The notes under the pieces: generated by a model
Seen by the model: the letters and a program-made list of their open reading frames with translations, nothing else
What the model was told of the DNA's origin: nothing
The model's database searches: none
Shown: positions 1 to 64,000 of the stretch, piece after piece
Layout: every line of letters starts with the position of its first letter
How positions within the stretch are numbered: the first letter of the stretch is position 1
Program-made: the position numbers and the translations under genes
NCBI RefSeq assembly: GCF_020151015.1
Contig: NZ_CP083746.1
Coordinates: 2,075,001-2,139,000 of the forward strand
From: Pseudomonas sp. p1(2021b)
GTDB lineage: Bacteria; Pseudomonadota; Gammaproteobacteria; Pseudomonadales; Pseudomonadaceae
DNA: 64,000 nucleotides
Direction of reading: 5' to 3'

Positions 1-389
1 ACGCCTTTACCTGGGAGCTGACCGACCGCCTCGAAGTTAGCGGGCGCCTTCACTATGCCTGGTCCAGCCGCAACGAAGACCCGGCCAGCCGGCTGCAGGC
101 CGACAGCGTCCAGCCGGGCGAAGCGATCCACAGCAATTTCTCGGTCTCCTACGCGGTGTCCGACGCCTGGCGCGTAGGCCTTGCCGGCTACCAGCTGGAA
201 CAGATATCGGCCGACCGGGTCGATGACCATCGGCAGAGCGACTCCCGCGAGCGCGTGCTGGCCTTTGGTCCGGGGGTGATGTACCGCCATGCGCGGCATA
301 TGTTCTACGCCAATTACTATATCGAGCAGGGCGCGAGGAACCGCTCCGAAGGCAACCAGCTCACCTTGCGTTACCTCTTGCCGTTCTAG
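1..389 (+). CDS. C-terminal part of an SphA/phenol-degradation-type outer membrane channel (partial)
   Basis: The reading frame is open from base 3 to the TAG at 387-389, so the window holds only the last ~128 residues. The sequence alternates polar and aromatic residues in beta-strand fashion and ends in LRYLLPF, with a terminal Phe as expected for an outer-membrane beta-barrel. The pattern resembles the 'MetA-pathway of phenol degradation' / SphA-like transporter family (PF13557). These proteins often sit beside quinoprotein dehydrogenases, and here pqqA and a PQQ sugar dehydrogenase follow. Family placement is from recall of the pattern and the N-terminal half is not visible. Confidence 0.6.
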   Translation, partial: AFTWELTDRLEVSGRLHYAWSSRNEDPASRLQADSVQPGEAIHSNFSVSYAVSDAWRVGLAGYQLEQISADRVDDHRQSDSRERVLAFGPGVMYRHARHMFYANYYIEQGARNRSEGNQLTLRYLLPF

Positions 390-525
390 CGCGAAGGGGC
401 GTTCGGGTTTTTCGTTCAGGAAATGGAACGCTGTGTGCCATTCATCCCCCTGGCGAAGCGGGAATGGGTCCACTAGTTTCCCAGTGACGCCAGCGCGTCT
501 TTATCCAGGCAGAGGAGATTGAGAG

Positions 526-597
526 ATGTGGAGCAAACCCAGCTATACCGACTTGCGCATTGGCTTCGAAGTGACGATGTATTTCGCCAATCGCTGA
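526..597 (+). CDS. pqqA: PqqA, precursor peptide of the cofactor PQQ (orphan copy)
   Basis: A 23-codon gene, too short for ordinary gene finders. The peptide begins MWSKPSYTDLR and contains the diagnostic EVTMY motif, with Glu15 and Tyr19 three residues apart. These are the two side chains that PqqE/PqqD cross-link and that become the PQQ skeleton. An AGGAG at 513-517 lies 8 nt before the ATG. No pqqBCDE follows. Instead a soluble PQQ-dependent glucose dehydrogenase starts 67 bases downstream. The natural reading is an extra precursor copy that raises PQQ supply when this enzyme is made, relying on a pqqBCDE locus elsewhere. The peptide identity is near certain; the dosage role is inference. 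Confidence 0.93.
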   Translation: MWSKPSYTDLRIGFEVTMYFANR

Positions 598-605
598 CAA
601 GCCGA

Positions 606-623
606 GCCCCGGCTTGCCGGGGC
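606..623 (+). promoter_or_regulatory. Hairpin between pqqA and the glucose dehydrogenase gene
   Basis: CCCCGG-CTTG-CCGGGG forms a 6-bp GC-only stem with a 4-nt loop (607-622) just after the pqqA stop. There is no T-run after it, so it is more likely an mRNA-stabilising or processing hairpin than a full terminator. In known pqq operons such hairpins leave a large excess of the short pqqA message over the downstream message. That role is inferred here. Confidence 0.4.
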
Positions 624-664
624 ATAGGTGTCGTGGTGCTTGCCTAAAGCCCTGAGGAAATTGC

Positions 665-2173
665 ATGAAGCTCAACCATTGCACGTTTGAAAACCGCCTC
701 GGCGAAGCCCGTACCTTCGCGAGGCTGGGGTCATTGTTGTTGGTTGCCAACCTGGCGGGCATGTCGCTGACGGCCATGGCCGATACCCCGCCGGCGCCGG
801 GGACGCCGATTCCGGCTACCGAAGGCTTCGAGAAGCGCGTTGTCGCCACTGGCTTGGCGAACCCACACAATATGGTCCTGGGTCCCGACGGCTACCTGTG
901 GCTGACCGAGCAGGTCAGCCGGAAGATCACCCGCGTGAACCCCAAGACCGGTGAGGTGAAAGTCGCCCTTGCCGTTGCCGATGCCGTGCACTCCCAGGCG
1001 GCCAACGGGCACCATGAACAGGACGGCCTGCTCGGGATCGCCCTGCACCCACAGCTGCTCAAGGGCACGGGGCAGGACTATGTCTACGTGTCCCTGACCT
1101 ATGCCGGCGGCGACTCCGAGGCTTTCCCCAACCGCACGCTGATCCGTCGCTACACCTACGACGCCAAGACCAACACCCTGGGCGAAGGTACGGACCTGCT
1201 CAAAGGCCTGCCCTCGGCTCGCGACCACCAGAGCGCACGCCTGCTCTTCGGCCCGGACGACAAGCTCTACTACTCCATCGGTGACCAGGGCGCGAACCAG
1301 CTCTCCTACCTGTGCGAACAGAACAAGGCGCAGATGACGCCGACCGCTGCAGACGTCAGCAAAAGCGACTGGGTTCACTACGCAGGCAAGATTCTGCGCC
1401 TGAACCTGGACGGGTCGGTGCCTGACGACAACCCGGTGATCAACGGTGTGAAGAGCCACGTCTATGCCTACGGGATCCGCAACGTCCAGGGGATGGTGTT
1501 TGTCGGTGACAAACTCTTCGCCACCGAGCAGGGCCCCAACAGTGATGACGAGCTCAATCTCATCGTCAAGGGCGGCAACTACGGCTGGCCCTATGTGGCC
1601 GGTTTCAAGGATGGTCAGGGTTACGCCTACGCCAACTACAGCGCTGCCAAAGGTGGCTGCAAGGGCAACGAAGACCAGTATCAGAATGGCCTGAAAGTCC
1701 CAGAGGGCATTCCGGTGCAGCAGGAAACCCAATGGTCTTCCACGGCGTTCGTCGAGCCGCTCAAGACGCTGTTCAGCGTCGGCAATGACTACGTCTACAA
1801 CCAGCCGGCCTGCAAGGAGAACAACCTGTTCTACATCTGCTGGCCCACCATCGCGCCGTCCTCGGTCGCCTATTACCCCGCGTCCGGTAACGCTGCCAAA
1901 GGCTGGGGCAACTCGTTGCTGATCACCAGCCTCAAGCGTGGCGTGGTGTACCGGGTCCAGCTCGATGGCTCCAAGACCGTGCCGATGGGCGATGCAACGC
2001 CGGTGTTCCGCTCGTTGAACCGCTACCGGGATATCGCCGTCGATCCCAGCGGTGAGGTGATCTACGTGGCCACGGATATCGAAAGCAGCCTGGGCACCAA
2101 CGACCAGGGCAGCGCGGCAGCGAAGTTCGAGAACCCCGGTGCAATCCTGGCGTTTCGCAGTACGGGCAAGTAG
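665..2173 (+). CDS. gdhB: Soluble periplasmic PQQ-dependent glucose (aldose) dehydrogenase, GdhB-type
   Basis: A 502-aa protein with an N-terminal signal peptide (hydrophobic LGSLLLVANLAGMSLTAMA, likely cut before DTPPAP). The mature part is a glucose/sorbosone dehydrogenase six-bladed propeller (PF07995). It closely follows the Acinetobacter calcoaceticus soluble enzyme, sharing blocks such as EQGPNSDDELNLIVKGGNYG and ICWPTIAPSS. The catalytic and PQQ-binding positions of that enzyme are present: His188 in DHQSAR, Arg272 in GIRNVQG, Lys424 in SLKRG, and Arg453/Arg455 in NRYRD. It oxidises aldoses to lactones in the periplasm. A TGAGGA 6 nt upstream supports the ATG. This branch is much rarer in Pseudomonas than the membrane quinoprotein Gcd, and the adjacent pqqA fits its cofactor need. 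Confidence 0.88.
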   Translation: MKLNHCTFENRLGEARTFARLGSLLLVANLAGMSLTAMADTPPAPGTPIPATEGFEKRVVATGLANPHNMVLGPDGYLWLTEQVSRKITRVNPKTGEVKVALAVADAVHSQAANGHHEQDGLLGIALHPQLLKGTGQDYVYVSLTYAGGDSEAFPNRTLIRRYTYDAKTNTLGEGTDLLKGLPSARDHQSARLLFGPDDKLYYSIGDQGANQLSYLCEQNKAQMTPTAADVSKSDWVHYAGKILRLNLDGSVPDDNPVINGVKSHVYAYGIRNVQGMVFVGDKLFATEQGPNSDDELNLIVKGGNYGWPYVAGFKDGQGYAYANYSAAKGGCKGNEDQYQNGLKVPEGIPVQQETQWSSTAFVEPLKTLFSVGNDYVYNQPACKENNLFYICWPTIAPSSVAYYPASGNAAKGWGNSLLITSLKRGVVYRVQLDGSKTVPMGDATPVFRSLNRYRDIAVDPSGEVIYVATDIESSLGTNDQGSAAAKFENPGAILAFRSTGK

Positions 2174-2252
2174 CGGTAGGGCCTGATTGCATGCTCCCGC
2201 CATGGCGTGTAGCGTCTAACGCCTGACGATCACTCAAGGCGGTGGGCATGCA

Positions 2253-3188
2253 ATGAACGTTTCCGAGATCGAACCCCAAGCGGTCGACACCGCGATCACC
2301 CGCAGTGCGATCTTCCTCGTGGCGACCTTGACGCCGGGCAACGAACACCGTGACACCGTGCGCGCCTTGTGTGGCGACCTGGCCGGGCTGGTCCGTTCGG
2401 TCGGCAAGCGCGTACCGTCGGGCAACCTTTCCTGTGTACTGGGTTTCGGCGCCACAGCCTGGGGTGTGCTGTTCGGTGCGCCATGCCCGGCATCGCTGCA
2501 CCCGTTTCGCGAAATCGGTACCGGGGAGCGCGTGGCGGTCGCCACACCCGGGGATATCCTCTTGCATATCCGTGCCGAACAGATGGACTTGTGCTTCGAG
2601 TTGGCGGCGCAGGTCATGAAGCGCCTGGGGGCGGCTGTGACGGTCGTCGATGAAGTCCAGGGTTTTCGCTACTTCGACATGCGCAGCATCATCGGCTTTG
2701 TCGACGGCACGGAGAACCCCAGCGGCCGCGAAGTCGCCAAGTTTACCCTGGTTGGCAACGAAGACCCGCCGTTCGTGGGAGGCAGCTATGTGCTCGTGCA
2801 GAAGTACCTGCATGACATGACGGGGTGGAACGCACTGTCCACCGCCGACCAGGAAAACATCATTGGCCGCACCAAGCTGTCGGATATCGAGCTGGATGCC
2901 TCGGTCAAGCCCAGTTGCTCCCACAGCGCCCTGACCACCCTGGACAAAGACGGCCAGGAAGTGAAGATCCTTCGGGACAATATGCCGTTCGGGCGCCCGG
3001 GGGCAGGGGAGTTCGGCACCTATTTCATCGGTTACGCCCGCTCGCCCGCGCCTATCGAGGAGATGCTCGAGAACATGTTCATCGGCAAGCCGCCCGGGAA
3101 CTATGACCGCTTGCTCGATTACAGCCGCGCTGTCACGGGCGGATTGTTCTTCGTGCCTTCCGCCACGTTCCTGGATGGCCTGGGGTAA
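2253..3188 (+). CDS. DyP-type heme peroxidase (YfeX-like)
   Basis: A 311-aa protein with the dye-decolorising peroxidase signature GFVDGTENP near the middle, whose Asp serves as the acid-base catalyst. Conserved C-terminal blocks (SHSALT, GEFGTYFIGYARS, FFVPSATFLD) carry the proximal heme His and the fold core. There is no signal peptide, so it should be cytoplasmic, like YfeX. These enzymes reduce H2O2 with broad reductants and have been linked to heme chemistry. It stands alone, 79 bases after the dehydrogenase gene, and may be co-transcribed. Family is confident; the physiological substrate is unknown. Confidence 0.88.
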   Translation: MNVSEIEPQAVDTAITRSAIFLVATLTPGNEHRDTVRALCGDLAGLVRSVGKRVPSGNLSCVLGFGATAWGVLFGAPCPASLHPFREIGTGERVAVATPGDILLHIRAEQMDLCFELAAQVMKRLGAAVTVVDEVQGFRYFDMRSIIGFVDGTENPSGREVAKFTLVGNEDPPFVGGSYVLVQKYLHDMTGWNALSTADQENIIGRTKLSDIELDASVKPSCSHSALTTLDKDGQEVKILRDNMPFGRPGAGEFGTYFIGYARSPAPIEEMLENMFIGKPPGNYDRLLDYSRAVTGGLFFVPSATFLDGLG

Positions 3189-3295
3189 TAAACGAGCCAA
3201 AACACGGCGAAGGGGGCTGGCGCAAAGTTTTTGATTTTTTTGAAAAAAACGCTTTACAGGCTTTCGCAACCCCCTTAATATGCGCGCCACACGAC

Positions 3296-3372
3296 AGGCA
3301 CATAGCTCAGTTGGTTAGAGCACCACCTTGACATGGTGGGGGTCGTTGGTTCGAGTCCAATTGTGCCTACCA
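3296..3372 (+). tRNA. tRNA-Val (anticodon GAC)
   Basis: A 77-nt cloverleaf. The acceptor stem AGGCACA pairs with TGTGCCT, the D arm is GCTC...GAGC, the anticodon arm CCACC-TTGACAT-GGTGG gives GAC, the T loop is TTCGAGT, and CCA is encoded at 3370-3372. An intrinsic terminator follows within 30 bases. Confidence 0.97.
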
Positions 3373-3399
3373 AATACAAGTCCCGGTGTTACGGGCACG

Positions 3400-3431
3400 A
3401 AAAGGGCGATCCGAAAGGGTCGCCCTTTTTG
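3400..3431 (+). terminator. Intrinsic terminator after tRNA-Val
   Basis: AAAGGGCGA...TCGCCCTTT forms a 9-bp stem around a GAAA-containing loop, followed by a T-run at 3426-3430. Confidence 0.85.
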
Positions 3432-3541
3432 CTTTCGCTCCATGCCCCTTGCAGGAGCGACCTTGTGCCGCGAAAGGACCGCAACGCGGCCCTGTCTCTT
3501 TGCAAGGCGTGCACGAACGCCTCTGCTTCAATCCAGCGCTT

Positions 3542-4033
3542 TCACAGCTCCATCACCATTTCATGCCACGCCATGCCGCCATGGTCAGAAGCCGAAGGCT
3601 TCACATAGCGGTAGCCCATACGCGTGTACAGCGGCACATGGCGCTCCTTGCACATGAGGTGAATGGTGCGTTTGCCCATGGCCCGCATGCGCTCGATGAA
3701 AGTATCCATCATCGTCGTGGCATAGCCCTTGCCCTGGTGCGCGGGGTCGACCACCACCGACATGATGACCGCATTGGGCGCCTGGCTATCGTGGCCCACC
3801 AGCTCCTTGAACGCCTCGTCGGACATGACCACGTCATGGGCGCAGCCGCAGTTGATGAAGCCGATGGTCTGGCCATCGAGTTCCATGATCAGGAAGCCTT
3901 GCGGGTATTGGGCGATGCGCGTCGCGATCTTTTCGCGGGTGGCAGCCTCGTCGCCTTCGTAGGCCTCGGTCTCGATCTGGAAGCAACGGTCGACATCCGA
4001 CGGGCTGGCGGTGCGGAAGGAAGGTGTACTCAT
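3542..4033 (-). CDS. GNAT-family N-acetyltransferase
   Basis: A 163-aa protein of one Gcn5-related acetyltransferase domain. The acetyl-CoA motif A is visible as MSVVVDPAHQGKGYATTMM (Q/RxxGxG/A type) near residue 95, followed by the C-terminal LYTRMGYRYV motif B. The ATG at 4033 starts at the conserved N-terminus; the open frame extends upstream but crosses the shared promoter region. The substrate cannot be read. It diverges from the zinc transporter operon, and the Zur-like box lies between the two, so it may be co-regulated. Confidence 0.85.
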   Translation of the reverse strand: MSTPSFRTASPSDVDRCFQIETEAYEGDEAATREKIATRIAQYPQGFLIMELDGQTIGFINCGCAHDVVMSDEAFKELVGHDSQAPNAVIMSVVVDPAHQGKGYATTMMDTFIERMRAMGKRTIHLMCKERHVPLYTRMGYRYVKPSASDHGGMAWHEMVMEL

Positions 4034-4146
4034 GGCGGTCTCGTTCGGGTGATCTGACGGTCCTGGCAAGTGCCGTCGAAGACCTCCGATTGTCCGTTTG
4101 CCAGCCTCAAGATCAAGCGTGGCGAAAGGAAAATCATCGTTGCATA

Positions 4147-4163
4147 GTGTTATAACATAACAT
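4147..4163. promoter_or_regulatory. Probable Zur (zinc uptake regulator) operator
   Basis: GTGTTATAACATAACAT contains the palindromic GTTATAAC core that matches the gammaproteobacterial Zur box (GTTATAxTATAAC type). It lies between the divergent acetyltransferase and zinc-type ABC transporter genes, 60-80 bases before the transporter. Zur-Zn would repress when zinc is sufficient. The match is by eye. Confidence 0.65.
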
Positions 4164-4175
4164 ATTGTTGATGGC

Positions 4176-4193
4176 GGCCATGTCGACATGGCC
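4176..4193. repeat. 18-bp perfect palindrome at the transporter 5' end
   Basis: GGCCATGTCGACATGGCC is a perfect 9+9 inverted repeat 13 bases after the Zur-like box. It contains an alternative ATG (4188) of the downstream ATPase gene. It could be a second operator or an mRNA hairpin that masks that ATG. Confidence 0.5.
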
Positions 4194-4223
4194 ATTCCGT
4201 GTCTCCACCTTGGGAATCTGCCC

Positions 4224-4892
4224 GTGATCCTGTGTCAAGACCTGCAATGGGGGGCCGTCAATCGCCCACTGACGCCACGCCTCAACCTCAGGCTGCCCGC
4301 CGGCAGCCTAACCGCAGTGGTGGGCGCCAATGGGAGTGGCAAGAGCAGCCTGTTGAAGGTGATCGCGGGGTTGCAGATGCCCTTGTCGGGCCGCGTGCGC
4401 GTGGCGCTTCCAGACGCAGGGGGAATCGGCTATCTGGTTCAGCAATCGGTCATCGACCGCCAGTTTCCCATCGACCTGGCCGGGTTGGTCAGCGGCGGCT
4501 TCTGGGGGCAACGCATCACGCGCTCGCAGCGCAGGCGCCAACTCGAACAGGTGCTGGAGGCGTGGGACCTCGGCCAGCTCCAGTCCCGGCCGTTGCAGGC
4601 GCTTTCCGGTGGCGAGTTGCAACGTGCCCTGCTGGCTAGGCTGAGCCTGACCAAACCTTCCCTGGTGTTGCTCGACGAGCCCGATGCGGCGCTCGACGAC
4701 AACGGCCAGGCCCTGCTTTGGCGGCACATCGACGCCTGGCACAAGGCCGGGTGCACGCTTGTCGTCGTCAGCCACGACCTGGCCCGGCTGCGAGCGTCGG
4801 TGGAGCAGTGCCTGGTGATCGACCGGCAAGGCTGCCGGCATGGGCCGAGCCGCGCGTTGATCGCCCAGCCCGGCCTGGCCCAGGTGGGTTGA
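4224..4892 (+). CDS. Zinc/manganese-type ABC transporter ATP-binding protein
   Basis: A 222-aa nucleotide-binding domain. It has Walker A GANGSGKSS, signature LSGGELQRA, Walker B LVLLDEPDA and the switch His in VVSHD. It powers the permease whose ATG immediately follows its stop (TGAATG). I prefer the GTG at 4224, which has GGGAA about 8 nt upstream and gives the usual short N-terminus. An in-frame ATG at 4188 would add 12 residues but has no ribosome-binding site and lies in a palindrome. This is a ZnuC/AztA-like component. The metal call rests on the operon's binding protein and the Zur-like box. Confidence 0.85.
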   Translation: MILCQDLQWGAVNRPLTPRLNLRLPAGSLTAVVGANGSGKSSLLKVIAGLQMPLSGRVRVALPDAGGIGYLVQQSVIDRQFPIDLAGLVSGGFWGQRITRSQRRRQLEQVLEAWDLGQLQSRPLQALSGGELQRALLARLSLTKPSLVLLDEPDAALDDNGQALLWRHIDAWHKAGCTLVVVSHDLARLRASVEQCLVIDRQGCRHGPSRALIAQPGLAQVG

Positions 4893-5753
4893 ATGGTCGA
4901 TCTACTGTGGCAGCCCTTCGCCGAATTCGCCTTCATGCGCCGCGCATTGCTCGGCGGCCTGACACTGGCGCTGAGCGTCGCGCCGCTCGGGGTGTTCCTG
5001 GTGGTGCGGCGCATGAGCCTGATCGGCGATGCGATTTCCCATGGCATCCTGCCGGGGGCGGCACTGGGCTTCTGGTTGGCCGGTTTGTCGGTGATGACGA
5101 TGACTCTCGGCGGGCTCGTGGCCGGCTTGGCGGTGGCGGGCTTTTCGGCCCTGGTCAGTCGGCACACGGGCTTGCGCGAGGACGCCAGCCTGGCTGCGGT
5201 CTATCCGATCTCCTTGGCTTCGGGCGTGCTGCTGCTGGGCCTGGCCGGCAAGCGCCTGGACTTGCTGGGGTTGCTGTTCGGCTCGGCACTGGCCGTCAAC
5301 GAAGCGACCTTGCACGTCATGTACAGCGTGGCGGCTGGCAGCCTCGTACTGTTCGCCGTGATCTACCGCCCCTTGCTGCTCGACAGCCTCGACCCGGTGT
5401 TCCTGCGCACCGTCAGCCGCCATGGTGCCCTGGCCCATGGGCTGTTCCTCGGGTTGGTGGTGCTCAACCTGGTGGTTGGCTTCCAGGCCATCGGGGCGTT
5501 GATGGTGGTGGGCCTGATGATGCTGCCGGCCATCGCCGCGCGCTTCTGGAGCCAGAGCCTGCCTCGGTTGATTGTCATCGCGGCGGTGATCGGCATGGCC
5601 TCGGTGTGGCTGGGGTTGCTGCTTTCCTTCTACGTTTCGCTGCCCAGTGGCCCGGCAATCGTCGTCATGGCCGGGGCCGCGTACCTGTTGTCGGTGATGG
5701 GTGGGCCGGTGCATGGCCTGTTGCGTCGCCATTATTCGCCGGTCGTTCATTGA
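4893..5753 (+). CDS. Zinc/manganese-type ABC transporter permease
   Basis: A 286-aa, strongly hydrophobic ABC-3 family (PF00950) membrane subunit with the typical block RRMSLIGDAISHGILPGAALGF near residue 35, plus several further membrane helices. It starts directly at the ATPase stop codon, so the two are translationally coupled. It forms the inner-membrane channel for metal delivered by the binding protein encoded 9 bases downstream. Confidence 0.88.
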   Translation: MVDLLWQPFAEFAFMRRALLGGLTLALSVAPLGVFLVVRRMSLIGDAISHGILPGAALGFWLAGLSVMTMTLGGLVAGLAVAGFSALVSRHTGLREDASLAAVYPISLASGVLLLGLAGKRLDLLGLLFGSALAVNEATLHVMYSVAAGSLVLFAVIYRPLLLDSLDPVFLRTVSRHGALAHGLFLGLVVLNLVVGFQAIGALMVVGLMMLPAIAARFWSQSLPRLIVIAAVIGMASVWLGLLLSFYVSLPSGPAIVVMAGAAYLLSVMGGPVHGLLRRHYSPVVH

Positions 5754-5762
5754 GGAACCTGT

Positions 5763-6638
5763 ATGCGCCTATCGCTCTTTCTGATCATCCTGCTGCTGTC
5801 GCCGGTGCTGTCTGCCGGCGAGCGGGTCAAGGTCGTCACCAGTTTCAGCATCCTTGCCGACATCACACAGCAGGTGGGAGGCAAGCATGTCGAGATCATC
5901 AACCTCGTGGGCCCCGACAGCGATGCGCATGTGTATGAAACGACCCCCGACGATGCCAGGCATGTCGCAGCTGCCGACCTGATCGTCGAGAACGGCCTGC
6001 ATTTCGAGCCATGGCTGGAGCGGCTGGTGCGTAGCAGCGACACCCAGGCCAAGGTGATCCGCGCCAGCCAGGGGATCATCCCACGTACCCTGGAGGAAGA
6101 CGGCCACGCGGTGGCCGACCCCCATGCCTGGAACAGCCTGGCCAATGCCAAGCTCTATGCCAGCAACATCGCCAAGGCGCTGGAGCAGGTGGACCCTGGC
6201 CATGTGCAAGACTACCGCGCGAACCTGGCGGCCTACACGCAGCAGATCGATGCGCTGCTGCTCGAGGTGCGCAAGCGCTTCGCGGCACTGCCGCCCGGCA
6301 ACCGCAAGATCGTCACGTCCCACGATGCGTTCGGCTACCTCGGGCAAGCCTACGGCATCACCTTCGTCGCGCCCCAGGGGCTGTCCACCGAACGAGAGGC
6401 TTCGGCACGGGAAGTGGCTGACTTGATCACGCTGATCCGCAAAGAGGGTATCAAGGCGGTGTTCATCGAGAACATCAAGGACCCGCGGCTGTTGCAGCAG
6501 ATCGCCGATGAGACGGGGGCGGGTATCGGCGGCACGCTGCACTCCGATGCGCTCGCAGCCCGAGGGCCGGCTAGCAGTTACTTGGGGATGTATCGGCTGA
6601 ACGTGCAGACCATCACCCAGGCCTTGGGAGGCCAGTGA
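5763..6638 (+). CDS. Periplasmic zinc-binding protein of the ABC transporter (cluster A-I, AztC/ZnuA-like)
   Basis: A 291-aa protein with a cleavable signal peptide (MRLSLFLIILLLSPVLSAG). The metal site expected for cluster A-I binding proteins can be placed at His56 (DSDAH), His121 (DPHAW), His187 (TSHD) and Asp262 (HSDA). A three-His plus one-Asp set is the zinc pattern of AztC-like proteins, while manganese proteins usually have two His plus Glu and Asp. The long His-rich loop of classic ZnuA is absent. With the upstream Zur-like box this points to an accessory zinc importer besides the housekeeping ZnuABC. Confidence 0.85.
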   Translation: MRLSLFLIILLLSPVLSAGERVKVVTSFSILADITQQVGGKHVEIINLVGPDSDAHVYETTPDDARHVAAADLIVENGLHFEPWLERLVRSSDTQAKVIRASQGIIPRTLEEDGHAVADPHAWNSLANAKLYASNIAKALEQVDPGHVQDYRANLAAYTQQIDALLLEVRKRFAALPPGNRKIVTSHDAFGYLGQAYGITFVAPQGLSTEREASAREVADLITLIRKEGIKAVFIENIKDPRLLQQIADETGAGIGGTLHSDALAARGPASSYLGMYRLNVQTITQALGGQ

Positions 6639-6661
6639 TTGCCAAGTGACTTGCGGTGCAT

Positions 6662-8158
6662 CTACCCCGGCTGCAACGACACCCCAAGCACACGCGCACT
6701 TTGCAAGGCGAACCAGAACGTGGCGACGTCGGCGGTGCTGTCCAGCGAACGGCCGCTGATCGCCTCGATGCGGCGCGCCCGGTACACCAGCGTCTGCTTG
6801 TGCACATGCAGGCGCTGGGCAGTATTGACCCAGGAGCGGTTCTCTTCGAGAAACACCTGCAAGGTGTGCAACAGGTAGGTGCCGTTGGCCTGGTCGTAGT
6901 CATGCAGCGCGCCGAGCACGGCGCGGAACGCGCGGTCTGCCTCGTCGGGCGTGCGCGGCAGCCAGGGGGTGTCGGTTTCCAGCTGGGCGTAGCGGCACAC
7001 CCGGCGCTGGGCATGGGTATGCGCCAGGGCCAGGCGGGCTTCGCGCAGGGCATCCGGGCCACGCTGGGCTTGGCCGAGTGCGGCGCTGGAGCCCAGTTGC
7101 AGGTCGAGTTGGGCGCTGTAGCCCTCCTGCAGGCCATCGCGGTGCAGCAGGATCAATTCCTGCCCCTGGGCGCGGACCAACGCGGACTCGTCCAGAGGGC
7201 GCAGCTGGTCTTCCCAGGTGTTGCCATTGGCTGGCAGGCGCGCTGCCGAAATCACCGTGTCGGCCAGCGTCACGCCTGGCAGATGAGCACCCAGACGCTC
7301 AAGCAACGCATCCGTTTGCAGGCGCTGCTGCAAAAGGTCGTCGAGCAGTTCCGAGCCCAGGCGCAGGCGCCGCTCCCGCTCGGCCTGCAGGCGTTGCACC
7401 TCCAGGCCCAGCACCGCTGTCAGGTGGTGGAGCATGCCGTAGTCGGGCAGCCGTGTGCCGGTCACCACCAGCAGGCAGCCCGGCTCGCTGGGCAGTTCGA
7501 TGCTCAGGGCTTCGCCGGTTGGCAGGGCATGACGACGCACCATCGGTTGATGGCCGCCTTGGCGTTGGCGTGCTGCACCGAGGCTGGCCGCCAATGCCGC
7601 TGGCAGCTCGGGAAGGCCGGGAGCCCAGGGGGTGAACCTCCCCATCGATACCAGGTACAGGTGGCATTGGATATCGGCCTGCAGGCGCGCGAGCAGGGCC
7701 GGCAGGCCCAGGCCCTGGATGCTCAGGCGGGCGCTTTCGTAGACCTTGGCCAGGGCCCCGCGTCGGGCGAATTCATCCTGCTGGTTGGCATCGATGATGG
7801 CCCGGGTGACTGCGGCGAAGGGCACCCCATATTCGGTGAGGATCACCGGGAAGCCCAGCGCCTCGGCCTGTTCGGCCAGGGCGCTGATGTCCGCGGGGGC
7901 CTGCATGTGCTCGCCGATCATCATGCCGGCGATGCCTGCCTGGGCCAGCCGCGCGACATAGGCCTGTTGCTCGGCCGGCGCCTTGGGGATGCCCAGACCG
8001 GTGGTCATCAGCACGTCGCCTTCGCCCAGCCATTCGGTGGGGTCAGGCAATTCGCAGACATGGGCCCAGCGCACGTTGTGGTCCAGTCCCTTGGCACCAC
8101 TGAGCAGCCGCGAACGGAGTTCCGGTATCGCAATCAGGTCACGAACGCGTTGCAACAT
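6662..8158 (-). CDS. PucR-family transcriptional regulator
   Basis: A 498-aa protein. The N-terminal PucR sensor domain begins LQRVRDLIAIPELRSRLL. A central GGDEF-like region follows, and the C-terminal PucR HTH (PF13556) contains the LHVHKQTLVYRARRIE helix-turn-helix. I take the ATG at 8158, which has GGAG 10 nt upstream and starts at the domain; an in-frame ATG at 8200 adds 14 residues. It is the last gene of a minus-strand set with an oxidoreductase, a cupin and a permease. PucR regulators usually control the neighbouring nitrogen-compound catabolic genes, so it probably responds to the operon substrate. Confidence 0.88.
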   Translation of the reverse strand: MLQRVRDLIAIPELRSRLLSGAKGLDHNVRWAHVCELPDPTEWLGEGDVLMTTGLGIPKAPAEQQAYVARLAQAGIAGMMIGEHMQAPADISALAEQAEALGFPVILTEYGVPFAAVTRAIIDANQQDEFARRGALAKVYESARLSIQGLGLPALLARLQADIQCHLYLVSMGRFTPWAPGLPELPAALAASLGAARQRQGGHQPMVRRHALPTGEALSIELPSEPGCLLVVTGTRLPDYGMLHHLTAVLGLEVQRLQAERERRLRLGSELLDDLLQQRLQTDALLERLGAHLPGVTLADTVISAARLPANGNTWEDQLRPLDESALVRAQGQELILLHRDGLQEGYSAQLDLQLGSSAALGQAQRGPDALREARLALAHTHAQRRVCRYAQLETDTPWLPRTPDEADRAFRAVLGALHDYDQANGTYLLHTLQVFLEENRSWVNTAQRLHVHKQTLVYRARRIEAISGRSLDSTADVATFWFALQSARVLGVSLQPG

Positions 8159-8220
8159 GCGCAGGCCGCTCCAGGCGGTGGTCAAGGGTGGGCCTCCCAT
8201 ACTGCCTCAAGCGTGCGGTG

Positions 8221-9453
8221 TCACCAACTGGCGGGCAGCATGCCCAGGGCCGACAGCACCGCGTACACGCCGCTGGAAACGAAGATCAGCACGATCAGCC
8301 CCTGCATCACCGGATGCGCATACCAGCCACAGGTGAATGCCGGCTGCTGATCGCCTGCCTTGCGCGCGGCATTGAGCAACAGGATCGGGATGATGCCCAT
8401 CAGCACGCCGCCGAAGGTGCCGGCGAAGTACAGCGCATTGACGAAGCCGCTGAAGCCCGAGTAAGCCACCACGATCGGCGGCAGGGTCACCATGGCCAGT
8501 ACCACCAGGCGCTTGCGCTTGTTGCTCTCGTCGCCCAGGCGCATCTGGTCGAAGATATTGGTGAACAGGCAGCCGCCCAGGCCCCAGTAGGAGGTCAGCA
8601 TGGCCAGCAAGGCGAAGGCGTTGGCCACATAGTAGGCCCACTGCCCGAGCGACTTGCCCCAGCTCAGGGTAGCCACTTCGCTCAAGTGCTCGGTGCCCAC
8701 CAGTGCGATCACCGACGCCGGGATGGCTGCCACCAGCACCAGGGTCAGCAGCATGCCGCCGATGATCAGCCCCGGGATGCGCCTGGGCGTCTCCAGGTTG
8801 CCGCGCACGATCTCCGGCACCAGGAACTGCGCACCGAACACGAACACGGCCAGGTTGAAGATTGGCACCACGTACTGCCACTGGCTCTGCCACAGGTGCA
8901 CCAGGGATGAGTCTTCATGCAGCACGGTGGCGCCGATCAGCAGGCAGACGATCAGCACCATGCCCGAGCTGATCAGCTTCTCCGCCACGCCCAGGGCCTT
9001 GAGGCCCAGGTAGAGCACCAGCGCTGCGGGGATGAAGAACAGTAGGCTGCCTTGTTGCCGGCTCAGGCCGTACTGGCCGAAGAAGTCGGCGAGAATATTG
9101 CCGCTGCCGCTGATGTAGGCGATGAGCGCGCCATAGCTGTTGGCGGCGACCGCGAAGAAGATCAACCAACCGCCGAACGTGCCCAGGTATTTGCGCGAAA
9201 GGCCACTCAACTGCAGGTTCTGGCGCGTGCGCAGGCAGCTTTCGGCCACGTAGAGCATGGTCACCACGCAGAACAGGCAGGTTACCAGCAGGCACACCAG
9301 CAACGGGATGTAGCCGACCTTGCGGGCGGCGAAGGCCATGCTGAGCACGCCCGCGCCGATGTTGGTGCCGATGATGATGCCGAGCGTTTCGAAGCGCCCC
9401 AGCGCATGGGCCTTGAGGCCGGACTCCTGGAGCGTCTGTTGTTGTACACCCAC
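8221..9453 (-). CDS. Aromatic/hydroxy amino-acid permease (HAAAP family)
   Basis: A 410-aa inner-membrane transporter. The N-terminal signature GIIIGTNIGAGVLSMAF is typical of the hydroxy/aromatic amino-acid permeases (Mtr, TnaB, TyrP, SdaC; PF03222). About eleven hydrophobic segments follow. It lies between the cupin gene and the regulator in one minus-strand operon, so it is likely the uptake system for the compound oxidised by the FAD enzyme. The exact substrate cannot be read. Confidence 0.85.
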   Translation of the reverse strand: MGVQQQTLQESGLKAHALGRFETLGIIIGTNIGAGVLSMAFAARKVGYIPLLVCLLVTCLFCVVTMLYVAESCLRTRQNLQLSGLSRKYLGTFGGWLIFFAVAANSYGALIAYISGSGNILADFFGQYGLSRQQGSLLFFIPAALVLYLGLKALGVAEKLISSGMVLIVCLLIGATVLHEDSSLVHLWQSQWQYVVPIFNLAVFVFGAQFLVPEIVRGNLETPRRIPGLIIGGMLLTLVLVAAIPASVIALVGTEHLSEVATLSWGKSLGQWAYYVANAFALLAMLTSYWGLGGCLFTNIFDQMRLGDESNKRKRLVVLAMVTLPPIVVAYSGFSGFVNALYFAGTFGGVLMGIIPILLLNAARKAGDQQPAFTCGWYAHPVMQGLIVLIFVSSGVYAVLSALGMLPASW

Positions 9454-9498
9454 TTCTTGTACCTCGTATTTGTCTGTGGGAAAGCGGCTGGTGTGTGG

Positions 9499-9834
9499 TC
9501 AGTCGAGAATCAGATAGGTCTTGCGCACGGTGGTGCGGATGTCCCAGGTGCCTTGGGTATTGGCCTCGAAGTACAGGGCGTCGCCCGCCTTGAACGCGAT
9601 GGGCTGGCCATGCTCGGGGGTGAAGCTGCCTTCGCCGGCCACGATATAGCTGTATTCAGCCTGGGCGACCTGGCGGCGGAAGGTGCCGGGGGTGCATTCC
9701 CAGACGCCGGTGGTGCCCTTGCCGTCCGGCAGGGTCTGGTGCGCCGCGGTGCGCGCCAGGGCGCCATCGTCGCCCAGGGCGGTGAGTTCGCTGAAACCTG
9801 GCTGCTCGTCCAGGCGGATACGGGTCAGGGACAT
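9499..9834 (-). CDS. Small cupin-domain protein (DUF861-like)
   Basis: A 111-aa single cupin barrel. Recognisable elements are GVWECTPGTFRR, EYSYIVAGEGSFTPEHGQP, FKAGDALYFEANTQGTWDI and a hydrophobic end. This fits the cupin_3 / DUF861 group often found beside amine or ureide catabolic enzymes. It starts 10 bases after the oxidoreductase stop, so co-expression is likely. No catalytic role can be assigned. Confidence 0.8.
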   Translation of the reverse strand: MSLTRIRLDEQPGFSELTALGDDGALARTAAHQTLPDGKGTTGVWECTPGTFRRQVAQAEYSYIVAGEGSFTPEHGQPIAFKAGDALYFEANTQGTWDIRTTVRKTYLILD

Positions 9835-9844
9835 GAAAGGTTCC

Positions 9845-11251
9845 TCAGGCTTTATCTTCGAGGCCGGCCGGGGCGAACCGGGCCAGGTAGCGGTCCATGG
9901 CGGCCGGGCGTCGCCCGGCCAGTTCCGAGCGCTCCTTGCGCAAGACGGCGTTGCGTACCAGCGAGCCGCCCAGATAGCGGACCGGCTCCGGTGGGAAGGT
10001 GCGGCAGGTGCGCTCTACCAGCGGGCACTGGCTCCAAGGGTCGTTGCGGCCCAGCGCCAGGCTGGCGAGGATGCGCCCGCCCAGGCGGCTGGGGCCCACG
10101 CCGTTACCGCTCCAGCCGATGCCATAGTGGATGTTGTCGTGGCCGTCGAGGCGGCCGAACACCGGCAGGCTGTCGTAGGTACGGTCGATCGGCCCAGACC
10201 AGCGCGCCTCCACCGGTACGCCCTGGAGCATCGGGTAGGTCCGGCGCAGGTCGGCTTCGGTCAGTGCCAGGCTGGCCTCGTCCTCGCTGAACACCTGACC
10301 GATGCGCGAGCCGTAGCTGATGGCGCCGGTGCCCTTGCCGAAAGCGATGCGCCCGTCATGGGTGGTGCGGTAGTAATCGACCATCAGTTGCGAGTCGGTG
10401 ATCGATTCGCCGCCCGTCCAGCCGATATCCCGCAGGCGACCAGGTATGGCCTGGGTCGCCACGATCGAACTGTTGACCGGCACGATCAGCTTGGACAGCG
10501 AGGGCAGGGCGGCGGCCCAGGCGTTGACGGCCAGTACCACGGAACCTGCGCGTACGCAGCCTAGGGGTGTCTTCACGCTGGTGGGCTGGCCGGGCTCGAT
10601 GTGGTGCACGGCGGTGCCCTCGTGGATCTCGACGCCGCTGGCCAGCGCCATGCGGCGCATGCCTTCGACCAGCAGGGCCGGCTGCACGGTGGCATTGCTG
10701 CGCTCGAACACGCCCGCCAGATGCACCGACGAGCCCGTGCGTCGGGCCACCTCACGTGCGTCGAGGCGTTCGAACGGCTGCACGCCCAGGCGCTCGCAGG
10801 CGGCCAGGGTGGCGTTCCAGGTGTCGACATGCTGGGGCGTGGTGGCGGTCCACAACCAGCCGCTCTGGCGAAAATGCGCATCGATGCCGTGACGTTCGCA
10901 GAACGTGCCCAGCTCGGTGATGGCATGTTCTGCGGCTTCGCCCAGCAGGCGCGCCTGGTCGGGGTCGCAGAAGCTGCGCAGGGTGCCGATCTTCGGCCAC
11001 CAGGACATCACGAAGCCGCCGTTGCGACCGGAGGCGCCGCCGCCACAGACGTGCTGCTCGAGCACCATCACCCGCGCGCCAGGCTCCTGCTCCTTGAGGG
11101 TCAGGGCCGTCCACAGGCCGACGAAGCCGCCGCCGATGATCACCACATCGGCGTCATGGTTGCCTTGCAGTGGCTGCGTGGCCTGTCGCAGCAAGGAGGT
11201 CGCCGTCATCCAGTGGCTGGGTTTCAAAGGCGGGGTGGGTGTCAGTTTCAT
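9845..11251 (-). CDS. FAD-dependent amine/amino-acid oxidoreductase (DAO family, PuuB/OrdL-like)
   Basis: A 468-aa DAO-fold flavoenzyme. The N-terminal dinucleotide motif DVVIIGGGFVGLWTA and the SGRNGGF segment that contacts FAD are clear, and a C-terminal GIGWSGNGVGPSRLGGRILA block closes the FAD site. The closest named enzymes by pattern are gamma-glutamylputrescine oxidase and related amine oxidases. It is the first gene of the operon oxidoreductase-cupin-permease-PucR. A role in degrading an amine or amino acid taken up by the permease is inferred. Confidence 0.85.
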   Translation of the reverse strand: MKLTPTPPLKPSHWMTATSLLRQATQPLQGNHDADVVIIGGGFVGLWTALTLKEQEPGARVMVLEQHVCGGGASGRNGGFVMSWWPKIGTLRSFCDPDQARLLGEAAEHAITELGTFCERHGIDAHFRQSGWLWTATTPQHVDTWNATLAACERLGVQPFERLDAREVARRTGSSVHLAGVFERSNATVQPALLVEGMRRMALASGVEIHEGTAVHHIEPGQPTSVKTPLGCVRAGSVVLAVNAWAAALPSLSKLIVPVNSSIVATQAIPGRLRDIGWTGGESITDSQLMVDYYRTTHDGRIAFGKGTGAISYGSRIGQVFSEDEASLALTEADLRRTYPMLQGVPVEARWSGPIDRTYDSLPVFGRLDGHDNIHYGIGWSGNGVGPSRLGGRILASLALGRNDPWSQCPLVERTCRTFPPEPVRYLGGSLVRNAVLRKERSELAGRRPAAMDRYLARFAPAGLEDKA

Positions 11252-11362
11252 TGTTGGCCCCAGGTGGTGGTTGGAGGGGCTCTAGTGTTTCCACTCCCCA
11301 CCGGGGCGACAATTAGACGCACATAAGAATTCGTATTATCACTTCATACGTTCGTACAGCCT

Positions 11363-12787
11363 TCAAGTTATTGTGCGCCCCACCTCAGGTGCACCGCGCT
11401 CGCAGCCAAGCAGCTTCCACAGGCTCGCGGCACACGCCAGCGCCGCGAACCCCACACCGACCCACAGCGCCATGGAAGCGCCACGCGCCGAATACACCTG
11501 GAAGAAACCCGCCACCAATGCGGCCCCCAGCACCTGCCCGAGCATGCGCAGCGTGCTCGACAGGCCGCCGGCGCCGCCGCTGCGCTCAGCCGGGATCGAG
11601 GCGATCATGTCGCGCATGTTGGGCGACTGGAAAAAGCCGAAGCCGGCACCGCACACCGCCATGCGCAGGGCGATATCCCACGGCCCGGGTGAGGGTGGCA
11701 AGGTGCACAGCAGCATCAGGCCCAGGCCGAGGATGGCCATGCCCAGCGCCGTAAGGGTGCTGGTGGCATAGCGGTCGGACAGCCGCCCGGCGATAGGCGC
11801 CATGATCGCGGCCATGGCTGGCCACGGAGTGATCAGGTAGCCGGTCTGTACCTGGGAGAAGCCCAACTGGTATTGCAGCATGAAAGGCAGGGCGACGAAC
11901 GCCAGGCTCTGGGCCGTGAGGGAGGCCCCGGCACTGGTCGCCGACAGCGCGTAGCGCGGCTCGCGCAGCAGGTCCAGCGCCAGTAGGGGCGCGGGGGTGC
12001 CGGCCTGGCGTCTGAGCAGCAGGTACAGCCCCAACCCGGCCAGCCCCATGCTGCCCAGCGTCAGACGCCACGGCGCGCCCTGGGCCAAGCCATTGATGGC
12101 GTAGACCAGGGCTGCAAGAAACACCCCGCACAGCCCGGCGGCCAGCCAGTCGAACGGCCGCCCGCTGGTGGGCGTGGGTGGCAACGAGCGCAGGCCGAGG
12201 GCCACCCCGACCAAGCCCAGGGGCACATTGATCAGGAACAGCCAGTGCCAGCTGCCCAAGCTCAGGATCAGGGACGCCACGCTCGGCCCGGCCGCCAGCG
12301 ACGCCCCCACCACCAGGGCGTTGACGCCCATGCCACGGCCGAGCATGTGGTTGGGGAACACGAAGCGTGTCATCGCCACGCCGACGCCGAGGATCCCGGC
12401 GGCGCTCAGGCCTTGCACCAGGCGGCCGACCAGCAGCCACTCGAACGAAGGCGCCAGGCCACAGAGCAGAGAAGCCAGGATGAACAGCACCAGCCCGGCC
12501 ATGGAGATGCGCCGGTAACCGATGATGTCGCCCAGCGATGCCAGCGGCAGCAGGGCCGCGATCATGGCCAGGTGATAGATGCTCACCACCCAGATCGCCT
12601 GGGCGTCGGTGGTGCCCAGGTCGGCGGCGATGGTCGGCAGGGCGGTATTGGCGATCGCCGTTTCCAGGTTGGCCATGGCGATGTTGAGCATGATCGCGAT
12701 CACGGCGATCAGCCGTTGCGGTCGGGGTACCCCTTCACCAGGGGGCGACAGGGCGGTCTGCTTGAAGGCGAACAAGGCGAAACTCAT
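11363..12787 (-). CDS. MFS drug/solute exporter, DHA2 (EmrB/QacA) type
   Basis: A roughly 474-aa transporter. The first helix carries ANLETAIANTALPTIAADL, the motif C region reads GRGMGVNALVVGASLAAGPS, and about 14 hydrophobic segments are visible, fitting the 14-helix DHA2 branch. The ATG at 12787 is used; a GTG at 12817 would add 10 residues and neither has a strong ribosome-binding site. It lies upstream of the catabolic operon on the same strand but 111 bases separate them, so it is probably a separate unit. The substrate is unknown. Confidence 0.85.
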   Translation of the reverse strand: MSFALFAFKQTALSPPGEGVPRPQRLIAVIAIMLNIAMANLETAIANTALPTIAADLGTTDAQAIWVVSIYHLAMIAALLPLASLGDIIGYRRISMAGLVLFILASLLCGLAPSFEWLLVGRLVQGLSAAGILGVGVAMTRFVFPNHMLGRGMGVNALVVGASLAAGPSVASLILSLGSWHWLFLINVPLGLVGVALGLRSLPPTPTSGRPFDWLAAGLCGVFLAALVYAINGLAQGAPWRLTLGSMGLAGLGLYLLLRRQAGTPAPLLALDLLREPRYALSATSAGASLTAQSLAFVALPFMLQYQLGFSQVQTGYLITPWPAMAAIMAPIAGRLSDRYATSTLTALGMAILGLGLMLLCTLPPSPGPWDIALRMAVCGAGFGFFQSPNMRDMIASIPAERSGGAGGLSSTLRMLGQVLGAALVAGFFQVYSARGASMALWVGVGFAALACAASLWKLLGCERGAPEVGRTIT

Positions 12788-12852
12788 GGGCAGGTCAGGG
12801 CAATGAAGCGCGGGCACATGGTAGGAAAAGATCGCCGAGGGCAGAAATTAAA

Positions 12853-12911
12853 TATCGGCATCGCCCGCAGTGGGAATTCGAATCCCGCCCGCGCCTGCGA
12901 CACCGATACCC
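12853..12911. repeat. Large imperfect hairpin in a divergent promoter region
   Basis: Outer arms TATCGGCATCGC and GCGACACCGATA pair with two mismatches. An inner stem, GTGGGA/TCCCGC, surrounds ATTCGAA. The whole lies between the MFS gene and the SPOR lipoprotein gene. It looks like a tRNA T-arm but the rest of a cloverleaf is missing. It may be a regulatory structure or a decayed repeat. Confidence 0.3.
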
Positions 12912-12967
12912 TGATCGGGGGCAGCGGTCATGCTAGAATCCGCCCCTTCGAATCAGGAGGTAGACGC

Positions 12968-13537
12968 GTGCGCAAACTGGCGGTGGTAATGGCAGTGCTG
13001 GCCCTGGCCGGCTGTGAGAACGAGGTCGAGGGTGTACACAAGCAGGTTGCCGAATACCTGCACAACCCTAAGACGGCCAAGTTCGCCAACGTGCGGATCG
13101 ACACCCAGGGCTCCATCTGCGGCCAGGTCCGCGGCAAGGACGACGCCGGGCAGTACGAGGCATACCGCAGCTACGTGGCGATCAAGCACGACGGCCAGTA
13201 CGAGATCATCGTCGATGAAACCGGCAACAACCTGCGCATTCGCGAAGTGTGCGGCGGTGCCGACCTGCAGCGTCGAGCCGACGCCCTGGCCGACCAGCCG
13301 GCTCCGGAAGGCTGGGATGTGGAGGTGATCCAGGGTGCCAACATGGGCGCACTGAGCGACATGACCGCACGCCTGATCGAGAAGGGCATCCCGTCGTCGG
13401 TCGAGTACCGTGACGGCAAGCCGGTGGTGCTGATGGGGCCGTTCCCCACCAAGGCCGAGGCCGAGGCGCGCAAGGCCGATGTCATGGCGCGCCTGGGCAC
13501 CGATTCGATCGTCATTCAGCACGGCGCCAAGCGTTGA
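12968..13537 (+). CDS. SPOR-domain-like lipoprotein
   Basis: A 189-aa protein starting at GTG, chosen because AGGAGG lies at 12955-12960 with 7-nt spacing. The N-terminus ends in a lipobox LALAGC with Cys16, so it is a lipoprotein. Residues ~115-189 (WDVEVIQGANMGALSDMTARL...VLMGPFPTKAEAEA...) have the SPOR pattern: sequence repeats around GxFxxxxEAE. SPOR domains bind denuded peptidoglycan at the septum. The middle part is unassigned. An extended -10 (TGCTAGAAT) lies upstream at 12931-12939. Confidence 0.75.
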   Translation: MRKLAVVMAVLALAGCENEVEGVHKQVAEYLHNPKTAKFANVRIDTQGSICGQVRGKDDAGQYEAYRSYVAIKHDGQYEIIVDETGNNLRIREVCGGADLQRRADALADQPAPEGWDVEVIQGANMGALSDMTARLIEKGIPSSVEYRDGKPVVLMGPFPTKAEAEARKADVMARLGTDSIVIQHGAKR

Positions 13538-13653
13538 GATCACCCTGAGTAAGGCCGCACAAGGAGGTCGCAGGCCGAAGGGCCGGGCTGCAAAGGATAG
13601 GCAGGATTGTGCAGCTATGCTTGTAGGCAAGCAGGCTGTAGAGGACAGGGCTC

Positions 13654-14079
13654 ATGTCTACGCTGGAACGGGCCATTGCAATGGCGACCAAAGCCCATGA
13701 AGGGCAATTCGACAAAGGTGGAGCGGCTTACATCCTCCACCCATTGCGGGTGATGGAACGGGTGACGACACCCGAACAACGGATTGTCGCGGTGCTGCAC
13801 GATGTGCTCGAGGATACGCCGCTGACGCTGTCGGACCTCGCCCGTGAAGGCTTCCCCCTGAAGATCCTCGCCGCCGTGCTGGCCTTGAGCCGGCGCGACG
13901 GGGAAAGCTACGAAGCCTTCGTCGTGCGCCTGGGCGTCGACCCGTTGGCGCGGCAGGTCAAGCTGGCGGACCTGGCCGATAACAGCGACCTGTCCCGCAT
14001 CCCATGCCCGGGGCCCGCCGACCTGGCCCGTCTAAGCCGCTACCAGCAGGCCAGCGCCTACCTGCAGACGCTGGCCTGA
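13654..14079 (+). CDS. Small HD-domain phosphohydrolase (RelA/SpoT HD-like)
   Basis: A 141-aa protein consisting of one HD domain of the HD_4 / bifunctional (p)ppGpp hydrolase type. The metal ligands show as His in ILHPLRV and the HDxxED block in LHDVLEDT near residue 50, with a later Asp in LADLADN. Such stand-alone domains may hydrolyse (p)ppGpp or other nucleotides, but the substrate is not readable. It ends 3 bases before the convergent endonuclease gene. Confidence 0.8.
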   Translation: MSTLERAIAMATKAHEGQFDKGGAAYILHPLRVMERVTTPEQRIVAVLHDVLEDTPLTLSDLAREGFPLKILAAVLALSRRDGESYEAFVVRLGVDPLARQVKLADLADNSDLSRIPCPGPADLARLSRYQQASAYLQTLA

Positions 14080-14082
14080 GCG

Positions 14083-14775
14083 TCAACTGCAGGCGTTGAG
14101 GTTCACCGGCCCGACGAAGTCGTTTCCGTGGCCCATCACGCAGGCCACCCGCTGGTTGCGTTGCCGTTCCCAGGCCTGGGGCGGGTAGGTCTTGTTCCAG
14201 GCATTGAACAGTTGTCGGTCCTGCTTGGACAGGCGCAGGTTGTAGGTCTTGCTCATGTAGAAGTAGGTGCGCGCGATCATCCCGCGGATCGATGGGCGCG
14301 GCATCACTTTCTTGGCCTTGAAGTCGACCTGGGTCAGGCAACTGCCGTACTGGCCCTGCTGCTGGGGTAGCCAGCCGAAGCTATAGTTGCTGCGGTCGCC
14401 ATTGACTTCACCGATGCTCGGCACCAGGTTGTGCAGGTCGGCCTCGGCGCGCTTGTACACCTCATCGTGGCGTGAGCAGTTCTTGCGTCCGCCGTTCTGC
14501 CAGCATTGGCGCTGGTGGCCGATCTGCCAGGCCGGCACGATATGCTCCCACTCGATGCGTGAGGCGCGTTGGACATTCTTGCGTGGGGTGTAGCCGCAGG
14601 AGGCCAGGTCGACCTTGTTGCCCTTGTACTTGCAGCCGCAATAGAACTCCGTGGACTGCGGCGCGTACAGCCGCCACGCGACCTTCTTGGCTTCCTGGAA
14701 GGTACGCGGGGCGTCGGCATGGGCGAGGGAGGCGGTGAACAGCAGGCAAGCGACAGCGAAAAGCGAAACTCTCAT
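14083..14775 (-). CDS. Endonuclease I family secreted nuclease (EndA/Dns)
   Basis: A 230-aa protein with signal peptide (VSLFAVACLLFTASLAHA). The core motif RIEWEHIVPA with the catalytic His, the following CWQNGG and DLHNLVPS...NGDRSNYSF blocks, and several cysteines identify the endonuclease I family (PF04231). It acts on DNA in the periplasm or outside. It lies 6 bases after the DUF1654 gene and should be transcribed from the same LexA-box promoter, which would make it damage-inducible. Confidence 0.9.
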   Translation of the reverse strand: MRVSLFAVACLLFTASLAHADAPRTFQEAKKVAWRLYAPQSTEFYCGCKYKGNKVDLASCGYTPRKNVQRASRIEWEHIVPAWQIGHQRQCWQNGGRKNCSRHDEVYKRAEADLHNLVPSIGEVNGDRSNYSFGWLPQQQGQYGSCLTQVDFKAKKVMPRPSIRGMIARTYFYMSKTYNLRLSKQDRQLFNAWNKTYPPQAWERQRNQRVACVMGHGNDFVGPVNLNACS

Positions 14776-14781
14776 GCAGGG

Positions 14782-15024
14782 TCAGTCTTCCTTGGGTACG
14801 GTCCAGAAGATCTGCACGCCGCCGTCGTCGCGGTGGGCGAGGGTGACGTTGTCGTTCTCGGCGATCTCCTCGAGCAGGGTTTCCCAATCGTCGGGCGACT
14901 CGTGTTCCAGGCGGAAGATCAAGGCGGCGCGGCTGCGCTGGGCGATAGGGCTGTTGATGATCTTCTGGATGCGGATACCCAGTTGTTCATAGCTGCTGGG
15001 GGTTACTGCGGAGGTACTGGCCAC
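14782..15024 (-). CDS. DUF1654 family protein, SOS-linked
   Basis: An 80-aa soluble protein; the pattern SYEQLGIRIQKIINSPIAQ...DDWETLLEEIAEND matches DUF1654 (PF07867), a family mostly seen in Pseudomonas. A perfect LexA box lies 20 bases before the start codon. The function is unknown. With the nuclease gene directly downstream it forms a two-gene, apparently damage-inducible unit. Confidence 0.8.
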   Translation of the reverse strand: MASTSAVTPSSYEQLGIRIQKIINSPIAQRSRAALIFRLEHESPDDWETLLEEIAENDNVTLAHRDDGGVQIFWTVPKED

Positions 15025-15043
15025 GGGGCTTTTCCTTGTTTTG

Positions 15044-15059
15044 CTGTATGCGCATACAG
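15044..15059. promoter_or_regulatory. LexA-binding site (SOS box)
   Basis: CTGTATGCGCATACAG is a perfect 16-bp palindrome matching CTG-N10-CAG, immediately upstream of the DUF1654-endonuclease I unit. No other promoter-proximal gene competes for it. Confidence 0.85.
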
Positions 15060-15153
15060 TATTTCACTGTAAGTATTTTCGCAACAGCGTGTAAGGTGAA
15101 AAGCCTATATGACCGTGGTAGAGCGGTTGGTTCCGTAGTTGCGGGTACGCAAG

Positions 15154-15242
15154 CCTGTGGGAGCGGGTTTACCCGCGAAGCATGTGACGCATTGTATGGC
15201 ACCTGCTTTGCCGGTGTTCGCGGGTAAACCCGCTCCCACAGA
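15154..15242. repeat. Inverted pair of P. putida-type REP elements
   Basis: CTGTGGGAGCGGGTTTACCCGCGAA and its reverse complement (TTCGCGGGTAAACCCGCTCCCACAG) flank a 38-base spacer. This is the classic pair of palindromic REP units between genes in P. putida. Confidence 0.9.
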
Positions 15243-15292
15243 AACCCGCGATTGGCCGGCATGCCGTGCACACCGGCCAGGCCTGGCGAGGG

Positions 15293-16712
<1,420 letters not shown>

Positions 16713-16719
16713 TAGGCAG

Positions 16720-16733
16720 CGCAAACGTTTGCG
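16720..16733. promoter_or_regulatory. RbsR (LacI-family) operator
   Basis: CGCAAACGTTTGCG is a perfect palindrome with the central CG typical of LacI/PurR-family operators. It overlaps the expected transcription start, 36 bases before rbsB, so the operon's own RbsR should repress here until a ribose-derived inducer appears. Confidence 0.8.
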
Positions 16734-16768
16734 ATCCGATAAAAACCACAAGATTCGGAGTCAATTCC

Positions 16769-17725
16769 ATGAAACTGCCATTCCCTGGCCGCGTTTTGGC
16801 CCTGGCTGTGTTCTCCTCGCTTTCCCTCGCACTGCCCTTGTCCGGTGCCCATGCCGAAGACAAACCCAAGGTCGCCTTGGTGATGAAATCCCTGGCCAAT
16901 GAGTTCTTCCGGACCATGGAAGACGGCGCCAAGGCCTACCAGCAGCAACACCCCGACGACTTCGACCTGGTGGCCAACGGCATCAAGGACGAGTCCGACA
17001 CCGGTAACCAGATCCGCATCGTCGAGCAGATGATCGTCTCCGGCGTCAACGCCCTGGTCATCGCCCCGGCCGACTCCAAGGCCCTGGTGCCGGTGGTGAA
17101 GAAGGCCATGGATGCCGGCATCACCGTGGTCAACATCGACAACCGCCTGGACCCGGCCGTGCTCGAGAGCAAGGGCATCAGCGTGCCCTTCGTCGGCCCC
17201 GACAACCGCAAGGGCGCACGCCTGGTCGGTGACTACCTGGCCCAGCAAAAGCTCAAGGCGGGCGATCAGGTCGGCATCATCGAAGGCGTGCCCACCACCA
17301 CCAACGCCCAACAGCGCACCGCAGGCTTCAAGGACGCCATGGATGCCGCACAGATGAAGGTGGTCTCGGTGCAATCGGGCAACTGGGAAATCGACAAGGG
17401 CAATGCCGTGGCTGCGGCCATGCTCAATGAATACCCGGGCCTCAAGGCGCTCCTGGCCGGCAACGACAGCATGGCCCTGGGCGCCGTCTCCGCTGTGCGT
17501 GCGGCGGGCAAGACCGGCCAGGTGCAAGTGGTGGGCTACGACAACATCCGCGCCATCAAGCCCATGCTCAAGGACGGTCGTGTGCTCGCCACCCTCGAGC
17601 AGCACGGCGCCGACCAGGCCGTGTTCGGCATCCAGGCAGCGTTGCAGATGCTCAAGGGCGAGAAGCCAGCGGTGGATGCCGACAATGTCATCCAGACACC
17701 GGTCGAGCTGGTTACCCACCCCTGA
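16769..17725 (+). CDS. rbsB: Ribose ABC transporter, periplasmic binding protein
   Basis: A 318-aa protein with signal peptide (ending SGAHA). It has the type I sugar-binding fold of the RbsB/xylose group: KVALVMKSLANEFFRTMEDGAK, VIAPADSKALVPVVKKA and NIDNRLD blocks. It captures ribose in the periplasm for RbsAC. First gene of the rbsBACRKD operon, with promoter and operator just upstream. It has several NxDS-type ligand contacts but I did not assign them individually. Confidence 0.92.
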   Translation: MKLPFPGRVLALAVFSSLSLALPLSGAHAEDKPKVALVMKSLANEFFRTMEDGAKAYQQQHPDDFDLVANGIKDESDTGNQIRIVEQMIVSGVNALVIAPADSKALVPVVKKAMDAGITVVNIDNRLDPAVLESKGISVPFVGPDNRKGARLVGDYLAQQKLKAGDQVGIIEGVPTTTNAQQRTAGFKDAMDAAQMKVVSVQSGNWEIDKGNAVAAAMLNEYPGLKALLAGNDSMALGAVSAVRAAGKTGQVQVVGYDNIRAIKPMLKDGRVLATLEQHGADQAVFGIQAALQMLKGEKPAVDADNVIQTPVELVTHP

Positions 17726-17743
17726 GCCAAGCAGGAGTCGGCC

Positions 17744-19297
17744 ATGTCAGCCACGGGTAATCACGCCACCCTCGCCGTCAGCGGCCTGGGCAAGACCTAC
17801 ACCCAGCCGGTGCTCGGCGATGTGACGCTGGAACTGCGCGCTGGCGAAGTACTGGCGCTCACCGGCGAGAACGGCGCAGGCAAGAGCACGCTGTCCAAGC
17901 TCATCAGCGGCCTGGAAACGCCCACCACAGGGCAGATGCGCTATCGCGGCGCTCCTTATGCGCCTGGCAGTCGCAGCGAGGCTGAGCACCTGGGTGTGCG
18001 CATGGTCATGCAGGAACTCAACCTGCTGCCGACCCTGACCGTGGCCGAGAACCTGTTCCTCGACAACCTGCCCAGCCGCTTCGGTTGGATCAGCCACAAG
18101 CGCCTGCGCCAGCTGGCCCGTGCGGCGATGGCTCAGGTCGGCCTGGACGCCATCGACCCGGACACCCCGGTCGGCGAACTCGGCATCGGCCACCAGCAGA
18201 TGGTCGAGATCGCCCGCAACCTGATCGGCGACTGCCATGTGCTGATTTTCGATGAGCCCACGGCCATGCTCACCGCCCGCGAGGTGGAACTGCTGTTCAC
18301 CCAGATCGAGCGCCTGCGCCAGCGCGGCGTGGCCATCGTGTACATCTCCCATCGCCTTGAGGAGCTGCAGCGCGTGGCCCAGCGCATCGCCGTGCTGCGC
18401 GACGGTACGCTGGTGTGCGTCGAGCCGATCCAGCGCTACAGCAGCGCCGAGTTGGTCAACCTGATGGTCGGGCGCGAGCTGGGCGAGCACATCGACCTGG
18501 GGCGCCGCGAAATCGGCCAGACGCTGCTCAAGGTCCAAGGCCTGAGCCGGGGCGGCAAGGTCCGTGACGTGTCGTTCGAGGTCAGGGCAGGGGAGATCTT
18601 CGGCATCTCCGGGTTGATCGGCGCCGGGCGCACCGAGCTGCTGCGCCTGATCTACGGCGCCGACCGTGCCGACAGCGGCAGTGTCGAGCTTGGCCAGCCG
18701 TTGCAGAACGTGAATCTGGACTCTCCCAAGGCGGCCGTGCGTGCCGGCATCGCCCTGATCACCGAGGACCGCAAGGGCGAAGGCCTGCTGCTGAGCCAGT
18801 CGATCAGCGCCAACATCGCCCTGGGCAACCTGGGCGCCGTGTCCCGCGCCGGCATCCTCGACGCTGATGCCGAACGGGCCCTGGCCGAGCGGCAGATCAC
18901 CGCCATGCGCATCCGCAGCGCCAGCCCCGCGCAGGCGGTGGGCGAGCTGTCCGGGGGCAACCAGCAGAAGGTGGTGATCGGCCGCTGGTTGGAGCGCGAT
19001 TGCCAGGTGTTGCTGTTCGACGAACCCACCCGGGGCATTGATGTAGGCGCCAAGTTCGACATCTACGGCCTGCTGGCGGAGCTGGCCCGCCAGGGCAAGG
19101 CCTTGGTGGTGGTGTCCAGTGACCTGCGCGAGCTGATGCTGATCTGCGACCGCATCGCCGTGTTGTCCGCCGGCCGTCTGGTCGACACCTTCGATCGCGA
19201 CCGTTGGAGCCAGGACCAACTGCTCGCCGCGGCCTTCGCCGGCTACCAGAAACGTGACGCGCTGTTGCATGAGGCAGCGCCCAGGATGGCCCCATGA
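17744..19297 (+). CDS. rbsA: Ribose ABC transporter, duplicated ATP-binding protein
   Basis: A 517-aa protein with two ABC domains. The first has Walker A GENGAGKST, Walker B VLIFDEPTA and an atypical signature around LGIGHQQMVEI. The second has GLIGAGRTELLR in place of a standard Walker A (normal for this family), signature LSGGNQQKV, and LLFDEPTRGIDVG. This arrangement is standard for sugar importers of the RbsA/AraG/MglA group. It overlaps rbsC by 4 bases (ATGA), indicating coupled translation. Confidence 0.93.
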   Translation: MSATGNHATLAVSGLGKTYTQPVLGDVTLELRAGEVLALTGENGAGKSTLSKLISGLETPTTGQMRYRGAPYAPGSRSEAEHLGVRMVMQELNLLPTLTVAENLFLDNLPSRFGWISHKRLRQLARAAMAQVGLDAIDPDTPVGELGIGHQQMVEIARNLIGDCHVLIFDEPTAMLTAREVELLFTQIERLRQRGVAIVYISHRLEELQRVAQRIAVLRDGTLVCVEPIQRYSSAELVNLMVGRELGEHIDLGRREIGQTLLKVQGLSRGGKVRDVSFEVRAGEIFGISGLIGAGRTELLRLIYGADRADSGSVELGQPLQNVNLDSPKAAVRAGIALITEDRKGEGLLLSQSISANIALGNLGAVSRAGILDADAERALAERQITAMRIRSASPAQAVGELSGGNQQKVVIGRWLERDCQVLLFDEPTRGIDVGAKFDIYGLLAELARQGKALVVVSSDLRELMLICDRIAVLSAGRLVDTFDRDRWSQDQLLAAAFAGYQKRDALLHEAAPRMAP

Positions 19298-20289
19298 AAA
19301 CCACACCTCTCGACACCCCGGGCAACGCGCCCGTGCGCCGCAGCGCCAGCTACTTCGGCCTGGGCACCTACCTGGGCCTGGCCGGCGCCTTGCTGGCGAT
19401 GATCGTACTGTTCTCGTTCCTGAGCAGCCACTTCCTGTCCTACGCCACCTTCAGCACCCTGGCCAACCAGATCCCCGACCTGATGGTGCTGGCCGTAGGC
19501 ATGACCTTCGTGCTGATCATTGGCGGCATCGACCTGTCGGTCGGCTCGGTGTTGGCGCTGGCGGCCTCGGCGGTCAGCGTGGCGATCCTCGGCTGGGGCT
19601 GGAGCCCGCTGCCCGCCGCGCTGCTGGGCATGGCCGTGGCGGCGCTGGCCGGCAGCATCACCGGCAGTATCACCGTGGCCTGGCGCATTCCCTCGTTCAT
19701 CGTCTCCCTGGGCGTGCTGGAAATGGCCCGGGGGCTGGCCTACCAGCTCACCGACTCACGCACCGCCTACATCGGCGACGCCTTCGCCTGGTTTTCCAAC
19801 CCCATCGCCTTCGGCATTTCGCCGGCCTTCATCATCGCCTTGCTGGTGATCGTCCTCGCCCAGCTGGTGCTGACGCGCACCGTGTTCGGCCGCTACCTGA
19901 TCGGCATCGGCACCAACGAGGAGGCCGTGCGCCTGGCCGGCATCGACCCGCGCCCGTACAAGGTGCTGGTGTTCGCCCTGATGGGCCTGCTCGCGGGCCT
20001 GGCCGCGCTGTTCCAGGTCTCCCGCCTGGAGGCCGCCGACCCCAATGCCGGCGCGGGCCTCGAGCTGCAGGTGATCGCCGCCGTGGTGATTGGTGGCACC
20101 AGCCTGATGGGCGGGCGCGGCTCGGTCATCAGCACTTTTTTCGGTGTGTTGATCATTTCGGTGCTGGCCGCGGGGCTGGCGCAGATCGGCGCGTCGGAGC
20201 CGACCAAACGCATCATCACCGGGGCGGTCATCGTCATCGCCGTGGTGCTCGACACTTACCGTAGCCGGCGTGCAGGCCGGCGGAACTGA
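19294..20289 (+). CDS. rbsC: Ribose ABC transporter permease
   Basis: A 331-aa inner-membrane permease of the BPD_transp_2 family. Family blocks GMTFVLIIGGIDLSVGSVLAL and GRYLIGIGTNEEAVRLAGI are present. It overlaps rbsA at the ATGA junction and ends 4 bases before the regulator start. Confidence 0.93.
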   Translation: MKTTPLDTPGNAPVRRSASYFGLGTYLGLAGALLAMIVLFSFLSSHFLSYATFSTLANQIPDLMVLAVGMTFVLIIGGIDLSVGSVLALAASAVSVAILGWGWSPLPAALLGMAVAALAGSITGSITVAWRIPSFIVSLGVLEMARGLAYQLTDSRTAYIGDAFAWFSNPIAFGISPAFIIALLVIVLAQLVLTRTVFGRYLIGIGTNEEAVRLAGIDPRPYKVLVFALMGLLAGLAALFQVSRLEAADPNAGAGLELQVIAAVVIGGTSLMGGRGSVISTFFGVLIISVLAAGLAQIGASEPTKRIITGAVIVIAVVLDTYRSRRAGRRN

Positions 20290-20293
20290 ACCC

Positions 20294-21316
20294 ATGGCAA
20301 CCATCAAAGACGTCGCGGCACTGGCAGGTATCTCCTATACCACCGTGTCCCATGTGCTGAACAAAACCCGCCCGGTCAGCGAGCAGGTACGCCTGAAGGT
20401 CGAGGCGGCCATCGCCGAACTCGACTACGTGCCCAGCGCCGTAGCCCGTTCGCTCAAGGCGCGCAGCACGGCCACCATCGGCCTGCTGGTACCCAACAGC
20501 GTCAACCCGTACTTCGCCGAACTGGCGCGGGGCATCGAGGACGGCTGCGAACGCAACGGCTACTGCGTGATCCTCTGCAACTCCGACGACAACCCGCAGA
20601 AGCAGCGCAGCTACCTGCGCGTGCTGCTGGAAAAACGCATCGACGGCCTGATTGTCGCCTCGGTGGGCGAGGACCGCGACCTGCTGGAAAGCCTGGCGGG
20701 CGTGCGCACGCCGATGGTCATCGTCGACCGCGCCCTGGAAGGCGTGGACGCCGACCTGGTGCGCATCGACCATGAGCAGGGTGGCTACCTCGCCACCCGC
20801 CACCTGCTGGACCTGGGCCATCGCGACATCGCCTGCATTGGCGGCCCGGCGGACACCGGTGCCAGCCAGCTGCGCCTGGCGGGCTTTCGTCGGGCCATGG
20901 CCGAGCAGGGAGTGGAGGTGCCGCAAGACCGCGTGCTGCATTGCGACTTCAGCAGCCCCGGCGGCCATGACGCCGCCGGGCGCCTGCTCGACGGTACGCG
21001 CCCGACGGCGATCTTCGCCGGCAACGACATGATCGGCTTCGGTGTATTGCGCGCCGCCGCCGAGCGCAACATCAGCGTGCCTGGCGAACTGTCGGTGATC
21101 GGCTTCGACGATATCGAACTCAGCCGCTACGTGTACCCGCCGTTGACCACGGTCGGGCAGTCGATTCGCGAGCTGGGCGAGAGCGCTGCGCAGTTGCTGC
21201 TGTCGCGCATCGCCACGCCTCGCAGCGGCGACGCCGAGCAACGCATCGTCGCTCCGCGCATCGTGCTGCGCGAGTCCACCGGGCCGCGCCCGGACCTGTT
21301 CAATGATTACCGCTGA
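20294..21316 (+). CDS. rbsR: Ribose operon repressor, LacI family
   Basis: A 340-aa regulator. The N-terminal LacI HTH (MATIKDVAALAGISYTTVSH) and the hinge (YVPSAVARSLKARST) are followed by a periplasmic-binding-like effector domain. The CGCAAACGTTTGCG palindrome upstream of rbsB is its expected target, giving autoregulation since it lies inside the operon. The start at 20294 gives the standard HTH N-terminus. Confidence 0.92.
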   Translation: MATIKDVAALAGISYTTVSHVLNKTRPVSEQVRLKVEAAIAELDYVPSAVARSLKARSTATIGLLVPNSVNPYFAELARGIEDGCERNGYCVILCNSDDNPQKQRSYLRVLLEKRIDGLIVASVGEDRDLLESLAGVRTPMVIVDRALEGVDADLVRIDHEQGGYLATRHLLDLGHRDIACIGGPADTGASQLRLAGFRRAMAEQGVEVPQDRVLHCDFSSPGGHDAAGRLLDGTRPTAIFAGNDMIGFGVLRAAAERNISVPGELSVIGFDDIELSRYVYPPLTTVGQSIRELGESAAQLLLSRIATPRSGDAEQRIVAPRIVLRESTGPRPDLFNDYR

Positions 21317-21325
21317 GGAGGTGCC

Positions 21326-22234
21326 ATGAACGCAAAGGTCGTGGTGGTCGGCAGCCTCAACATGGACCTGGTGGCCCGCGCCCAGCGCCTGCCCCGGGCC
21401 GGCGAGACCCTGGCCGGCGACAGCTTCTTCACCGTGCCTGGCGGCAAAGGTGCCAACCAGGCGGTGGCCGTGGCGCGCCTGGGGGCGAGCGTGGCGATGG
21501 TCGGCAACGTCGGCGACGACGCCTATGGCCAGCAATTGCGCCAGGCCCTGGAGGGCGAAGGCATCGACTGCCGGGCGGTCGGCGTGTGCGAGGGCGTTTC
21601 CAGTGGCGTGGCGCTGATCACCGTGGATGCCGCGAGCCAGAATGCCATCGTCATCATTGCCGGCGGTAACGGGTTGCTGACGCCGGCGGCCGTGCAGCGT
21701 TTCGATTCGCTGCTGCGAAACGCCGAGATAATCATCTGCCAGCTGGAAGTGCCCATGGCCACGGTGGCCTGGACCCTGGCCCGCGGGCACGAGCTGGGCA
21801 AGACAGTGATCCTCAACCCGGCACCGGCCACCGGCCCGTTGCCGGCGGGCTGGCTCGTCCAGGTCGACTACCTGACCCCGAACGAAAGCGAAGCCCAGGC
21901 CCTGACCGGGCTGCCGGTCACCGACATCGACAGTGCCCGCAGCGCTGGCGAGCGGCTGCTGGCGATGGGGGCGGGCAAGGTGATCGTCACCCTGGGTGCC
22001 CAGGGGGCCTTGTTCGTCGCGCCCGAGGGCAGCCGGCATTTCCCCGCTCCGGTGGTCCAGCCGCTGGATACCACGGCGGCCGGCGATACCTTCATCGGTG
22101 GCTTCGCCGCGGGCCTGGTGCGCGGCCTGGAGGAGGACGAAGCGATCGCCTTCGGCCAGCGTGCCGCGGCCTTGTCGGTGACCCGCGCCGGTGCCCAGCC
22201 TTCGATCCCGTACCTGGCGGAGCTGCTGCCATGA
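21326..22234 (+). CDS. rbsK: Ribokinase
   Basis: A 302-aa PfkB-family kinase. GSLNMDL at the N-terminus, [15 protein letters not shown] (signature 1) and [16 protein letters not shown] (signature 2 with the catalytic Asp in the GDTF region) are intact. It phosphorylates ribose to ribose 5-phosphate. The RBS GAGGAGG precedes the ATG, and the end overlaps rbsD by 4 bases. Confidence 0.95.
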
Positions 22235-22629
22235 AAAAGGCTGGGGTGCTGAACATCGCGCTTTCGCGGGTGATCGCCGGGCTCGGTCATGGCGATGCGC
22301 TGGTAATCGGCGATGCCGGGCTGCCGGTGCCGCCTGGGGTCGAGCTGATCGACCTGGCCGTGGTGCCGGGCGTGCCGGATTTCGCCAGTGTGTTGCGGGC
22401 GGTGTTGGCCGAGATGCAGGTGGAGCGGCATGTGCTGGCCGAAGAAATGCTCGACGTCGCACCGCCGGCGCTGGTGGTGGTGCAGCATTGCTCGGGGCAG
22501 CTCGGCTCGCAGGCGCTGTTGCCGCACCAGGCGTTCAAAGAGCTCTGCCGACAGGCCAAGGCCGTGGTGCGTACTGGGGAGTGCAAGCCTTACAGCAATA
22601 TTGCCCTGATAGCTGGCGTTACCTTCTAG
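22231..22629 (+). CDS. rbsD: D-ribose pyranase
   Basis: A 132-aa RbsD/FucU-family mutarotase. [22 protein letters not shown] contains the conserved His of the family, and the end [21 protein letters not shown] is typical. It interconverts pyranose and furanose ribose, preparing substrate for RbsK. Coupled to rbsK by an ATGA overlap. Confidence 0.95.
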
Positions 22630-22741
22630 AGCGCAGCGCAGGGCAACCCACACAACAGGAGTGCGATGGCCCGTGCCGGCTTACCGGCGATTGGGCCGCA
22701 GCGCGGCCCCAAAACATCTCGAAGGCAACAAGGAGTGCCTC

Positions 22742-23749
22742 ATGCTAAAGCACCTGCTACAAGGAGCCATCCTCATGTCCATCCTGGCCGCTGCCCCCCT
22801 CCAGGCCGCCTCGCGCGACCTGATCATCGACACCGACCCCGGTGCCGACGACGTGGTGGCCCTGTTCCTGGCCATGGCCTCCCCGGATGAACTCAACATC
22901 CGCGCCATCACCACCGTCGCCGGCAACGTGCGCCTGGCCAAGACCTCGCGCAACGCCCGCCTGGCCCGTGAATGGGCGGGCCGCGAGGGCATCCCGGTCT
23001 ACGCCGGGGCAGGGCGCCCGCTGGTACGCAAGCCGATCTACGCTGCTGACGTGCACGGCGAAGAAGGCCTGGAGGGCGTCGAGGTCCATGAGCCCCGGCA
23101 AGGCCTGGCCCAGGGCAACGCCGTGCAGTACCTGGTCGACACCCTGTCCAGCGCCGAGCCTCACAGCATCACTCTCGCCATGCTCGGCCCACAGACCAAC
23201 CTGGCCCTGGCCTTGATCCAGAAGCCCGAGATCGCCAAGGGCATCAAGGAAGTGGTGGTGATGGGCGGTGCGCACTTCAATGGCGGCAACATCACCCCGG
23301 TGGCCGAGTTCAATCTCTACGCCGACCCCCATGCTGCCGAAGTGGTGCTGGCCAGCGGCGTGAAGCTCACCTACGTGCCCCTGGACCTCACCCACAAGGT
23401 GATCACCAGCGAGGCCCGCTTCAAGCAGCTGGCCGCCGTCAACAACCAGGCCAGCCGGCGCGTGGTGGACATCCTCAACGTCTACGTCAAGCATGACATG
23501 GACCTGTACGGCATGCCCGGCGGCCCGGTGCACGACGCCAGCGTCATCGCCTACCTGCTCGAGCCCGAGCTGTTCAGTGGCCGCCGCGTGCACATGGTGA
23601 TCGACAGTCGCGAAGGGCCGACCTTCGGCCAGACCGTGGTCGACTGGTACGGCGTGCTCAAGCAGCCTGCCAACGTTTTGTGGTTGAACGAAGGCGACGC
23701 CCAGGGCTTCTTCGACCTGCTCAGCGCGCGCCTGGCTCGACTGCGGTAG
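22742..23749 (+). CDS. Periplasmic ribonucleoside hydrolase (IUNH family)
   Basis: A 335-aa protein with a signal peptide (LLQGAILMSILAAAPLQAAS), followed at once by the calcium-binding DTDPGADDVVAL motif of inosine-uridine nucleoside hydrolases. TYVPLDLTHKV and HDASVIAYLL supply other active-site blocks. It should split nucleosides into base and ribose in the periplasm. An AAGGAG 7 nt upstream fixes the ATG at 22742. As the seventh gene of the ribose operon it would supply ribose to RbsB, turning the operon into a nucleoside-scavenging system. The secreted form is notable since many IUNH enzymes are cytoplasmic. Confidence 0.88.
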   Translation: MLKHLLQGAILMSILAAAPLQAASRDLIIDTDPGADDVVALFLAMASPDELNIRAITTVAGNVRLAKTSRNARLAREWAGREGIPVYAGAGRPLVRKPIYAADVHGEEGLEGVEVHEPRQGLAQGNAVQYLVDTLSSAEPHSITLAMLGPQTNLALALIQKPEIAKGIKEVVVMGGAHFNGGNITPVAEFNLYADPHAAEVVLASGVKLTYVPLDLTHKVITSEARFKQLAAVNNQASRRVVDILNVYVKHDMDLYGMPGGPVHDASVIAYLLEPELFSGRRVHMVIDSREGPTFGQTVVDWYGVLKQPANVLWLNEGDAQGFFDLLSARLARLR

Positions 23750-23933
23750 CCGCATGCGGTGCGTAGCGCTCGAACACCTGCTCGATGAAGCTGCGCGCCG
23801 CCTCGCTGCCGCGGTCGCGCACCAGCAGGTCGATGGCGATCAACAGCAATTCTTCGGGGGTGCCGGGGCTGTAGGCGCTCTGGCCCTCGGCCCATTTGAC
23901 CTTGATGTCGGCATCGATGCTGTGGCTGCTCAT
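23721..23933 (-). CDS. Conserved small protein of unknown function
   Basis: A 70-aa acidic soluble protein beginning MSSHSIDADIKVKWAEGQ and containing SPGTPEELLLIAIDLLVRD and RSFIEQVFERYAPHAA. The amphipathic helix pattern looks genuine. Its end overlaps the convergent nucleoside hydrolase end by 29 bases. I do not recognise a named family. Confidence 0.55.
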   Translation of the reverse strand: MSSHSIDADIKVKWAEGQSAYSPGTPEELLLIAIDLLVRDRGSEAARSFIEQVFERYAPHAATAVEPGAR

Positions 23934-24196
23934 GGAAGGCTCTCGTGGCGGGCCCGGGCTGTGGGTCGAACACCTGACCTTGGCATTCGAAGGGAGGCGT
24001 GGTGCGCTCCGCTTGCAGCAGTAAATCATGCCTTGGCCTTGGGCGAACAGTGGCATGCCGGGCATCCGTCGCAAAATCCGGTCACGATTGGCTTTTGGCC
24101 TGGGTGCCTCGCTTCAGGCAGACTTGTCCGGTTTTGCAACAAATGTTGAATGGAACTGTCGCATTAGGCAGTTCCCGTGATCGATTAGGAGGATTC

Positions 24197-24520
24197 ATGT
24201 TCCGTACCCGTGCTTACCTGGCGACCTTGCTGGCGGCTGCAGTCCTGGCAGGTTGCAGCACAGGCGGTTCCTCGGACGGTGGCGGCAAGGCCCCGACCAC
24301 CCCGGCCGACAATGGCGGGCGCTGCGAAGCCAGCGCGGCCGACTTCACTCTCGGCAAGCAGGCCACCCCCGAATTGCTCGAGCAGGCCCGCAAGGCCAGC
24401 GGCTCGCAGCTGGCGCGCATCCTCAAGCCCCACGACGTCATCACCCTGGAGTACCGCTCCGAGCGGCTGAACCTGAACGTCGATGACAAAGGCGTCGTCA
24501 CCCGCGTCAATTGCGGCTAG
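24197..24520 (+). CDS. I78-type protease-inhibitor-like lipoprotein
   Basis: A 107-aa protein with lipobox (AAAVLAGC) and a flexible Ser/Gly/Pro linker. The C-terminal domain from CEASAADFTLGKQATPELLEQA to VDDKGVVTRVNCG matches the peptidase inhibitor I78 family (PF11720), including the ends CxxxxAxxxxG and NxxxxxxGxVTRVxCG. It is probably outer-membrane anchored and facing the periplasm. TTAGGAGGATTC upstream is a strong ribosome-binding site. The target protease is unknown. Confidence 0.8.
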   Translation: MFRTRAYLATLLAAAVLAGCSTGGSSDGGGKAPTTPADNGGRCEASAADFTLGKQATPELLEQARKASGSQLARILKPHDVITLEYRSERLNLNVDDKGVVTRVNCG

Positions 24521-24624
24521 CGAGCCCGTGAAGCCAGCTCCTCAGGTGCAGCGTCACCTGTGGGAGCCGGCTTGCCGGCGACAGGGCAGTTTCGCCGCCA
24601 CGGAAATACCTGCACGACACCTAC

Positions 24625-24656
24625 AAAAAACCCGCCACGAAGGCGGGTTTTTTGCG
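24625..24656. terminator. Bidirectional-type intrinsic terminator
   Basis: AAAAAACCCGCC-ACGAA-GGCGGGTTTTTT is a 12-bp symmetric hairpin with A- and T-runs on both sides. It lies between the convergent lipoprotein and cold-shock genes and can serve both. Confidence 0.9.
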
Positions 24657-24668
24657 TTTCTATCCGAA

Positions 24669-24881
24669 TTACTCCGGACGAACCTGCGCAGCCTGCATGC
24701 CCTTCTGACCGCGCTCGGCAACGAAGGAAACGGACTGGCCTTCTTTCAGGCTCTTGAAGCCGTCGGTTTCGATGGCCTTGAAGTGTACGAACAGGTCGTC
24801 GCCGCCGCCTGCTGGGGTGATGAAGCCGTAGCCTTTTTCATCATTGAACCATTTGACGGTGCCGTTTTGGCGATTGGACAT
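24669..24881 (-). CDS. Cold-shock-domain protein, CspA family
   Basis: A 70-aa OB-fold RNA chaperone. RNP1 (KGYGFI) and RNP2 (DLFVHF) are intact, with GTVKWFND at the N-terminus. The ATG at 24881 gives the normal family length; longer frames upstream are leader. In the mRNA sense a TATGAT -10-like box lies near 24955, which would give a 5' leader of about 70 nt. Leaders of this kind can be thermosensitive in csp genes. Confidence 0.95.
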
Positions 24882-25043
24882 GGGGTGAATCTCCAGAAAC
24901 ATGATTTTTATCGAGGGTGCAATGTCGCCGAGGCTACGCAGCACCGGCCACATCATAGTCTAATTCTGCGCATCTAGCGCCTGTTACCTTCGCAGGATAC
25001 TGATCTACGGCAAACAATGCATTGATCGCCCGCAAAAAAGGCC

Positions 25044-25346
25044 TCAGCCTTTCGGCGCGCAGGCCTGTCTCACGGCGCTCTGGGCCCGCTGCATCAGCTT
25101 GGCGTCCACACCGTCCTTGCTGTCGAGGTCTTCGATTTCCGCCTTGGTGAAGTTTTTCTCGATGGCGTCGGCGCCACACTTGCAATGCTGGTCGGCTGTC
25201 TTGGCGTCGACGCCTTGCGCGGTGGCCACCTGGACACACTGGTCCATGTAGGCGCCTTTCTTGCCAGCAGGCCATTCTGCCTGGGCCGCCAGCGGCAGCA
25301 ACAGGGCACTGGCGGCCGTCAGGGCCAGAAGAGACTGAAGTCGCAT
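25044..25346 (-). CDS. Small secreted protein with four cysteines, unknown function
   Basis: A 100-aa protein with a clear signal peptide (LLALTAASALLLPLAAQA). The mature part has the spaced cysteines DQC...HCKC...ACAPKG, suggesting two disulfides. The ATG at 25346 has AGGAG 9 nt upstream; a GTG two codons earlier is too close. I do not recognise a named family. It is monocistronic. Confidence 0.75.
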   Translation of the reverse strand: MRLQSLLALTAASALLLPLAAQAEWPAGKKGAYMDQCVQVATAQGVDAKTADQHCKCGADAIEKNFTKAEIEDLDSKDGVDAKLMQRAQSAVRQACAPKG

Positions 25347-25352
25347 AACCAC

Positions 25353-25683
25353 ACACTCCTTGGGTTGAGTCTCATCAAGAGTAGGATGCTTCAGAGACTC
25401 TGAGGTGGAATTTTCCCAACAAGTTCACCGAAGCGGTGCAATTTCCAAATATTTCTGCCTGGCGCCCAAGCCGCGTGCTAGGATGCTCGGCTTGCAGCGC
25501 GTCCATACGCGGCTTGCATTCCATTTATCATTTTCCAGTCACTCTGGTTCGTCCCTGGCAGGCCGAAAGGTCTCTGCCACTGTGAGGCAGGCTTTCCCGC
25601 GGGAAAGGCAGGTCGGATCTTGTACTGGCTCATCCCAACCCATGTGACCTTTGGTAGGGGTCACCACTAGGAGAGGAGGCGCC
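25353..25683 (+). promoter_or_regulatory. Leader region of the thrS-infC-rpmI-rplT operon
   Basis: A 331-base stretch without a gene. An extended -10-like TGCTAGGAT sits near 25477, leaving a leader of about 200 nt that contains GC-rich stems such as CTTTCCCGCGGGAAAG. AGGAGAGGAGG directly before the ATG is a very strong ribosome-binding site. In E. coli ThrRS represses its own mRNA by binding a tRNA-like leader; a similar role here is possible but not shown. Confidence 0.45.
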
Positions 25684-27606
25684 ATGCCCGTAATTACTCT
25701 TCCCGATGGCAGTCAACGTTCGTTCGACAAGGCCGTCACCGTTGCCGAAGTCGCCGCCTCCATTGGCGCGGGCCTGGCCAAGGCCACCCTGGCCGGCAAG
25801 GTCGACGGCAAGCTGGTCGACGCCTGCGACCTGATCGAGAACGACGCCACCCTGCAGATCATCACCCCTAAAGATGAAGAGGGACTGGAGATCATCCGCC
25901 ACTCGTGCGCCCACCTGGTCGGCCACGCGGTGAAGCAGTTGTACCCGACCGCCAAGATGGTGATCGGCCCGGTGATCGACGAAGGCTTCTACTACGACAT
26001 CGCCTACGAGCGTCCCTTCACCCCTGAAGACATGGCCGCCATCGAACAGCGCATGCAACAGCTGATCGACAAGGACTACGACGTCGTCAAGAAGATGACC
26101 CCGCGCGCCGAAGTCATCGACGTGTTCAAGCGCCGTGGCGAAGACTACAAGCTGCGCCTGGTCGAGGACATGCCCGACGAGCAGGCCATGGGCCTGTACT
26201 ACCACGAAGAATACGTCGACATGTGCCGCGGCCCGCACGTGCCGAACACCCGCTTCCTCAAGGCGTTCAAGCTGACCAAGCTGTCCGGCGCCTACTGGCG
26301 CGGCGATGCCAAGAACGAGCAGTTGCAGCGTGTGTACGGCACCGCCTGGGCCGACAAGAAGCAGCTGGCCGCCTATATCCAGCGCATCGAGGAAGCCGAG
26401 AAGCGCGATCACCGCAAGATCGGCAAGCAGCTCGACCTCTTCCACCTGCAGGAAGAAGCGCCGGGCATGGTGTTCTGGCATGCCAACGGCTGGACCGTGT
26501 ACCAGGTGCTCGAGCAGTACATGCGTCAGGTCCAGCGTGAGAACGGCTACCAGGAAATCAAGACCCCGCAGGTCGTCGACCGCATCCTCTGGGAGCGTTC
26601 CGGCCACTGGTCCAACTACGCCGAGAACATGTTCACCACCTCGTCGGAAAGCCGCGACTTCGCGGTCAAGCCGATGAACTGCCCGTGCCACGTGCAAGTG
26701 TTCAACCAGGGCCTCAAATCGTACCGCGACTTGCCGCTGCGCCTGGCCGAGTTCGGTGCCTGCCACCGCAACGAGCCATCCGGCGCCCTGCACGGCATCA
26801 TGCGCGTGCGTGGCTTCGTACAGGACGACGCGCACATTTTCTGCACCGAAGACCAGGTGAAGAAGGAAGCCGCCGACTTCATCAAGCTGACCCTGGATGT
26901 CTACAAGGACTTCGGCTTCACCGACATCGCCATGAAGCTCTCCACCCGTCCCGCCAAGCGCGTGGGCTCCGAAGAGCTGTGGGACCGCGCCGAGGGCGCC
27001 CTGGCCGATGCGCTGAACGAGTCGGGCCTGGAGTGGGAATACCAGCCGGGCGAGGGCGCCTTCTACGGCCCGAAGATCGAGTTCACCCTGCGTGACTGCC
27101 TCGGCCGTAACTGGCAGTGCGGTACCCTGCAGTACGACCCGAACCTGCCTGAGCGTCTGGATGCCAGCTACATTGCCGAAGACAACAACCGCAAGCGCCC
27201 GGTCATGCTGCACCGTGCTATCCTCGGTTCCTTCGAGCGCTTCATCGGCATGTTGATCGAGCACTACGCGGGCGTATTCCCGGCGTGGCTGGCGCCCACC
27301 CAGGCGGTGATCATGAATATCACCGACAAACAAGCCGATTTCGCGCTCGAGGTGGAAAAAACGCTGAACGGAAGCGGTTTCCGTGCCAAGTCCGACTTGA
27401 GAAATGAGAAGATCGGCTTTAAAATCCGCGAGCATACTTTGCTCAAGGTCCCATACCTTCTGGTTATAGGGGACCGCGAAGTCGAAACGCAGACCGTTGC
27501 AGTGCGTACCCGTGATGGCAAAGACCTGGGCTCCATGCCCGTCTCCCAATTCACCCAACTGCTCGCTGAAGCCGTGGCTCAGCGCGGTCGCCTAGAATCG
27601 GAGTAA
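25684..27606 (+). CDS. thrS: Threonyl-tRNA synthetase
   Basis: A 640-aa class II synthetase. The N-terminal TGS domain starts [14 protein letters not shown]. The editing domain carries [16 protein letters not shown] with its HxxxH. The catalytic core shows [10 protein letters not shown] (zinc Cys), [19 protein letters not shown] (motif 2) and [15 protein letters not shown] (motif 3). An anticodon-binding domain ends the protein. Start chosen at 25684 after AGGAGG. The stop shares one base with the following ATG (TAATG). Confidence 0.98.
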
Positions 27607-27611
27607 TGACT

Positions 27612-28157
27612 ATTAAGCGTGAAATGAGAAACGATAAACGAACTGCACCGAAAGCCCCGATCAACGAGAATATCTCGGCACGCGAGGTTCGGTTAATTGG
27701 CGCTGACGGCGAGCAGATTGGCATCGTCTCGATTGATGAAGCGCTGCGTATCGCTGATGAAGCGAAGCTGGATCTGGTGGAGATCTCTGCAGACGCGCAA
27801 CCGCCTGTCTGCAAGGTGATGGACTACGGCAAGCACCTCTTCGAGAAGAAGAAGCAGGCTTCCGAAGCCAAGAAGAACCAGAAGCAGATCCAGATCAAAG
27901 AAATCAAGTTTCGTCCAGGGACGGAAGAAGGGGATTACCAGGTAAAACTACGCAACCTGGTACGTTTCCTTAGCGATGGGGACAAGGCCAAGATCTCTCT
28001 GAGATTCCGCGGCCGTGAGATGGCCCACCAGGAGCTGGGCATGGAGCTGTTGAAGCGGGTCGAAGCCGACCTCGCCGAATACGGCACCGTTGAGCAGCAT
28101 CCGAAGATGGAAGGACGCCAGCTTATGATGGTCATCGCCCCCAAAAAGAAGAAGTAA
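27612..28157 (+). CDS. infC: Translation initiation factor IF-3, probable AUU start
   Basis: A 181-aa factor if it starts at ATT 27612. It has the N-domain ([14 protein letters not shown]...GIVSIDEAL), a Lys-rich linker and the C-domain ([37 protein letters not shown]). The SD GGAG at 27600-27603 lies 8 nt before ATT, but only 2 nt before the in-frame ATG at 27606, so ATT is the better placed start. IF-3 discriminates against AUU starts, and this lets it repress its own synthesis, as in E. coli. Using ATG would add two residues. Confidence 0.93.
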
Positions 28158-28217
28158 TCTCCCGGGCACGGCAGGCCTGATGATTATGTGTAATTTTATC
28201 GAATGCGGAGTTCCAAC

Positions 28218-28412
28218 ATGCCAAAGATGAAAACCAAGAGCGGTGCTGCGAAGCGTTTCCTGAAAACCGCTTCCGGCTTCAAGCACAAGCACGCTTTCAA
28301 AAGCCACATCCTGACCAAAATGTCGACCAAGCGTAAGCGTCAACTGCGCGGTGCCAGCCTGCTGCACCCGTCTGACGTGGCAAAAGTCGAGCGCATGCTG
28401 CGCGTACGTTAA
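28218..28412 (+). CDS. rpmI: Ribosomal protein bL35
   Basis: A 64-aa, highly basic protein beginning [14 protein letters not shown] and ending in [15 protein letters not shown], the standard L35 pattern. It sits between infC and rplT, the normal position for translational co-regulation by L20. Confidence 0.97.
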
Positions 28413-28440
28413 TTCTGGTCAACGATAGAGGAAGTTACTC

Positions 28441-28797
28441 ATGGCTCGTGTAAAGCGTGGCGTCATCGCTCGTAAGCGTCACAAGAAAATTCTGAAACTG
28501 GCTAAAGGCTACTACGGTGCGCGTTCGCGCGTATTCCGCGTTGCCAAGCAAGCGGTCATCAAGGCTGGCCAATACGCCTACCGTGACCGTCGCCAGAAGA
28601 AGCGTCAGTTCCGCGCTCTGTGGATCGCTCGTATCAACGCCGGTGCCCGCACCAACGGCCTGTCCTACAGCCGTCTGATTGCTGGCCTGAAAAAGGCGTC
28701 GATCGAAATCGACCGCAAGGTTCTGGCCGACCTGGCAGTGAACGAAAAAGCGGCGTTTGCTGCGATTGTCGAGAAAGCTAAAGCCGTCCTGGCTTAA
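28441..28797 (+). CDS. rplT: Ribosomal protein bL20
   Basis: A 118-aa basic protein ([19 protein letters not shown] start; [22 protein letters not shown] core). L20 binds 23S rRNA and in related bacteria represses the rpmI-rplT message. A strong hairpin follows the gene. Confidence 0.97.
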
Positions 28798-28853
28798 GTA
28801 CCCACGACAATCATCCGGCGACGCTGTGCGCCGTCGGGTGTAAAACGTCATCG

Positions 28854-29925
<1,072 letters not shown>

Positions 29926-29956
29926 GCCCGATCGACGCACTTTCTAGGAGAACAGC

Positions 29957-32338
29957 ATGAAATTCAGTGAACAGTGGCTGCGCGGTTGGGTCAACCCGCA
30001 AGTCTCCCGTGACGAACTGGTCGCCCGCCTGTCCATGGCCGGCCTCGAAGTCGACAGCGTAACCCCCGCTGCCGGCCAGTTCAGCGGTATCGTGGTGGGC
30101 GAGATCCTCACCACCGAACAACACCCGGACGCCGACAAACTGCGCGTGTGCCAGGTGAGCAACGGCCAGGAAACCTTCCAGGTCGTCTGCGGCGCCCCGA
30201 ACGCACGCCCTGGCATCAAGATCCCGTTCGCCATGATCGGCGCCGAACTGCCAGGCGATTTCAAGATCAAGAAGGCCAAGCTGCGTGGCGTCGAGTCCTT
30301 CGGCATGCTGTGCTCGGCTGCAGAGCTGCAGATCAGCGAAGAGAACGACGGCCTGCTGGAGCTGGCAGCTGACGCCCCGGTCGGCGAAGACATTCGCGCC
30401 TACCTGAACCTGGACGACGCCAGCATCGAGATCGGCCTGACCCCGAACCGCGGCGACTGCCTGTCCATCGCAGGCCTGGCCCGTGACGTCAGCGCCCTGT
30501 ACGACACCCCGGTCACCCGCCCGGTGGTGCCGGCCGTACCGGCCGCCCACGACGAAGTGCGCCCGGTCGAAGTTTCGGCCCCGGCTGCTTGCCCGCGCTA
30601 TCTGGGCCGCGTGATCCGCAACGTCGACCTGAGCAAGCCGACCCCGCTGTGGATGGTCGAGCGCTTGCGCCGCAGCGACGTGCGCAGCATCGACGCCGCC
30701 GTCGACATCACCAACTACGTGATGCTCGAGCTCGGCCAACCGATGCACGCCTTTGACCTTGCCGAAATCAACGGCGGCATCCGCGTGCGCATGGCCGAGG
30801 AGGGCGAGAAGCTCGTCCTGCTGGATGGCCAGGAAGTCGCCCTGCGTGCCGACACCCTGGTCATCGCCGACCACACCCGTGCCCTGGCCATCGCCGGCGT
30901 CATGGGGGGCGAGCACAGCGGTGTGAACACCGAGAAGACCCGCGACCTGTTCCTGGAAAGCGCCTTCTTCGAGCCGATTTCCGTGGCTGGCAAGGCCCGT
31001 TCCTACGGCCTGCACACCGATGCCTCGCACCGCTACGAGCGCGGCGTCGACTCGCAGCTGGCCCGTGAAGCCATGGAGCGCGCCACCGCGCTGGTACTGG
31101 AAATCGTCGGCGGCGAAGCCGGCCCCATCGTCGAGGCCGTGAGCGAGCAGCACCTGCCCAAGGTCGCGCCGGTCACTCTGCGCGCCGAACGCATCAACCA
31201 GATGCTCGGCATGGATATGGACGCTGCCCAGGTCGAGCAGCTGCTCAACGCCCTGGAGCTGAAAACCAGCGCCAGCGGAGCAGGGCAGTGGACCGTCGAA
31301 GTCCCCAGCCACCGCTTCGACATCAGCCTGGAAGTCGACCTGATCGAAGAACTGGCCCGCCTGTACGGCTACAACAACCTGCCGGTACGCTACCCGCAGG
31401 CCCGCCTGGCTCCCCAGGCCCGCCCGGAGTCCCGTGGCGAGCTGCCGACTCTGCGCCGCCTGCTGGTCGCCCGTGGTTACCAGGAAGCCATCACCTACAG
31501 CTTCATCGACCCGAAACTGTTCGAGCTGTTCACCCCAGGCGTCGAGCCGCTGCTGCTGGCCAACCCCATCTCCAGCGACATGGCCGCCATGCGCGCGTCC
31601 CTGTGGCCGGGCCTGGTCAAGGCGCTGCAGCACAACCTCAACCGCCAGCAAGACCGCGTGCGCCTGTTCGAAAGCGGCCTGCGCTTCGTCGGCCAGCTGG
31701 GCGACCTCAAGCAGCAGCCGATGATCGCTGGCGTCGCCACCGGCAGCCGCCTGCCGGAAGGCTGGGCCAACGGCCGTGACAGCATCGATTTCTTCGATGT
31801 GAAGGCCGATGTCGAAGCCCTGCTGGGCTACTCCGGCGCCCTGGGTGACTTCACCTTCGTCGCCGGCAAGCACCCAGCCCTGCACCCCGGCCAGACCGCC
31901 CGCATCGAGCGCGACGGTAAGGAAGTCGGCTACCTCGGCGCCATCCACCCAGAGCTGGCCAAGACCCTGGGCCTGGAGCGCCCAGTGTTCGTCTTCGAGC
32001 TGGTACTGGGCGACGTGGTCGAAGGCCGACTGCCGAAATTCAGCGAACTGTCCAAGTTCCCGGAAGTGAGGCGTGACCTGGCGTTGATCGCAGGACGTGA
32101 TGTAGCTTCTAGCTCGGTGCTTGAAGTAATTCGTGACAATGCGGGCGAATGGCTCACAGACCTCAGGCTGTTTGACGTCTACCAGGGTAAAGGCATTGAT
32201 CCTGATAGAAAAAGCCTGGCCGTCGGCTTGACCTGGCAGCATCCATCGCGCACTCTTAACGACGATGAGGTGAACACTACCCTGCAAAACATCCTCACCT
32301 CGCTCGAACAAAGGTTGAACACCACGTTAAGGAAATAG
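29957..32338 (+). CDS. pheT: Phenylalanyl-tRNA synthetase beta subunit
   Basis: A 793-aa subunit with the EMAP/tRNA-binding domain (HPDADKLRVCQV), B3/B4 editing domain, B5 domain and C-terminal ferredoxin-fold anticodon-binding domain (LRLFDVYQGKGIDPDRKSLA). Standard family length. It ends 3 bases before ihfA. Confidence 0.98.
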   Translation: MKFSEQWLRGWVNPQVSRDELVARLSMAGLEVDSVTPAAGQFSGIVVGEILTTEQHPDADKLRVCQVSNGQETFQVVCGAPNARPGIKIPFAMIGAELPGDFKIKKAKLRGVESFGMLCSAAELQISEENDGLLELAADAPVGEDIRAYLNLDDASIEIGLTPNRGDCLSIAGLARDVSALYDTPVTRPVVPAVPAAHDEVRPVEVSAPAACPRYLGRVIRNVDLSKPTPLWMVERLRRSDVRSIDAAVDITNYVMLELGQPMHAFDLAEINGGIRVRMAEEGEKLVLLDGQEVALRADTLVIADHTRALAIAGVMGGEHSGVNTEKTRDLFLESAFFEPISVAGKARSYGLHTDASHRYERGVDSQLAREAMERATALVLEIVGGEAGPIVEAVSEQHLPKVAPVTLRAERINQMLGMDMDAAQVEQLLNALELKTSASGAGQWTVEVPSHRFDISLEVDLIEELARLYGYNNLPVRYPQARLAPQARPESRGELPTLRRLLVARGYQEAITYSFIDPKLFELFTPGVEPLLLANPISSDMAAMRASLWPGLVKALQHNLNRQQDRVRLFESGLRFVGQLGDLKQQPMIAGVATGSRLPEGWANGRDSIDFFDVKADVEALLGYSGALGDFTFVAGKHPALHPGQTARIERDGKEVGYLGAIHPELAKTLGLERPVFVFELVLGDVVEGRLPKFSELSKFPEVRRDLALIAGRDVASSSVLEVIRDNAGEWLTDLRLFDVYQGKGIDPDRKSLAVGLTWQHPSRTLNDDEVNTTLQNILTSLEQRLNTTLRK

Positions 32339-32341
32339 CGT

Positions 32342-32644
32342 ATGGGTGCTCTGACGAAAGCTGAGATGGCCGAAAGGCTGTACGAGGAGCTGGGGCTCAA
32401 CAAGAGAGAGGCCAAGGAGCTGGTCGAGCTGTTTTTCGAAGAAATTCGGCACGCACTTGAAGAGAACGAGCAGGTCAAGCTGTCCGGTTTCGGCAACTTC
32501 GACCTTCGCGACAAACGCCAGCGGCCGGGCCGCAACCCCAAGACAGGGGAAGAGATCCCGATCACCGCTCGCCGTGTCGTCACCTTTCGTCCAGGGCAGA
32601 AACTGAAAGCCCGGGTTGAGGCCTATGCTGGAACCAAGCCATAA
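32342..32644 (+). CDS. ihfA: Integration host factor alpha subunit
   Basis: A 100-aa HU/IHF-fold DNA-bending protein ([37 protein letters not shown] arm with the intercalating Pro). Normal partner of IhfB. IHF also serves tyrosine integrases such as the one encoded at the adjacent tRNA. The next gene starts inside its 3' end. Confidence 0.97.
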
Positions 32645-32981
32645 CGACGAGCTGCCCCCCATTCCGGGCAAGCGCTACTTCACCATCGGTGAGGTCAGTG
32701 AGCTCTGTGCGGTAAAACCGCACGTGCTGCGTTATTGGGAACAGGAGTTCCCGCAACTCAACCCGGTCAAGCGCCGCGGCAACCGGCGGTATTACCAGCG
32801 CCAAGACGTGCTGATGATCCGCCAGATCCGCGCGCTGCTGTATGACCAGGGCTTCACCATCGGCGGGGCGCGATTGCGCCTCTCCAGTGATGAAGCCAAG
32901 GATGACACTACCCAGTACAAGCAACTGATTCGGCAGATGATTGCGGAGTTGGAGGATGTGCTGGTGGTGTTGAAGAAGTGA
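32625..32981 (+). CDS. MerR-family transcriptional regulator downstream of ihfA
   Basis: A 118-aa protein with a MerR HTH ([27 protein letters not shown]) and wing [13 protein letters not shown], followed by a short coiled coil. It has no effector domain. The ATG at 32625 overlaps ihfA by 20 bases, which gives the conserved translation-operon tail seen across Pseudomonas. Its targets are not known to me. Confidence 0.93.
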
Positions 32982-33080
32982 CCTGAAGCCTGATGGGTGG
33001 ATTTTTTTGAAAAAAAGCTTCCATTATTCAAAAGGTTAGGGTAAATTCTTCACCATTCTCAGCAACATCGAGAATGATGT

Positions 33081-33157
33081 CGGGGCGTAGCGCAGCCCGG
33101 TAGCGCACTTGCATGGGGTGCAAGGGGTCGAGTGTTCGAATCACTCCGTCCCGACCA
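33081..33157 (+). tRNA. tRNA-Pro (anticodon GGG), prophage integration site
   Basis: A 77-nt cloverleaf. Acceptor CGGGGCG/CGTCCCG, anticodon arm CTTGC-ATGGGGT-GCAAG (GGG), T loop TTCGAAT, encoded CCA at 3155-3157 of the 30-kb coordinate block (33155-33157). Its 3' half from the anticodon loop onward is repeated, inverted, at 43202-43315, so this is the attachment site of the adjoining prophage. The gene itself is intact. Confidence 0.97.
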
Positions 33158-33231
33158 TATACCTCAATGACTTAGGCCATTTCCGAAAGGGGTGGCCTTT
33201 TTCATTTGCGTGACTTTTTGCGTGACTTCTC
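33117..33231 (+). repeat. att-type repeat, left copy (tRNA-Pro 3' half plus flank)
   Basis: This 115-base segment runs from the tRNA anticodon loop, through the tRNA end and terminator, to the integrase stop region. It recurs almost identically but inverted at 43202-43315 (one base change GGGG/GGAG and one T-run indel seen). Crossover in the 3' half of a tRNA is usual for tyrosine integrases. The inverted orientation is not. Confidence 0.85.
33173..33202 (+). terminator. Terminator after tRNA-Pro
   Basis: TTAGGCCATTTCC-GAAA-GGGGTGGCC followed by TTTTT. It lies inside the att repeat, so the incoming element restores it. Confidence 0.7.
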
Positions 33232-33237
33232 AGGTTT

Positions 33238-34416
33238 TTACGCCTGCCTCCTCTTCAGAATTGTCAGCACCGGCCCACGCGAGTCCGTCGCTGAAACTTT
33301 GTTTGTCGCCTCTATCAACTGTCCCAGCTCCGCGCCAGAATAGTGGCTGGTCACGCTGCCGTTCTTGTGACCAAGAAGCGACTTCCGATCTTCCTCTGTT
33401 ACACCAGCTGCTTTCAGGCGCCTGCCGAAAGTGTGCTTCAAGTCGTGAACCCTGATAGAAGCGAACCCAGGGTGTGCCGGCCGTAAGTGTTGCTCCTGCC
33501 AGAGCTTTGCCGCGCGCACCCTCGCTTTCTTCCAGGCCGAGTCGTTCATCCTGTGCATGCCGGTGCCGTTGTATGGGAAAACCCATTCCCGGCTTATCCC
33601 CCGCTGCCCGTCTATGATCGACTTGGCCACGCTGTTCAGCACTACCAGGCGCTCGTCCCGGTTCTTCACTCCAGAGTTCTCGTGCCGGCCGCCGAAGTCC
33701 GCAGGTATCAGGAACACGCTAGTGCCCAACTCGGGTACCGAGATCTCCCAGTCCCACCTCAGTTTGCAAACCTCCTGCTCGCGGCAGCCTGTGTTCACCT
33801 TGAACAGGGCCATTCGCTGCAGGTGGTCCGGCAACTCCCCGAAGAGAATCGACTGCTCATCCCAAGACATCGGGTAGGGCTTTCGACTGGATCTCTTCTC
33901 CTCCAGCTTGGTCAGCAGCGGAACGCTGTCGAGCCAAGGCCTGCGCTCCTCATCCCGCCATTTCCGGCAAGCCAGCGACAGCACGCGAATCACTCGCTCG
34001 ATCGCGATGTTCACCGTCCGGTTGCTGACCGCCTTCCTCACTTTCCCATTCGGCAAATCTTCGTCCGTCTGCCGATCCCGAATGAACGGGGCCAGTGCCT
34101 GGTCGTCGATGTGCGTGAGCGGCAGGTCGCCCAGGTATGGATCAAGTTGCTGGAGGCACAGGGCAGTCAGCTTGATTGACGGCTGATCCTTGTGCTCGAG
34201 CAGGTACCTGGTAGCCGCTTCCCGGAACGTCCGAACCTGCCGAACACCATATACTTTGCGTTGGCGGATCTGCTCAAGGCGGTGGATCAGGTACTTTTCT
34301 GCTTCCGCCCGGTCACAAGTTCCAGTGCTTTCGTAAAGTCTCTCGCCGTTGATCCTCTTGTCGATGTGCCAGATGCCGTTCCTTTGGGAAAGGCCTGTGA
34401 TTGTCTTTCGCGCCAT
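33238..34416 (-). CDS. Tyrosine-recombinase phage integrase
   Basis: A 392-aa integrase, convergent with its target tRNA-Pro(GGG). The N-terminal arm-binding region starts MARKTITGLSQRNGIWHIDK. In the catalytic domain the first Arg is in NTGCREQEV, the HxxR box reads HDLKHTFGRRL with Lys in place of the second Arg, LLGHKNG gives the third-box His, and the nucleophile is Tyr in TSHYSGAEL. Lys at the second Arg is unusual but occurs in some Pseudomonas phage integrases as I recall. AGGAG 7 nt upstream fixes the start, which lies 130 bases inside the methyltransferase gene. Confidence 0.92.
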   Translation of the reverse strand: MARKTITGLSQRNGIWHIDKRINGERLYESTGTCDRAEAEKYLIHRLEQIRQRKVYGVRQVRTFREAATRYLLEHKDQPSIKLTALCLQQLDPYLGDLPLTHIDDQALAPFIRDRQTDEDLPNGKVRKAVSNRTVNIAIERVIRVLSLACRKWRDEERRPWLDSVPLLTKLEEKRSSRKPYPMSWDEQSILFGELPDHLQRMALFKVNTGCREQEVCKLRWDWEISVPELGTSVFLIPADFGGRHENSGVKNRDERLVVLNSVAKSIIDGQRGISREWVFPYNGTGMHRMNDSAWKKARVRAAKLWQEQHLRPAHPGFASIRVHDLKHTFGRRLKAAGVTEEDRKSLLGHKNGSVTSHYSGAELGQLIEATNKVSATDSRGPVLTILKRRQA

Positions 34417-35795
34417 CCCTTATCTCCTGATGGGCGCTCGCTGCCAGGTGATTGTCGTCCCTGAGCGCCTTCTTTCGCAATTGCCATGGCCTGGATGTAG
34501 TCGTTCATGCCGCGGGCCGTGGTGGTGTTGAACCCGCCGTTGGCCTGCTCGATGAAGGCTGTGCACATGCCCATGGCATGGGCAGCACCCGCCGGCCGCT
34601 TGTAGTTGCCGCCGCTGGTGATGGTCGGTACCGGTTCGGTGACGGGTGATCCCTCGCTGTTGAACCTGAACTTGACCAGGTGGGCCACTGCCAGCGCGTG
34701 CTTCACCCCGCCGGCGACGACGGTACCTAATGGCTGATCCAGGCCAGGCACACGAGGCTGTTGGCCTTCGCGCTCACCGTAACTGGTTTGGACTAGGGTT
34801 GGACTGGCCATGGCGAAGGATCCACCGCGCGGCCAAGAGGTAACGGTACGTAGCGGCTCGTCGGCAGACTGGGCGAGCTCGCCCGACCAATTCGCGATCG
34901 GCACGATGAAGGGCTGCGGGTTGTCCAGCACGAACTTCTTCATGCCCTTGGCCACCCGGCGCAGAGTTGCGGCTGCAAGCTCCTTCTTGCGCCCGAAGAT
35001 GCTCTTGCTGATGCAGTCAGCAGCGGTGCGCCACTTCTGCTGACCCTTGGCTGGGTTCTTTGCGTGGGTCGGCTCGGGCCACACGATTGGCTGGCCGTCG
35101 CAACGGGCGATCATGAACAGACGTTCCCGGCTGGTCGGCGCGCCAAAGTCGCAGGCCTTGATGATTCGCCATTCCACCTGGTAGCCCATGCCTTCGAGCA
35201 ACTGCACGAACCGCCGCCAGGTAATGCCGCGGCGTTTTGGATCGGGAACCAGGAACTGCTGCTGCACCGGCACGTGCTCGCCGATGGCAGCTACTGTGCC
35301 GTCCAGCTTCATCACCCGGCCGGTGGCCTTGTCGCGCTTGGCGATCAGCTGCCCCCACTGCAGGATCTGTTTCACGTTCTCCAGGCTGATCACACGCGGC
35401 TTCTTCTTGCCGGCCCACTTCAGGCCAATCCACGACAGGTTGCGGATCTCGCGTTTTCGCGGCTGGCCGCCGGCGGCCTGGCTGTGGTGGGTGCAGTCGG
35501 GGCTCATGTGGAACCAGCCCACGGCGCGGCCCTGGCATTCTTCGTCCGGGTCGCCCTCGAAAACGTCGGTGGTGAAGTGGCGAGCCGCCGAGTGGTTGGC
35601 GGTATGCATGCTGATGGCCGCTGGACTGTGGTTCTTGGCCACTGTCACCGGCCGACCCAGGCCCATCTCCAGACCGGTACCGGCACCGCCGCCACCGCAG
35701 AAAAAGTCGACTACGATCTCATCGTCCTGAGGTTCGAAGCCAAGGCCGTACTGGGTTTTGAAGTCGAGATGGTTCTTTTTCTGAAATGCAGACAT
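34287..35795 (-). CDS. Phage-type DNA cytosine-C5 methyltransferase
   Basis: A 502-aa enzyme. Motif I is VVDFFCGGGGAGTGLEMG, motif IV SPDCTHHSQAAGG holds the catalytic Cys (SPDC instead of the usual PPC, common in prophage enzymes), motif VI is VISLENV and motif VIII is near RERLFMIARC. Such genes sit in the early region of temperate phages and protect against host restriction. The last ~43 residues are the antisense-free alternate frame of the integrase start (low-complexity Arg/Ser/Thr), so the natural C-terminus may be lost or the overlap secondary. No cognate restriction gene is seen. Confidence 0.85.
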   Translation of the reverse strand: MSAFQKKNHLDFKTQYGLGFEPQDDEIVVDFFCGGGGAGTGLEMGLGRPVTVAKNHSPAAISMHTANHSAARHFTTDVFEGDPDEECQGRAVGWFHMSPDCTHHSQAAGGQPRKREIRNLSWIGLKWAGKKKPRVISLENVKQILQWGQLIAKRDKATGRVMKLDGTVAAIGEHVPVQQQFLVPDPKRRGITWRRFVQLLEGMGYQVEWRIIKACDFGAPTSRERLFMIARCDGQPIVWPEPTHAKNPAKGQQKWRTAADCISKSIFGRKKELAAATLRRVAKGMKKFVLDNPQPFIVPIANWSGELAQSADEPLRTVTSWPRGGSFAMASPTLVQTSYGEREGQQPRVPGLDQPLGTVVAGGVKHALAVAHLVKFRFNSEGSPVTEPVPTITSGGNYKRPAGAAHAMGMCTAFIEQANGGFNTTTARGMNDYIQAMAIAKEGAQGRQSPGSERPSGDKGWRERQSQAFPKGTASGTSTRGSTARDFTKALELVTGRKQKST

Positions 35796-35882
35796 GGGCG
35801 ATCCTCGCCTGGGTGGCGTGATTGGTTGAAGTGGGGTATCAATTCAAGGGGGGAGACCGACAGATTTCGGAGGGAAATATCC

Positions 35883-36131
35883 GTGAGCAACTATGAATCA
35901 TTGGATATTGAGATCTTCTTCGATCCTCGGCGAGGCGAGAACAGAGTTCGACCCCTACCGGGGCAAAAGTACCCGCCTTCTATGGTGGTTGAATGTGCCA
36001 AGGACTTCAGGAAATCAAACCCTGTTGGTTCAAAGTTTCGTCTTTTCGTTAAGCAGAAAGAGAAAAAATCTGATGACTGCCGGGTGCACCTCTACTCCTA
36101 CTACGACTGGCCTGTAGAGCCACTTGATTGA
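35883..36131 (+). CDS. Hypothetical phage-type protein
   Basis: An 82-aa protein starting at GTG 35883, preceded by GGAGGG with 9-nt spacing. The sequence NYESLDIEIFFDPRRGENRVRPLPG...RVHLYSYYDWPVEPLD suggests a small beta-rich fold. No family recognised. It runs opposite to the methyltransferase from a short shared promoter region. Confidence 0.6.
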   Translation: MSNYESLDIEIFFDPRRGENRVRPLPGQKYPPSMVVECAKDFRKSNPVGSKFRLFVKQKEKKSDDCRVHLYSYYDWPVEPLD

Positions 36132-36214
36132 GTCTGTTTTTTTGGCGCTGGCGGGCAGCGCCGTGAAGTGTTCGTGGTGATATGCTTCGCCGCTTGCCAA
36201 ACAAGGAGAGTGGA

Positions 36215-36412
36215 ATGGGATTGCGGGAGAGGCATAAGGCGTTTAAGGAGTGGTTCACGCCGAAGCGTAAGCGGCGAGCGGGGTTAACCTTGCTCGTGAT
36301 ATGGGGTGTCGGTATTTGTGTCTATCCAGGTCAGTATTGGGTCTACGTGTTGATCCCCGGAATCATCTGGTTCATGAGCGCTTGGCCGCCTGGGCTGTAC
36401 GAAAATAATTGA
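36215..36412 (+). CDS. Small membrane protein of the prophage
   Basis: A 65-aa protein with a very basic N-terminus (FTPKRKRRAG) and two closely spaced hydrophobic segments (LTLLVIWGVGICVYPG and WVYVLIPGIIWFMSAW). AAGGAG lies 9 nt upstream of the ATG. No family recognised. Confidence 0.6.
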   Translation: MGLRERHKAFKEWFTPKRKRRAGLTLLVIWGVGICVYPGQYWVYVLIPGIIWFMSAWPPGLYENN

Positions 36413-36445
36413 TGTGCTGGCGGGCAGCGCAGGAGGGTCAGGCGG

Positions 36446-37075
36446 CTATGGACGGTTGTCCTGCCCGCAGTTACGGCAGTTGTGTTCGAAGCGCTGGCGA
36501 TCGCTGACGAACCGGCCGCAGCCGGCACAGTTAAACATCATCATCCGCGGCTTCTGTTGCTTGGGTAGCACGATGCTGGTGCCGCGCAGGGCCTCCTTGA
36601 TATCGACGTCGTCGCGCTCGACCAGGCGGCGACTGTGCGCGTCGATGTAGGCGCAGGGCCAGGCGATGCCACCGGTTTGGCCGCAACGTCCGATCATGTT
36701 GATGGTGTCTGCCCGGGCGACGCGTACCGCCTTGCTGAGGTCACTCGTGAAGCCACCGTCGGCCTTCAGCCAGATCAAGTTGTTGCCGTTCCAGGCCTTC
36801 GGCTTCTGCATGTAGAACTCAGCAGCTTCGGGGTGCTGGTCCAGCGCCTCGCGGATCTCGACATACTGGCAATCGACGCCGATCCGCGCCCTGGCGTCGA
36901 TGTAGCTCTTCGGCCATGGGATGTCGGTTTCGCGATGATCCAGGGCTTCGTCCCGTGTGAACAGCTGGGCCTTTGCCAGGTCGGTGACATACCCTGAGCC
37001 ACCGAGACCCCAAAATGACAGACCGTCGCCGACGTAGGCGTGTGGGCGGCTGTCCTGCAGGTAGAACTGGGTCAT
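36446..37075 (-). CDS. Duplicated-module protein with C-terminal zinc ribbon
   Basis: A 209-aa protein starting at ATG 37075, with GGAG 6 nt upstream. Two homologous modules follow one another: FYLQ...GYVTDLAKAQLF...WPKSYIDARARIG..CQYVEIREALD and FYMQ...GGFTSDLSKAVRV...WPCAYIDAHSRRLVERDDVDIKEAL. The C-terminus FNCAGCGRFVSDRQRFEHNCRNCG is a four-Cys zinc ribbon. The modules carry conserved Trp/Tyr/Asp positions that could bind nucleic acid or another phage protein. Similar proteins occur in Pseudomonas prophages as hypotheticals. Confidence 0.7.
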   Translation of the reverse strand: MTQFYLQDSRPHAYVGDGLSFWGLGGSGYVTDLAKAQLFTRDEALDHRETDIPWPKSYIDARARIGVDCQYVEIREALDQHPEAAEFYMQKPKAWNGNNLIWLKADGGFTSDLSKAVRVARADTINMIGRCGQTGGIAWPCAYIDAHSRRLVERDDVDIKEALRGTSIVLPKQQKPRMMMFNCAGCGRFVSDRQRFEHNCRNCGQDNRP

Positions 37076-37188
37076 GGCTTTCTCCATACGCGCGCCGCCC
37101 TCCGTGGCCGGATGCGGCATGGTGGCAATTTGGTTTGGGATGGGGTATTACGGGTGACCGGCATGGAGCCGGACACAAGGAGCAAAAC

Positions 37189-37434
37189 ATGCGCTACCAG
37201 GTGGGCACGCACGGTGTCGGCGGCCGCAATGAATCGTGGTATTACGCTGAGTATGACAAGGCCACTGGCAAGGCCTATTGGGTTCACGAATGGAGCAACA
37301 TGAACTCGGGTCTTCAAGTCACCGATGGAGAGAAAAAGATTCCGCTGGAGGAGGCGGGAAGCCAGAGTTTCTACGAGAAAGCCGTGGAGGTGATCCAGGC
37401 CAATCACCCAGAGTGGCAGCCTCTTAAGGGTTGA
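37189..37434 (+). CDS. Hypothetical phage-type protein
   Basis: An 81-aa protein; ATG 37189 follows AAGGAG by 6 nt. NESWYYAEYDKATGKAYWVHEWSNM suggests a small beta-sheet protein. It overlaps the convergent next gene by 11 bases. No family recognised. Confidence 0.6.
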   Translation: MRYQVGTHGVGGRNESWYYAEYDKATGKAYWVHEWSNMNSGLQVTDGEKKIPLEEAGSQSFYEKAVEVIQANHPEWQPLKG

Positions 37435-37771
37435 CGATTTCGTCGCCTGGGTTTCGCTTCAATTCAGTCATGGTAGCCACTTCGAACTGGCGCGCTAGTT
37501 TCGGCGAGATGTAAAAAGCTGGCGCGCCAGGCCGTTCAAGCCTGCGCGCCCGCTCTTCAGGATCCTGCGCGATCCATGAAAGGGCCAGGTCCTGCCAGAG
37601 TTCTTGCACCTGCTCGTAACCATGCGCCTCGATCTCTGCAGCTATGGCCTTCTTGATCCCAGCAGGCATGTTGAAGAACATCTTCTCGATGCCCAGGCGC
37701 TGGGCTTCTGCCTTCTTCCTGTCGCGGTAGTTCGCCGAATGCTTGGCGGCTCCCGTCTTCTGTTCGGCCAT
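37424..37771 (-). CDS. Hypothetical phage-type protein
   Basis: A 115-aa charged protein beginning MAEQKTGAAKHSANYRDRKK. GGGAGG sits 8 nt before the ATG at 37771, which decides the start. The N-terminal basic helix and the later IAAEIEAHGYEQVQELWQDLALSW helix could suit a small DNA-binding protein. The frame stays open upstream to 38002, encoding MNPLTVIKYAAMMAACSKQ..., which may be a separate short phage gene fused in frame. Confidence 0.6.
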   Translation of the reverse strand: MAEQKTGAAKHSANYRDRKKAEAQRLGIEKMFFNMPAGIKKAIAAEIEAHGYEQVQELWQDLALSWIAQDPEERARRLERPGAPAFYISPKLARQFEVATMTELKRNPGDEIVNP

Positions 37772-38022
37772 CGCCGATACCTCCCAAGCCGCTGGGCGGC
37801 AGATTGATGTGTTGCTGGCGACGGCCGTGCCGGGCGCGGGCGTTGATGCGTTTCTTGGCCGGCATATCTCCACCAAATCTGTCTTTCTGCCGCGGTAGGG
37901 ATTGGCCACCAGCTTCTTGCCGTTCTGCATGTAGACTGCCCAGGGCTGCTTACTGCAGGCGGCCATCATCGCGGCATACTTGATGACGGTCAGTGGGTTC
38001 ATCGACTCTCGGCGGTGCACGG

Positions 38023-38318
38023 TCACGCCCCCGCGATGTGGTGGAGCGGCGCGAACGGTATATCGTCGTCGAATGCGTCAGGCGGCACGCCTTGTTGGCT
38101 TGGCTGCGGGGCAGGGCGCTGCTGGCGATGTTGCTGCCCATCGTGCTGACCTTGCGGGCGCCCACCCAGGAGCTGCAAGGGGCCCTGCATGTCGACGATG
38201 ACTTCGGTGGAGTAGCGCTTAATGCCGTCCTTCTCCCACTCGCGGGTCTGCAGCTTGCCCTCAATGTAGATCTGTGAGCCCTTGCTGGCATACTCCCCGG
38301 CTATCTCGGCGATCCGTC
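38023..38318 (-). pseudogene. ssb: Single-stranded DNA-binding protein, 3' fragment
   Basis: Reading leftward, the frame [20 protein letters not shown], then [20 protein letters not shown], matches the second half of the SSB OB fold. A Gln/Pro-rich linker and an acidic tail ([12 protein letters not shown]) follow. The first ~50 residues are missing and an in-frame stop lies just upstream. The break at ~38319 joins it to the start of an unrelated gene. This is a phage ssb truncated by deletion. Confidence 0.85.
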
Positions 38319-38351
38319 AAGGTTCTGCTTTACATCGATAGGTGAGCTCAT
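38301..38351 (-). pseudogene. 5' stub of a phage gene fused to the ssb fragment
   Basis: ATG 38351 overlaps the stop of the upstream gene (ATGA). It encodes MSSPIDVKQNL before running out of frame into ssb and stopping at 38301. The deletion that removed the ssb start also removed the rest of this gene. Confidence 0.5.
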
Positions 38352-38599
38352 GGCTCTTCTCCACGGCGGCGGCGCTCTGTTGCCATTTCCATATCCAAAT
38401 CGTGCCGCTCCTCGCTGATGATCTCGGCTACGGCCTTTTCGATTTGGTCCATTGCCTGCTGCTCGTCAGCTGCGCGGCGAATCATCACGCGCAGCAGCTG
38501 AATGGCCGCATCAAGGCGTGTCGGGTAGACCTGTGCCGAGAATCCGCCGGCTTCAAGTTCTTGAATCATGATCTGGCCGGAAACGCTCATTCCGCTCAT
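38348..38599 (-). CDS. Hypothetical early-region phage protein
   Basis: An 83-aa helical, acidic protein (LDAAIQLLRVMIRRAADEQQAMDQIEKAVAEIISEERHDLDMEMATERRRR). It is linked to its neighbours on both sides by ATGA overlaps, so it belongs to a translationally coupled cassette of small genes (39065 to 38348). Confidence 0.6.
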   Translation of the reverse strand: MSGMSVSGQIMIQELEAGGFSAQVYPTRLDAAIQLLRVMIRRAADEQQAMDQIEKAVAEIISEERHDLDMEMATERRRRGEEP

Positions 38600-38844
38600 G
38601 GCTTCACCCGGGCGGCGAGCATTGACTCGGCGTAGGCGTAACGCCAGCGCGTCATGCGCTGGACAAGATCGGTTTCGCCGAACGCCCAGCCAAAGTCATC
38701 TGGTACGCAAGGTGCGTGGGCCGCGAAGTAGTAGCGGAGGGTCATGCCTGACATGAGACGCTTGGCCTCGTCGACATGAGATGGCTGGAATGTGTCGTGG
38801 TCATACGAAACCGGGAACGCTGGTCCGCCTGTGTTTTTGCTCAT
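38596..38844 (-). CDS. Hypothetical phage protein
   Basis: An 82-aa protein beginning MSKNTGGPAFPVSYDHDTFQ. The opening and the GMTLRYYFAAHAP segment are common in small uncharacterised Pseudomonas phage proteins. GGAGG lies 4 nt upstream of the ATG, and ATGA couples it to both neighbours. Confidence 0.65.
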   Translation of the reverse strand: MSKNTGGPAFPVSYDHDTFQPSHVDEAKRLMSGMTLRYYFAAHAPCVPDDFGWAFGETDLVQRMTRWRYAYAESMLAARVKP

Positions 38845-39065
38845 GCTGCCTCCGGGTGCTTTTCGCCGCAGAACATGCAGTAGTTGCCAAGCACGTTGAT
38901 GGTTGCCTTGGCCTTGATCTCTTTGCCCTTGGCGGTAGTGCGGGTTCCGACGACCTCGCATTTCGTATACTGGCGCCCAGCCGGAATGAGCATGTAGCCC
39001 TGCAATGTAGCCTTGGCGCCGGTGATTCGCCGGTCGCCGGTAGAGGCAAGTGCGGTTTTGTTCAT
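38841..39065 (-). CDS. Hypothetical phage protein with CxxC
   Basis: A 74-aa protein with basic character and a C-terminal NYCMFCGEKHPEAA, which could bind metal. First gene of the ATGA-coupled cassette. No family recognised. Confidence 0.6.
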   Translation of the reverse strand: MNKTALASTGDRRITGAKATLQGYMLIPAGRQYTKCEVVGTRTTAKGKEIKAKATINVLGNYCMFCGEKHPEAA

Positions 39066-39102
39066 CGGTTTACTGACCTCCCACCGATGTAGCCGGGAGT
39101 GA

Positions 39103-39474
39103 CCTATCGACTGGGCATACCAGCGCGAGTGGGGGCTTGAGTTCCCGGCCTATGCCCGGGAGGACGGGTGGTGGGAGAAGGCCGATGGCCTGAGCCTGTA
39201 CGAGCAGGCCTATGAGGCCGCTGGCTTCTACCAGGTCAGCCAGCCGGAGCGCGGCGACATGATCGTCATGGCCGTGGGACGCACTATGCACCCCGAACAT
39301 GCCGGCATCTTCCTGGGTAGTGACGCCCGGCTGCCTGGTGAGCAGTCCCAGGTGTTCGGCCCTGGCCCGTTCCTGCTGCACCACCTGTACGGTAGGCCAT
39401 CAGAAATCATCGTATTCGGCGGGCCCTGGCTCGACCGGACGCGCCTTGTATTGCGTCATCGGGACGCGAAGTGA
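39103..39474 (+). pseudogene. NlpC/P60 tail-assembly protein (lambda gpK-like), 3' fragment
   Basis: The open frame encodes DWAYQREWGLEFPAY...RGDMIVMAVG...PEHAGIFLG...FLLHHLYGRPSEIIVFGG, typical of the C-terminal part of phage tail peptidases, including the HAGI block and the LHHLYGR end. The N-terminal half with the catalytic Cys is absent and a stop lies at 39100-39102. It is a relic of the late tail operon and shows how much of the prophage has been lost. Confidence 0.8.
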
Positions 39475-39498
39475 CGCATAGAGATCGCGGAGAGAAAC

Positions 39499-39693
39499 AT
39501 GCAGAACTGCTACACGCTCTCGCTCGCCGCTGCCTATGTCTTGGATAAGACGAGATACTCTGTCCAAGCAAGTCGATGCGGCGACGAGGAGCACAAGCGC
39601 GGTTTACTTTCGGAGCAAGTGGAGCATGAATGCAGTAGTAGGGATTTAAACTCATCCGTTATGGATTCTGCGCTTGCGCAGAGGATAGGTTAA
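39499..39693 (+). CDS. Possible small ORF after the tail fragment
   Basis: A 64-codon frame with a good GGAGAG ribosome-binding site 5 nt before its ATG. The sequence is unremarkable (MQNCYTLSLAAAYVLDKTRY...) and overlaps the end of the convergent protease-like gene by 4 bases. It may be chance. Confidence 0.25.
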   Translation: MQNCYTLSLAAAYVLDKTRYSVQASRCGDEEHKRGLLSEQVEHECSSRDLNSSVMDSALAQRIG

Positions 39694-40187
39694 TCATTGA
39701 ATTCGAATAGGTACTCATGTGTCTTTGAGTCCATGATTAGTCGACCCTTCTGCATGAACGACATGCCAAGTAGGACCTGATATTTGCGTCCCGTGTCGGT
39801 CAAAGAGGGCGCCGCAAAGTTGCCATTAAGATACTTGGTGTCTCCATTGGTTTTTACTCTGTAGTTAAGGTTGTAGTAGTTAATGTCTTTTGCAAATCCG
39901 CCTATGCCAGAACTGGTTGTGATGCCACTAGATTCAAAGCCTAAATTCTCAGCGAAATACTTGTCGATAGCCCGGTGATCAGCTCCAGTGTCCATAAGGG
40001 CTAGGGCTTTAGAAGCTCTGATTCCACCACTTGTATGTTGCTCAACCTCTATTTCGATGACGGGGATTACATCTAGTTCTTTAGGGGCTTCTGATAGCGA
40101 TCCATCCTTATTAAGGAACTTGATTTGGACCGCGTTCTCGTCAATTACTGCTCTAGGGCGCATTGCCTCGTCCTTGTTGGTGGCCAT
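39690..40187 (-). CDS. Retropepsin-like aspartic protease (clan AA) candidate
   Basis: A 165-aa protein with the single-lobe aspartic protease hallmark ALALMDTGADHRAID near residue 65 (catalytic Asp-Thr-Gly-Ala). A late hydrophobic-Gly element LLGMSFMQKGRLIMDSKT follows, as in retroviral-type proteases (psi-loop Gly). No signal peptide or membrane anchor is visible, so it should be cytoplasmic. The stretch is clearly more AT-rich than its neighbours, suggesting separate acquisition. It likely works as a dimer if active. A target is unknown. Confidence 0.65.
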   Translation of the reverse strand: MATNKDEAMRPRAVIDENAVQIKFLNKDGSLSEAPKELDVIPVIEIEVEQHTSGGIRASKALALMDTGADHRAIDKYFAENLGFESSGITTSSGIGGFAKDINYYNLNYRVKTNGDTKYLNGNFAAPSLTDTGRKYQVLLGMSFMQKGRLIMDSKTHEYLFEFND

Positions 40188-40340
40188 TGGTTTTTTGGCG
40201 TAACGCTACTACGCAGCTGCTATTCCATGGTATTGGCATTTCATCCACGCTGGATGCCTGGCCAGGGCAGCGTGAAGGCCTGTTGTCTAAGGCGCTCAAA
40301 CGGTGATAGCGTGTTGCCTCCATGCATCGATGAGGTTTTT

Positions 40341-40535
40341 ATGGCTACGCGATTCAAATCCAACAGTGAGCTTGAAGCTTGGGACCGTTATTTCGCAGCC
40401 GCACTGAGCACCTCAGTTGCCCCAGGCGCTCTGAAAAACACCTCATCCAGTGCTCTGACTGAGGCTCTTGAGCATGCGGCGGCAACCGCAGATGCGATGA
40501 TGGTCATTCGGGCGCGAAGAGAGCCGAAGCTTTGA
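40341..40535 (+). CDS. Hypothetical small phage-type protein
   Basis: A 64-aa protein (MATRFKSNSELEAWDRYFAAALSTSVAPGAL...) with TGAGG upstream. The helix-rich, Ala-rich sequence resembles small phage accessory proteins. It is followed at once by an intrinsic terminator, so it is an isolated one-gene module. Confidence 0.55.
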   Translation: MATRFKSNSELEAWDRYFAAALSTSVAPGALKNTSSSALTEALEHAAATADAMMVIRARREPKL

Positions 40536-40542
40536 AACTGTA

Positions 40543-40567
40543 AGCCCAGCCCCGCGCTGGGCTTTTT
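40543..40567 (+). terminator. Intrinsic terminator (repeated module, copy 1)
   Basis: AGCCCAGC-CCCGC-GCTGGGCT followed by TTTTT. A near-identical copy ends the next gene. Confidence 0.9.
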
Positions 40568-40631
40568 GTATCTGACACCGCGCGGTTGGTGCTTGTGATA
40601 TCGTTTTGCCTCTAAGCAGTGGAGGCGTTCG

Positions 40632-41060
40632 ATGAAAGTCAAAAATTGGGATGGCTGGGAGCCCGAGTGGCTGAAGCTCGTAGATCATTATCGAAGCGCA
40701 CCGGCAGTGCCTGGCGTGTACATCATTTGTGCAGACCGTTCTATCGCGCGAGCGGTGGGCATTGACGATAACGGTATTTTGACTGTCGGAGAGTCGGATA
40801 ACCTCAAGCGCCGTCTTGCGGCATTTATTCGATGCGCGCGTACGAAAGGTGCTACCGGCCACATGGCAGGATGGCGGTTCAGCTTCGCGTCGTTCGAAAA
40901 GATGTTCCCACTGGACACGCTTTGGGTGAGCTGGTATCCCACCGCCGATAAAGCAGCGGCATACGCGAAGGAAGGCGAGATGCTGGGCCTGTATCTGGCA
41001 GAGCACTACGAACTACCTCCGTTGAACTACAAGTTCAACTGGTCTCCCCAAGAGCTGTGA
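40632..41060 (+). CDS. GIY-YIG-like small protein
   Basis: A 142-aa protein. PGVYII at about residue 28 and LTVGESDNLKRRL at about residue 60 resemble the GIY...YIG core with its following SxNLxxRL helix. A downstream Glu (YAKEGEMLG) and Asn (PLNYKFNW) take the places of the metal-binding Glu and late Asn. The second motif reads TVG rather than YIG, so activity is uncertain. It sits between two copies of the same terminator as a stand-alone cassette. Confidence 0.6.
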   Translation: MKVKNWDGWEPEWLKLVDHYRSAPAVPGVYIICADRSIARAVGIDDNGILTVGESDNLKRRLAAFIRCARTKGATGHMAGWRFSFASFEKMFPLDTLWVSWYPTADKAAAYAKEGEMLGLYLAEHYELPPLNYKFNWSPQEL

Positions 41061-41065
41061 TCGGT

Positions 41066-41090
41066 TAGCCAGCCCCGCGCTGGGCTTTTT
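41066..41090 (+). terminator. Intrinsic terminator (repeated module, copy 2)
   Basis: AGCCAGC-CCCGC-GCTGGGCT followed by TTTTT, one base shorter in the stem than the copy at 40543. Both are followed by a similar (T)xxGCGTCTAAC-type tail, suggesting cassette duplication. Confidence 0.85.
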
Positions 41091-41138
41091 GCGTCTAACT
41101 CCGGTCTGCGCCTAGCTGTCGCCGCGCCACGAGATGGC

Positions 41139-41420
41139 TTAGTCGAGGCTGTTCTCTTCTCGCTCTGCTTCAGCGTCCTGCGCAACGAACATCGCAGCTA
41201 TGGTCTCGGTGTGCTTCTTCTGAGTGGTCGAGTAGAACATGCATCGGTTTAAGAGAAATCTTTTCATGCTTCGGGCCGAGATGAGGTGATTGGGCTCTAC
41301 CTCCAGTACCTCAACTCGACCATTACTCGAGCTGGTCACCTCAATTGAGTAGTTTGCGATCGTGCCGTCGACGCGTTCAGTGTGGCCGAGGCATTTGAAG
41401 GAGAGGGTGGGTTCGGGCAC
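41139..41420 (-). CDS. Hypothetical phage-type protein
   Basis: A 93-aa protein starting at GTG 41420, which has GGAG 6 nt upstream; the frame is open further up but that part enters a palindrome. PEPTLSFKCLGHTERVDGTI and VEVLEVEPNHLISARSMKRFLLNRCMFYS suggest a beta-strand-rich N-terminus and a helical C-terminus. No family recognised. Confidence 0.55.
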   Translation of the reverse strand: MPEPTLSFKCLGHTERVDGTIANYSIEVTSSSNGRVEVLEVEPNHLISARSMKRFLLNRCMFYSTTQKKHTETIAAMFVAQDAEAEREENSLD

Positions 41421-41456
41421 GTCGGGCTCCAGTGGTTGTCGTAGGGCTGACCGTGT

Positions 41457-41505
41457 ATACACATAGACCCCATTCTATAAGTTATAGAATGGGGTCTATG
41501 TGTAT
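41457..41505. repeat. 49-bp perfect palindrome in a divergent intergenic region
   Basis: Two 24-base arms (41457-41480 and 41482-41505) are exact reverse complements around a single G. It separates the divergent genes at 41420 and 41524. There is no T-run, so it is not a standard terminator. It could be a phage operator, a cruciform-forming site, or the fused ends of a lost element. Confidence 0.9.
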
Positions 41506-41523
41506 GGACAGGTGGAGGGAATA

Positions 41524-41898
41524 ATGAGGTTGGACAAAGAGCTTGTACGGGACATTCTCCTTGCCGTCGAGGCCCACGATGACCCGCAAGGATGGATGGA
41601 GCTGAGTATCGAGGGGCGCTCAAGCGAAGAGGTATCCTATCACGTCATGCTGCTCGACGAAGCTGGTTTGGTTTCAGGTATCGATCTCGGATCTATTGGC
41701 CATTTTGAATGGCAGCCAAGACGGCTGACCTACAAGGGCCATGAGTTCCTTGACTCGGTTCGAGATCCAGAGATCTGGCGCAGAACAAAGGAAGGGGCGG
41801 AGACGGCTGGTGTCGCGGGCCTGGGCTTCCTGGTTGAGCTTGGGAAGGCGTATTGCAAGCAGATGCTCCAAGACAAGCTTGGTTTGAGCTTGTCCTGA
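41524..41898 (+). CDS. DUF2513-like protein
   Basis: A 124-aa protein. MRLDKELVRDILLAVEAHDDP, YHVMLLDEAGLVSG and RLTYKGHEFLDSVRDPEIWRRTKE match the winged-helix-like DUF2513 family found in prophages and mobile elements. GGAGGG precedes the ATG. Probably a small DNA-binding or host-modifying protein, function unknown. Confidence 0.75.
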   Translation: MRLDKELVRDILLAVEAHDDPQGWMELSIEGRSSEEVSYHVMLLDEAGLVSGIDLGSIGHFEWQPRRLTYKGHEFLDSVRDPEIWRRTKEGAETAGVAGLGFLVELGKAYCKQMLQDKLGLSLS

Positions 41899-41959
41899 TC
41901 TGGCGTCTAACAACCTGCTATGTGCCTATGACTTCCTCACATTCCGAATCTCTCCCTAG

Positions 41960-42902
41960 GCTCTGTCTGAAATGCCAAGAAACTGAAAATGTGGCGCCGG
42001 AACGGCCTTGGTTTTGTACAGTCACCGACCATCTACGGAAAGGAATTCTGTGATGGCAAAGCGTTATGAACTCTCGGACGAAGCGTGGGCAGTGGTCGCT
42101 GATCTGTTTACAGCAGCGCACGTCAGGGGCAGGCCCCGCAATAGTGATCGCTTGATGCTCGATGGTGTGCTCTGGGTTCTCTGCTCTGGAGCAGCCTGGC
42201 GAGATATGCCTGAGCGCTTCGGGTCTTGGGCTACGGTCTATCACCGCTTCCGAGTCTGGCGAAACAGCGGAATATTCGATCAGATGCTAAGACGATTGCA
42301 CCTCAAACTCAATGACAAAGGCTTGATCGACCCCACACCTGGATGATCGACTCCACTGCTGTTCGAGCAACCCGTGCTTCATCTGGAGCGCGAAAAAAAG
42401 GGGGCCTGACGAGCCTGCCGATCACGCTATAGGCCGCAGTCGCGGCGGTCTGACAACCAAATCCATATGCTATGCGACGCCAACGGGATACCGTTGCGCT
42501 TCCTTCTCTCTGGTGGCCAAGCCAGTGACATTAGCTACGCCCAGCCACTGCTGGACGACGTCAGCATTCCATCAAGCCAACGAGGTCGTCCGCGCAGCGC
42601 TGCAAATGGCTGCTTGCCGACAAGGGCTACGACGCCGAGGCCTTGCGCCATTACTGCGACCGATATCGGATGCAGCCGGTCATACCGCTGCGCTCAATGA
42701 AGCGCAAGCCCAAGCCCGGCTTGCCGAGGCTGTTTGATCGCCCCAAATATCGACAGCGCAGCATCATCGAGCGCATGTTCGGCTGGCTAAAAGAGAACCG
42801 CCGAATCGTCACGCGCTTCGACAAGCTCGCAAAAAGTTATGCCGCAATGGTCTCGCTGGCCTGTGTCATGCGGTGTATGCGACGGTATTTTTCAGACAGA
42901 GC
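41960..42902 (+). mobile_element. IS5-family (IS427-like) insertion sequence, decayed
   Basis: A 943-bp element with terminal inverted repeats GCTCTGTCTGAAA / TTTCAGACAGAGC. It is flanked by CTAG on both sides (41956-41959 and 42903-42906), a direct target duplication. The intact ends contrast with a transposase broken in several places. The insertion cut the end of a small membrane-protein gene on the minus strand. Confidence 0.88.
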
Positions 42903-42906
42903 CTAG
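42053..42906 (+). pseudogene. IS5-family transposase, multiply frameshifted
   Basis: The first part (RYELSDEAWAVVADLF...GAAWRDMPERFGSWATVYHRF) is the N-terminal DUF4096-like part of IS427-group transposases. The frame breaks at ~42340 (before WMIDSTAVRAT). It changes again at the A7G5 run (42390s), which may be a natural -1 slippage site. Further breaks come near 42455 (one A short in ACCAAATCC) and near 42597. The DDE end (KGYDAEALRHYC, SIIERMFGWLKENRRIVTRFDKL) is present. At least three breaks cannot be rescued by one programmed frameshift, so it is inactive in itself. Confidence 0.85.
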
Positions 42907-43045
42907 CAAACCATACACCCACCGCAATCACCATCAGGCATATGAACACAACATCCCATGCTCTATGCTCAACGGCCGCCAGGATTGCGAAAAATTGAAG
43001 GGCACCAGCCCACCATAGAAACGGTTTGATTTTCGAGTAGCGCAT
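42866..43045 (-). CDS. Small membrane protein whose 3' end is replaced by IS sequence
   Basis: A 59-codon frame starting MRYSKIKPFLWWAGALQFF with two hydrophobic stretches (FLWWAGALQFFAILAA; WDVVFICLMVIAVGVWFA). A GAGGTGAG ribosome-binding site precedes the ATG. The last ~13 codons lie in the IS end, so the native C-terminus was lost or replaced. Could be a phage small membrane or holin-accessory protein. No family recognised. Confidence 0.55.
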   Translation of the reverse strand: MRYSKIKPFLWWAGALQFFAILAAVEHRAWDVVFICLMVIAVGVWFARLCLKNTVAYTA

Positions 43046-43099
43046 AGCTCACCTCGCCACACCCAACTATCAGAACGTTAGTCTAGTCTCGACTCCGAT

Positions 43100-43195
43100 G
43101 CGGAGCTTGATCAACTGACCAAGGCGGCAAACAAGGCTTCGCCAGCCGATTAGCGTGGACCGGTGCTGGCGATTTTGAAGAGGAGGCAGGCGTGA
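43100..43195 (+). pseudogene. 3' remnant of a second tyrosine integrase
   Basis: The frame AELDQLTKAANKASPAD*RGPVLAILKRRQA aligns with the last 32 residues of the intact integrase (AELGQLIEATNKVSATDSRGPVLTILKRRQA). It has an internal TAG and a different nucleotide sequence. It lies next to the inverted att repeat in the same relative order as at the left end. It is the tail of a related element's integrase. Confidence 0.85.
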
Positions 43196-43201
43196 AAATG
43201 G

Positions 43202-43315
43202 GAGAAGTCACGCAAAAGTCACGCAAATGAAAAAGGCCACTCCTTTCGGAAATGGCCTAAGTCATTGAGGTATATGGTCGGGACGGAGTGATTCGAACAC
43301 TCGACCCCTTGCACC
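43202..43315 (-). repeat. att-type repeat, right copy, inverted
   Basis: Reverse complement of 33117-33231 with about two differences. It holds the tRNA-Pro 3' half (from the anticodon loop to CCA), the terminator and the integrase-proximal spacer. Homology stops at the anticodon loop on one side. From here to 43520 no gene is visible apart from a 24-codon frame at 43317-43391 that I do not trust. Confidence 0.85.
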
Positions 43316-43520
43316 ATGGCGAGAACTCTACGAAAAATCAGGCTTTCAGCGGCTCTGATGGCGTTTCAAAGGTTTTCATACAGAACCTAGGGATGCACAG
43401 CGTTTAGAGCTTCATAAGCAACCAAGTACGAAATAGACAGCACCTGAACGATGCCGCGTTCCCTGGTGTGCACGGCATACCCTACGCAAGAATGCCTCGA
43501 CTGCTGACGTCTATGCAGCC

Positions 43521-43911
43521 TCACAGCTCTTTGGCCAGACATGAGCGTTCGAACGTCTGCCGTTGCTCCACGGAAAGGCCGGCCACCTTGTCCGAAGCCA
43601 TCATTCGGGCACAGACAGTCTCCCATTGCAACTCCAGCTTGATCATGGATGGCTGCCAAACATTGAACGTAAAAGCCAGTTGTGTGACAAGCAAGACAGC
43701 CACGAAAGAAACGAAGCCGTTCTTGCTGGGCGCCCAGAATCGCTTCATCGGTAAGAGGCAACAGTGCAGGTACAACGCCAGAGGCGGCACTATGAAATAA
43801 AGCGCATGGATAGGTTCGGCTCGGAAGTATTCGTCTATCGTGAGCATTCTTTGTAGCAACCGATCGACCAGGAAAAGCAGCAGGGGAACTATCAGCAACA
43901 GTAACAGGGAA
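43521..43911 (-). pseudogene. Membrane-protein gene interrupted by IS66, 3' half
   Basis: Continues in frame from the 5' half at 46296-46713 once the 2384-bp IS66 element and one copy of the 8-bp duplication are removed (…CYSL|LLLLIVPLLL…). This half encodes hydrophobic helices (LLLLLIVPLLLFLVDRL, ALYFIVPPLALYLHCCLL, FVSFVAVLLVTQLAFTF) and a soluble tail ending QTFERSCLAKEL. The restored protein would have 266 residues. Confidence 0.85.
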
Positions 43912-43942
43912 GTAAGCGAGCCGCGAACACACCTTGCGCTCG

Positions 43943-45478
43943 TTAAGCAGGCGTCCACTGATGCGGCAACAAGGCCTCGATCTCGCTCGCCCGTTGAGTA
44001 GGCAGTCGTGTCAGCACGTCCTTGAGGTAGGCATACGGATCATGTCCATTCATACGCGCCGACTGGATCAAGCTCATGATCGCAGCCGCGCGTTTGCCAC
44101 TGCGCAGTGATCCAGCAAACAACCAATTGGCACGTCCAAGTGCCCACGGTCGTATTTGGTTCTCGACGTGGTTGTTATCGATGGGCAACGCGCCGTCGTC
44201 CAGGTAGCGCGTCAGCGCTACCCAACGTTTCAAGCTGTAATCGAGAGCCTTGGCGATGGCCGAGCCTTCTGGCACCAGCTCGCGCTGGGTCAGCATCCAG
44301 TCATGCAGTTTTTCAGCGATGGGAACCGCATCCTGCTGACGTATTCGTCGGCGGTCTTCTTCGCTCATGTCCTTGGCCTGTCGTTCGACCTCGTAGAGCG
44401 CACCAATCGTTAGAAGCGCCTGCTCGGCCAACTGACTCTTGTTCGCCGCATGCAAGTCAAAGAACTTGCGGCGCGCATGGGCCATGCAGCCAACCTCGAC
44501 GATGCCTTGTTCGAAACTGGCCTTGTAGCCGGCAAAGTCATCGCACACCAACTTGCCGCGCCAGTCGTCCAGGAAGTTACGCGCATGCTCGCCGGCACGG
44601 CTCGGGCTGAAGTCGTAGACCACGGATTTCAGCTCTGCGTAAGCAGTGCTGCTGTAGGCCCACACATAACTTCGATGGGTTTTCTTTTCACCTGGTGCCA
44701 GCATCTGAACCGGTGTTTCATCGGCATGGATGACCGGTTGCGCCAGCACCGCTTCACGCAGTGCATCGACCAATGGTTGAAGCTGAACACCTGTTTGCCC
44801 AACCCAGCGGGCCAGTGTCGAACGGGGAATGGCCAAGCCGGCGCGGCCAAAGATCTTTTCCTGCCGGTACAGCGGCAGATGGTCAGCGAACTTGGCCACC
44901 ATCACATGGGCCAACAGGCCTGCGGTGGGGATGCCTTTGTCGATGACTTGTGCCGGAACCGGCGCCTGGATCAGGGTTTCGCAAGCTCGGCAGGCCCATT
45001 TGCCACGTACATGCTGCTCGACCGTGAACACACCTGGCGTGTAATCGAGCTTTTCGCTGACATCTTCACCGATGCGTTGAAGCTCGCAGCCACACGCGCA
45101 TTGGGTGTTGTCGGGTTCATGGCGGATAACCGTACGCGGAAGCTGTGCTGGCAGTGGTGCGCGCTTGGGCTTCTGGCTTGGCTCTTTTGGGGCCGGGTCG
45201 GGATGAAGTGCGTTCAGCTCAGCTTCGATGGCCTCAAGGTCGACGTTGAGCAAATCATCGAGCAGACGGCCTTGCTCTGGGCTGATTTGTTCGCTGCGCT
45301 TGGCGTACTTATGGCGTTTGAGAACGGCAATCTCGTGCGTGAGTTGCTCGATGATGATTTTGTCGTTTTGGATCTTGCGACTCATCGCCTCGACTTGAGA
45401 CTGCAATGTCAGCGTCTGCGCGAGCAGCGCACGCAGCTCTGCTGGAGTCAGTTGGTCGAGGTCGGGTAAGGAAGTCAT
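43943..45478 (-). CDS. tnpC: IS66 transposase TnpC
   Basis: A 511-aa DDE transposase. N-terminal leucine-rich coiled coil (LRALLAQTLTLQSQVEAM...), a zinc-binding segment (CACGCELQRIGEDVSEKLDY...CRACE), and the catalytic DDE domain with HADETPVQ, CDDFAGYKA and a final NNHVENQIRPWALGR. Start taken at ATG 45478; the upstream open frame lacks similarity. Full length, no frameshift. Confidence 0.95.
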   Translation of the reverse strand: MTSLPDLDQLTPAELRALLAQTLTLQSQVEAMSRKIQNDKIIIEQLTHEIAVLKRHKYAKRSEQISPEQGRLLDDLLNVDLEAIEAELNALHPDPAPKEPSQKPKRAPLPAQLPRTVIRHEPDNTQCACGCELQRIGEDVSEKLDYTPGVFTVEQHVRGKWACRACETLIQAPVPAQVIDKGIPTAGLLAHVMVAKFADHLPLYRQEKIFGRAGLAIPRSTLARWVGQTGVQLQPLVDALREAVLAQPVIHADETPVQMLAPGEKKTHRSYVWAYSSTAYAELKSVVYDFSPSRAGEHARNFLDDWRGKLVCDDFAGYKASFEQGIVEVGCMAHARRKFFDLHAANKSQLAEQALLTIGALYEVERQAKDMSEEDRRRIRQQDAVPIAEKLHDWMLTQRELVPEGSAIAKALDYSLKRWVALTRYLDDGALPIDNNHVENQIRPWALGRANWLFAGSLRSGKRAAAIMSLIQSARMNGHDPYAYLKDVLTRLPTQRASEIEALLPHQWTPA

Positions 45479-45539
45479 GCCGCCAATTGTGCCAGAGCAC
45501 CGCACTGGCGGCGATTGGCGGTTATGCCAATGGCAAGCA

Positions 45540-45875
45540 CTAAAGCCGTGTGATGGTGCTGTTGGCCCCCATGCGCTGCCAAGGTAACCCCATGATGAGC
45601 GCCTGAAGTTGCTCGCTGTCCAGTTCCACTTGAGCGCCGTGACGAATACCCGGCCAGTGGAATTTACCCTGGTTGAGTCGGCGTGCTGCCAGCCACACGC
45701 CAACGCCGTCATGTACCAGCACCTTTATCCGGTTGGCGCGACGGTTGGCGAAGAGATAAGCGCAGTGCGGCTTCGCCGCACCGAAGACCGCGACAACACG
45801 GGCCAAGGCCGTTTCGGTGCCGGCGCGCATGTCCATGGGCTCGGTGGCCAGCCAGATGGTATCGATACGGATCAT
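45540..45875 (-). CDS. tnpB: IS66 accessory protein TnpB
   Basis: A 111-aa Orf2 protein of IS66 elements (TEPMDMRAGTETALARVVAVF; HCAYLFANRRANRIKVLVHD). Overlaps tnpA by 4 bases. Required with TnpA and TnpC in many IS66 elements; molecular role not established. Confidence 0.93.
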   Translation of the reverse strand: MIRIDTIWLATEPMDMRAGTETALARVVAVFGAAKPHCAYLFANRRANRIKVLVHDGVGVWLAARRLNQGKFHWPGIRHGAQVELDSEQLQALIMGLPWQRMGANSTITRL

Positions 45876-46195
45876 TTGACGAGGCCGCGAATGAAGCGGG
45901 CGCAGCCATCGGGATCGACAGTGGGCCAGATCACTGTGAGTGTGTGTTGTTTGAACGGAATTTCGATACGCGCCAACGTTGGTTGCGCAGGCGCAGATTC
46001 AGTCTTCATCGTCAGCGGCACGAATGCAGGTAACGCGTCAGGTTGGCGGTCACGATAGAGCGGAATCCATTTGCGCACTAGGTTGGCATTGATGCCATGG
46101 CGCAGCGCGATGCTGGCTATCGACACGTCAGGTTGAAGACATTCCTGGACGACTTGGGCTTTGAACGGTTTTGGATAAGAGGTGCGCTGGCGCAT
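45872..46195 (-). CDS. tnpA: IS66 accessory protein TnpA
   Basis: A 107-aa protein with a helix-turn-helix of the transposase Orf1 type (PFKAQVVQECLQPDVSIASIALRHGINANLVRKWI). The ATG at 46195 gives the usual N-terminus MRQRTSYPKPF; a longer frame enters the hairpin upstream. First gene of the tnpABC unit. Confidence 0.9.
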   Translation of the reverse strand: MRQRTSYPKPFKAQVVQECLQPDVSIASIALRHGINANLVRKWIPLYRDRQPDALPAFVPLTMKTESAPAQPTLARIEIPFKQHTLTVIWPTVDPDGCARFIRGLVK

Positions 46196-46209
46196 GGTGA
46201 TCCTTGCGA

Positions 46210-46257
46210 TAAGGGCGATGGTGTCCACGTATTTTTAGGTGGACACCATCGCCCTTA
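46210..46257. repeat. 19-bp-arm hairpin upstream of tnpA inside IS66
   Basis: TAAGGGCGATGGTGTCCAC and its exact reverse complement (46239-46257) flank a 10-nt AT-rich loop. It overlaps the expected tnpA promoter or leader and may limit transcription read-in from the host gene. Confidence 0.85.
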
Positions 46258-46295
46258 ATGCTGGGATTCTGAAGGTGTGTTGGCTGGCCGCTTAC

Positions 46296-46713
46296 ACAGG
46301 GAATAGCAGCGCGCATAATGCAAGGTCAGCAGGTACGCTCCCTGAATACACGTGTGGCCTGCAGGCCTGCGAAAGGCCATGCATGTAAGGACCAGCAGAA
46401 AGAAGCAGCCCGTCGAAAAATAGGCATAGTAGGCAAATCCCAGGAACAGGGCCTGGATGTTCGAAAACACTGATGCGGCGCTGGACAGGTCCACCCCTAC
46501 CACGAAAGCGGAACTGTAGGCGACGATAAGCGCCACCACAGACAGGCTTAGAAGTATGTCATACAAGGCATACCTCATCTGGCCTTGCCCCAACTCTGCC
46601 AGTGTTTCCACTCTGGGGCGAAGCAAGAGTCCAGCTACTCTACACACATACTCTACGAAGGGTACCTTCTCCCTCATTATCCTGAACGGTTCAAGCAGCA
46701 AGTAACGACCCAA
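46296..46713 (-). pseudogene. Membrane-protein gene interrupted by IS66, 5' half
   Basis: Starts at TTG 46713, supported by GGGAG 7 nt upstream; no in-frame ATG is better placed. It encodes a short soluble start (LLLEPFRIMREKVPFVEYVCRV) followed by hydrophobic helices (LSLSVVALIVAYSSAFVVGV; IQALFLGFAYYAYFSTGCFFLLVLTCMAF). The layout resembles Yip1-like multi-pass proteins but I cannot name a family. Continued at 43521-43911. Confidence 0.8.
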
Positions 46714-47294
46714 GATTTTTCTCCCATTGCTTACAGCGGTGTACTACCTTAGCGGAATGGCCAAGACGTTGGTCCAGGATATTTCCTATGGCGTGATGCT
46801 TTATTCCCAGGGTAGCTAGGCGTTTGAAGCCAATTCCAGTGGTGGTAGGCCATAGCGCTAAGGCGAAATCATGAAAGTGGCGTGCGGCTTTTCTTCTGCG
46901 TGCGTAGGACGTTTCCGAAAGGCGGTATTTCCTTCGAATCGGTATTGAGGTGGGCTGAACGGCCTTCTAGGCTCCATCTGGTTCGTCGTTCTTCATCGAT
47001 GAGGGCTGGCCAGGCTACGGGCAGAGATCTGCGTAGGGTTGCGTAGGTCGGTTTGGTTGCCCTGGTTGGTGTTGAACGGCGAACACTTAGGTTTTCAAGC
47101 GCCTCCGGCTGATGCTGGGACGTTCGTTTTTGTAGTGAAGGTATTTCGGGGGCAGGCTGGATGGCCGGGATGGGGTATGCATCGCGAGGCCGCTTTGCGG
47201 CCTTTTCGCGGCACGAGGGAGATGTGCTTGGGGGCGTGAGGGTGTTATCGGGCGACTGTTCGGCTAGCTGAAGGAGCATCGCCGCTTGGCGACA
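46714..47294. other. Gene-poor stretch
   Basis: About 580 bases. Open frames on both strands here are rich in Arg/Pro/Ser and lack ribosome-binding sites, so I call no gene. A short hairpin CGAGGCCGCTTTGCGGCCTTTTCG at ~47180-47205 could terminate transcription. The stretch ends in IS-derived sequence. Confidence 0.5.
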
Positions 47295-47387
47295 CGCTAT
47301 TGCAAGCTCGCGAAAAGTTATGCCGCCATGGTCACGTTGGCCTGCTGGCGGCAGTGTCTATGACAGTACTTTCCGCACACTGCCTAG
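47295..47387 (+). pseudogene. 3' remnant of an IS427-like transposase
   Basis: The frame RYCKLAKSYAAMVTLACWRQCL*QYFPHTA* aligns with the final residues of the decayed transposase at 42053-42906 (DKLAKSYAAMVSLACVMRCMRRYFSDRA). Only ~31 codons are left, with an internal stop. It ends at the same GCCTAG. Confidence 0.75.
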
Positions 47388-47529
47388 TGTGGTGTTTCAT
47401 AAATAACGACCATGCTCATGCGGCGTTGTCGCTCCTCGCCGTAGCTGGGCTACGACTCGTCGCGACGCCTTGCCTGAGCGCAAAAATCGCTCGCGAGTTA
47501 TTGGTCGTATTTGCAAAACACCACACTAG
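47384..47529. mobile_element. MITE-like element with CTAG-ended inverted repeats
   Basis: A 146-base segment with matching ends CTAGTGTGGTGTTTCATAAATAACGACCA and, inverted, CTAGTGTGGTGTTTTGCAAATACGACCA (about 25 of 28 bases). It has no coding capacity. The TA/CTAG ends suggest a non-autonomous derivative of an IS630/Tc1-type element, but the family is a guess. Confidence 0.6.
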
Positions 47530-47686
47530 AATTCACGTTGACCATGTGCAACGAAAAACAGGCACAGGGAGTATCTTTGGGAAATGGCCTACATGGAAGA
47601 GCCTTTTTCTGATTTCTCGCACGTTATCCTTCACAGCTTGTAGCGCTTGCTGCAGCGCATTCAAGCCGAAATGGAACGCACCACCG

Positions 47687-48349
47687 ATGACCAGCGAAGC
47701 TTTTGCCCCTTTTCAACACCTCGCCGCTCAACTGCTGAAACATCTACCACCAGACCACCACGATGGTTCCCACGACCTAGCTCACATCCATCGCGTATGG
47801 GTAAACGCGCAGCGCATCCAGCGGGCAGAGGGTGGCGATCTGGAAGTGCTGCTCGCGGCAACAGTGCTGCACGACTGTGTCGCGGTCGAGAAGAACTCTC
47901 CGTTGCGTGGCCAGGCGTCGAGCTTGTCGGCGGACAAGGCCGCATCCGTCCTCACTGTCATGGGCTGGCCAGAGCCACGTGTTGCGCAGGTGGCACACGC
48001 GGTGAAAACCCACAGCTATTCCGCTGGCTTCGAACCACTGAGCCTTGAAGCCCGGATACTTCAAGACAGCGATCGCCTGGACGCTATCGGTGCGCTGGGT
48101 ATCGCCCGATGTTTCTACGTGTCCGGGCGGATGGGATCGGCGCTCTATGACTTCGCGAATCCTGTGGCGCGGGGGAGGGAATACCAGGACGCGCGATATG
48201 CCATCGAACACTTTCATACCAAGCTGCTCAGGCTTGCGTCGGGCTTCAAAACACCTGAAGGGGCTCGCCTCGCCGCCATACGCCACGCCCGGCTCGAAGC
48301 GTACCTGGCGGATTTCATGGACGAGATCGGGGCTGTCAGCGCTGATTGA
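47687..48349 (+). CDS. HD-domain hydrolase (YedJ-like)
   Basis: A 220-aa protein. HDLAHIHRVWVNAQRI and LLAATVLHDCVAVEKNSP provide the H...HD metal ligands, with the later Asp in LEARILQDSDRLDAIGALG and FHTKLLRLASGF near the end, the pattern of YedJ/YpgQ-type HD phosphohydrolases that hydrolyse nucleotides. ATG 47687 is the first family-consistent start; its ribosome-binding site is weak. It probably belongs to the host chromosome. Confidence 0.85.
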   Translation: MTSEAFAPFQHLAAQLLKHLPPDHHDGSHDLAHIHRVWVNAQRIQRAEGGDLEVLLAATVLHDCVAVEKNSPLRGQASSLSADKAASVLTVMGWPEPRVAQVAHAVKTHSYSAGFEPLSLEARILQDSDRLDAIGALGIARCFYVSGRMGSALYDFANPVARGREYQDARYAIEHFHTKLLRLASGFKTPEGARLAAIRHARLEAYLADFMDEIGAVSAD

Positions 48350-48491
48350 TGTCAGGGCAACCACGAATTGCCAGCCTACTCAACCGCCGCGCCAGCCTTT
48401 TGCGCCACCGGTCGCACCCAAGGCACTACCGCCAGCCGTTCCCGTCCGACGTTCAAGCGCACCTTCATTGCACCAACCGAGGAGAACGCCC

Positions 48492-48848
48492 ATGGCAATC
48501 GAGCAGAACGGCCCCGAAGCACCGTCCCCAGGCCCTGCGCCAACCCCGCCCGGCACAGGCCATGGCTCTGGCCTTGAGCAGACCGAATCCGAGCCCAAGC
48601 AAGGTATCGACGAGGCATGGTCCAAAAATCGCCCCGTCGATTGGGCCCCGCCGCCTGGCAAACCCGGCTCGGACCAGGACGGGCAGCTGGAGCGGGACAA
48701 TGGCAGCGCAACGACCAAAGACGAGCAGGTCGGCAGTGGTGATGGGGAAGCCTCGCTACCTACGGATGACGAGGGCCCTATCAAGGAAGAGATGCAGGAC
48801 GTGGAGGCCAACAATTCGGTTTCTGCCGAGCATCCACAACCGCGCTGA
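48492..48848 (+). CDS. Acidic, disordered hydrophilic protein
   Basis: A 118-aa protein of low complexity, rich in Pro, Gly, Glu, Asp and Ser (GPEAPSPGPAPTPPGTGHGS...), without hydrophobic segments. GGAG 6 nt before the ATG. It is probably unstructured. With the next gene it forms a pair of similar composition, a type seen in pseudomonads. No function known. Confidence 0.65.
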   Translation: MAIEQNGPEAPSPGPAPTPPGTGHGSGLEQTESEPKQGIDEAWSKNRPVDWAPPPGKPGSDQDGQLERDNGSATTKDEQVGSGDGEASLPTDDEGPIKEEMQDVEANNSVSAEHPQPR

Positions 48849-48896
48849 TGGACGGCCCGAAAATGGTTCACACAGTTTCTTGAGAGGTATGCAGCG

Positions 48897-49106
48897 ATGA
48901 GCCTCGATCCGAGTGCACAAGGCGGTACGAACCCTTCACCCGATCCGGCAGTTGACCCCGACCGTCCGACCATCCCCGACCCTGACGACGACCCACTGAT
49001 GAACGAAGAGGAAGGCGGTGATTGGCAGGAGGATGACAGCCTGGCTGATGATGGCAGGCAGAGCGTGGAGCAGCCTGCGGTAGATCTCGATCAGCGCCGG
49101 AAGTAA
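48897..49106 (+). CDS. Short acidic disordered protein
   Basis: A 69-aa, strongly acidic protein (DPDRPTIPDPDDDPLMNEEEGGDWQEDD). GAGAGG precedes the ATG. Similar in bias to the gene upstream, 48 bases away. Confidence 0.6.
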   Translation: MSLDPSAQGGTNPSPDPAVDPDRPTIPDPDDDPLMNEEEGGDWQEDDSLADDGRQSVEQPAVDLDQRRK

Positions 49107-49658
49107 TCATTGCCAAAGCAGGCCAGGCGCCACAGAGCTTGCCCGTGGACGCGGGTAAGCCTGCTTTCATGAGCGGCACATCGGCGGGGACCTGTGGGAG
49201 ATAACCCAGCCCTTTGGGCTGCGCTGTCGAGCAGAGAACAAGCGGCTAGTGCTGCCCCTGTGGGGGCTTAATCCGCGATCAAGGGCGACGGTGATATCGG
49301 GCCGGGCCTAATCGCGGGACAAGCCCGTACACATTGGATTGCAAAATCAAATGGACCATGTATAGAAGAGTGAACATTTCGTCGCCATTGCCCCCGCGCA
49401 CCTGTTTTTTCTTTCAGGAAAAACAGTGAGTTACCTTTTGTTTGATAAAAGCGGCTTCAACCGCGAACACTGGCGCAGCTAGCGCCATGCCCCGCGTTGG
49501 ATTCTTCGCGGGCGAGCGAGATCTCATGAGTTCTTCGATAACGTGAAGTAGGAACAATGACTGCCGCGATCTTGTAAGTACGGCGTCACGCTTTCGTTGC
49601 TGTCGTTTTGCCTTTAGAATGCGACCAGGTATTTGCAGTAGCAGGGATCGCATCAGGG
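49107..49658. other. Intergenic region with a degenerate REP pair
   Basis: About 550 bases without a supported gene. 49257-49328 holds CCTGTGGGGGCTTAATCCGCGAT and the inverted ATCGCGGGACAAGCCCG, a degraded REP pair. The 200 bases after it are AT-richer and should carry the promoter of the large helicase gene. No operator was recognised. Confidence 0.6.
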
Positions 49659-52600
49659 ATGTCGTCACCTCCCCAACCCAAGAGTTTGGTTATCGACCTA
49701 GAAGTTGCTCCAAGTAAGGCCGGGCAGCCAGATCATATCTTTAAGGTTGGAGCGACGCGACCTGACCTGGGGGTGGAGCTTGATCGTAAGGTCTCGAAAA
49801 ATCTCCCTGAGATTCTCGCTGAAGTCGATGCATTGTCCGATGGGGCAGGCTTCCTTCTGGGGCATAACGTCATCGAGCATGACTTGCCGATCCTCAAGCA
49901 GCAGGCGCCGGAGCTAGCGCTGCATTCACTGCCAGTCATCGACACCTTAAGGCTGTCTCCGCTGGCTTTTCCGCAGAACCCGTATCACCGGCTGGTCAAG
50001 GATTACAAACTAATTCGGGACAGCCTCAACTCGCCGCTTGCAGACTGTCGTTCAACGCTGGTGCTGTTCAGAGATCAGCAAGATGCATTCGCGCAGTTGA
50101 ATGAGACCAATCGTGCTGAGCTGCTCTGCTACCAAGCATTGCTTGCCCCAAGCATAAAGAGCGATCTGGGATCATTTTTCGCTTCGCTAACGGGGCAGAC
50201 TGCAATTTCGATTCCGGATCTTCAGCGGCTCATTCCGAGTCTATTGGCGGAAGCCGATCCATCACTGGATCGTGATCTTAAGGTATGTAGAACTCGACTG
50301 GACGCTCTCCTGGCTGAGGACCTTGCGCAGAAGGATTTACATCTGCCCTTGGCCTATGCCCTTGCGTGGTTAAGGGTGTCGGGGGGCAATTCAGTCCTTG
50401 CTCCTTGGGTGCGGCATCAGTTCTCTGCTGTTGGGCGATTGATTGCTGAGCTCCGGGACGTTCCCTGCGGCCGTTCAGACTGCCGCTACTGCTGCACGAC
50501 CCATGATCCGCGCCATGAGTTGAAGCGCTACTTCGGCTTTGCTGATTTCCGCTACGAACGACCCGGTGAGAGCCTGCAACACGATGTAGTGCTTGCTGGC
50601 ATGCAGGGCAGGCATGTGCTCGCGATCCTGGCAACCGGTGGTGGCAAATCACTGTGCTATCAGCTGCCGGCGCTGAATCGCTTTTATCGAAATGGCAGCC
50701 TGACCATCATTATTTCTCCCTTGCAGTCGCTGATGAAGGACCAGGTCGACGGGCTTCTTGAGCGAAATGTGCAGTGTGCCGCGACGCTCAATGGCTTATT
50801 GACCATGCCTGAGCGTGCTGACGTGCTGGAGAAGATCCAGATGGGCGACGTCGGCATTTTGCTGGTGTCGCCTGAACAGTTTCGAAACAAGGCTTTCCGG
50901 CGTGCGATACGCCAGCGCCAGATCGGAGCTTGGATTTTTGATGAGGCCCACTGCTTGTCGAAATGGGGAAATGATTTCCGCCCGGATTACATGTACGCCT
51001 CGCGCTTCATTCGCGAGCATACAGGCGACCACCCCCTGGCCCCCATTGGCTGCTTCACTGCAACGGCTAAGCCGGATGTGTTGGCTGACATCCGTGCGCA
51101 TTTCAAGGAAAGTCTCGGGATTGAGTTTGATCAGTTCCTGGGGACCCATGAGCGAACGAATCTTAGCTTTGAAGTACTGCCCTGCAGTCGAGGCGAGAAA
51201 TGGCCAAGAACCCATCAGCTGCTTGAGGATCACCTCGGAAGCCAGGACGGTGGTGCGGTTGTTTTCGTTGCAAGCCGCAAGGGTGCTGAAGAGCTTTCAG
51301 CGTTTCTGGTCGGGCAAGGATGGCCGTGCCGCCATTTTCACGCCGGGCTTGAGCCCAATGACAAGAAAGATATTCAGGACGACTTCAAGGCCGGGCGGCT
51401 CCGCATCATCGTCGCCACCAATGCCTTTGGCATGGGCGTCGACAAATCCGATATCCGCTTGGTAGTTCACGCAGACATTCCTGGTTCGCTGGAAAACTAC
51501 CTTCAAGAGGCAGGCAGGGCAGGGCGCGACCAGGATGCAGCACGCTGTGTGCTGCTTTATGACTCGCAGGATATTGAGACCCAGTTTGGGTTATGCGAGC
51601 GCTCTAAGCTCAGCCTCCGTGACATCCAACAAATTCTCCGCAAGCTGCGTTTCGAGTATGCCAGGCGTAAGGGCGGCGAGCTGGTCATCACCGCCGGCGA
51701 GATTCTCATGGATGAGACCGTCGAGACCTCGTTCGACGCTGCTGACAGTGATGCCGAAACCAAAGTGGTCACCGCAGTTGCTTGGCTGGAACGAGGGCAA
51801 TACCTCAAACGGGAGGAAAACAGCACACAGATTTTTCCGGCACGTCTGAGCCTGAGCGAATCGGAGGCCGAGCAGCGTTTGCTCAAGGCCAATCTCTCGG
51901 AGCGGCGCCGTGAGGAGTTTGGCGCAATTTTGAAATATCTCTACCAAGCCGACGCAGATGAGCGGGTGAATACAGACAACCTGATGTCGCTCACCAGCCT
52001 AACGTCTGAGGAAGTCATTAGTACCCTAAAGCAGATGGAAGAACTGGGGTTGCTCGTCAACGACACACAATTGACCGTATTGCTGCGTCACGGCGTGGTG
52101 GGGGCTTCCATTCAGCGCTTGGAGCAGACCTTGGCATTAGAGGAGGCGCTGTTCGAAGTACTCAGCGAACTGGCGCCGGATGCCGAGGATGGTACTTGGC
52201 AGGATCTCAACCTCGCCGCTCTCACGGCGGGACTTAAAGCCAGACTAGAGCAGGAGGAAGTCATTCCGTTGCAGGTGCTTCGCCTGCTGCGTAGCCTCTC
52301 TCAAGATCGTGAAAGCAACAGCCAGCCGCGTAGCAGTTTTGAGCTCAAACAGGTCAATCACGATTACATCAAGCTGAAGATTCAAGGTAAGTACAGCTGG
52401 TCACAGATTGAGCGTTTTGGTGAAAAGCGCCGAATCATTGCCAGCAAGCTGCTTCAGTTCTTGATTGGAAAGCTGGCGCCGGCCTCCAAGGGCAAGGATC
52501 TGATGGTGCAGTCCACCTTCGGTGAGTTGGTCGGTGTGATCGAGTCGGACCTGGAGCTATCACAGGTCATCCCCCCGAACCAACGTCACAGAGCAATTGA

Positions 52601-54788
52601 GCATGTGCTGTTGTACCTGCACAAGCAGGATGTGTTGACGCTCAATCACGGGATGACGGTGATGCGTCGGGCAATGACCATTGAGGTAAACGCAGACAAG
52701 AAGGGCAGCTACCTCAAAGACGATTATCTGCGTCTCGATGAGCATTACAGCGAGAAGCGTATCCAGGTCCATGTGATGCGTGAGTATGCCGAGGTCGCAC
52801 TCGGCGCCATGGCGAGTGCGCTGGAGCTGGTGCTGCACTATTTCACGGACTCAAAAGATGCCTTTTTGCAGCGCTATTTCGCTGGCCGCGAAGAGGTGCT
52901 TAAGCATGCCACCAGTGAAGAGTCCTGGAGATCCATTGTTGAGGATCTAAGCACTCAACAGCGACTCATTGTGATCGATGACGACGACGTTAATCGCTTG
53001 GTGTTGGCAGGGCCAGGATCTGGCAAAACTCGCGTAATCGTTCACCGTATCGCTTATTTGCTGCGTGTCCGGCGGATTCCAGCCAATGCCATTGTGGCGT
53101 TGACCTTCAATCGGCATGCGGCCAATGAAATTCGTAAGCGTCTTTTGAGTCTGGTTGGAGCTGATGCCTACGGTGTCAGCGTCATGACCTATCACAGTAT
53201 GGCCATGCGCCTGACGGGCACTCGCTTTGAGCGTAGGGATGTTGTTGACGAAAGGGCTCTGAAACAGGTCCTGGAGGACGCTGTTGAGCTTTTGGAGGGT
53301 AAGGGAACTGCCGATGGCGAGGATGACCTGCGTGAGCAGTTGTTACGTGGCTACCGCTACATCCTGGTTGATGAATACCAAGACATCGATGCCCTGCAAT
53401 ACCGTTTGGTGAGTGCGCTTGCAGGTAGGCAGTCCAGTGAGGAAGGGCGTTTGTGCATTTTGGCGGTGGGGGACGATGATCAGAATATCTACGCTTGGCG
53501 CGACACCAACAACCGATACATCGAACGCTTTCGCGAGGATTACTCCGCCGCTACCAGCTATCTTGTCGAGAACTATCGCTCGACTCAACGCATTATTGCC
53601 GCCGCAAATCAGCTGGTCGGCAACAACCCTGGGCGCCTGAAAGCGTCCTATCCCATCCGAATCAACCGGGAGCGCCAGTCGAATCCTCTCGGTGGTCAGT
53701 GGCAGACGCTCGATTCAGGTCGATCTGGGCGGGTTACGCGACTGGCCGTTGAATCCAGCGATAGAGCTGTTGGCAACCTTCAGGCGCAGGCTGCTATACG
53801 CGAACTCAAGCGACTGCTGGCACTGGAAGAGGGTAGCTGGAGTGGATGCGCTATTCTTGCCCGTACCCATCAGTATCTGTGGCCAGTCCAGGCGCTTTGC
53901 GAGCTTGCCGGAGTTCCGTACTTTCTGGCCTCGGATAAAGACAGTGCGCTGCCCATCACTCGGCAGCGTGATTTCGTGGCGGTTGTTGATCGACTTCGAG
54001 AAGTCAACGAGGCGCTTTCGGCTGCTATGGCATGGCAGCAGGTGTCTGCTGGGGTGAGTGAGAGCTGGCGTAGCTTTTTCCAGGAGGCTTTCACCCAATT
54101 GCAGGTCGAGCTGGGTGAGTGCCAGCTCAACAGTGCTGCAATCGTGGACTGGCTCTATGACTACGCTCGGGAGATGCGGCAGCAGGCCAGGAGTGGCCTG
54201 TATCTGGGCACGGTACATTCAGCGAAAGGCCTAGAGTTCAGGCATGTCGTTCTGCTTGATGGTGGCTGGAATGTTCAGACTGAGGGGCTTAACGATGAAC
54301 GCCGGTTGTACTACGTGGGTATGACGCGCGCAGAGCAGACGCTGACGCTGTGTGAGTTCAGTGCAGCGAATCCTTTCAGTGGGAGTCTGTCGGCTGACAT
54401 CGCGCAGCAGACCTTTACCGGCGATTACAGTGCAGCCTTGGAGCGGCGTTACCTGCAGCTCAGTCTGAAAGACATCGATATCGGCTTTGCCGGACGTAGC
54501 TCTGCAACAGACCCCATCCATGAGGCACTGAGGTGCTTGGAGCCGGGAGCGGAGCTGAAGCTTGAAAAACAGGGCGACCGCTACCTGATATGGGATGGTC
54601 AGGGGCGAGTTGTCGGGCGGACTTCTCAGTCTTTTAAGCTGGATCTTGAGGTTGAGCGATGCGAGGTTGCGGGTGTGGTAGTTCGGTTCCTGGAGGACAG
54701 CGAGGAACAGTATCGGTCTCTGCAGAAATGCGAGCGCTGGGCGATCGTTGTTCCAAGGGTTTGTGGACTGCCCCTGCCTGCGCTGTAG
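49659..54788 (+). CDS. Giant fusion: DnaQ-like exonuclease domain, RecQ helicase and UvrD/PcrA helicase
   Basis: A 1709-aa protein. Residues ~8-145 form a DEDD exonuclease fold: Asp13-x-Glu15 (IDLEV), Asp75 (GHNVIEHD) and Asp129 (PLADC). Position 124, where DEDDh enzymes have His, is Asn. A Cys cluster (CGRSDCRYCC) follows near 285. A RecQ-type SF2 helicase then has Walker A ATGGGKS (Lys330), DEAH (428-431), CFTATAK and QEAGRAGR (616-623), followed by winged-helix-like and linker regions. A UvrD-type SF1 helicase has GPGSGKT (Lys1123), DEYQD (1238-1242), GDDDQNIYAWR, ENYRST, TVHSAKGLEF and YVGMTRAE. Both motors look intact. Starts at ATG 49659 because no better site exists; upstream TTG 49608 is possible. 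It is a stand-alone gene next to a mobile-element zone. DNA repair or anti-phage defence is inferred. Confidence 0.9.
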   Translation: MSSPPQPKSLVIDLEVAPSKAGQPDHIFKVGATRPDLGVELDRKVSKNLPEILAEVDALSDGAGFLLGHNVIEHDLPILKQQAPELALHSLPVIDTLRLSPLAFPQNPYHRLVKDYKLIRDSLNSPLADCRSTLVLFRDQQDAFAQLNETNRAELLCYQALLAPSIKSDLGSFFASLTGQTAISIPDLQRLIPSLLAEADPSLDRDLKVCRTRLDALLAEDLAQKDLHLPLAYALAWLRVSGGNSVLAPWVRHQFSAVGRLIAELRDVPCGRSDCRYCCTTHDPRHELKRYFGFADFRYERPGESLQHDVVLAGMQGRHVLAILATGGGKSLCYQLPALNRFYRNGSLTIIISPLQSLMKDQVDGLLERNVQCAATLNGLLTMPERADVLEKIQMGDVGILLVSPEQFRNKAFRRAIRQRQIGAWIFDEAHCLSKWGNDFRPDYMYASRFIREHTGDHPLAPIGCFTATAKPDVLADIRAHFKESLGIEFDQFLGTHERTNLSFEVLPCSRGEKWPRTHQLLEDHLGSQDGGAVVFVASRKGAEELSAFLVGQGWPCRHFHAGLEPNDKKDIQDDFKAGRLRIIVATNAFGMGVDKSDIRLVVHADIPGSLENYLQEAGRAGRDQDAARCVLLYDSQDIETQFGLCERSKLSLRDIQQILRKLRFEYARRKGGELVITAGEILMDETVETSFDAADSDAETKVVTAVAWLERGQYLKREENSTQIFPARLSLSESEAEQRLLKANLSERRREEFGAILKYLYQADADERVNTDNLMSLTSLTSEEVISTLKQMEELGLLVNDTQLTVLLRHGVVGASIQRLEQTLALEEALFEVLSELAPDAEDGTWQDLNLAALTAGLKARLEQEEVIPLQVLRLLRSLSQDRESNSQPRSSFELKQVNHDYIKLKIQGKYSWSQIERFGEKRRIIASKLLQFLIGKLAPASKGKDLMVQSTFGELVGVIESDLELSQVIPPNQRHRAIEHVLLYLHKQDVLTLNHGMTVMRRAMTIEVNADKKGSYLKDDYLRLDEHYSEKRIQVHVMREYAEVALGAMASALELVLHYFTDSKDAFLQRYFAGREEVLKHATSEESWRSIVEDLSTQQRLIVIDDDDVNRLVLAGPGSGKTRVIVHRIAYLLRVRRIPANAIVALTFNRHAANEIRKRLLSLVGADAYGVSVMTYHSMAMRLTGTRFERRDVVDERALKQVLEDAVELLEGKGTADGEDDLREQLLRGYRYILVDEYQDIDALQYRLVSALAGRQSSEEGRLCILAVGDDDQNIYAWRDTNNRYIERFREDYSAATSYLVENYRSTQRIIAAANQLVGNNPGRLKASYPIRINRERQSNPLGGQWQTLDSGRSGRVTRLAVESSDRAVGNLQAQAAIRELKRLLALEEGSWSGCAILARTHQYLWPVQALCELAGVPYFLASDKDSALPITRQRDFVAVVDRLREVNEALSAAMAWQQVSAGVSESWRSFFQEAFTQLQVELGECQLNSAAIVDWLYDYAREMRQQARSGLYLGTVHSAKGLEFRHVVLLDGGWNVQTEGLNDERRLYYVGMTRAEQTLTLCEFSAANPFSGSLSADIAQQTFTGDYSAALERRYLQLSLKDIDIGFAGRSSATDPIHEALRCLEPGAELKLEKQGDRYLIWDGQGRVVGRTSQSFKLDLEVERCEVAGVVVRFLEDSEEQYRSLQKCERWAIVVPRVCGLPLPAL

Positions 54789-55032
54789 TGCCAGGGAATG
54801 TGCCGCCTATCTGCATAATGAGCGTCCGTCTAATTTCATGATGTAGCGTCGTCCAAAATGATCGTCAAACCAAACACAGCATAGGTTATGGTTTCCAGAC
54901 TACGACAGTACGGGCACGTCCCTGAACGCCCCGTCAGCCATTTCTTCGCAAACATGTGATTTCTCCCCCACAGCCTGCGTCAAGAATGCCACCCCTTGCT
55001 GTCGTCTGGGGGACTGATACATAAGGCCTTCC

Positions 55033-55941
55033 ATGCAAACGCTGTTGAACGAAATTCTCGACGAAGTGCGTCCCTTGATCGGCAAGGGCAAAGTGGCTGA
55101 CTACATCCCCGCGCTGGCCGATGTCCCGGCGAACCGGCTGGGCATCGCGGTCTATGGCAACGATGGCAGCTATTACTGCGCAGGCGACGCGCGGGTGTCG
55201 TTTTCGGTGCAGAGCATTTCCAAGGTGTTCAGCCTGGTTCAGGCGATTGGCCACTCGGGGGAGGCGATCTGGGAACGGTTGGGTCATGAGCCCTCGGGCC
55301 AGCCGTTCAACTCACTGGTGCAGCTGGAATTCGAGCGCGGGCGTCCGCGTAATCCCTTCATCAACGCGGGGGCACTGGTGATTTGCGATATCAACCAATC
55401 GCGCTTCGCGGCACCTACGTTGTCGATGCGCGATTTCGTACGTCGGTTGTCGGGCAACCCGCATATTTCAATCGATACCCGTGTGGCTGAATCGGAGTAT
55501 CAGTTCCGCGCACGCAACGCGGCCATGGCCTATCTGATGCAATCGTTCGGTAACTTCCATAACGAAGTCGAGGCGGTGCTGCGCAGTTATTTCAGCTATT
55601 GCGCGCTGCAGATGAATTGCCTGGATCTAGCCCGGGCATTCTGTTTCCTGGCCAATGATGGGTACTGCAAGCACAGTGGTAACCAGATCTTGACCCAACG
55701 CCAAACTCAGCAGGTGAATTCGATCATGGCCACCAGCGGGCTCTATGACGAAGCCGGCAACTTCGCTTATCGGGTAGGGTTGCCTGGCAAGAGTGGTGTA
55801 GGTGGCGGGATCGTGGCGATCGTACCGGGCCAATTCACCGTTTGCGTGTGGTCGCCGGAGTTGAATGCTGCTGGTAACTCCCTTGCCGGGATGGCCGCGC
55901 TCGAGTTGCTCAGCTCACGGATTGGGTGGTCGGTGTTCTGA
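55033..55941 (+). CDS. glsA: Glutaminase (serine beta-lactamase-like fold, GlsA type)
   Basis: A 302-aa cytoplasmic glutaminase. The catalytic SxxK is in [12 protein letters not shown] near residue 60, and [25 protein letters not shown] and [18 protein letters not shown] are family blocks. It converts Gln to Glu and ammonia. AAGG lies just before the ATG. Confidence 0.95.
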
Positions 55942-56709
55942 TCATCTACGTGAACGCAATGCCGCCGCCAGGCCTACGGTCAGTACCACCGCCAACACAA
56001 CCGCAAGGGCAAACGTCGCCGCGATCCCCAGCGTTTCAAGCAAACCCGCCACCGCCAAGTAGAACGCAATAACCCCCACGGCCCCGATGGCATTCCCGCG
56101 CACCATCGCTGCCATCCCTGCGCGCCCGCTCTGCACATGGGCGAACACCACCAATGGCCAGGCAATCACCGGAATCGGCGCCAGCATGCCGCTGGCCGCT
56201 GGCCCCAGCCAGCTGGCGAAGCCGGTGGTGACCATCAGCAGGGTAGTGGCGGCCACCATGCGCAGGGGGATTTCCCAGTAGCGGTGGCGAGGTTTGGCGA
56301 GAATGTCGGGTTTGGGCTCGTGGGCGGTGGCGCGGATCAACCAGGCGATCAGTGCCAGGGAGGCGGCAATCGACAGGTACAGGCTGCCCCCATGGGTGAA
56401 GGCGTAGGCGGCCAGGGCGTAGAACACCAGTGCCAGCAGTACGGCCAGGCCGATTTCGACGCGTCGGGTGGCGTACAGGTAGCAGGTGTAGGTGGCCTGT
56501 ACCGCGGCCAGGCCGCCCAGGGCGCCGGGGACTGCGTTCAGGGTGAACGCGGTGCCTTGTTCCAGGCTCAGGAAAGTCATCACCAGCGCCGAGGTGATCG
56601 GCAGGCCTGAAAGCAGGCCGCCCAGCAGCCCGCCCCAGCGCCGGGAGGCGAGCGAGACGGCCCACATCAGCAGCGGTGTGACGATGAGTTTGAGGTAGAA
56701 GAGGGTCAT
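55942..56709 (-). CDS. Multi-pass membrane protein, unknown function
   Basis: A 255-aa, highly hydrophobic protein with about eight membrane segments. The two halves look alike (GGLLSGLPITSALVMTFLSLEQG and LAPIPVIAWPLVVFAHVQSGRAG), suggesting an internal duplication of a four-helix unit. No named family recognised. Its stop abuts the convergent glutaminase stop. Confidence 0.7.
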   Translation of the reverse strand: MTLFYLKLIVTPLLMWAVSLASRRWGGLLGGLLSGLPITSALVMTFLSLEQGTAFTLNAVPGALGGLAAVQATYTCYLYATRRVEIGLAVLLALVFYALAAYAFTHGGSLYLSIAASLALIAWLIRATAHEPKPDILAKPRHRYWEIPLRMVAATTLLMVTTGFASWLGPAASGMLAPIPVIAWPLVVFAHVQSGRAGMAAMVRGNAIGAVGVIAFYLAVAGLLETLGIAATFALAVVLAVVLTVGLAAALRSRR

Positions 56710-56731
56710 TATGGTTGGGGGCCGTCCTTGG

Positions 56732-56839
56732 TTACCGATGGCCTCTATTGAGCTGGGCTGCCACTGACACCGCCAGTAGGAGCCCCAGAATGACGAACAG
56801 TCGTTTCCATAGCGTGTTCAGCGCAGCTTGGCGGTTCAT
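56732..56839 (-). CDS. Very small single-helix membrane protein
   Basis: A 35-aa peptide with a basic start (NTLWKRL) and one hydrophobic helix (FVILGLLLAVSVAAQL). AAGG lies 5-8 nt upstream of ATG 56839. Last of the minus-strand cluster that begins at 59666, separated by 73 bases. Confidence 0.4.
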   Translation of the reverse strand: MNRQAALNTLWKRLFVILGLLLAVSVAAQLNRGHR

Positions 56840-56912
56840 GGGCCTTCTCGTGTTTGTCGGGACCCCCTTCACTGACTGACGATAGACCATTGGACAGGCA
56901 CTGGGCGGTGCC

Positions 56913-57050
56913 CTAGGTACCTTTTTTGAACACCTTCGACTTGGCCTGTTTCATCTTCCGATGCCTGGCGGCACGCCGGCTTTCAAAAAGGCTGAACGAC
57001 AGCACGAAGAAGAGAATTGCCAGCACCACCAGCCCAATCAGAATCGCCAT
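56913..57050 (-). CDS. Small membrane protein with basic tail
   Basis: A 45-aa protein: one helix (ILIGLVVLAILFFVLSFSLF) and a Lys/Arg-rich C-terminus (RRAARHRKMKQAKSKVFKK). Its ATG overlaps the upstream stop (TAATG), so it is translated with the next gene upstream. Confidence 0.55.
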   Translation of the reverse strand: MAILIGLVVLAILFFVLSFSLFESRRAARHRKMKQAKSKVFKKGT

Positions 57051-57226
57051 TATTGATTTCGCCCTTTCAGTTTTTTCTCGAGCATTGCATGTTCCTCGTC
57101 CAACTTTTTCTGCCGCTTCCTTTCCTGTCGGTCGGAAGCGAACTTGCCTGCCAATGTGCCACCGAGTGACGCGGCGATAACGCCGGTCACCACCGCGAAG
57201 GCTTTGATGATCTTGTCAGCCGACAT
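57050..57226 (-). CDS. Small membrane-anchored basic protein
   Basis: A 58-aa protein: a hydrophobic N-terminal helix (FAVVTGVIAASLGGTLAGKF) and a charged helical tail (DRQERKRQKKLDEEHAMLEKKLKG). Overlaps both neighbours (11 bases upstream, 1 base downstream). Confidence 0.55.
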   Translation of the reverse strand: MSADKIIKAFAVVTGVIAASLGGTLAGKFASDRQERKRQKKLDEEHAMLEKKLKGRNQ

Positions 57227-57563
57227 AGCCGTACGCCTGGTTCAATGCTTTATAAAAGGCCTTTTCGACCGCTCCGTTATCGAAGGGCTCCCGTCCATGT
57301 GCCTGGATCAAAGTATTCCTGATCGCCTGGATCTGTTGGCCATGGGCCTTGAGGTCGGCATCGCCTGTGGCGAATGCGTACCGCAGTTTTTCCAGCTCGA
57401 CGATCGCCTGCAGTTGGGCCTGGCCCGCGGCATCCAGGCGGATGGTCGTGGCGACAGCCTTTGCTGCGCGCTCGACCAGCGCGGGGGCACAGTACTCGTC
57501 GGAGGACTCGAAGTGATATTCATTGCCGGGGGCAAGTGCATGGTCGGTCAGGCGCATTGGCAT
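57216..57563 (-). CDS. Hypothetical protein of the 59.7-56.7 kb cluster
   Basis: A 115-aa soluble, largely helical protein (LVERAAKAVATTIRLDAAGQAQLQAIVELEKLRYAF...). Overlaps the 366-aa gene by 16 bases. No family recognised. Confidence 0.65.
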   Translation of the reverse strand: MPMRLTDHALAPGNEYHFESSDEYCAPALVERAAKAVATTIRLDAAGQAQLQAIVELEKLRYAFATGDADLKAHGQQIQAIRNTLIQAHGREPFDNGAVEKAFYKALNQAYGYVG

Positions 57564-58648
57564 TTCACCCAGTCATCGAAAGTAATGGATTCGTTTTCAA
57601 GCAATGCGAGCGACCGGTCGTAGCTCTGGACGATCTCGCGGTGCTGGCGGTTGCAGATCAACACGACCTTGCCGGCGTTCCACAGGAACGGGCCGGCAAT
57701 CAGGTAGTTGAGTTTTCCAGTACGCCCGGCCGTGCCGGAGGCCAGCAGCATCATCTGGATGACCACGGCGGTGCCATAGGCAATGGTGCTCATCTGCGCA
57801 AGGTGCAGCGCCTTCTCATCATCACTGGCGCAAACCTTGTAGAAGGCGATGCCATGGTGTCCTTTCAACAGCATCTTGATGATGGCGTACGAGGCGATGT
57901 CTGCGGCGTTGATGGTTCCGTACTCTTTACCCAGCGCATCCATCAACGGGTTTTCAGCGCTGTAGCCAGAGACCTTGGTTTCGTCTTTCACCCATTGGGT
58001 GAACAGCGAGCTGAAGGGCAGGGGCAGCCCATCGGTGGTGGGAAGATCGCTCAGGTAATGGGTCAGGATGTGCAGGATGGCCTTGACATGCCCGCCAATG
58101 AAACCTGCATCGGGAAAGCCAAGCTGCATCTGCTCCAGGATCAGGCTGTAGAGCGTTCTGCCGCCGACCGAGGCGCCCCCGATCGTGTAGTCCTCGGGTA
58201 GCTTCTGCCATAGGTTGAAGTCGTGTCCGAAGATATAACGATGCTTGGCGCCGGTCCTGTAGTCGATGGGGCTGGGCCCGCTTCCCGCTTTGTAGGGTTC
58301 ATGCAGCCGCTTGAAGAACGCCTCGAGGGCCTCGCCATTGCTGTTGGTGAAATGAGCAAGGAGTACGCCGATGATGCCCATCCCGACAGCGGTACCCATC
58401 TGCGTTTTCGTCAGTGCAGGGTAGGAGGTATCGATTTCGAGCTGCTCGAGCAGGCCCTCGAACGTGATTGAGCCGACCACCGCGGCTGCTCTTTCGGACA
58501 ACGTCAGTGGCTCAAGGGCAGGGGAGGGATCGGCTGTGCCTGTTTGCAGGGCGCTGAGGTAGGTGACTTCGGTTGCCTTTTCGTTCCAGTAGGCATCGTC
58601 GGAGGAGGTGCTGAGGTAAGACCTCAATCCCCTGAGCAGCGTACGCAT
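57548..58648 (-). CDS. Hypothetical protein of the 59.7-56.7 kb cluster
   Basis: A 366-aa protein with alternating soluble and moderately hydrophobic segments (MGTAVGMGIIGVLLAHF; GGHVKAILHILTHYL; TAVVIQMMLLASGTAG). Conserved-looking polar patches include HRYIFGHDFNLWQKLPEDY and KGHHGIAFYKVC. It could be membrane-associated. I do not recognise a family. It lies between a 302-aa membrane protein upstream and several small membrane proteins downstream. Confidence 0.7.
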   Translation of the reverse strand: MRTLLRGLRSYLSTSSDDAYWNEKATEVTYLSALQTGTADPSPALEPLTLSERAAAVVGSITFEGLLEQLEIDTSYPALTKTQMGTAVGMGIIGVLLAHFTNSNGEALEAFFKRLHEPYKAGSGPSPIDYRTGAKHRYIFGHDFNLWQKLPEDYTIGGASVGGRTLYSLILEQMQLGFPDAGFIGGHVKAILHILTHYLSDLPTTDGLPLPFSSLFTQWVKDETKVSGYSAENPLMDALGKEYGTINAADIASYAIIKMLLKGHHGIAFYKVCASDDEKALHLAQMSTIAYGTAVVIQMMLLASGTAGRTGKLNYLIAGPFLWNAGKVVLICNRQHREIVQSYDRSLALLENESITFDDWVKCQCA

Positions 58649-58757
58649 GTGGTTTCCCTGCCAATCAAATGCTTGTGTCGATGGAAAGAGCGTATCAGGG
58701 GTAATGTCTTAATGCCATTATCTATGGCTGGGACGTGTCAGTGATCGGGCGGTGGCT

Positions 58758-59666
58758 TCATTCCCGCAACAACGCGATCACCGCTGCCTGGCTTTTCTTC
58801 TGCGGCGTACAGGCGATCGTCTCGAAACGGTACCCCAATACCTCGTCGGGAATGGCAATGGCCGCCGTGTCGTTGGATAGTGGCGCCACCGTAACGCCCT
58901 CAAGGTCCGAAAGGCCACAGTACGATGCCGGCAAGTTGAACGTGGCAAACGCGATCGCCTGGCGTGCCCAGGTTTCGTAGTTCTTGCGGGTGAACAGCTC
59001 CTCCATCATCGGGCCGAAGATGAACACGCACATGAACATGGCGACGATGGCGGTCATGTCCGGCTTGACGTCGTATTTGCGTTTTTCCTTCATGCTGAAG
59101 TAGTCACGGACCATGCTGCGCAGCATCAGGAAGCCAGAGAGGAACATCACCGAGAAGCTCAACAGCAGCGTCAGGCCTGCGAACCACAGGGCAGGGTTCA
59201 TGGCGGCACTCAACAATACCTGGGCGTTGGGCAGATCGCGGGCGGGCAGGTGGGTCAGCTCGGCGATCAGTTGGTCGGTATAGACTTTCGAAAGCGTCGC
59301 CACCGCCACCGCCGCAACTGCCAGCACTGGTTTCCATGGTAGCTTCTCCTGTAGCCACTTGATCCGAGGTTCGAAATAACAACGCAGGTACCACAGCCCG
59401 GACACGCCGGTAAGCAGCAGAAGGGTAAGCCCTATCGGCTGGTCAATGGCCAGGCCGCTCATTTTCAACCCGGCGACGGCGTACAGCAGCAGTGTGCAGA
59501 CGAAGAACAGCAGCATCGAGTAATGCAGGCGTGTCCAGCCCAGGACAATCAGGTAGTTGCGGTAATACCAGACCCGTTTGCGAGGTGATTGGCGGACGTT
59601 GGCCACGTAGCCTTTCAACGCGGGCGCGAATACGAAGACGAGAAGCAGTAGAAGGACCTCGGACAT
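58758..59666 (-). CDS. Membrane protein, first gene of an unrecognised cluster
   Basis: A 302-aa protein with about six membrane segments in the first two thirds (VLLLLLVFVFAPAL, LLFFVCTLLLYAVAGL, PIGLTLLLLTGVSGLWYL, ...FMCVFIFGPMMEELF) and a soluble C-terminal domain (YETWARQAIAFATF...ETIACTPQKKSQAAVIALL). No family recognised. It is 110 bases upstream of the 366-aa gene on the same strand. Confidence 0.7.
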   Translation of the reverse strand: MSEVLLLLLVFVFAPALKGYVANVRQSPRKRVWYYRNYLIVLGWTRLHYSMLLFFVCTLLLYAVAGLKMSGLAIDQPIGLTLLLLTGVSGLWYLRCYFEPRIKWLQEKLPWKPVLAVAAVAVATLSKVYTDQLIAELTHLPARDLPNAQVLLSAAMNPALWFAGLTLLLSFSVMFLSGFLMLRSMVRDYFSMKEKRKYDVKPDMTAIVAMFMCVFIFGPMMEELFTRKNYETWARQAIAFATFNLPASYCGLSDLEGVTVAPLSNDTAAIAIPDEVLGYRFETIACTPQKKSQAAVIALLRE

Positions 59667-59806
59667 AGCTGTTCCTTTTTGAAACCTGTGACAGCAGTGG
59701 CATTCATTTGCCGTTGAGGCTGATTGTGCCCGGCGGGTGGAAAGGATTCACCCCGGGTTGGTGGATTTCGGATGCGTCCGACAAGACTTTTTAGCCGGCA
59801 GTGAAA

Positions 59807-59907
59807 CCTGTAGGAGCGGGCTTGCCCCGCGATCAAGGGCGTAGCCCTTGCCATGCAGCCGCGATGGCAGGTTAGGCCCAATCGCGGGGCAAGCCCGCTC
59901 CTACGAG
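59807..59907. repeat. Inverted REP pair
   Basis: CCTGTAGGAGCGGGCTTGCCCCGCGAT and its inverted copy ATCGCGGGGCAAGCCCGCTCCTACGAGG flank a 47-base spacer, the common P. putida REP arrangement between genes. Confidence 0.9.
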
Positions 59908-59965
59908 GTCTGTGCTATCCGTCTGTGCTCTGCATGACAGCGCCCAGGCGCTGGTCGTAGAAGGC

Positions 59966-61114
59966 TCAGCCCAGCGAGGCCACGCTGTTGAGCAATGTCT
60001 TCACCAACTGCGCCTGCCGCGTGGCGCCGGTCTTGGCGAACACCCCGCGCAAGTGCGCCCGTACGGTATTGCGCGACACGTTCAGCGCTTCGGCCGTCTC
60101 GTCCAGGGTCTGCCCATCCATCACCAGCATCGCCACCTCCGTCTCGGTGGGCGTCAGCTGGAACAGGCTGCGCAGCAGGTGGCGCGAGGCCTGGGGCGAG
60201 TCCGCCGGGTCGCGGATGAACAGCGCCACCGCTGGCCGTCGTGCGCCTTTGCGGGCTTGGTAGTTCAGGGGGATGGGGCGTAGCAGCAGGTTCAACGGCA
60301 TTTCCCCGCTCGGGCGGGACAAGGTGAGCACTTCCAGCTCGTCCAACCCGCGCTGGCGGTGCCTCAGGACGGTCTGGATGGATTGCTGCAACGCGCGGTT
60401 CTCATGGTTGACGAAGGCGCACAGTTTCTCCTGCTTGCACACCAGCCCGTCGCCACTGGCGAACAGGCGCTGTGCCGCGCTGTTGCAGCGCAGGGTGCGG
60501 CCGTTCTCGTCGAGGATCACCGTGCCGACCATCAGCCGGTCGATGGTCGCGGCATACAGCTGGCGTTCAGAGTCGAGCTGGTCGACCGCCGAATGCAGGT
60601 CCACGGCCTGTTGCAGATGCGGCAGCAGCAGGCGGACCAGGGCGATTTCGTCGACCTCGAAGTCGTGGCTGGTGTGGCCGCGGCTGGCGAACAGAGCGCA
60701 GTGCATGCCGGCGGTGGTGACCATGTTGGCAACCAGCACATGGCGCAGGTCCAGCGGTTGCAGGTAATTGCGATAGAAGTCGTGGGCCAGCCAGGGCTCG
60801 GTGCCGAGCATCTGGTCGGCGGTGGCCACCTTGTCGGCGGGCCATTCGAGGAACGGGCAGATCGAATAGTAGTACTCGCTGTAGGACGGCTCGCCGGGCA
60901 GCAGCGCGCCGTGTACCGAGGCGTTGACGATCAAGCCGGGGCGTTCGTGTTCCGGGTTGCGCAGCACCAGGGTGATGAAGCTCGCGTCCAGGCGTTGGCG
61001 CAGCTGCTCCAGGAAGCTGGCCCAGGGCGTGGCTTCCAGCGGGCCCTGGTAGGCCAGGGCGAGCAGGGCGCTGAGGGCTTCGGTGGCGATGGGGGCCGAG
61101 TGGTGGGCGGTCAT
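59966..61114 (-). CDS. LuxR-family transcriptional regulator
   Basis: A 382-aa protein. The C-terminal LuxR HTH is clear (LFQLTPTETEVAMLVMDGQTLDETAEALNVSRNTVRAHLRGVFAKTG). The N-terminal ~300 residues hold a PAS-like sensor (ILDENGRTLRCNSAAQRLFASGDGL) but no autoinducer-binding motif. Start taken at ATG 61114; the open frame continues upstream without similarity. It is monocistronic and its target is unknown. Confidence 0.85.
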   Translation of the reverse strand: MTAHHSAPIATEALSALLALAYQGPLEATPWASFLEQLRQRLDASFITLVLRNPEHERPGLIVNASVHGALLPGEPSYSEYYYSICPFLEWPADKVATADQMLGTEPWLAHDFYRNYLQPLDLRHVLVANMVTTAGMHCALFASRGHTSHDFEVDEIALVRLLLPHLQQAVDLHSAVDQLDSERQLYAATIDRLMVGTVILDENGRTLRCNSAAQRLFASGDGLVCKQEKLCAFVNHENRALQQSIQTVLRHRQRGLDELEVLTLSRPSGEMPLNLLLRPIPLNYQARKGARRPAVALFIRDPADSPQASRHLLRSLFQLTPTETEVAMLVMDGQTLDETAEALNVSRNTVRAHLRGVFAKTGATRQAQLVKTLLNSVASLG

Positions 61115-61280
61115 GCTGCGCCTCGTGGATGAGGGGGTGGGGGCAGTATTGATGTGAGAAGGGGTGGGTAAATCGTCTGTTCGGACTAGCAAGAGCCTGG
61201 TTAGCGCTTTGTCATGCAGCATGAAACCTGCGTTGATCCAATCGCCGGCTTGCCGGCGATTGGGCCTGTCCTGGCGTTGC

Positions 61281-63173
61281 TCAAAGGCGCAGCAAGGCCT
61301 CGACGATCCGCTCGGCCGCCGCCTGCGCCGTCTCTCTCTGGGTATCGATATGCAGCTCTGGATTCACCGGCGGCTCGTACGGCGAGTCGATCCCGGTGAA
61401 GTTCTTCAGCTCACCCCGGCGGGCCTTCTGGTAGAGCCCCTTGGGGTCGCGCTGCTCGGCCAGGGCCAACGGCGCGTCGATGAAGATCTCCAGGAAGTTG
61501 CCTTCCCCGGCCAGGCCCCGGGCCATGTCGCGCTCGGCGCGGAACGGCGAGATGAACGAGACCAGGGTGATCAAGCCGGCATCGAGCATCAGCCTGGCCA
61601 CTTCGGCCACGCGGCGGATGTTCTCCACGCGGTCGGCCTCGGTGAAGCCCAGGTCGCGGTTCAGGCCGTGGCGCACGTTGTCGCCATCGAGCAGGTAGGT
61701 GTGCTTGCCCAGGGCATGCAGCTTGCGCTCCACCAGGTTGGCGATGGTCGACTTGCCGGCGCCCGAGAGGCCGGTGAACCACAGCACCCGTGGCGTCTGG
61801 CCCTTGAGCGCGGCGTGGGCCTCGCGGTTGACGTCGATGGCCTGCCAATGCACGTTCTGCGCCCGGCGCAGGGCGAAGTGCAGCATGCCAGCGCCGACGG
61901 TGCGGTTGCTCAGGCGGTCGATGACGATGAAGCCGCCGGTGTCGCGGTTGTCAGCATAGGCATCGAAGGCGATCGGGCGGTCCAGGTTCAGGTTGCATAC
62001 GCCGATGCCGTTGAGCTCGAGGGTCTTGGCGGCGAGCTGCTCGAGGTTGTTCACGTCCACCCGGTGCTTGAGGTTGGCGCAGCTCATGCCCACGGTGCGG
62101 CAGCCGATCTTCATCAGGTACGGGCGCCCGGGTAGCAACGGCTCTTCGTCCATCCACACCAGGGTGGCTTCGAACTGGTCGGCCACCGCGGGCGGGGCGT
62201 CGGCCAGGGCGATCAGGTCGCCGCGGCTGATGTCGATCTCGTCCTTGAGCACCAAGGTCACCGCCTGGCCGCACTCGGCGCGCTGCTGCGGGCCGCTGGC
62301 GCCGAGAATCTCGGAGACTTCGCTCTGCTGGCCCGAGGGCAGTACACGGATGCGTTCACCGACGCTGATGCTGCCGGCGGCGATGTTGCCCGAGTAGCCA
62401 CGGAAGTCCAGATTGGGGCGGTTGACCCATTGCACCGGCAGGCGGAACGCCGCCTGGCTGGCGTGGGCCTGCTCCAGCGGCACGTCTTCCAGGTAGGCAA
62501 GCAGGCTCGGGCCTGTGTACCAAGGGGTGTTGGGGCTGGCACTGAGCATGTTGTCGCCGCGCAGCGCAGAGAGTGGAATGCACTGGATGTCATCCAGGCC
62601 GATCTGCGCGGCGAAGGCACGATAGTCGGCCTCGATGCGCTGGAACACCTCCTGCGAGTAGCCCATCAGGTCGAGCTTGTTGACCGCCAGCACCACCTTG
62701 CCGATCCCCAGCAGCGACACCAGGTAACTGTGCCGGCGGGTCTGGGTCAGCAGGCCTTGGCGGGCGTCTACCAGGATCACCGCCAAGTCGGCGGTGGAGG
62801 CGCCGGTGACCATGTTGCGGGTGTACTGTTCGTGGCCGGGCGTATCGGCAACGATGAACTTGCGTTTCTCCGTGGCGAAGAAACGGTATGCCACATCGAT
62901 GGTGATGCCTTGCTCGCGCTCGGCGGCCAAGCCGTCCACCAAGAGGGCGAAGTCCAGGTCCTCGCCTTGGGTGCCGAGTTTTTTCGAGTCGGCTTCGAGC
63001 TGGCCGAGCTGGTCTTCGAACAGCACCTTGGACTCGTACAGCAGGCGCCCGATCAAGGTGCTCTTGCCGTCGTCGACGCTGCCGCAAGTGATGAAGCGCA
63101 GCAGTTGCTTGTGCTGCTGTGCCTGCAGGTACGTGGTGAGGTCGTCGTGCCGGGCGTGGGTGATCGCGTTCAT
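61281..63173 (-). CDS. cysNC: Bifunctional sulfate adenylyltransferase subunit 1 / APS kinase
   Basis: A 630-aa fusion. The N-terminal CysN GTPase shows [31 protein letters not shown] and NKLDLMGY. The C-terminal CysC (from ~residue 440) shows [17 protein letters not shown] and [15 protein letters not shown]. With CysD it activates sulfate to APS, then phosphorylates APS to PAPS. Its start overlaps the cysD stop (TGATG). The fused form is usual in pseudomonads. Confidence 0.97.
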
Positions 63174-64000
63174 CAGAAGTATCCCTCTTGTTTCTTCTTC
63201 TCCATGGAGCCGGCCGAGTCGCTGTCGATCAGCCGGCCCTGGCGTTCCGATGTGCGGCTGACCAGCATCTCGCCGATGATCGCCGGCAGGTCGTCGGCGT
63301 CGCTGTCGATGGCGCCGGTGAGCGGGTAGCAGCCCAGGGTGCGGAAGCGCACCTTGCGCATTTCGGGGGTTTCGCCGTCACGCAGCGGCAGGCGCTGGTC
63401 GTCGACCATGATCAGGGTGCCGTTGCGCTCCACCACCGGGCGCTCCTTGGCGAAGTACAGGGGCACGATGGGGATCTGCTCCAGGTAGATGTATTGCCAG
63501 ATGTCCAACTCGGTCCAGTTCGACAGCGGGAACACCCGCAGGCTTTCGCCCTTGCGCTTGCGCGTGTTGTACAGACGCCACAGCTCCGGGCGCTGTTGCT
63601 TGGGGTCCCAGCGGTGCTGCTCGGAACGCAGGGAGAACACGCGCTCCTTGGCACGGGATTTTTCCTCGTCGCGGCGGGCACCGCCGAAGGCGGCATCGAA
63701 GCCGTATTGGTCCAGCGCTTGCTTCAGGCCCTGTGTCTTCCACACGTCGGTGTGCAGGGCCGAACCGTGGGTGAAGGGGTCGATGGCTTTTTCCACGCCT
63801 TCGGGGTTGATGTGCACCAGCAGCTCCAGGCCCAGGCGCTCGGCGGTCTGGTCGCGGAAGGCGATCATCTCGCGGAATTTCCAGGTGGTGTCCACGTGCA
63901 GCAGGGGGAAGGGCGGCTTGCCCGGGGCGAAGGCCTTCATCGCCAGGTGCAGCATCACCGCGCTGTCCTTGCCGATGGAATAGAGCATCACCGGGTGCTC
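63173..64000 (-). CDS. cysD: Sulfate adenylyltransferase subunit 2 (5' end beyond window)
   Basis: The window holds ~275 residues of Cys[22 protein letters not shown] with the PP-loop (SIGKDS), [30 protein letters not shown] and the C-terminal [21 protein letters not shown] are intact. The frame remains open to the edge (EHPVML...), so about 25-30 N-terminal residues lie outside. Confidence 0.97.

Follow-up and report, generated by a model that had tools for sequence, protein, structure and literature searches.

The window analysed here is a stretch of 64,000 nucleotides from Pseudomonas sp. p1(2021b) (contig NZ_CP083746.1). On its forward strand, positions 49608-54788 form one open frame, in which an ATG at 49659, in agreement with the N-termini of homologues, gives a stop-free translation of 1709 residues (Table 1). 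The initial annotation had described this product as an exonuclease fold, a RecQ motor and a UvrD motor joined in a single chain. The reading frame bears this out, as it is uninterrupted and both motors are complete. The search for full-length homologues that had been proposed recovered the protein in one frame, with more than 1500 residues aligned, at 66 of 80 genome loci. Such full-length relatives rule out a chance frame or an assembly fusion. The exonuclease-like-RecQ-UvrD architecture is conserved and widespread.

Table 1. Features of the gene and its surroundings (window coordinates).
Feature	Positions	Strand	Remarks
Whole gene	49659..54788	+	1709 aa; exonuclease-like - RecQ - connector - UvrD - C-terminal domain
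DEDD (DnaQ-like) fold	49683..50108	+	residues 9-150; metal ligands D13, E15, D75, D129
Asn124 codon	50028..50030	+	where DEDDh exonucleases carry their catalytic His
Cys-rich motif	50466..50504	+	C270, C275, C278; H282 less conserved
RecQ core	50490..51626	+	residues 278-656; SF2 motor
Connector	51627..52928	+	residues 657-1090 (~430 aa); predicted mostly helices with beta hairpins
UvrD motor	52941..54398	+	about residues 1095-1580; SF1
C-terminal domain	54426..54785	+	about residues 1590-1709; beta-rich
Island-like stretch	32000-60000		GC 0.54-0.61; flanks 0.65-0.67
tRNA-Pro 3' end	33117-33157		41 bp
C5 DNA methylase	34287-35795		identified by eye
Inverted copy of tRNA-Pro 3' end	43275-43315		10 kb downstream of the first
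IS66-like element	43943-46228		identified by eye; 3.4 kb upstream of the gene
Glutaminase-like gene	55033-55941		identified by eye; directly downstream of the gene

Around the gene, the GC content is about 0.55; at 60-64 kb and at 30-32 kb of the window, it amounts to 0.65-0.67. The two tRNA-Pro repeats bound a stretch with phage-like genes, among them the C5 DNA methylase. The glutaminase-like gene itself occurs in 11 of the 19 relatives searched, the window's own included. It was used to look for an empty site; none was found, the 1.5-kb flanks in relatives sharing no clear neighbour with the window.

By curated cut-offs, the protein classifies as RecQ-family and UvrD-type and as a housekeeping member of neither. 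All Pfam motor domains score above their cut-offs (DEAD at residues 306-474, Helicase_C at 522-624, the N-terminal UvrD domain from 1100 and the C-terminal one to 1565), with 145.4 versus 23 for PF00580 and 56.2 versus 25.6 for PF13361. The RecQ family model TIGR00614 is passed with 277.8 bits (cut-off 219.8), and the housekeeping RecQ equivalog TIGR01389 is failed with 323.8 bits of the 640.2 required. The UvrD, PcrA and Rep equivalogs are likewise failed (175.1 versus 1144, 183.3 versus 911 and 161.9 versus 951 bits, respectively). These scores, together with ordinary RecQ, UvrD and Rep encoded elsewhere in the host genome, rule out a housekeeping RecQ or UvrD. The core ATPase motifs that had been reported for both motors are present: the residues examined in Walker A, in Walker B and at the arginine fingers are invariant in the query and 77 relatives, with one gap, at R1557. 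Walker A includes K330 in the RecQ motor and K1123 in the UvrD motor. After the RecQ core, neither RQC nor HRDC was found as a Pfam family at E <= 1, a result compatible with a divergent winged helix. The connector that follows possibly consists of winged-helix modules, and metal binding by the Cys-rich motif would be a guess. For the C-terminal domain, the sole profile matches are to ribosomal proteins (E >= 0.19), an identity that we disbelieve.

The N-terminal domain required more sensitive comparisons. Its exonuclease fold was not detected in the Pfam scan of the query protein, and the Foldseek/VIA lists for residues 1-760 contained RecQ-type cores only, so that they barely tested this fold. 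Scanned one by one, 4 of 46 relatives matched Pfam RNase_T, with a best E-value of 0.087, too weak by itself. On the other hand, profile-profile comparison of the 46 N-domains with six RNase_T-family exonucleases of the host gave a probability of 93.7% over columns 10-133 (E 2e-7), and the C-terminal domain, taken as a control, reached 0.1%. In addition, the five best PDB profile matches of the N-domain are DEDD exonucleases (E 0.0014-0.01), DinG included; matches to gp120 were put down to chance. The predicted strand and helix order, in which the first strand carries D13 and E15 and the helix 126-150 carries D129, is that of DnaQ.

Residues were counted over 198 partly redundant rows (121 database proteins, query included, and 77 locus proteins). 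The four acidic DEDD metal ligands are invariant in every row that reaches them: D13 and E15 in 196 rows with 2 gaps, D75 in 197 with 1 gap, D129 in all 198. K114 and P126 are also found in 198 rows, and H110 in 197. At position 124, five residues before the last Asp, Asn (182), Ser (11) or Ala (5) is observed and never His; at position 125, four residues before it, Ser (152), Asp (35), Asn (10) or His (1) and never Tyr. The nuclease part of the initial annotation is thereby weakened: the DEDD fold and its metal ligands are present, but the catalytic His of DEDDh enzymes, expected at position 124, is missing. Because this residue is absent in all 198 rows, 3'-5' exonuclease activity of the N-domain is doubtful. 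With the metal site under strong selection and the usual general base gone, either catalysis would differ or the domain would bind without cutting; it may bind or sense DNA instead of cutting it. The invariant metal site without a catalytic His is the main addition to the earlier account.

The overall outline most resembles Gabija or Hachiman, and the first half resembles human WRN; the defining features of Gabija and WRN that were tested are not found. In WRN, an exonuclease fold precedes the RecQ core in the same order, and the RecQ part matched WRN cores, among others, in structural comparison. WRN carries an N-terminal exonuclease of DEDDy type; here, the Tyr of such enzymes never occupies position 125 in the 198 rows, RQC and HRDC were not found, and a connector and a UvrD motor are added. 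DinG likewise carries its DEDD domain in front of a helicase on the same polypeptide and is a PDB profile match of the N-domain (8zef_A, E 0.0043); in our protein, the helicase after this domain is RecQ, and a second motor, of SF1, follows. The best PADLOC matches (best 25 of 81 families) span single motors only, DpdF and PsyrT on RecQ and GajB on UvrD. DpdF (E 3.6e-100) and the PsyrT/RqlH-like RecQ proteins (PsyrT, 3.1e-79) match the RecQ core, with the exonuclease fold and the UvrD half outside the match and no recurrent partner here. Gabija shares the pairing of a nuclease fold with a UvrD motor, and the UvrD half matches GajB models with a best E-value of 2.5e-50. As described in the literature consulted, Gabija and Hachiman both split nuclease and motor over two proteins. 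In contrast, our protein is a single chain with RecQ added, and no GajA-type partner recurs when the neighbours at 91 loci are clustered. At one locus (L042), a Gabija system adjoins the fusion gene. The likeness to Hachiman concerns the proposed way of working only, in which a helicase senses abnormal 3'-ended DNA, helicase-led sensing being what PMC12278908 describes; Hachiman consists of two proteins, the HamA nuclease and the HamB sensor helicase, with one motor.

The protein is a new combination of known parts. No description of an exonuclease-like-RecQ-UvrD protein was found in the literature searched, which left out most subscription papers and included PMC5512222, PMC9122126, PMC11078745, PMC11536983 and PMC12278908. 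A conserved family that unites a DEDD fold and two motors in one chain, present in several phyla, appears to be unstudied. It would offer a simple, single-gene test case of the way in which bacteria distinguish their own DNA from invading or damaged DNA, and its metal site poses a concrete puzzle.

The gene is accessory, rare and horizontally transferred between species. It is present in 10 of 249 genomes of the genus, 9 of 369 of the class and 15 of 398 of the phylum (the window's own counted in each), always in single copy per carrier, with one genus copy split over two contigs. The initial annotation had set a conserved core-genome position against a defence role; such a distribution is not that of a core gene. 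No DNA-level match was found in E. coli genomes, a test with little reach at such divergence. An N-domain profile run against the GTDB species genomes yielded at least 537 relatives. The best 80, which were kept, come from Pseudomonadota and Desulfobacterota and from single MAGs labelled Acidobacteria, Verrucomicrobia and SAR324. Most of the loci read lie on chromosomes. Plasmids provided 64 matching records at E <= 1e-50, 21 of them spanning 80% or more of the query, from Alpha- and Gammaproteobacteria, Bacteroidota and Cyanobacteria. The six matches in phage records concern the RecQ core only. Among viral contigs, two carry the whole protein (L019 and L110) and in the other 36 rows the match is short and lies in the N-domain (E 5e-8 to 7e-5).

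In a tree of about 34 chosen sequences, the betaproteobacterium Nitrosomonas europaea forms a pair with Pseudomonas mendocina (support 1.000). Their cluster also takes in an Alcaligenaceae MAG (support 1.000), and a sequence from Stutzerimonas nests with the window's protein. The window's protein shares 74% identity with its N. europaea relative and 63% with that of P. farsensis.

Besides the 66 intact copies, the 80 genome loci include six that are cut by a contig end (L064, L069, L080, L089, L093, L108), one in two frames that stops at a contig end (L073) and six that appear broken: L033 by an internal deletion, L034 over three frames, L040, L070 and L106 over two frames each, and L046. At L046, an IS66-like gene (by eye) directly follows the cut copy. 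At L106, a short MITE-like insert with inverted ends (13300-13400) splits the gene at about residue 1092, which rules out a natural two-gene version divided at the RecQ-UvrD junction. The remaining locus, from Lautropia (L076:9584-15937), encodes one frame of 2118 aa, in which roughly 400 additional residues stand near position 673.

To find partners, 891 neighbour proteins from the 91 loci were clustered by BLAST (E 1e-8, alignment over half or more of the longer protein). No recurrent partner gene emerged among them, within the limits of a simple gene caller that very small or fast-changing partners could escape. The largest clusters, from 8 and 7 loci, resemble SDR dehydrogenases and ABC transporters (by eye), and no mobile-element gene recurs beside the family. 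The gene therefore looks like a one-gene unit, in line with the earlier view that it stands alone.

The tabulation of defence neighbours that had been suggested was carried out with PADLOC (E <= 1e-25) on proteins within ~6 kb of the gene at 42 loci, the window's own neighbours being left out. Test windows measured ~11.7-12 kb, shorter at contig ends. The controls were 40 stretches of the same contigs at blind round coordinates (24 of 11.7 kb, the other 16-17 of 9 kb), random rather than matched to island genes; one of them (L182) had zero called genes. PADLOC families numbered 86 in test pool A7 (12 loci, 85 proteins), 7 in A8 (12 loci, 105 proteins) and 47 in A14 (18 loci, 131 proteins), versus 5 in control pool A9 (11 loci, 92 proteins), 53 in A10 (12 loci, 100 proteins) and 2 in A15 (16 loci, 117 proteins). 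The best 25 families per pool were considered, which bears on A7, A14 and A10, further matches existing on both sides. By identity, 31 loci are closer to the window's protein (58% or more) and 11 distant (under 50%); L062 (47%) belongs to pool A14, and L055 and L056 (60-64%) to A8. The choice of proteins and the label "established" were judged by eye and not blind.

Established defence genes were found at 8 of the 31 closer loci, none of the 11 distant ones and at least 2 of the 40 controls. The eight comprise Mokosh MkoB (L030), type III restriction and ZacA (L031), type IV restriction and MkoC (L035), Septu PtuA (L037), Gabija (L042), BREX and Mokosh (L047), SIR2 and a type I methylase (L050) and Zorya ZorA (L058). 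At L035 and L047, Mokosh-related giants of 1712-1731 aa (L035:15168-20363, L047:15122-20260) begin 10-59 bp past the gene on the same strand. A methyltransferase (L032), a partial HEC-06 (L038), the candidate PDC-S36 (L063 and L034) and one PDC-S05 and one PDC-S71 match without an assigned locus were not counted as established. Matches deemed generic were mad3, RtcR, WYL, weak PglW, DrmD and PDC-S55 in the test pools, and MTase_II (5e-26) and RtcR regulators (A9), PD-T4-6 kinases, mad6 and weak MkoA (A10), and mad3 and PDC-S07 (A15) in the controls. The control count includes Gabija (A10) and a DpdF-model match (A9, 1.9e-90), which is not explained away since no A9 protein resembles host RecQ.

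With two control stretches counted, the excess has a one-sided Fisher p of 0.015 for the closer loci and 0.052 for all 42 (8/42). At E <= 1e-90, where 7 loci remain, p is 0.032 for the closer loci and 0.089 overall (7/42 versus 2/40). The rows are not independent, as L030 and L031 are close relatives. The tabulation points to an excess near the closer relatives and to a marginal one over all 42 loci, its strength varying with the criterion applied (p 0.015 to 0.09). Proximity to defence genes shows island location, no more.

Ten plasmid neighbourhoods were read, eight of them from the 21 near-full-length records and without plasmid controls. Four carry annotated or likely defence genes, namely type I-D CRISPR, type I restriction, a NERD protein with DEAD helicases, and viperin. 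Some of the six others carry toxin-antitoxin genes.

Our tentative proposal is that the gene encodes a horizontally mobile, single-gene DNA-surveillance helicase acting against phage or other invading DNA. Defence, as suggested in the initial annotation, would be the single likeliest role, at somewhat less than even confidence. It accords with the patchy, transferred and partly plasmid-borne distribution, the one-gene unit, the defence neighbours of closer relatives and of 4 of the 10 plasmid copies, the strong conservation of both motors and the metal site, the presence of the gene in addition to host RecQ, UvrD and Rep, and the precedent that Hachiman sets for helicase-led sensing of abnormal DNA. 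Against it stand the absence of assigned established defence neighbours at the distant loci, 6 of 10 plasmid copies without defence genes, an excess that is marginal overall and controls that are random.

The next most probable role, which we regard as possible though rather unlikely, is that of an accessory DNA-repair or fork-processing enzyme, WRN-like with an added UvrD motor, serving damage tolerance instead of phage defence and disseminated on islands and plasmids. In favour of this role, both RecQ and UvrD belong to repair families, the DEDD fold also precedes an SF2 helicase in DinG, and many copies, those at the 11 distant loci included, have no assigned defence neighbour. A repair enzyme fits less well with so patchy a gene, which most relatives lack, with its being extra to the ordinary host helicases and with the existence of decayed copies.

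In the surveillance helicase that we favour, the DEDD-fold domain and the connector would recognise 3'-ended or branched DNA, such as forks, gaps, D-loops or exposed ends, and the RecQ (SF2) and UvrD (SF1) motors would open and remodel it. We infer from family membership that both motors run 3'-5'. A chain with two 3'-5' motors cannot have both move forward together along opposite strands as RecB and RecD do; one would thus load on the exposed 3' strand while the other acts on another arm of the fork or D-loop and opens it. The N-terminal domain, placed at the 3' end, would either use its metal site to trim that end or hold it, the usual catalytic His being lost, and this loss argues against plain nuclease action. 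Such a scheme fits the sensing of abnormal DNA described for Hachiman. As an outcome, invading replication intermediates would be disrupted. A more specific version, to which we give a little less weight than to repair, would be a widespread, undescribed single-gene immune machine, a one-protein counterpart of Gabija or Hachiman, whose base-less DEDD domain would be a conserved 3'-end or junction sensor feeding the two 3'-5' motors.

Improbable, in our view, is cargo of a plasmid or island that serves the element's own replication, transfer or stabilisation with defence genes as fellow passengers: plasmid copies do adjoin partition, SSB or topoisomerase genes, and our controls were not other island genes, but the gene is mostly chromosomal, no mobile-element gene recurs alongside, and its neighbours are diverse systems with no repeated block.
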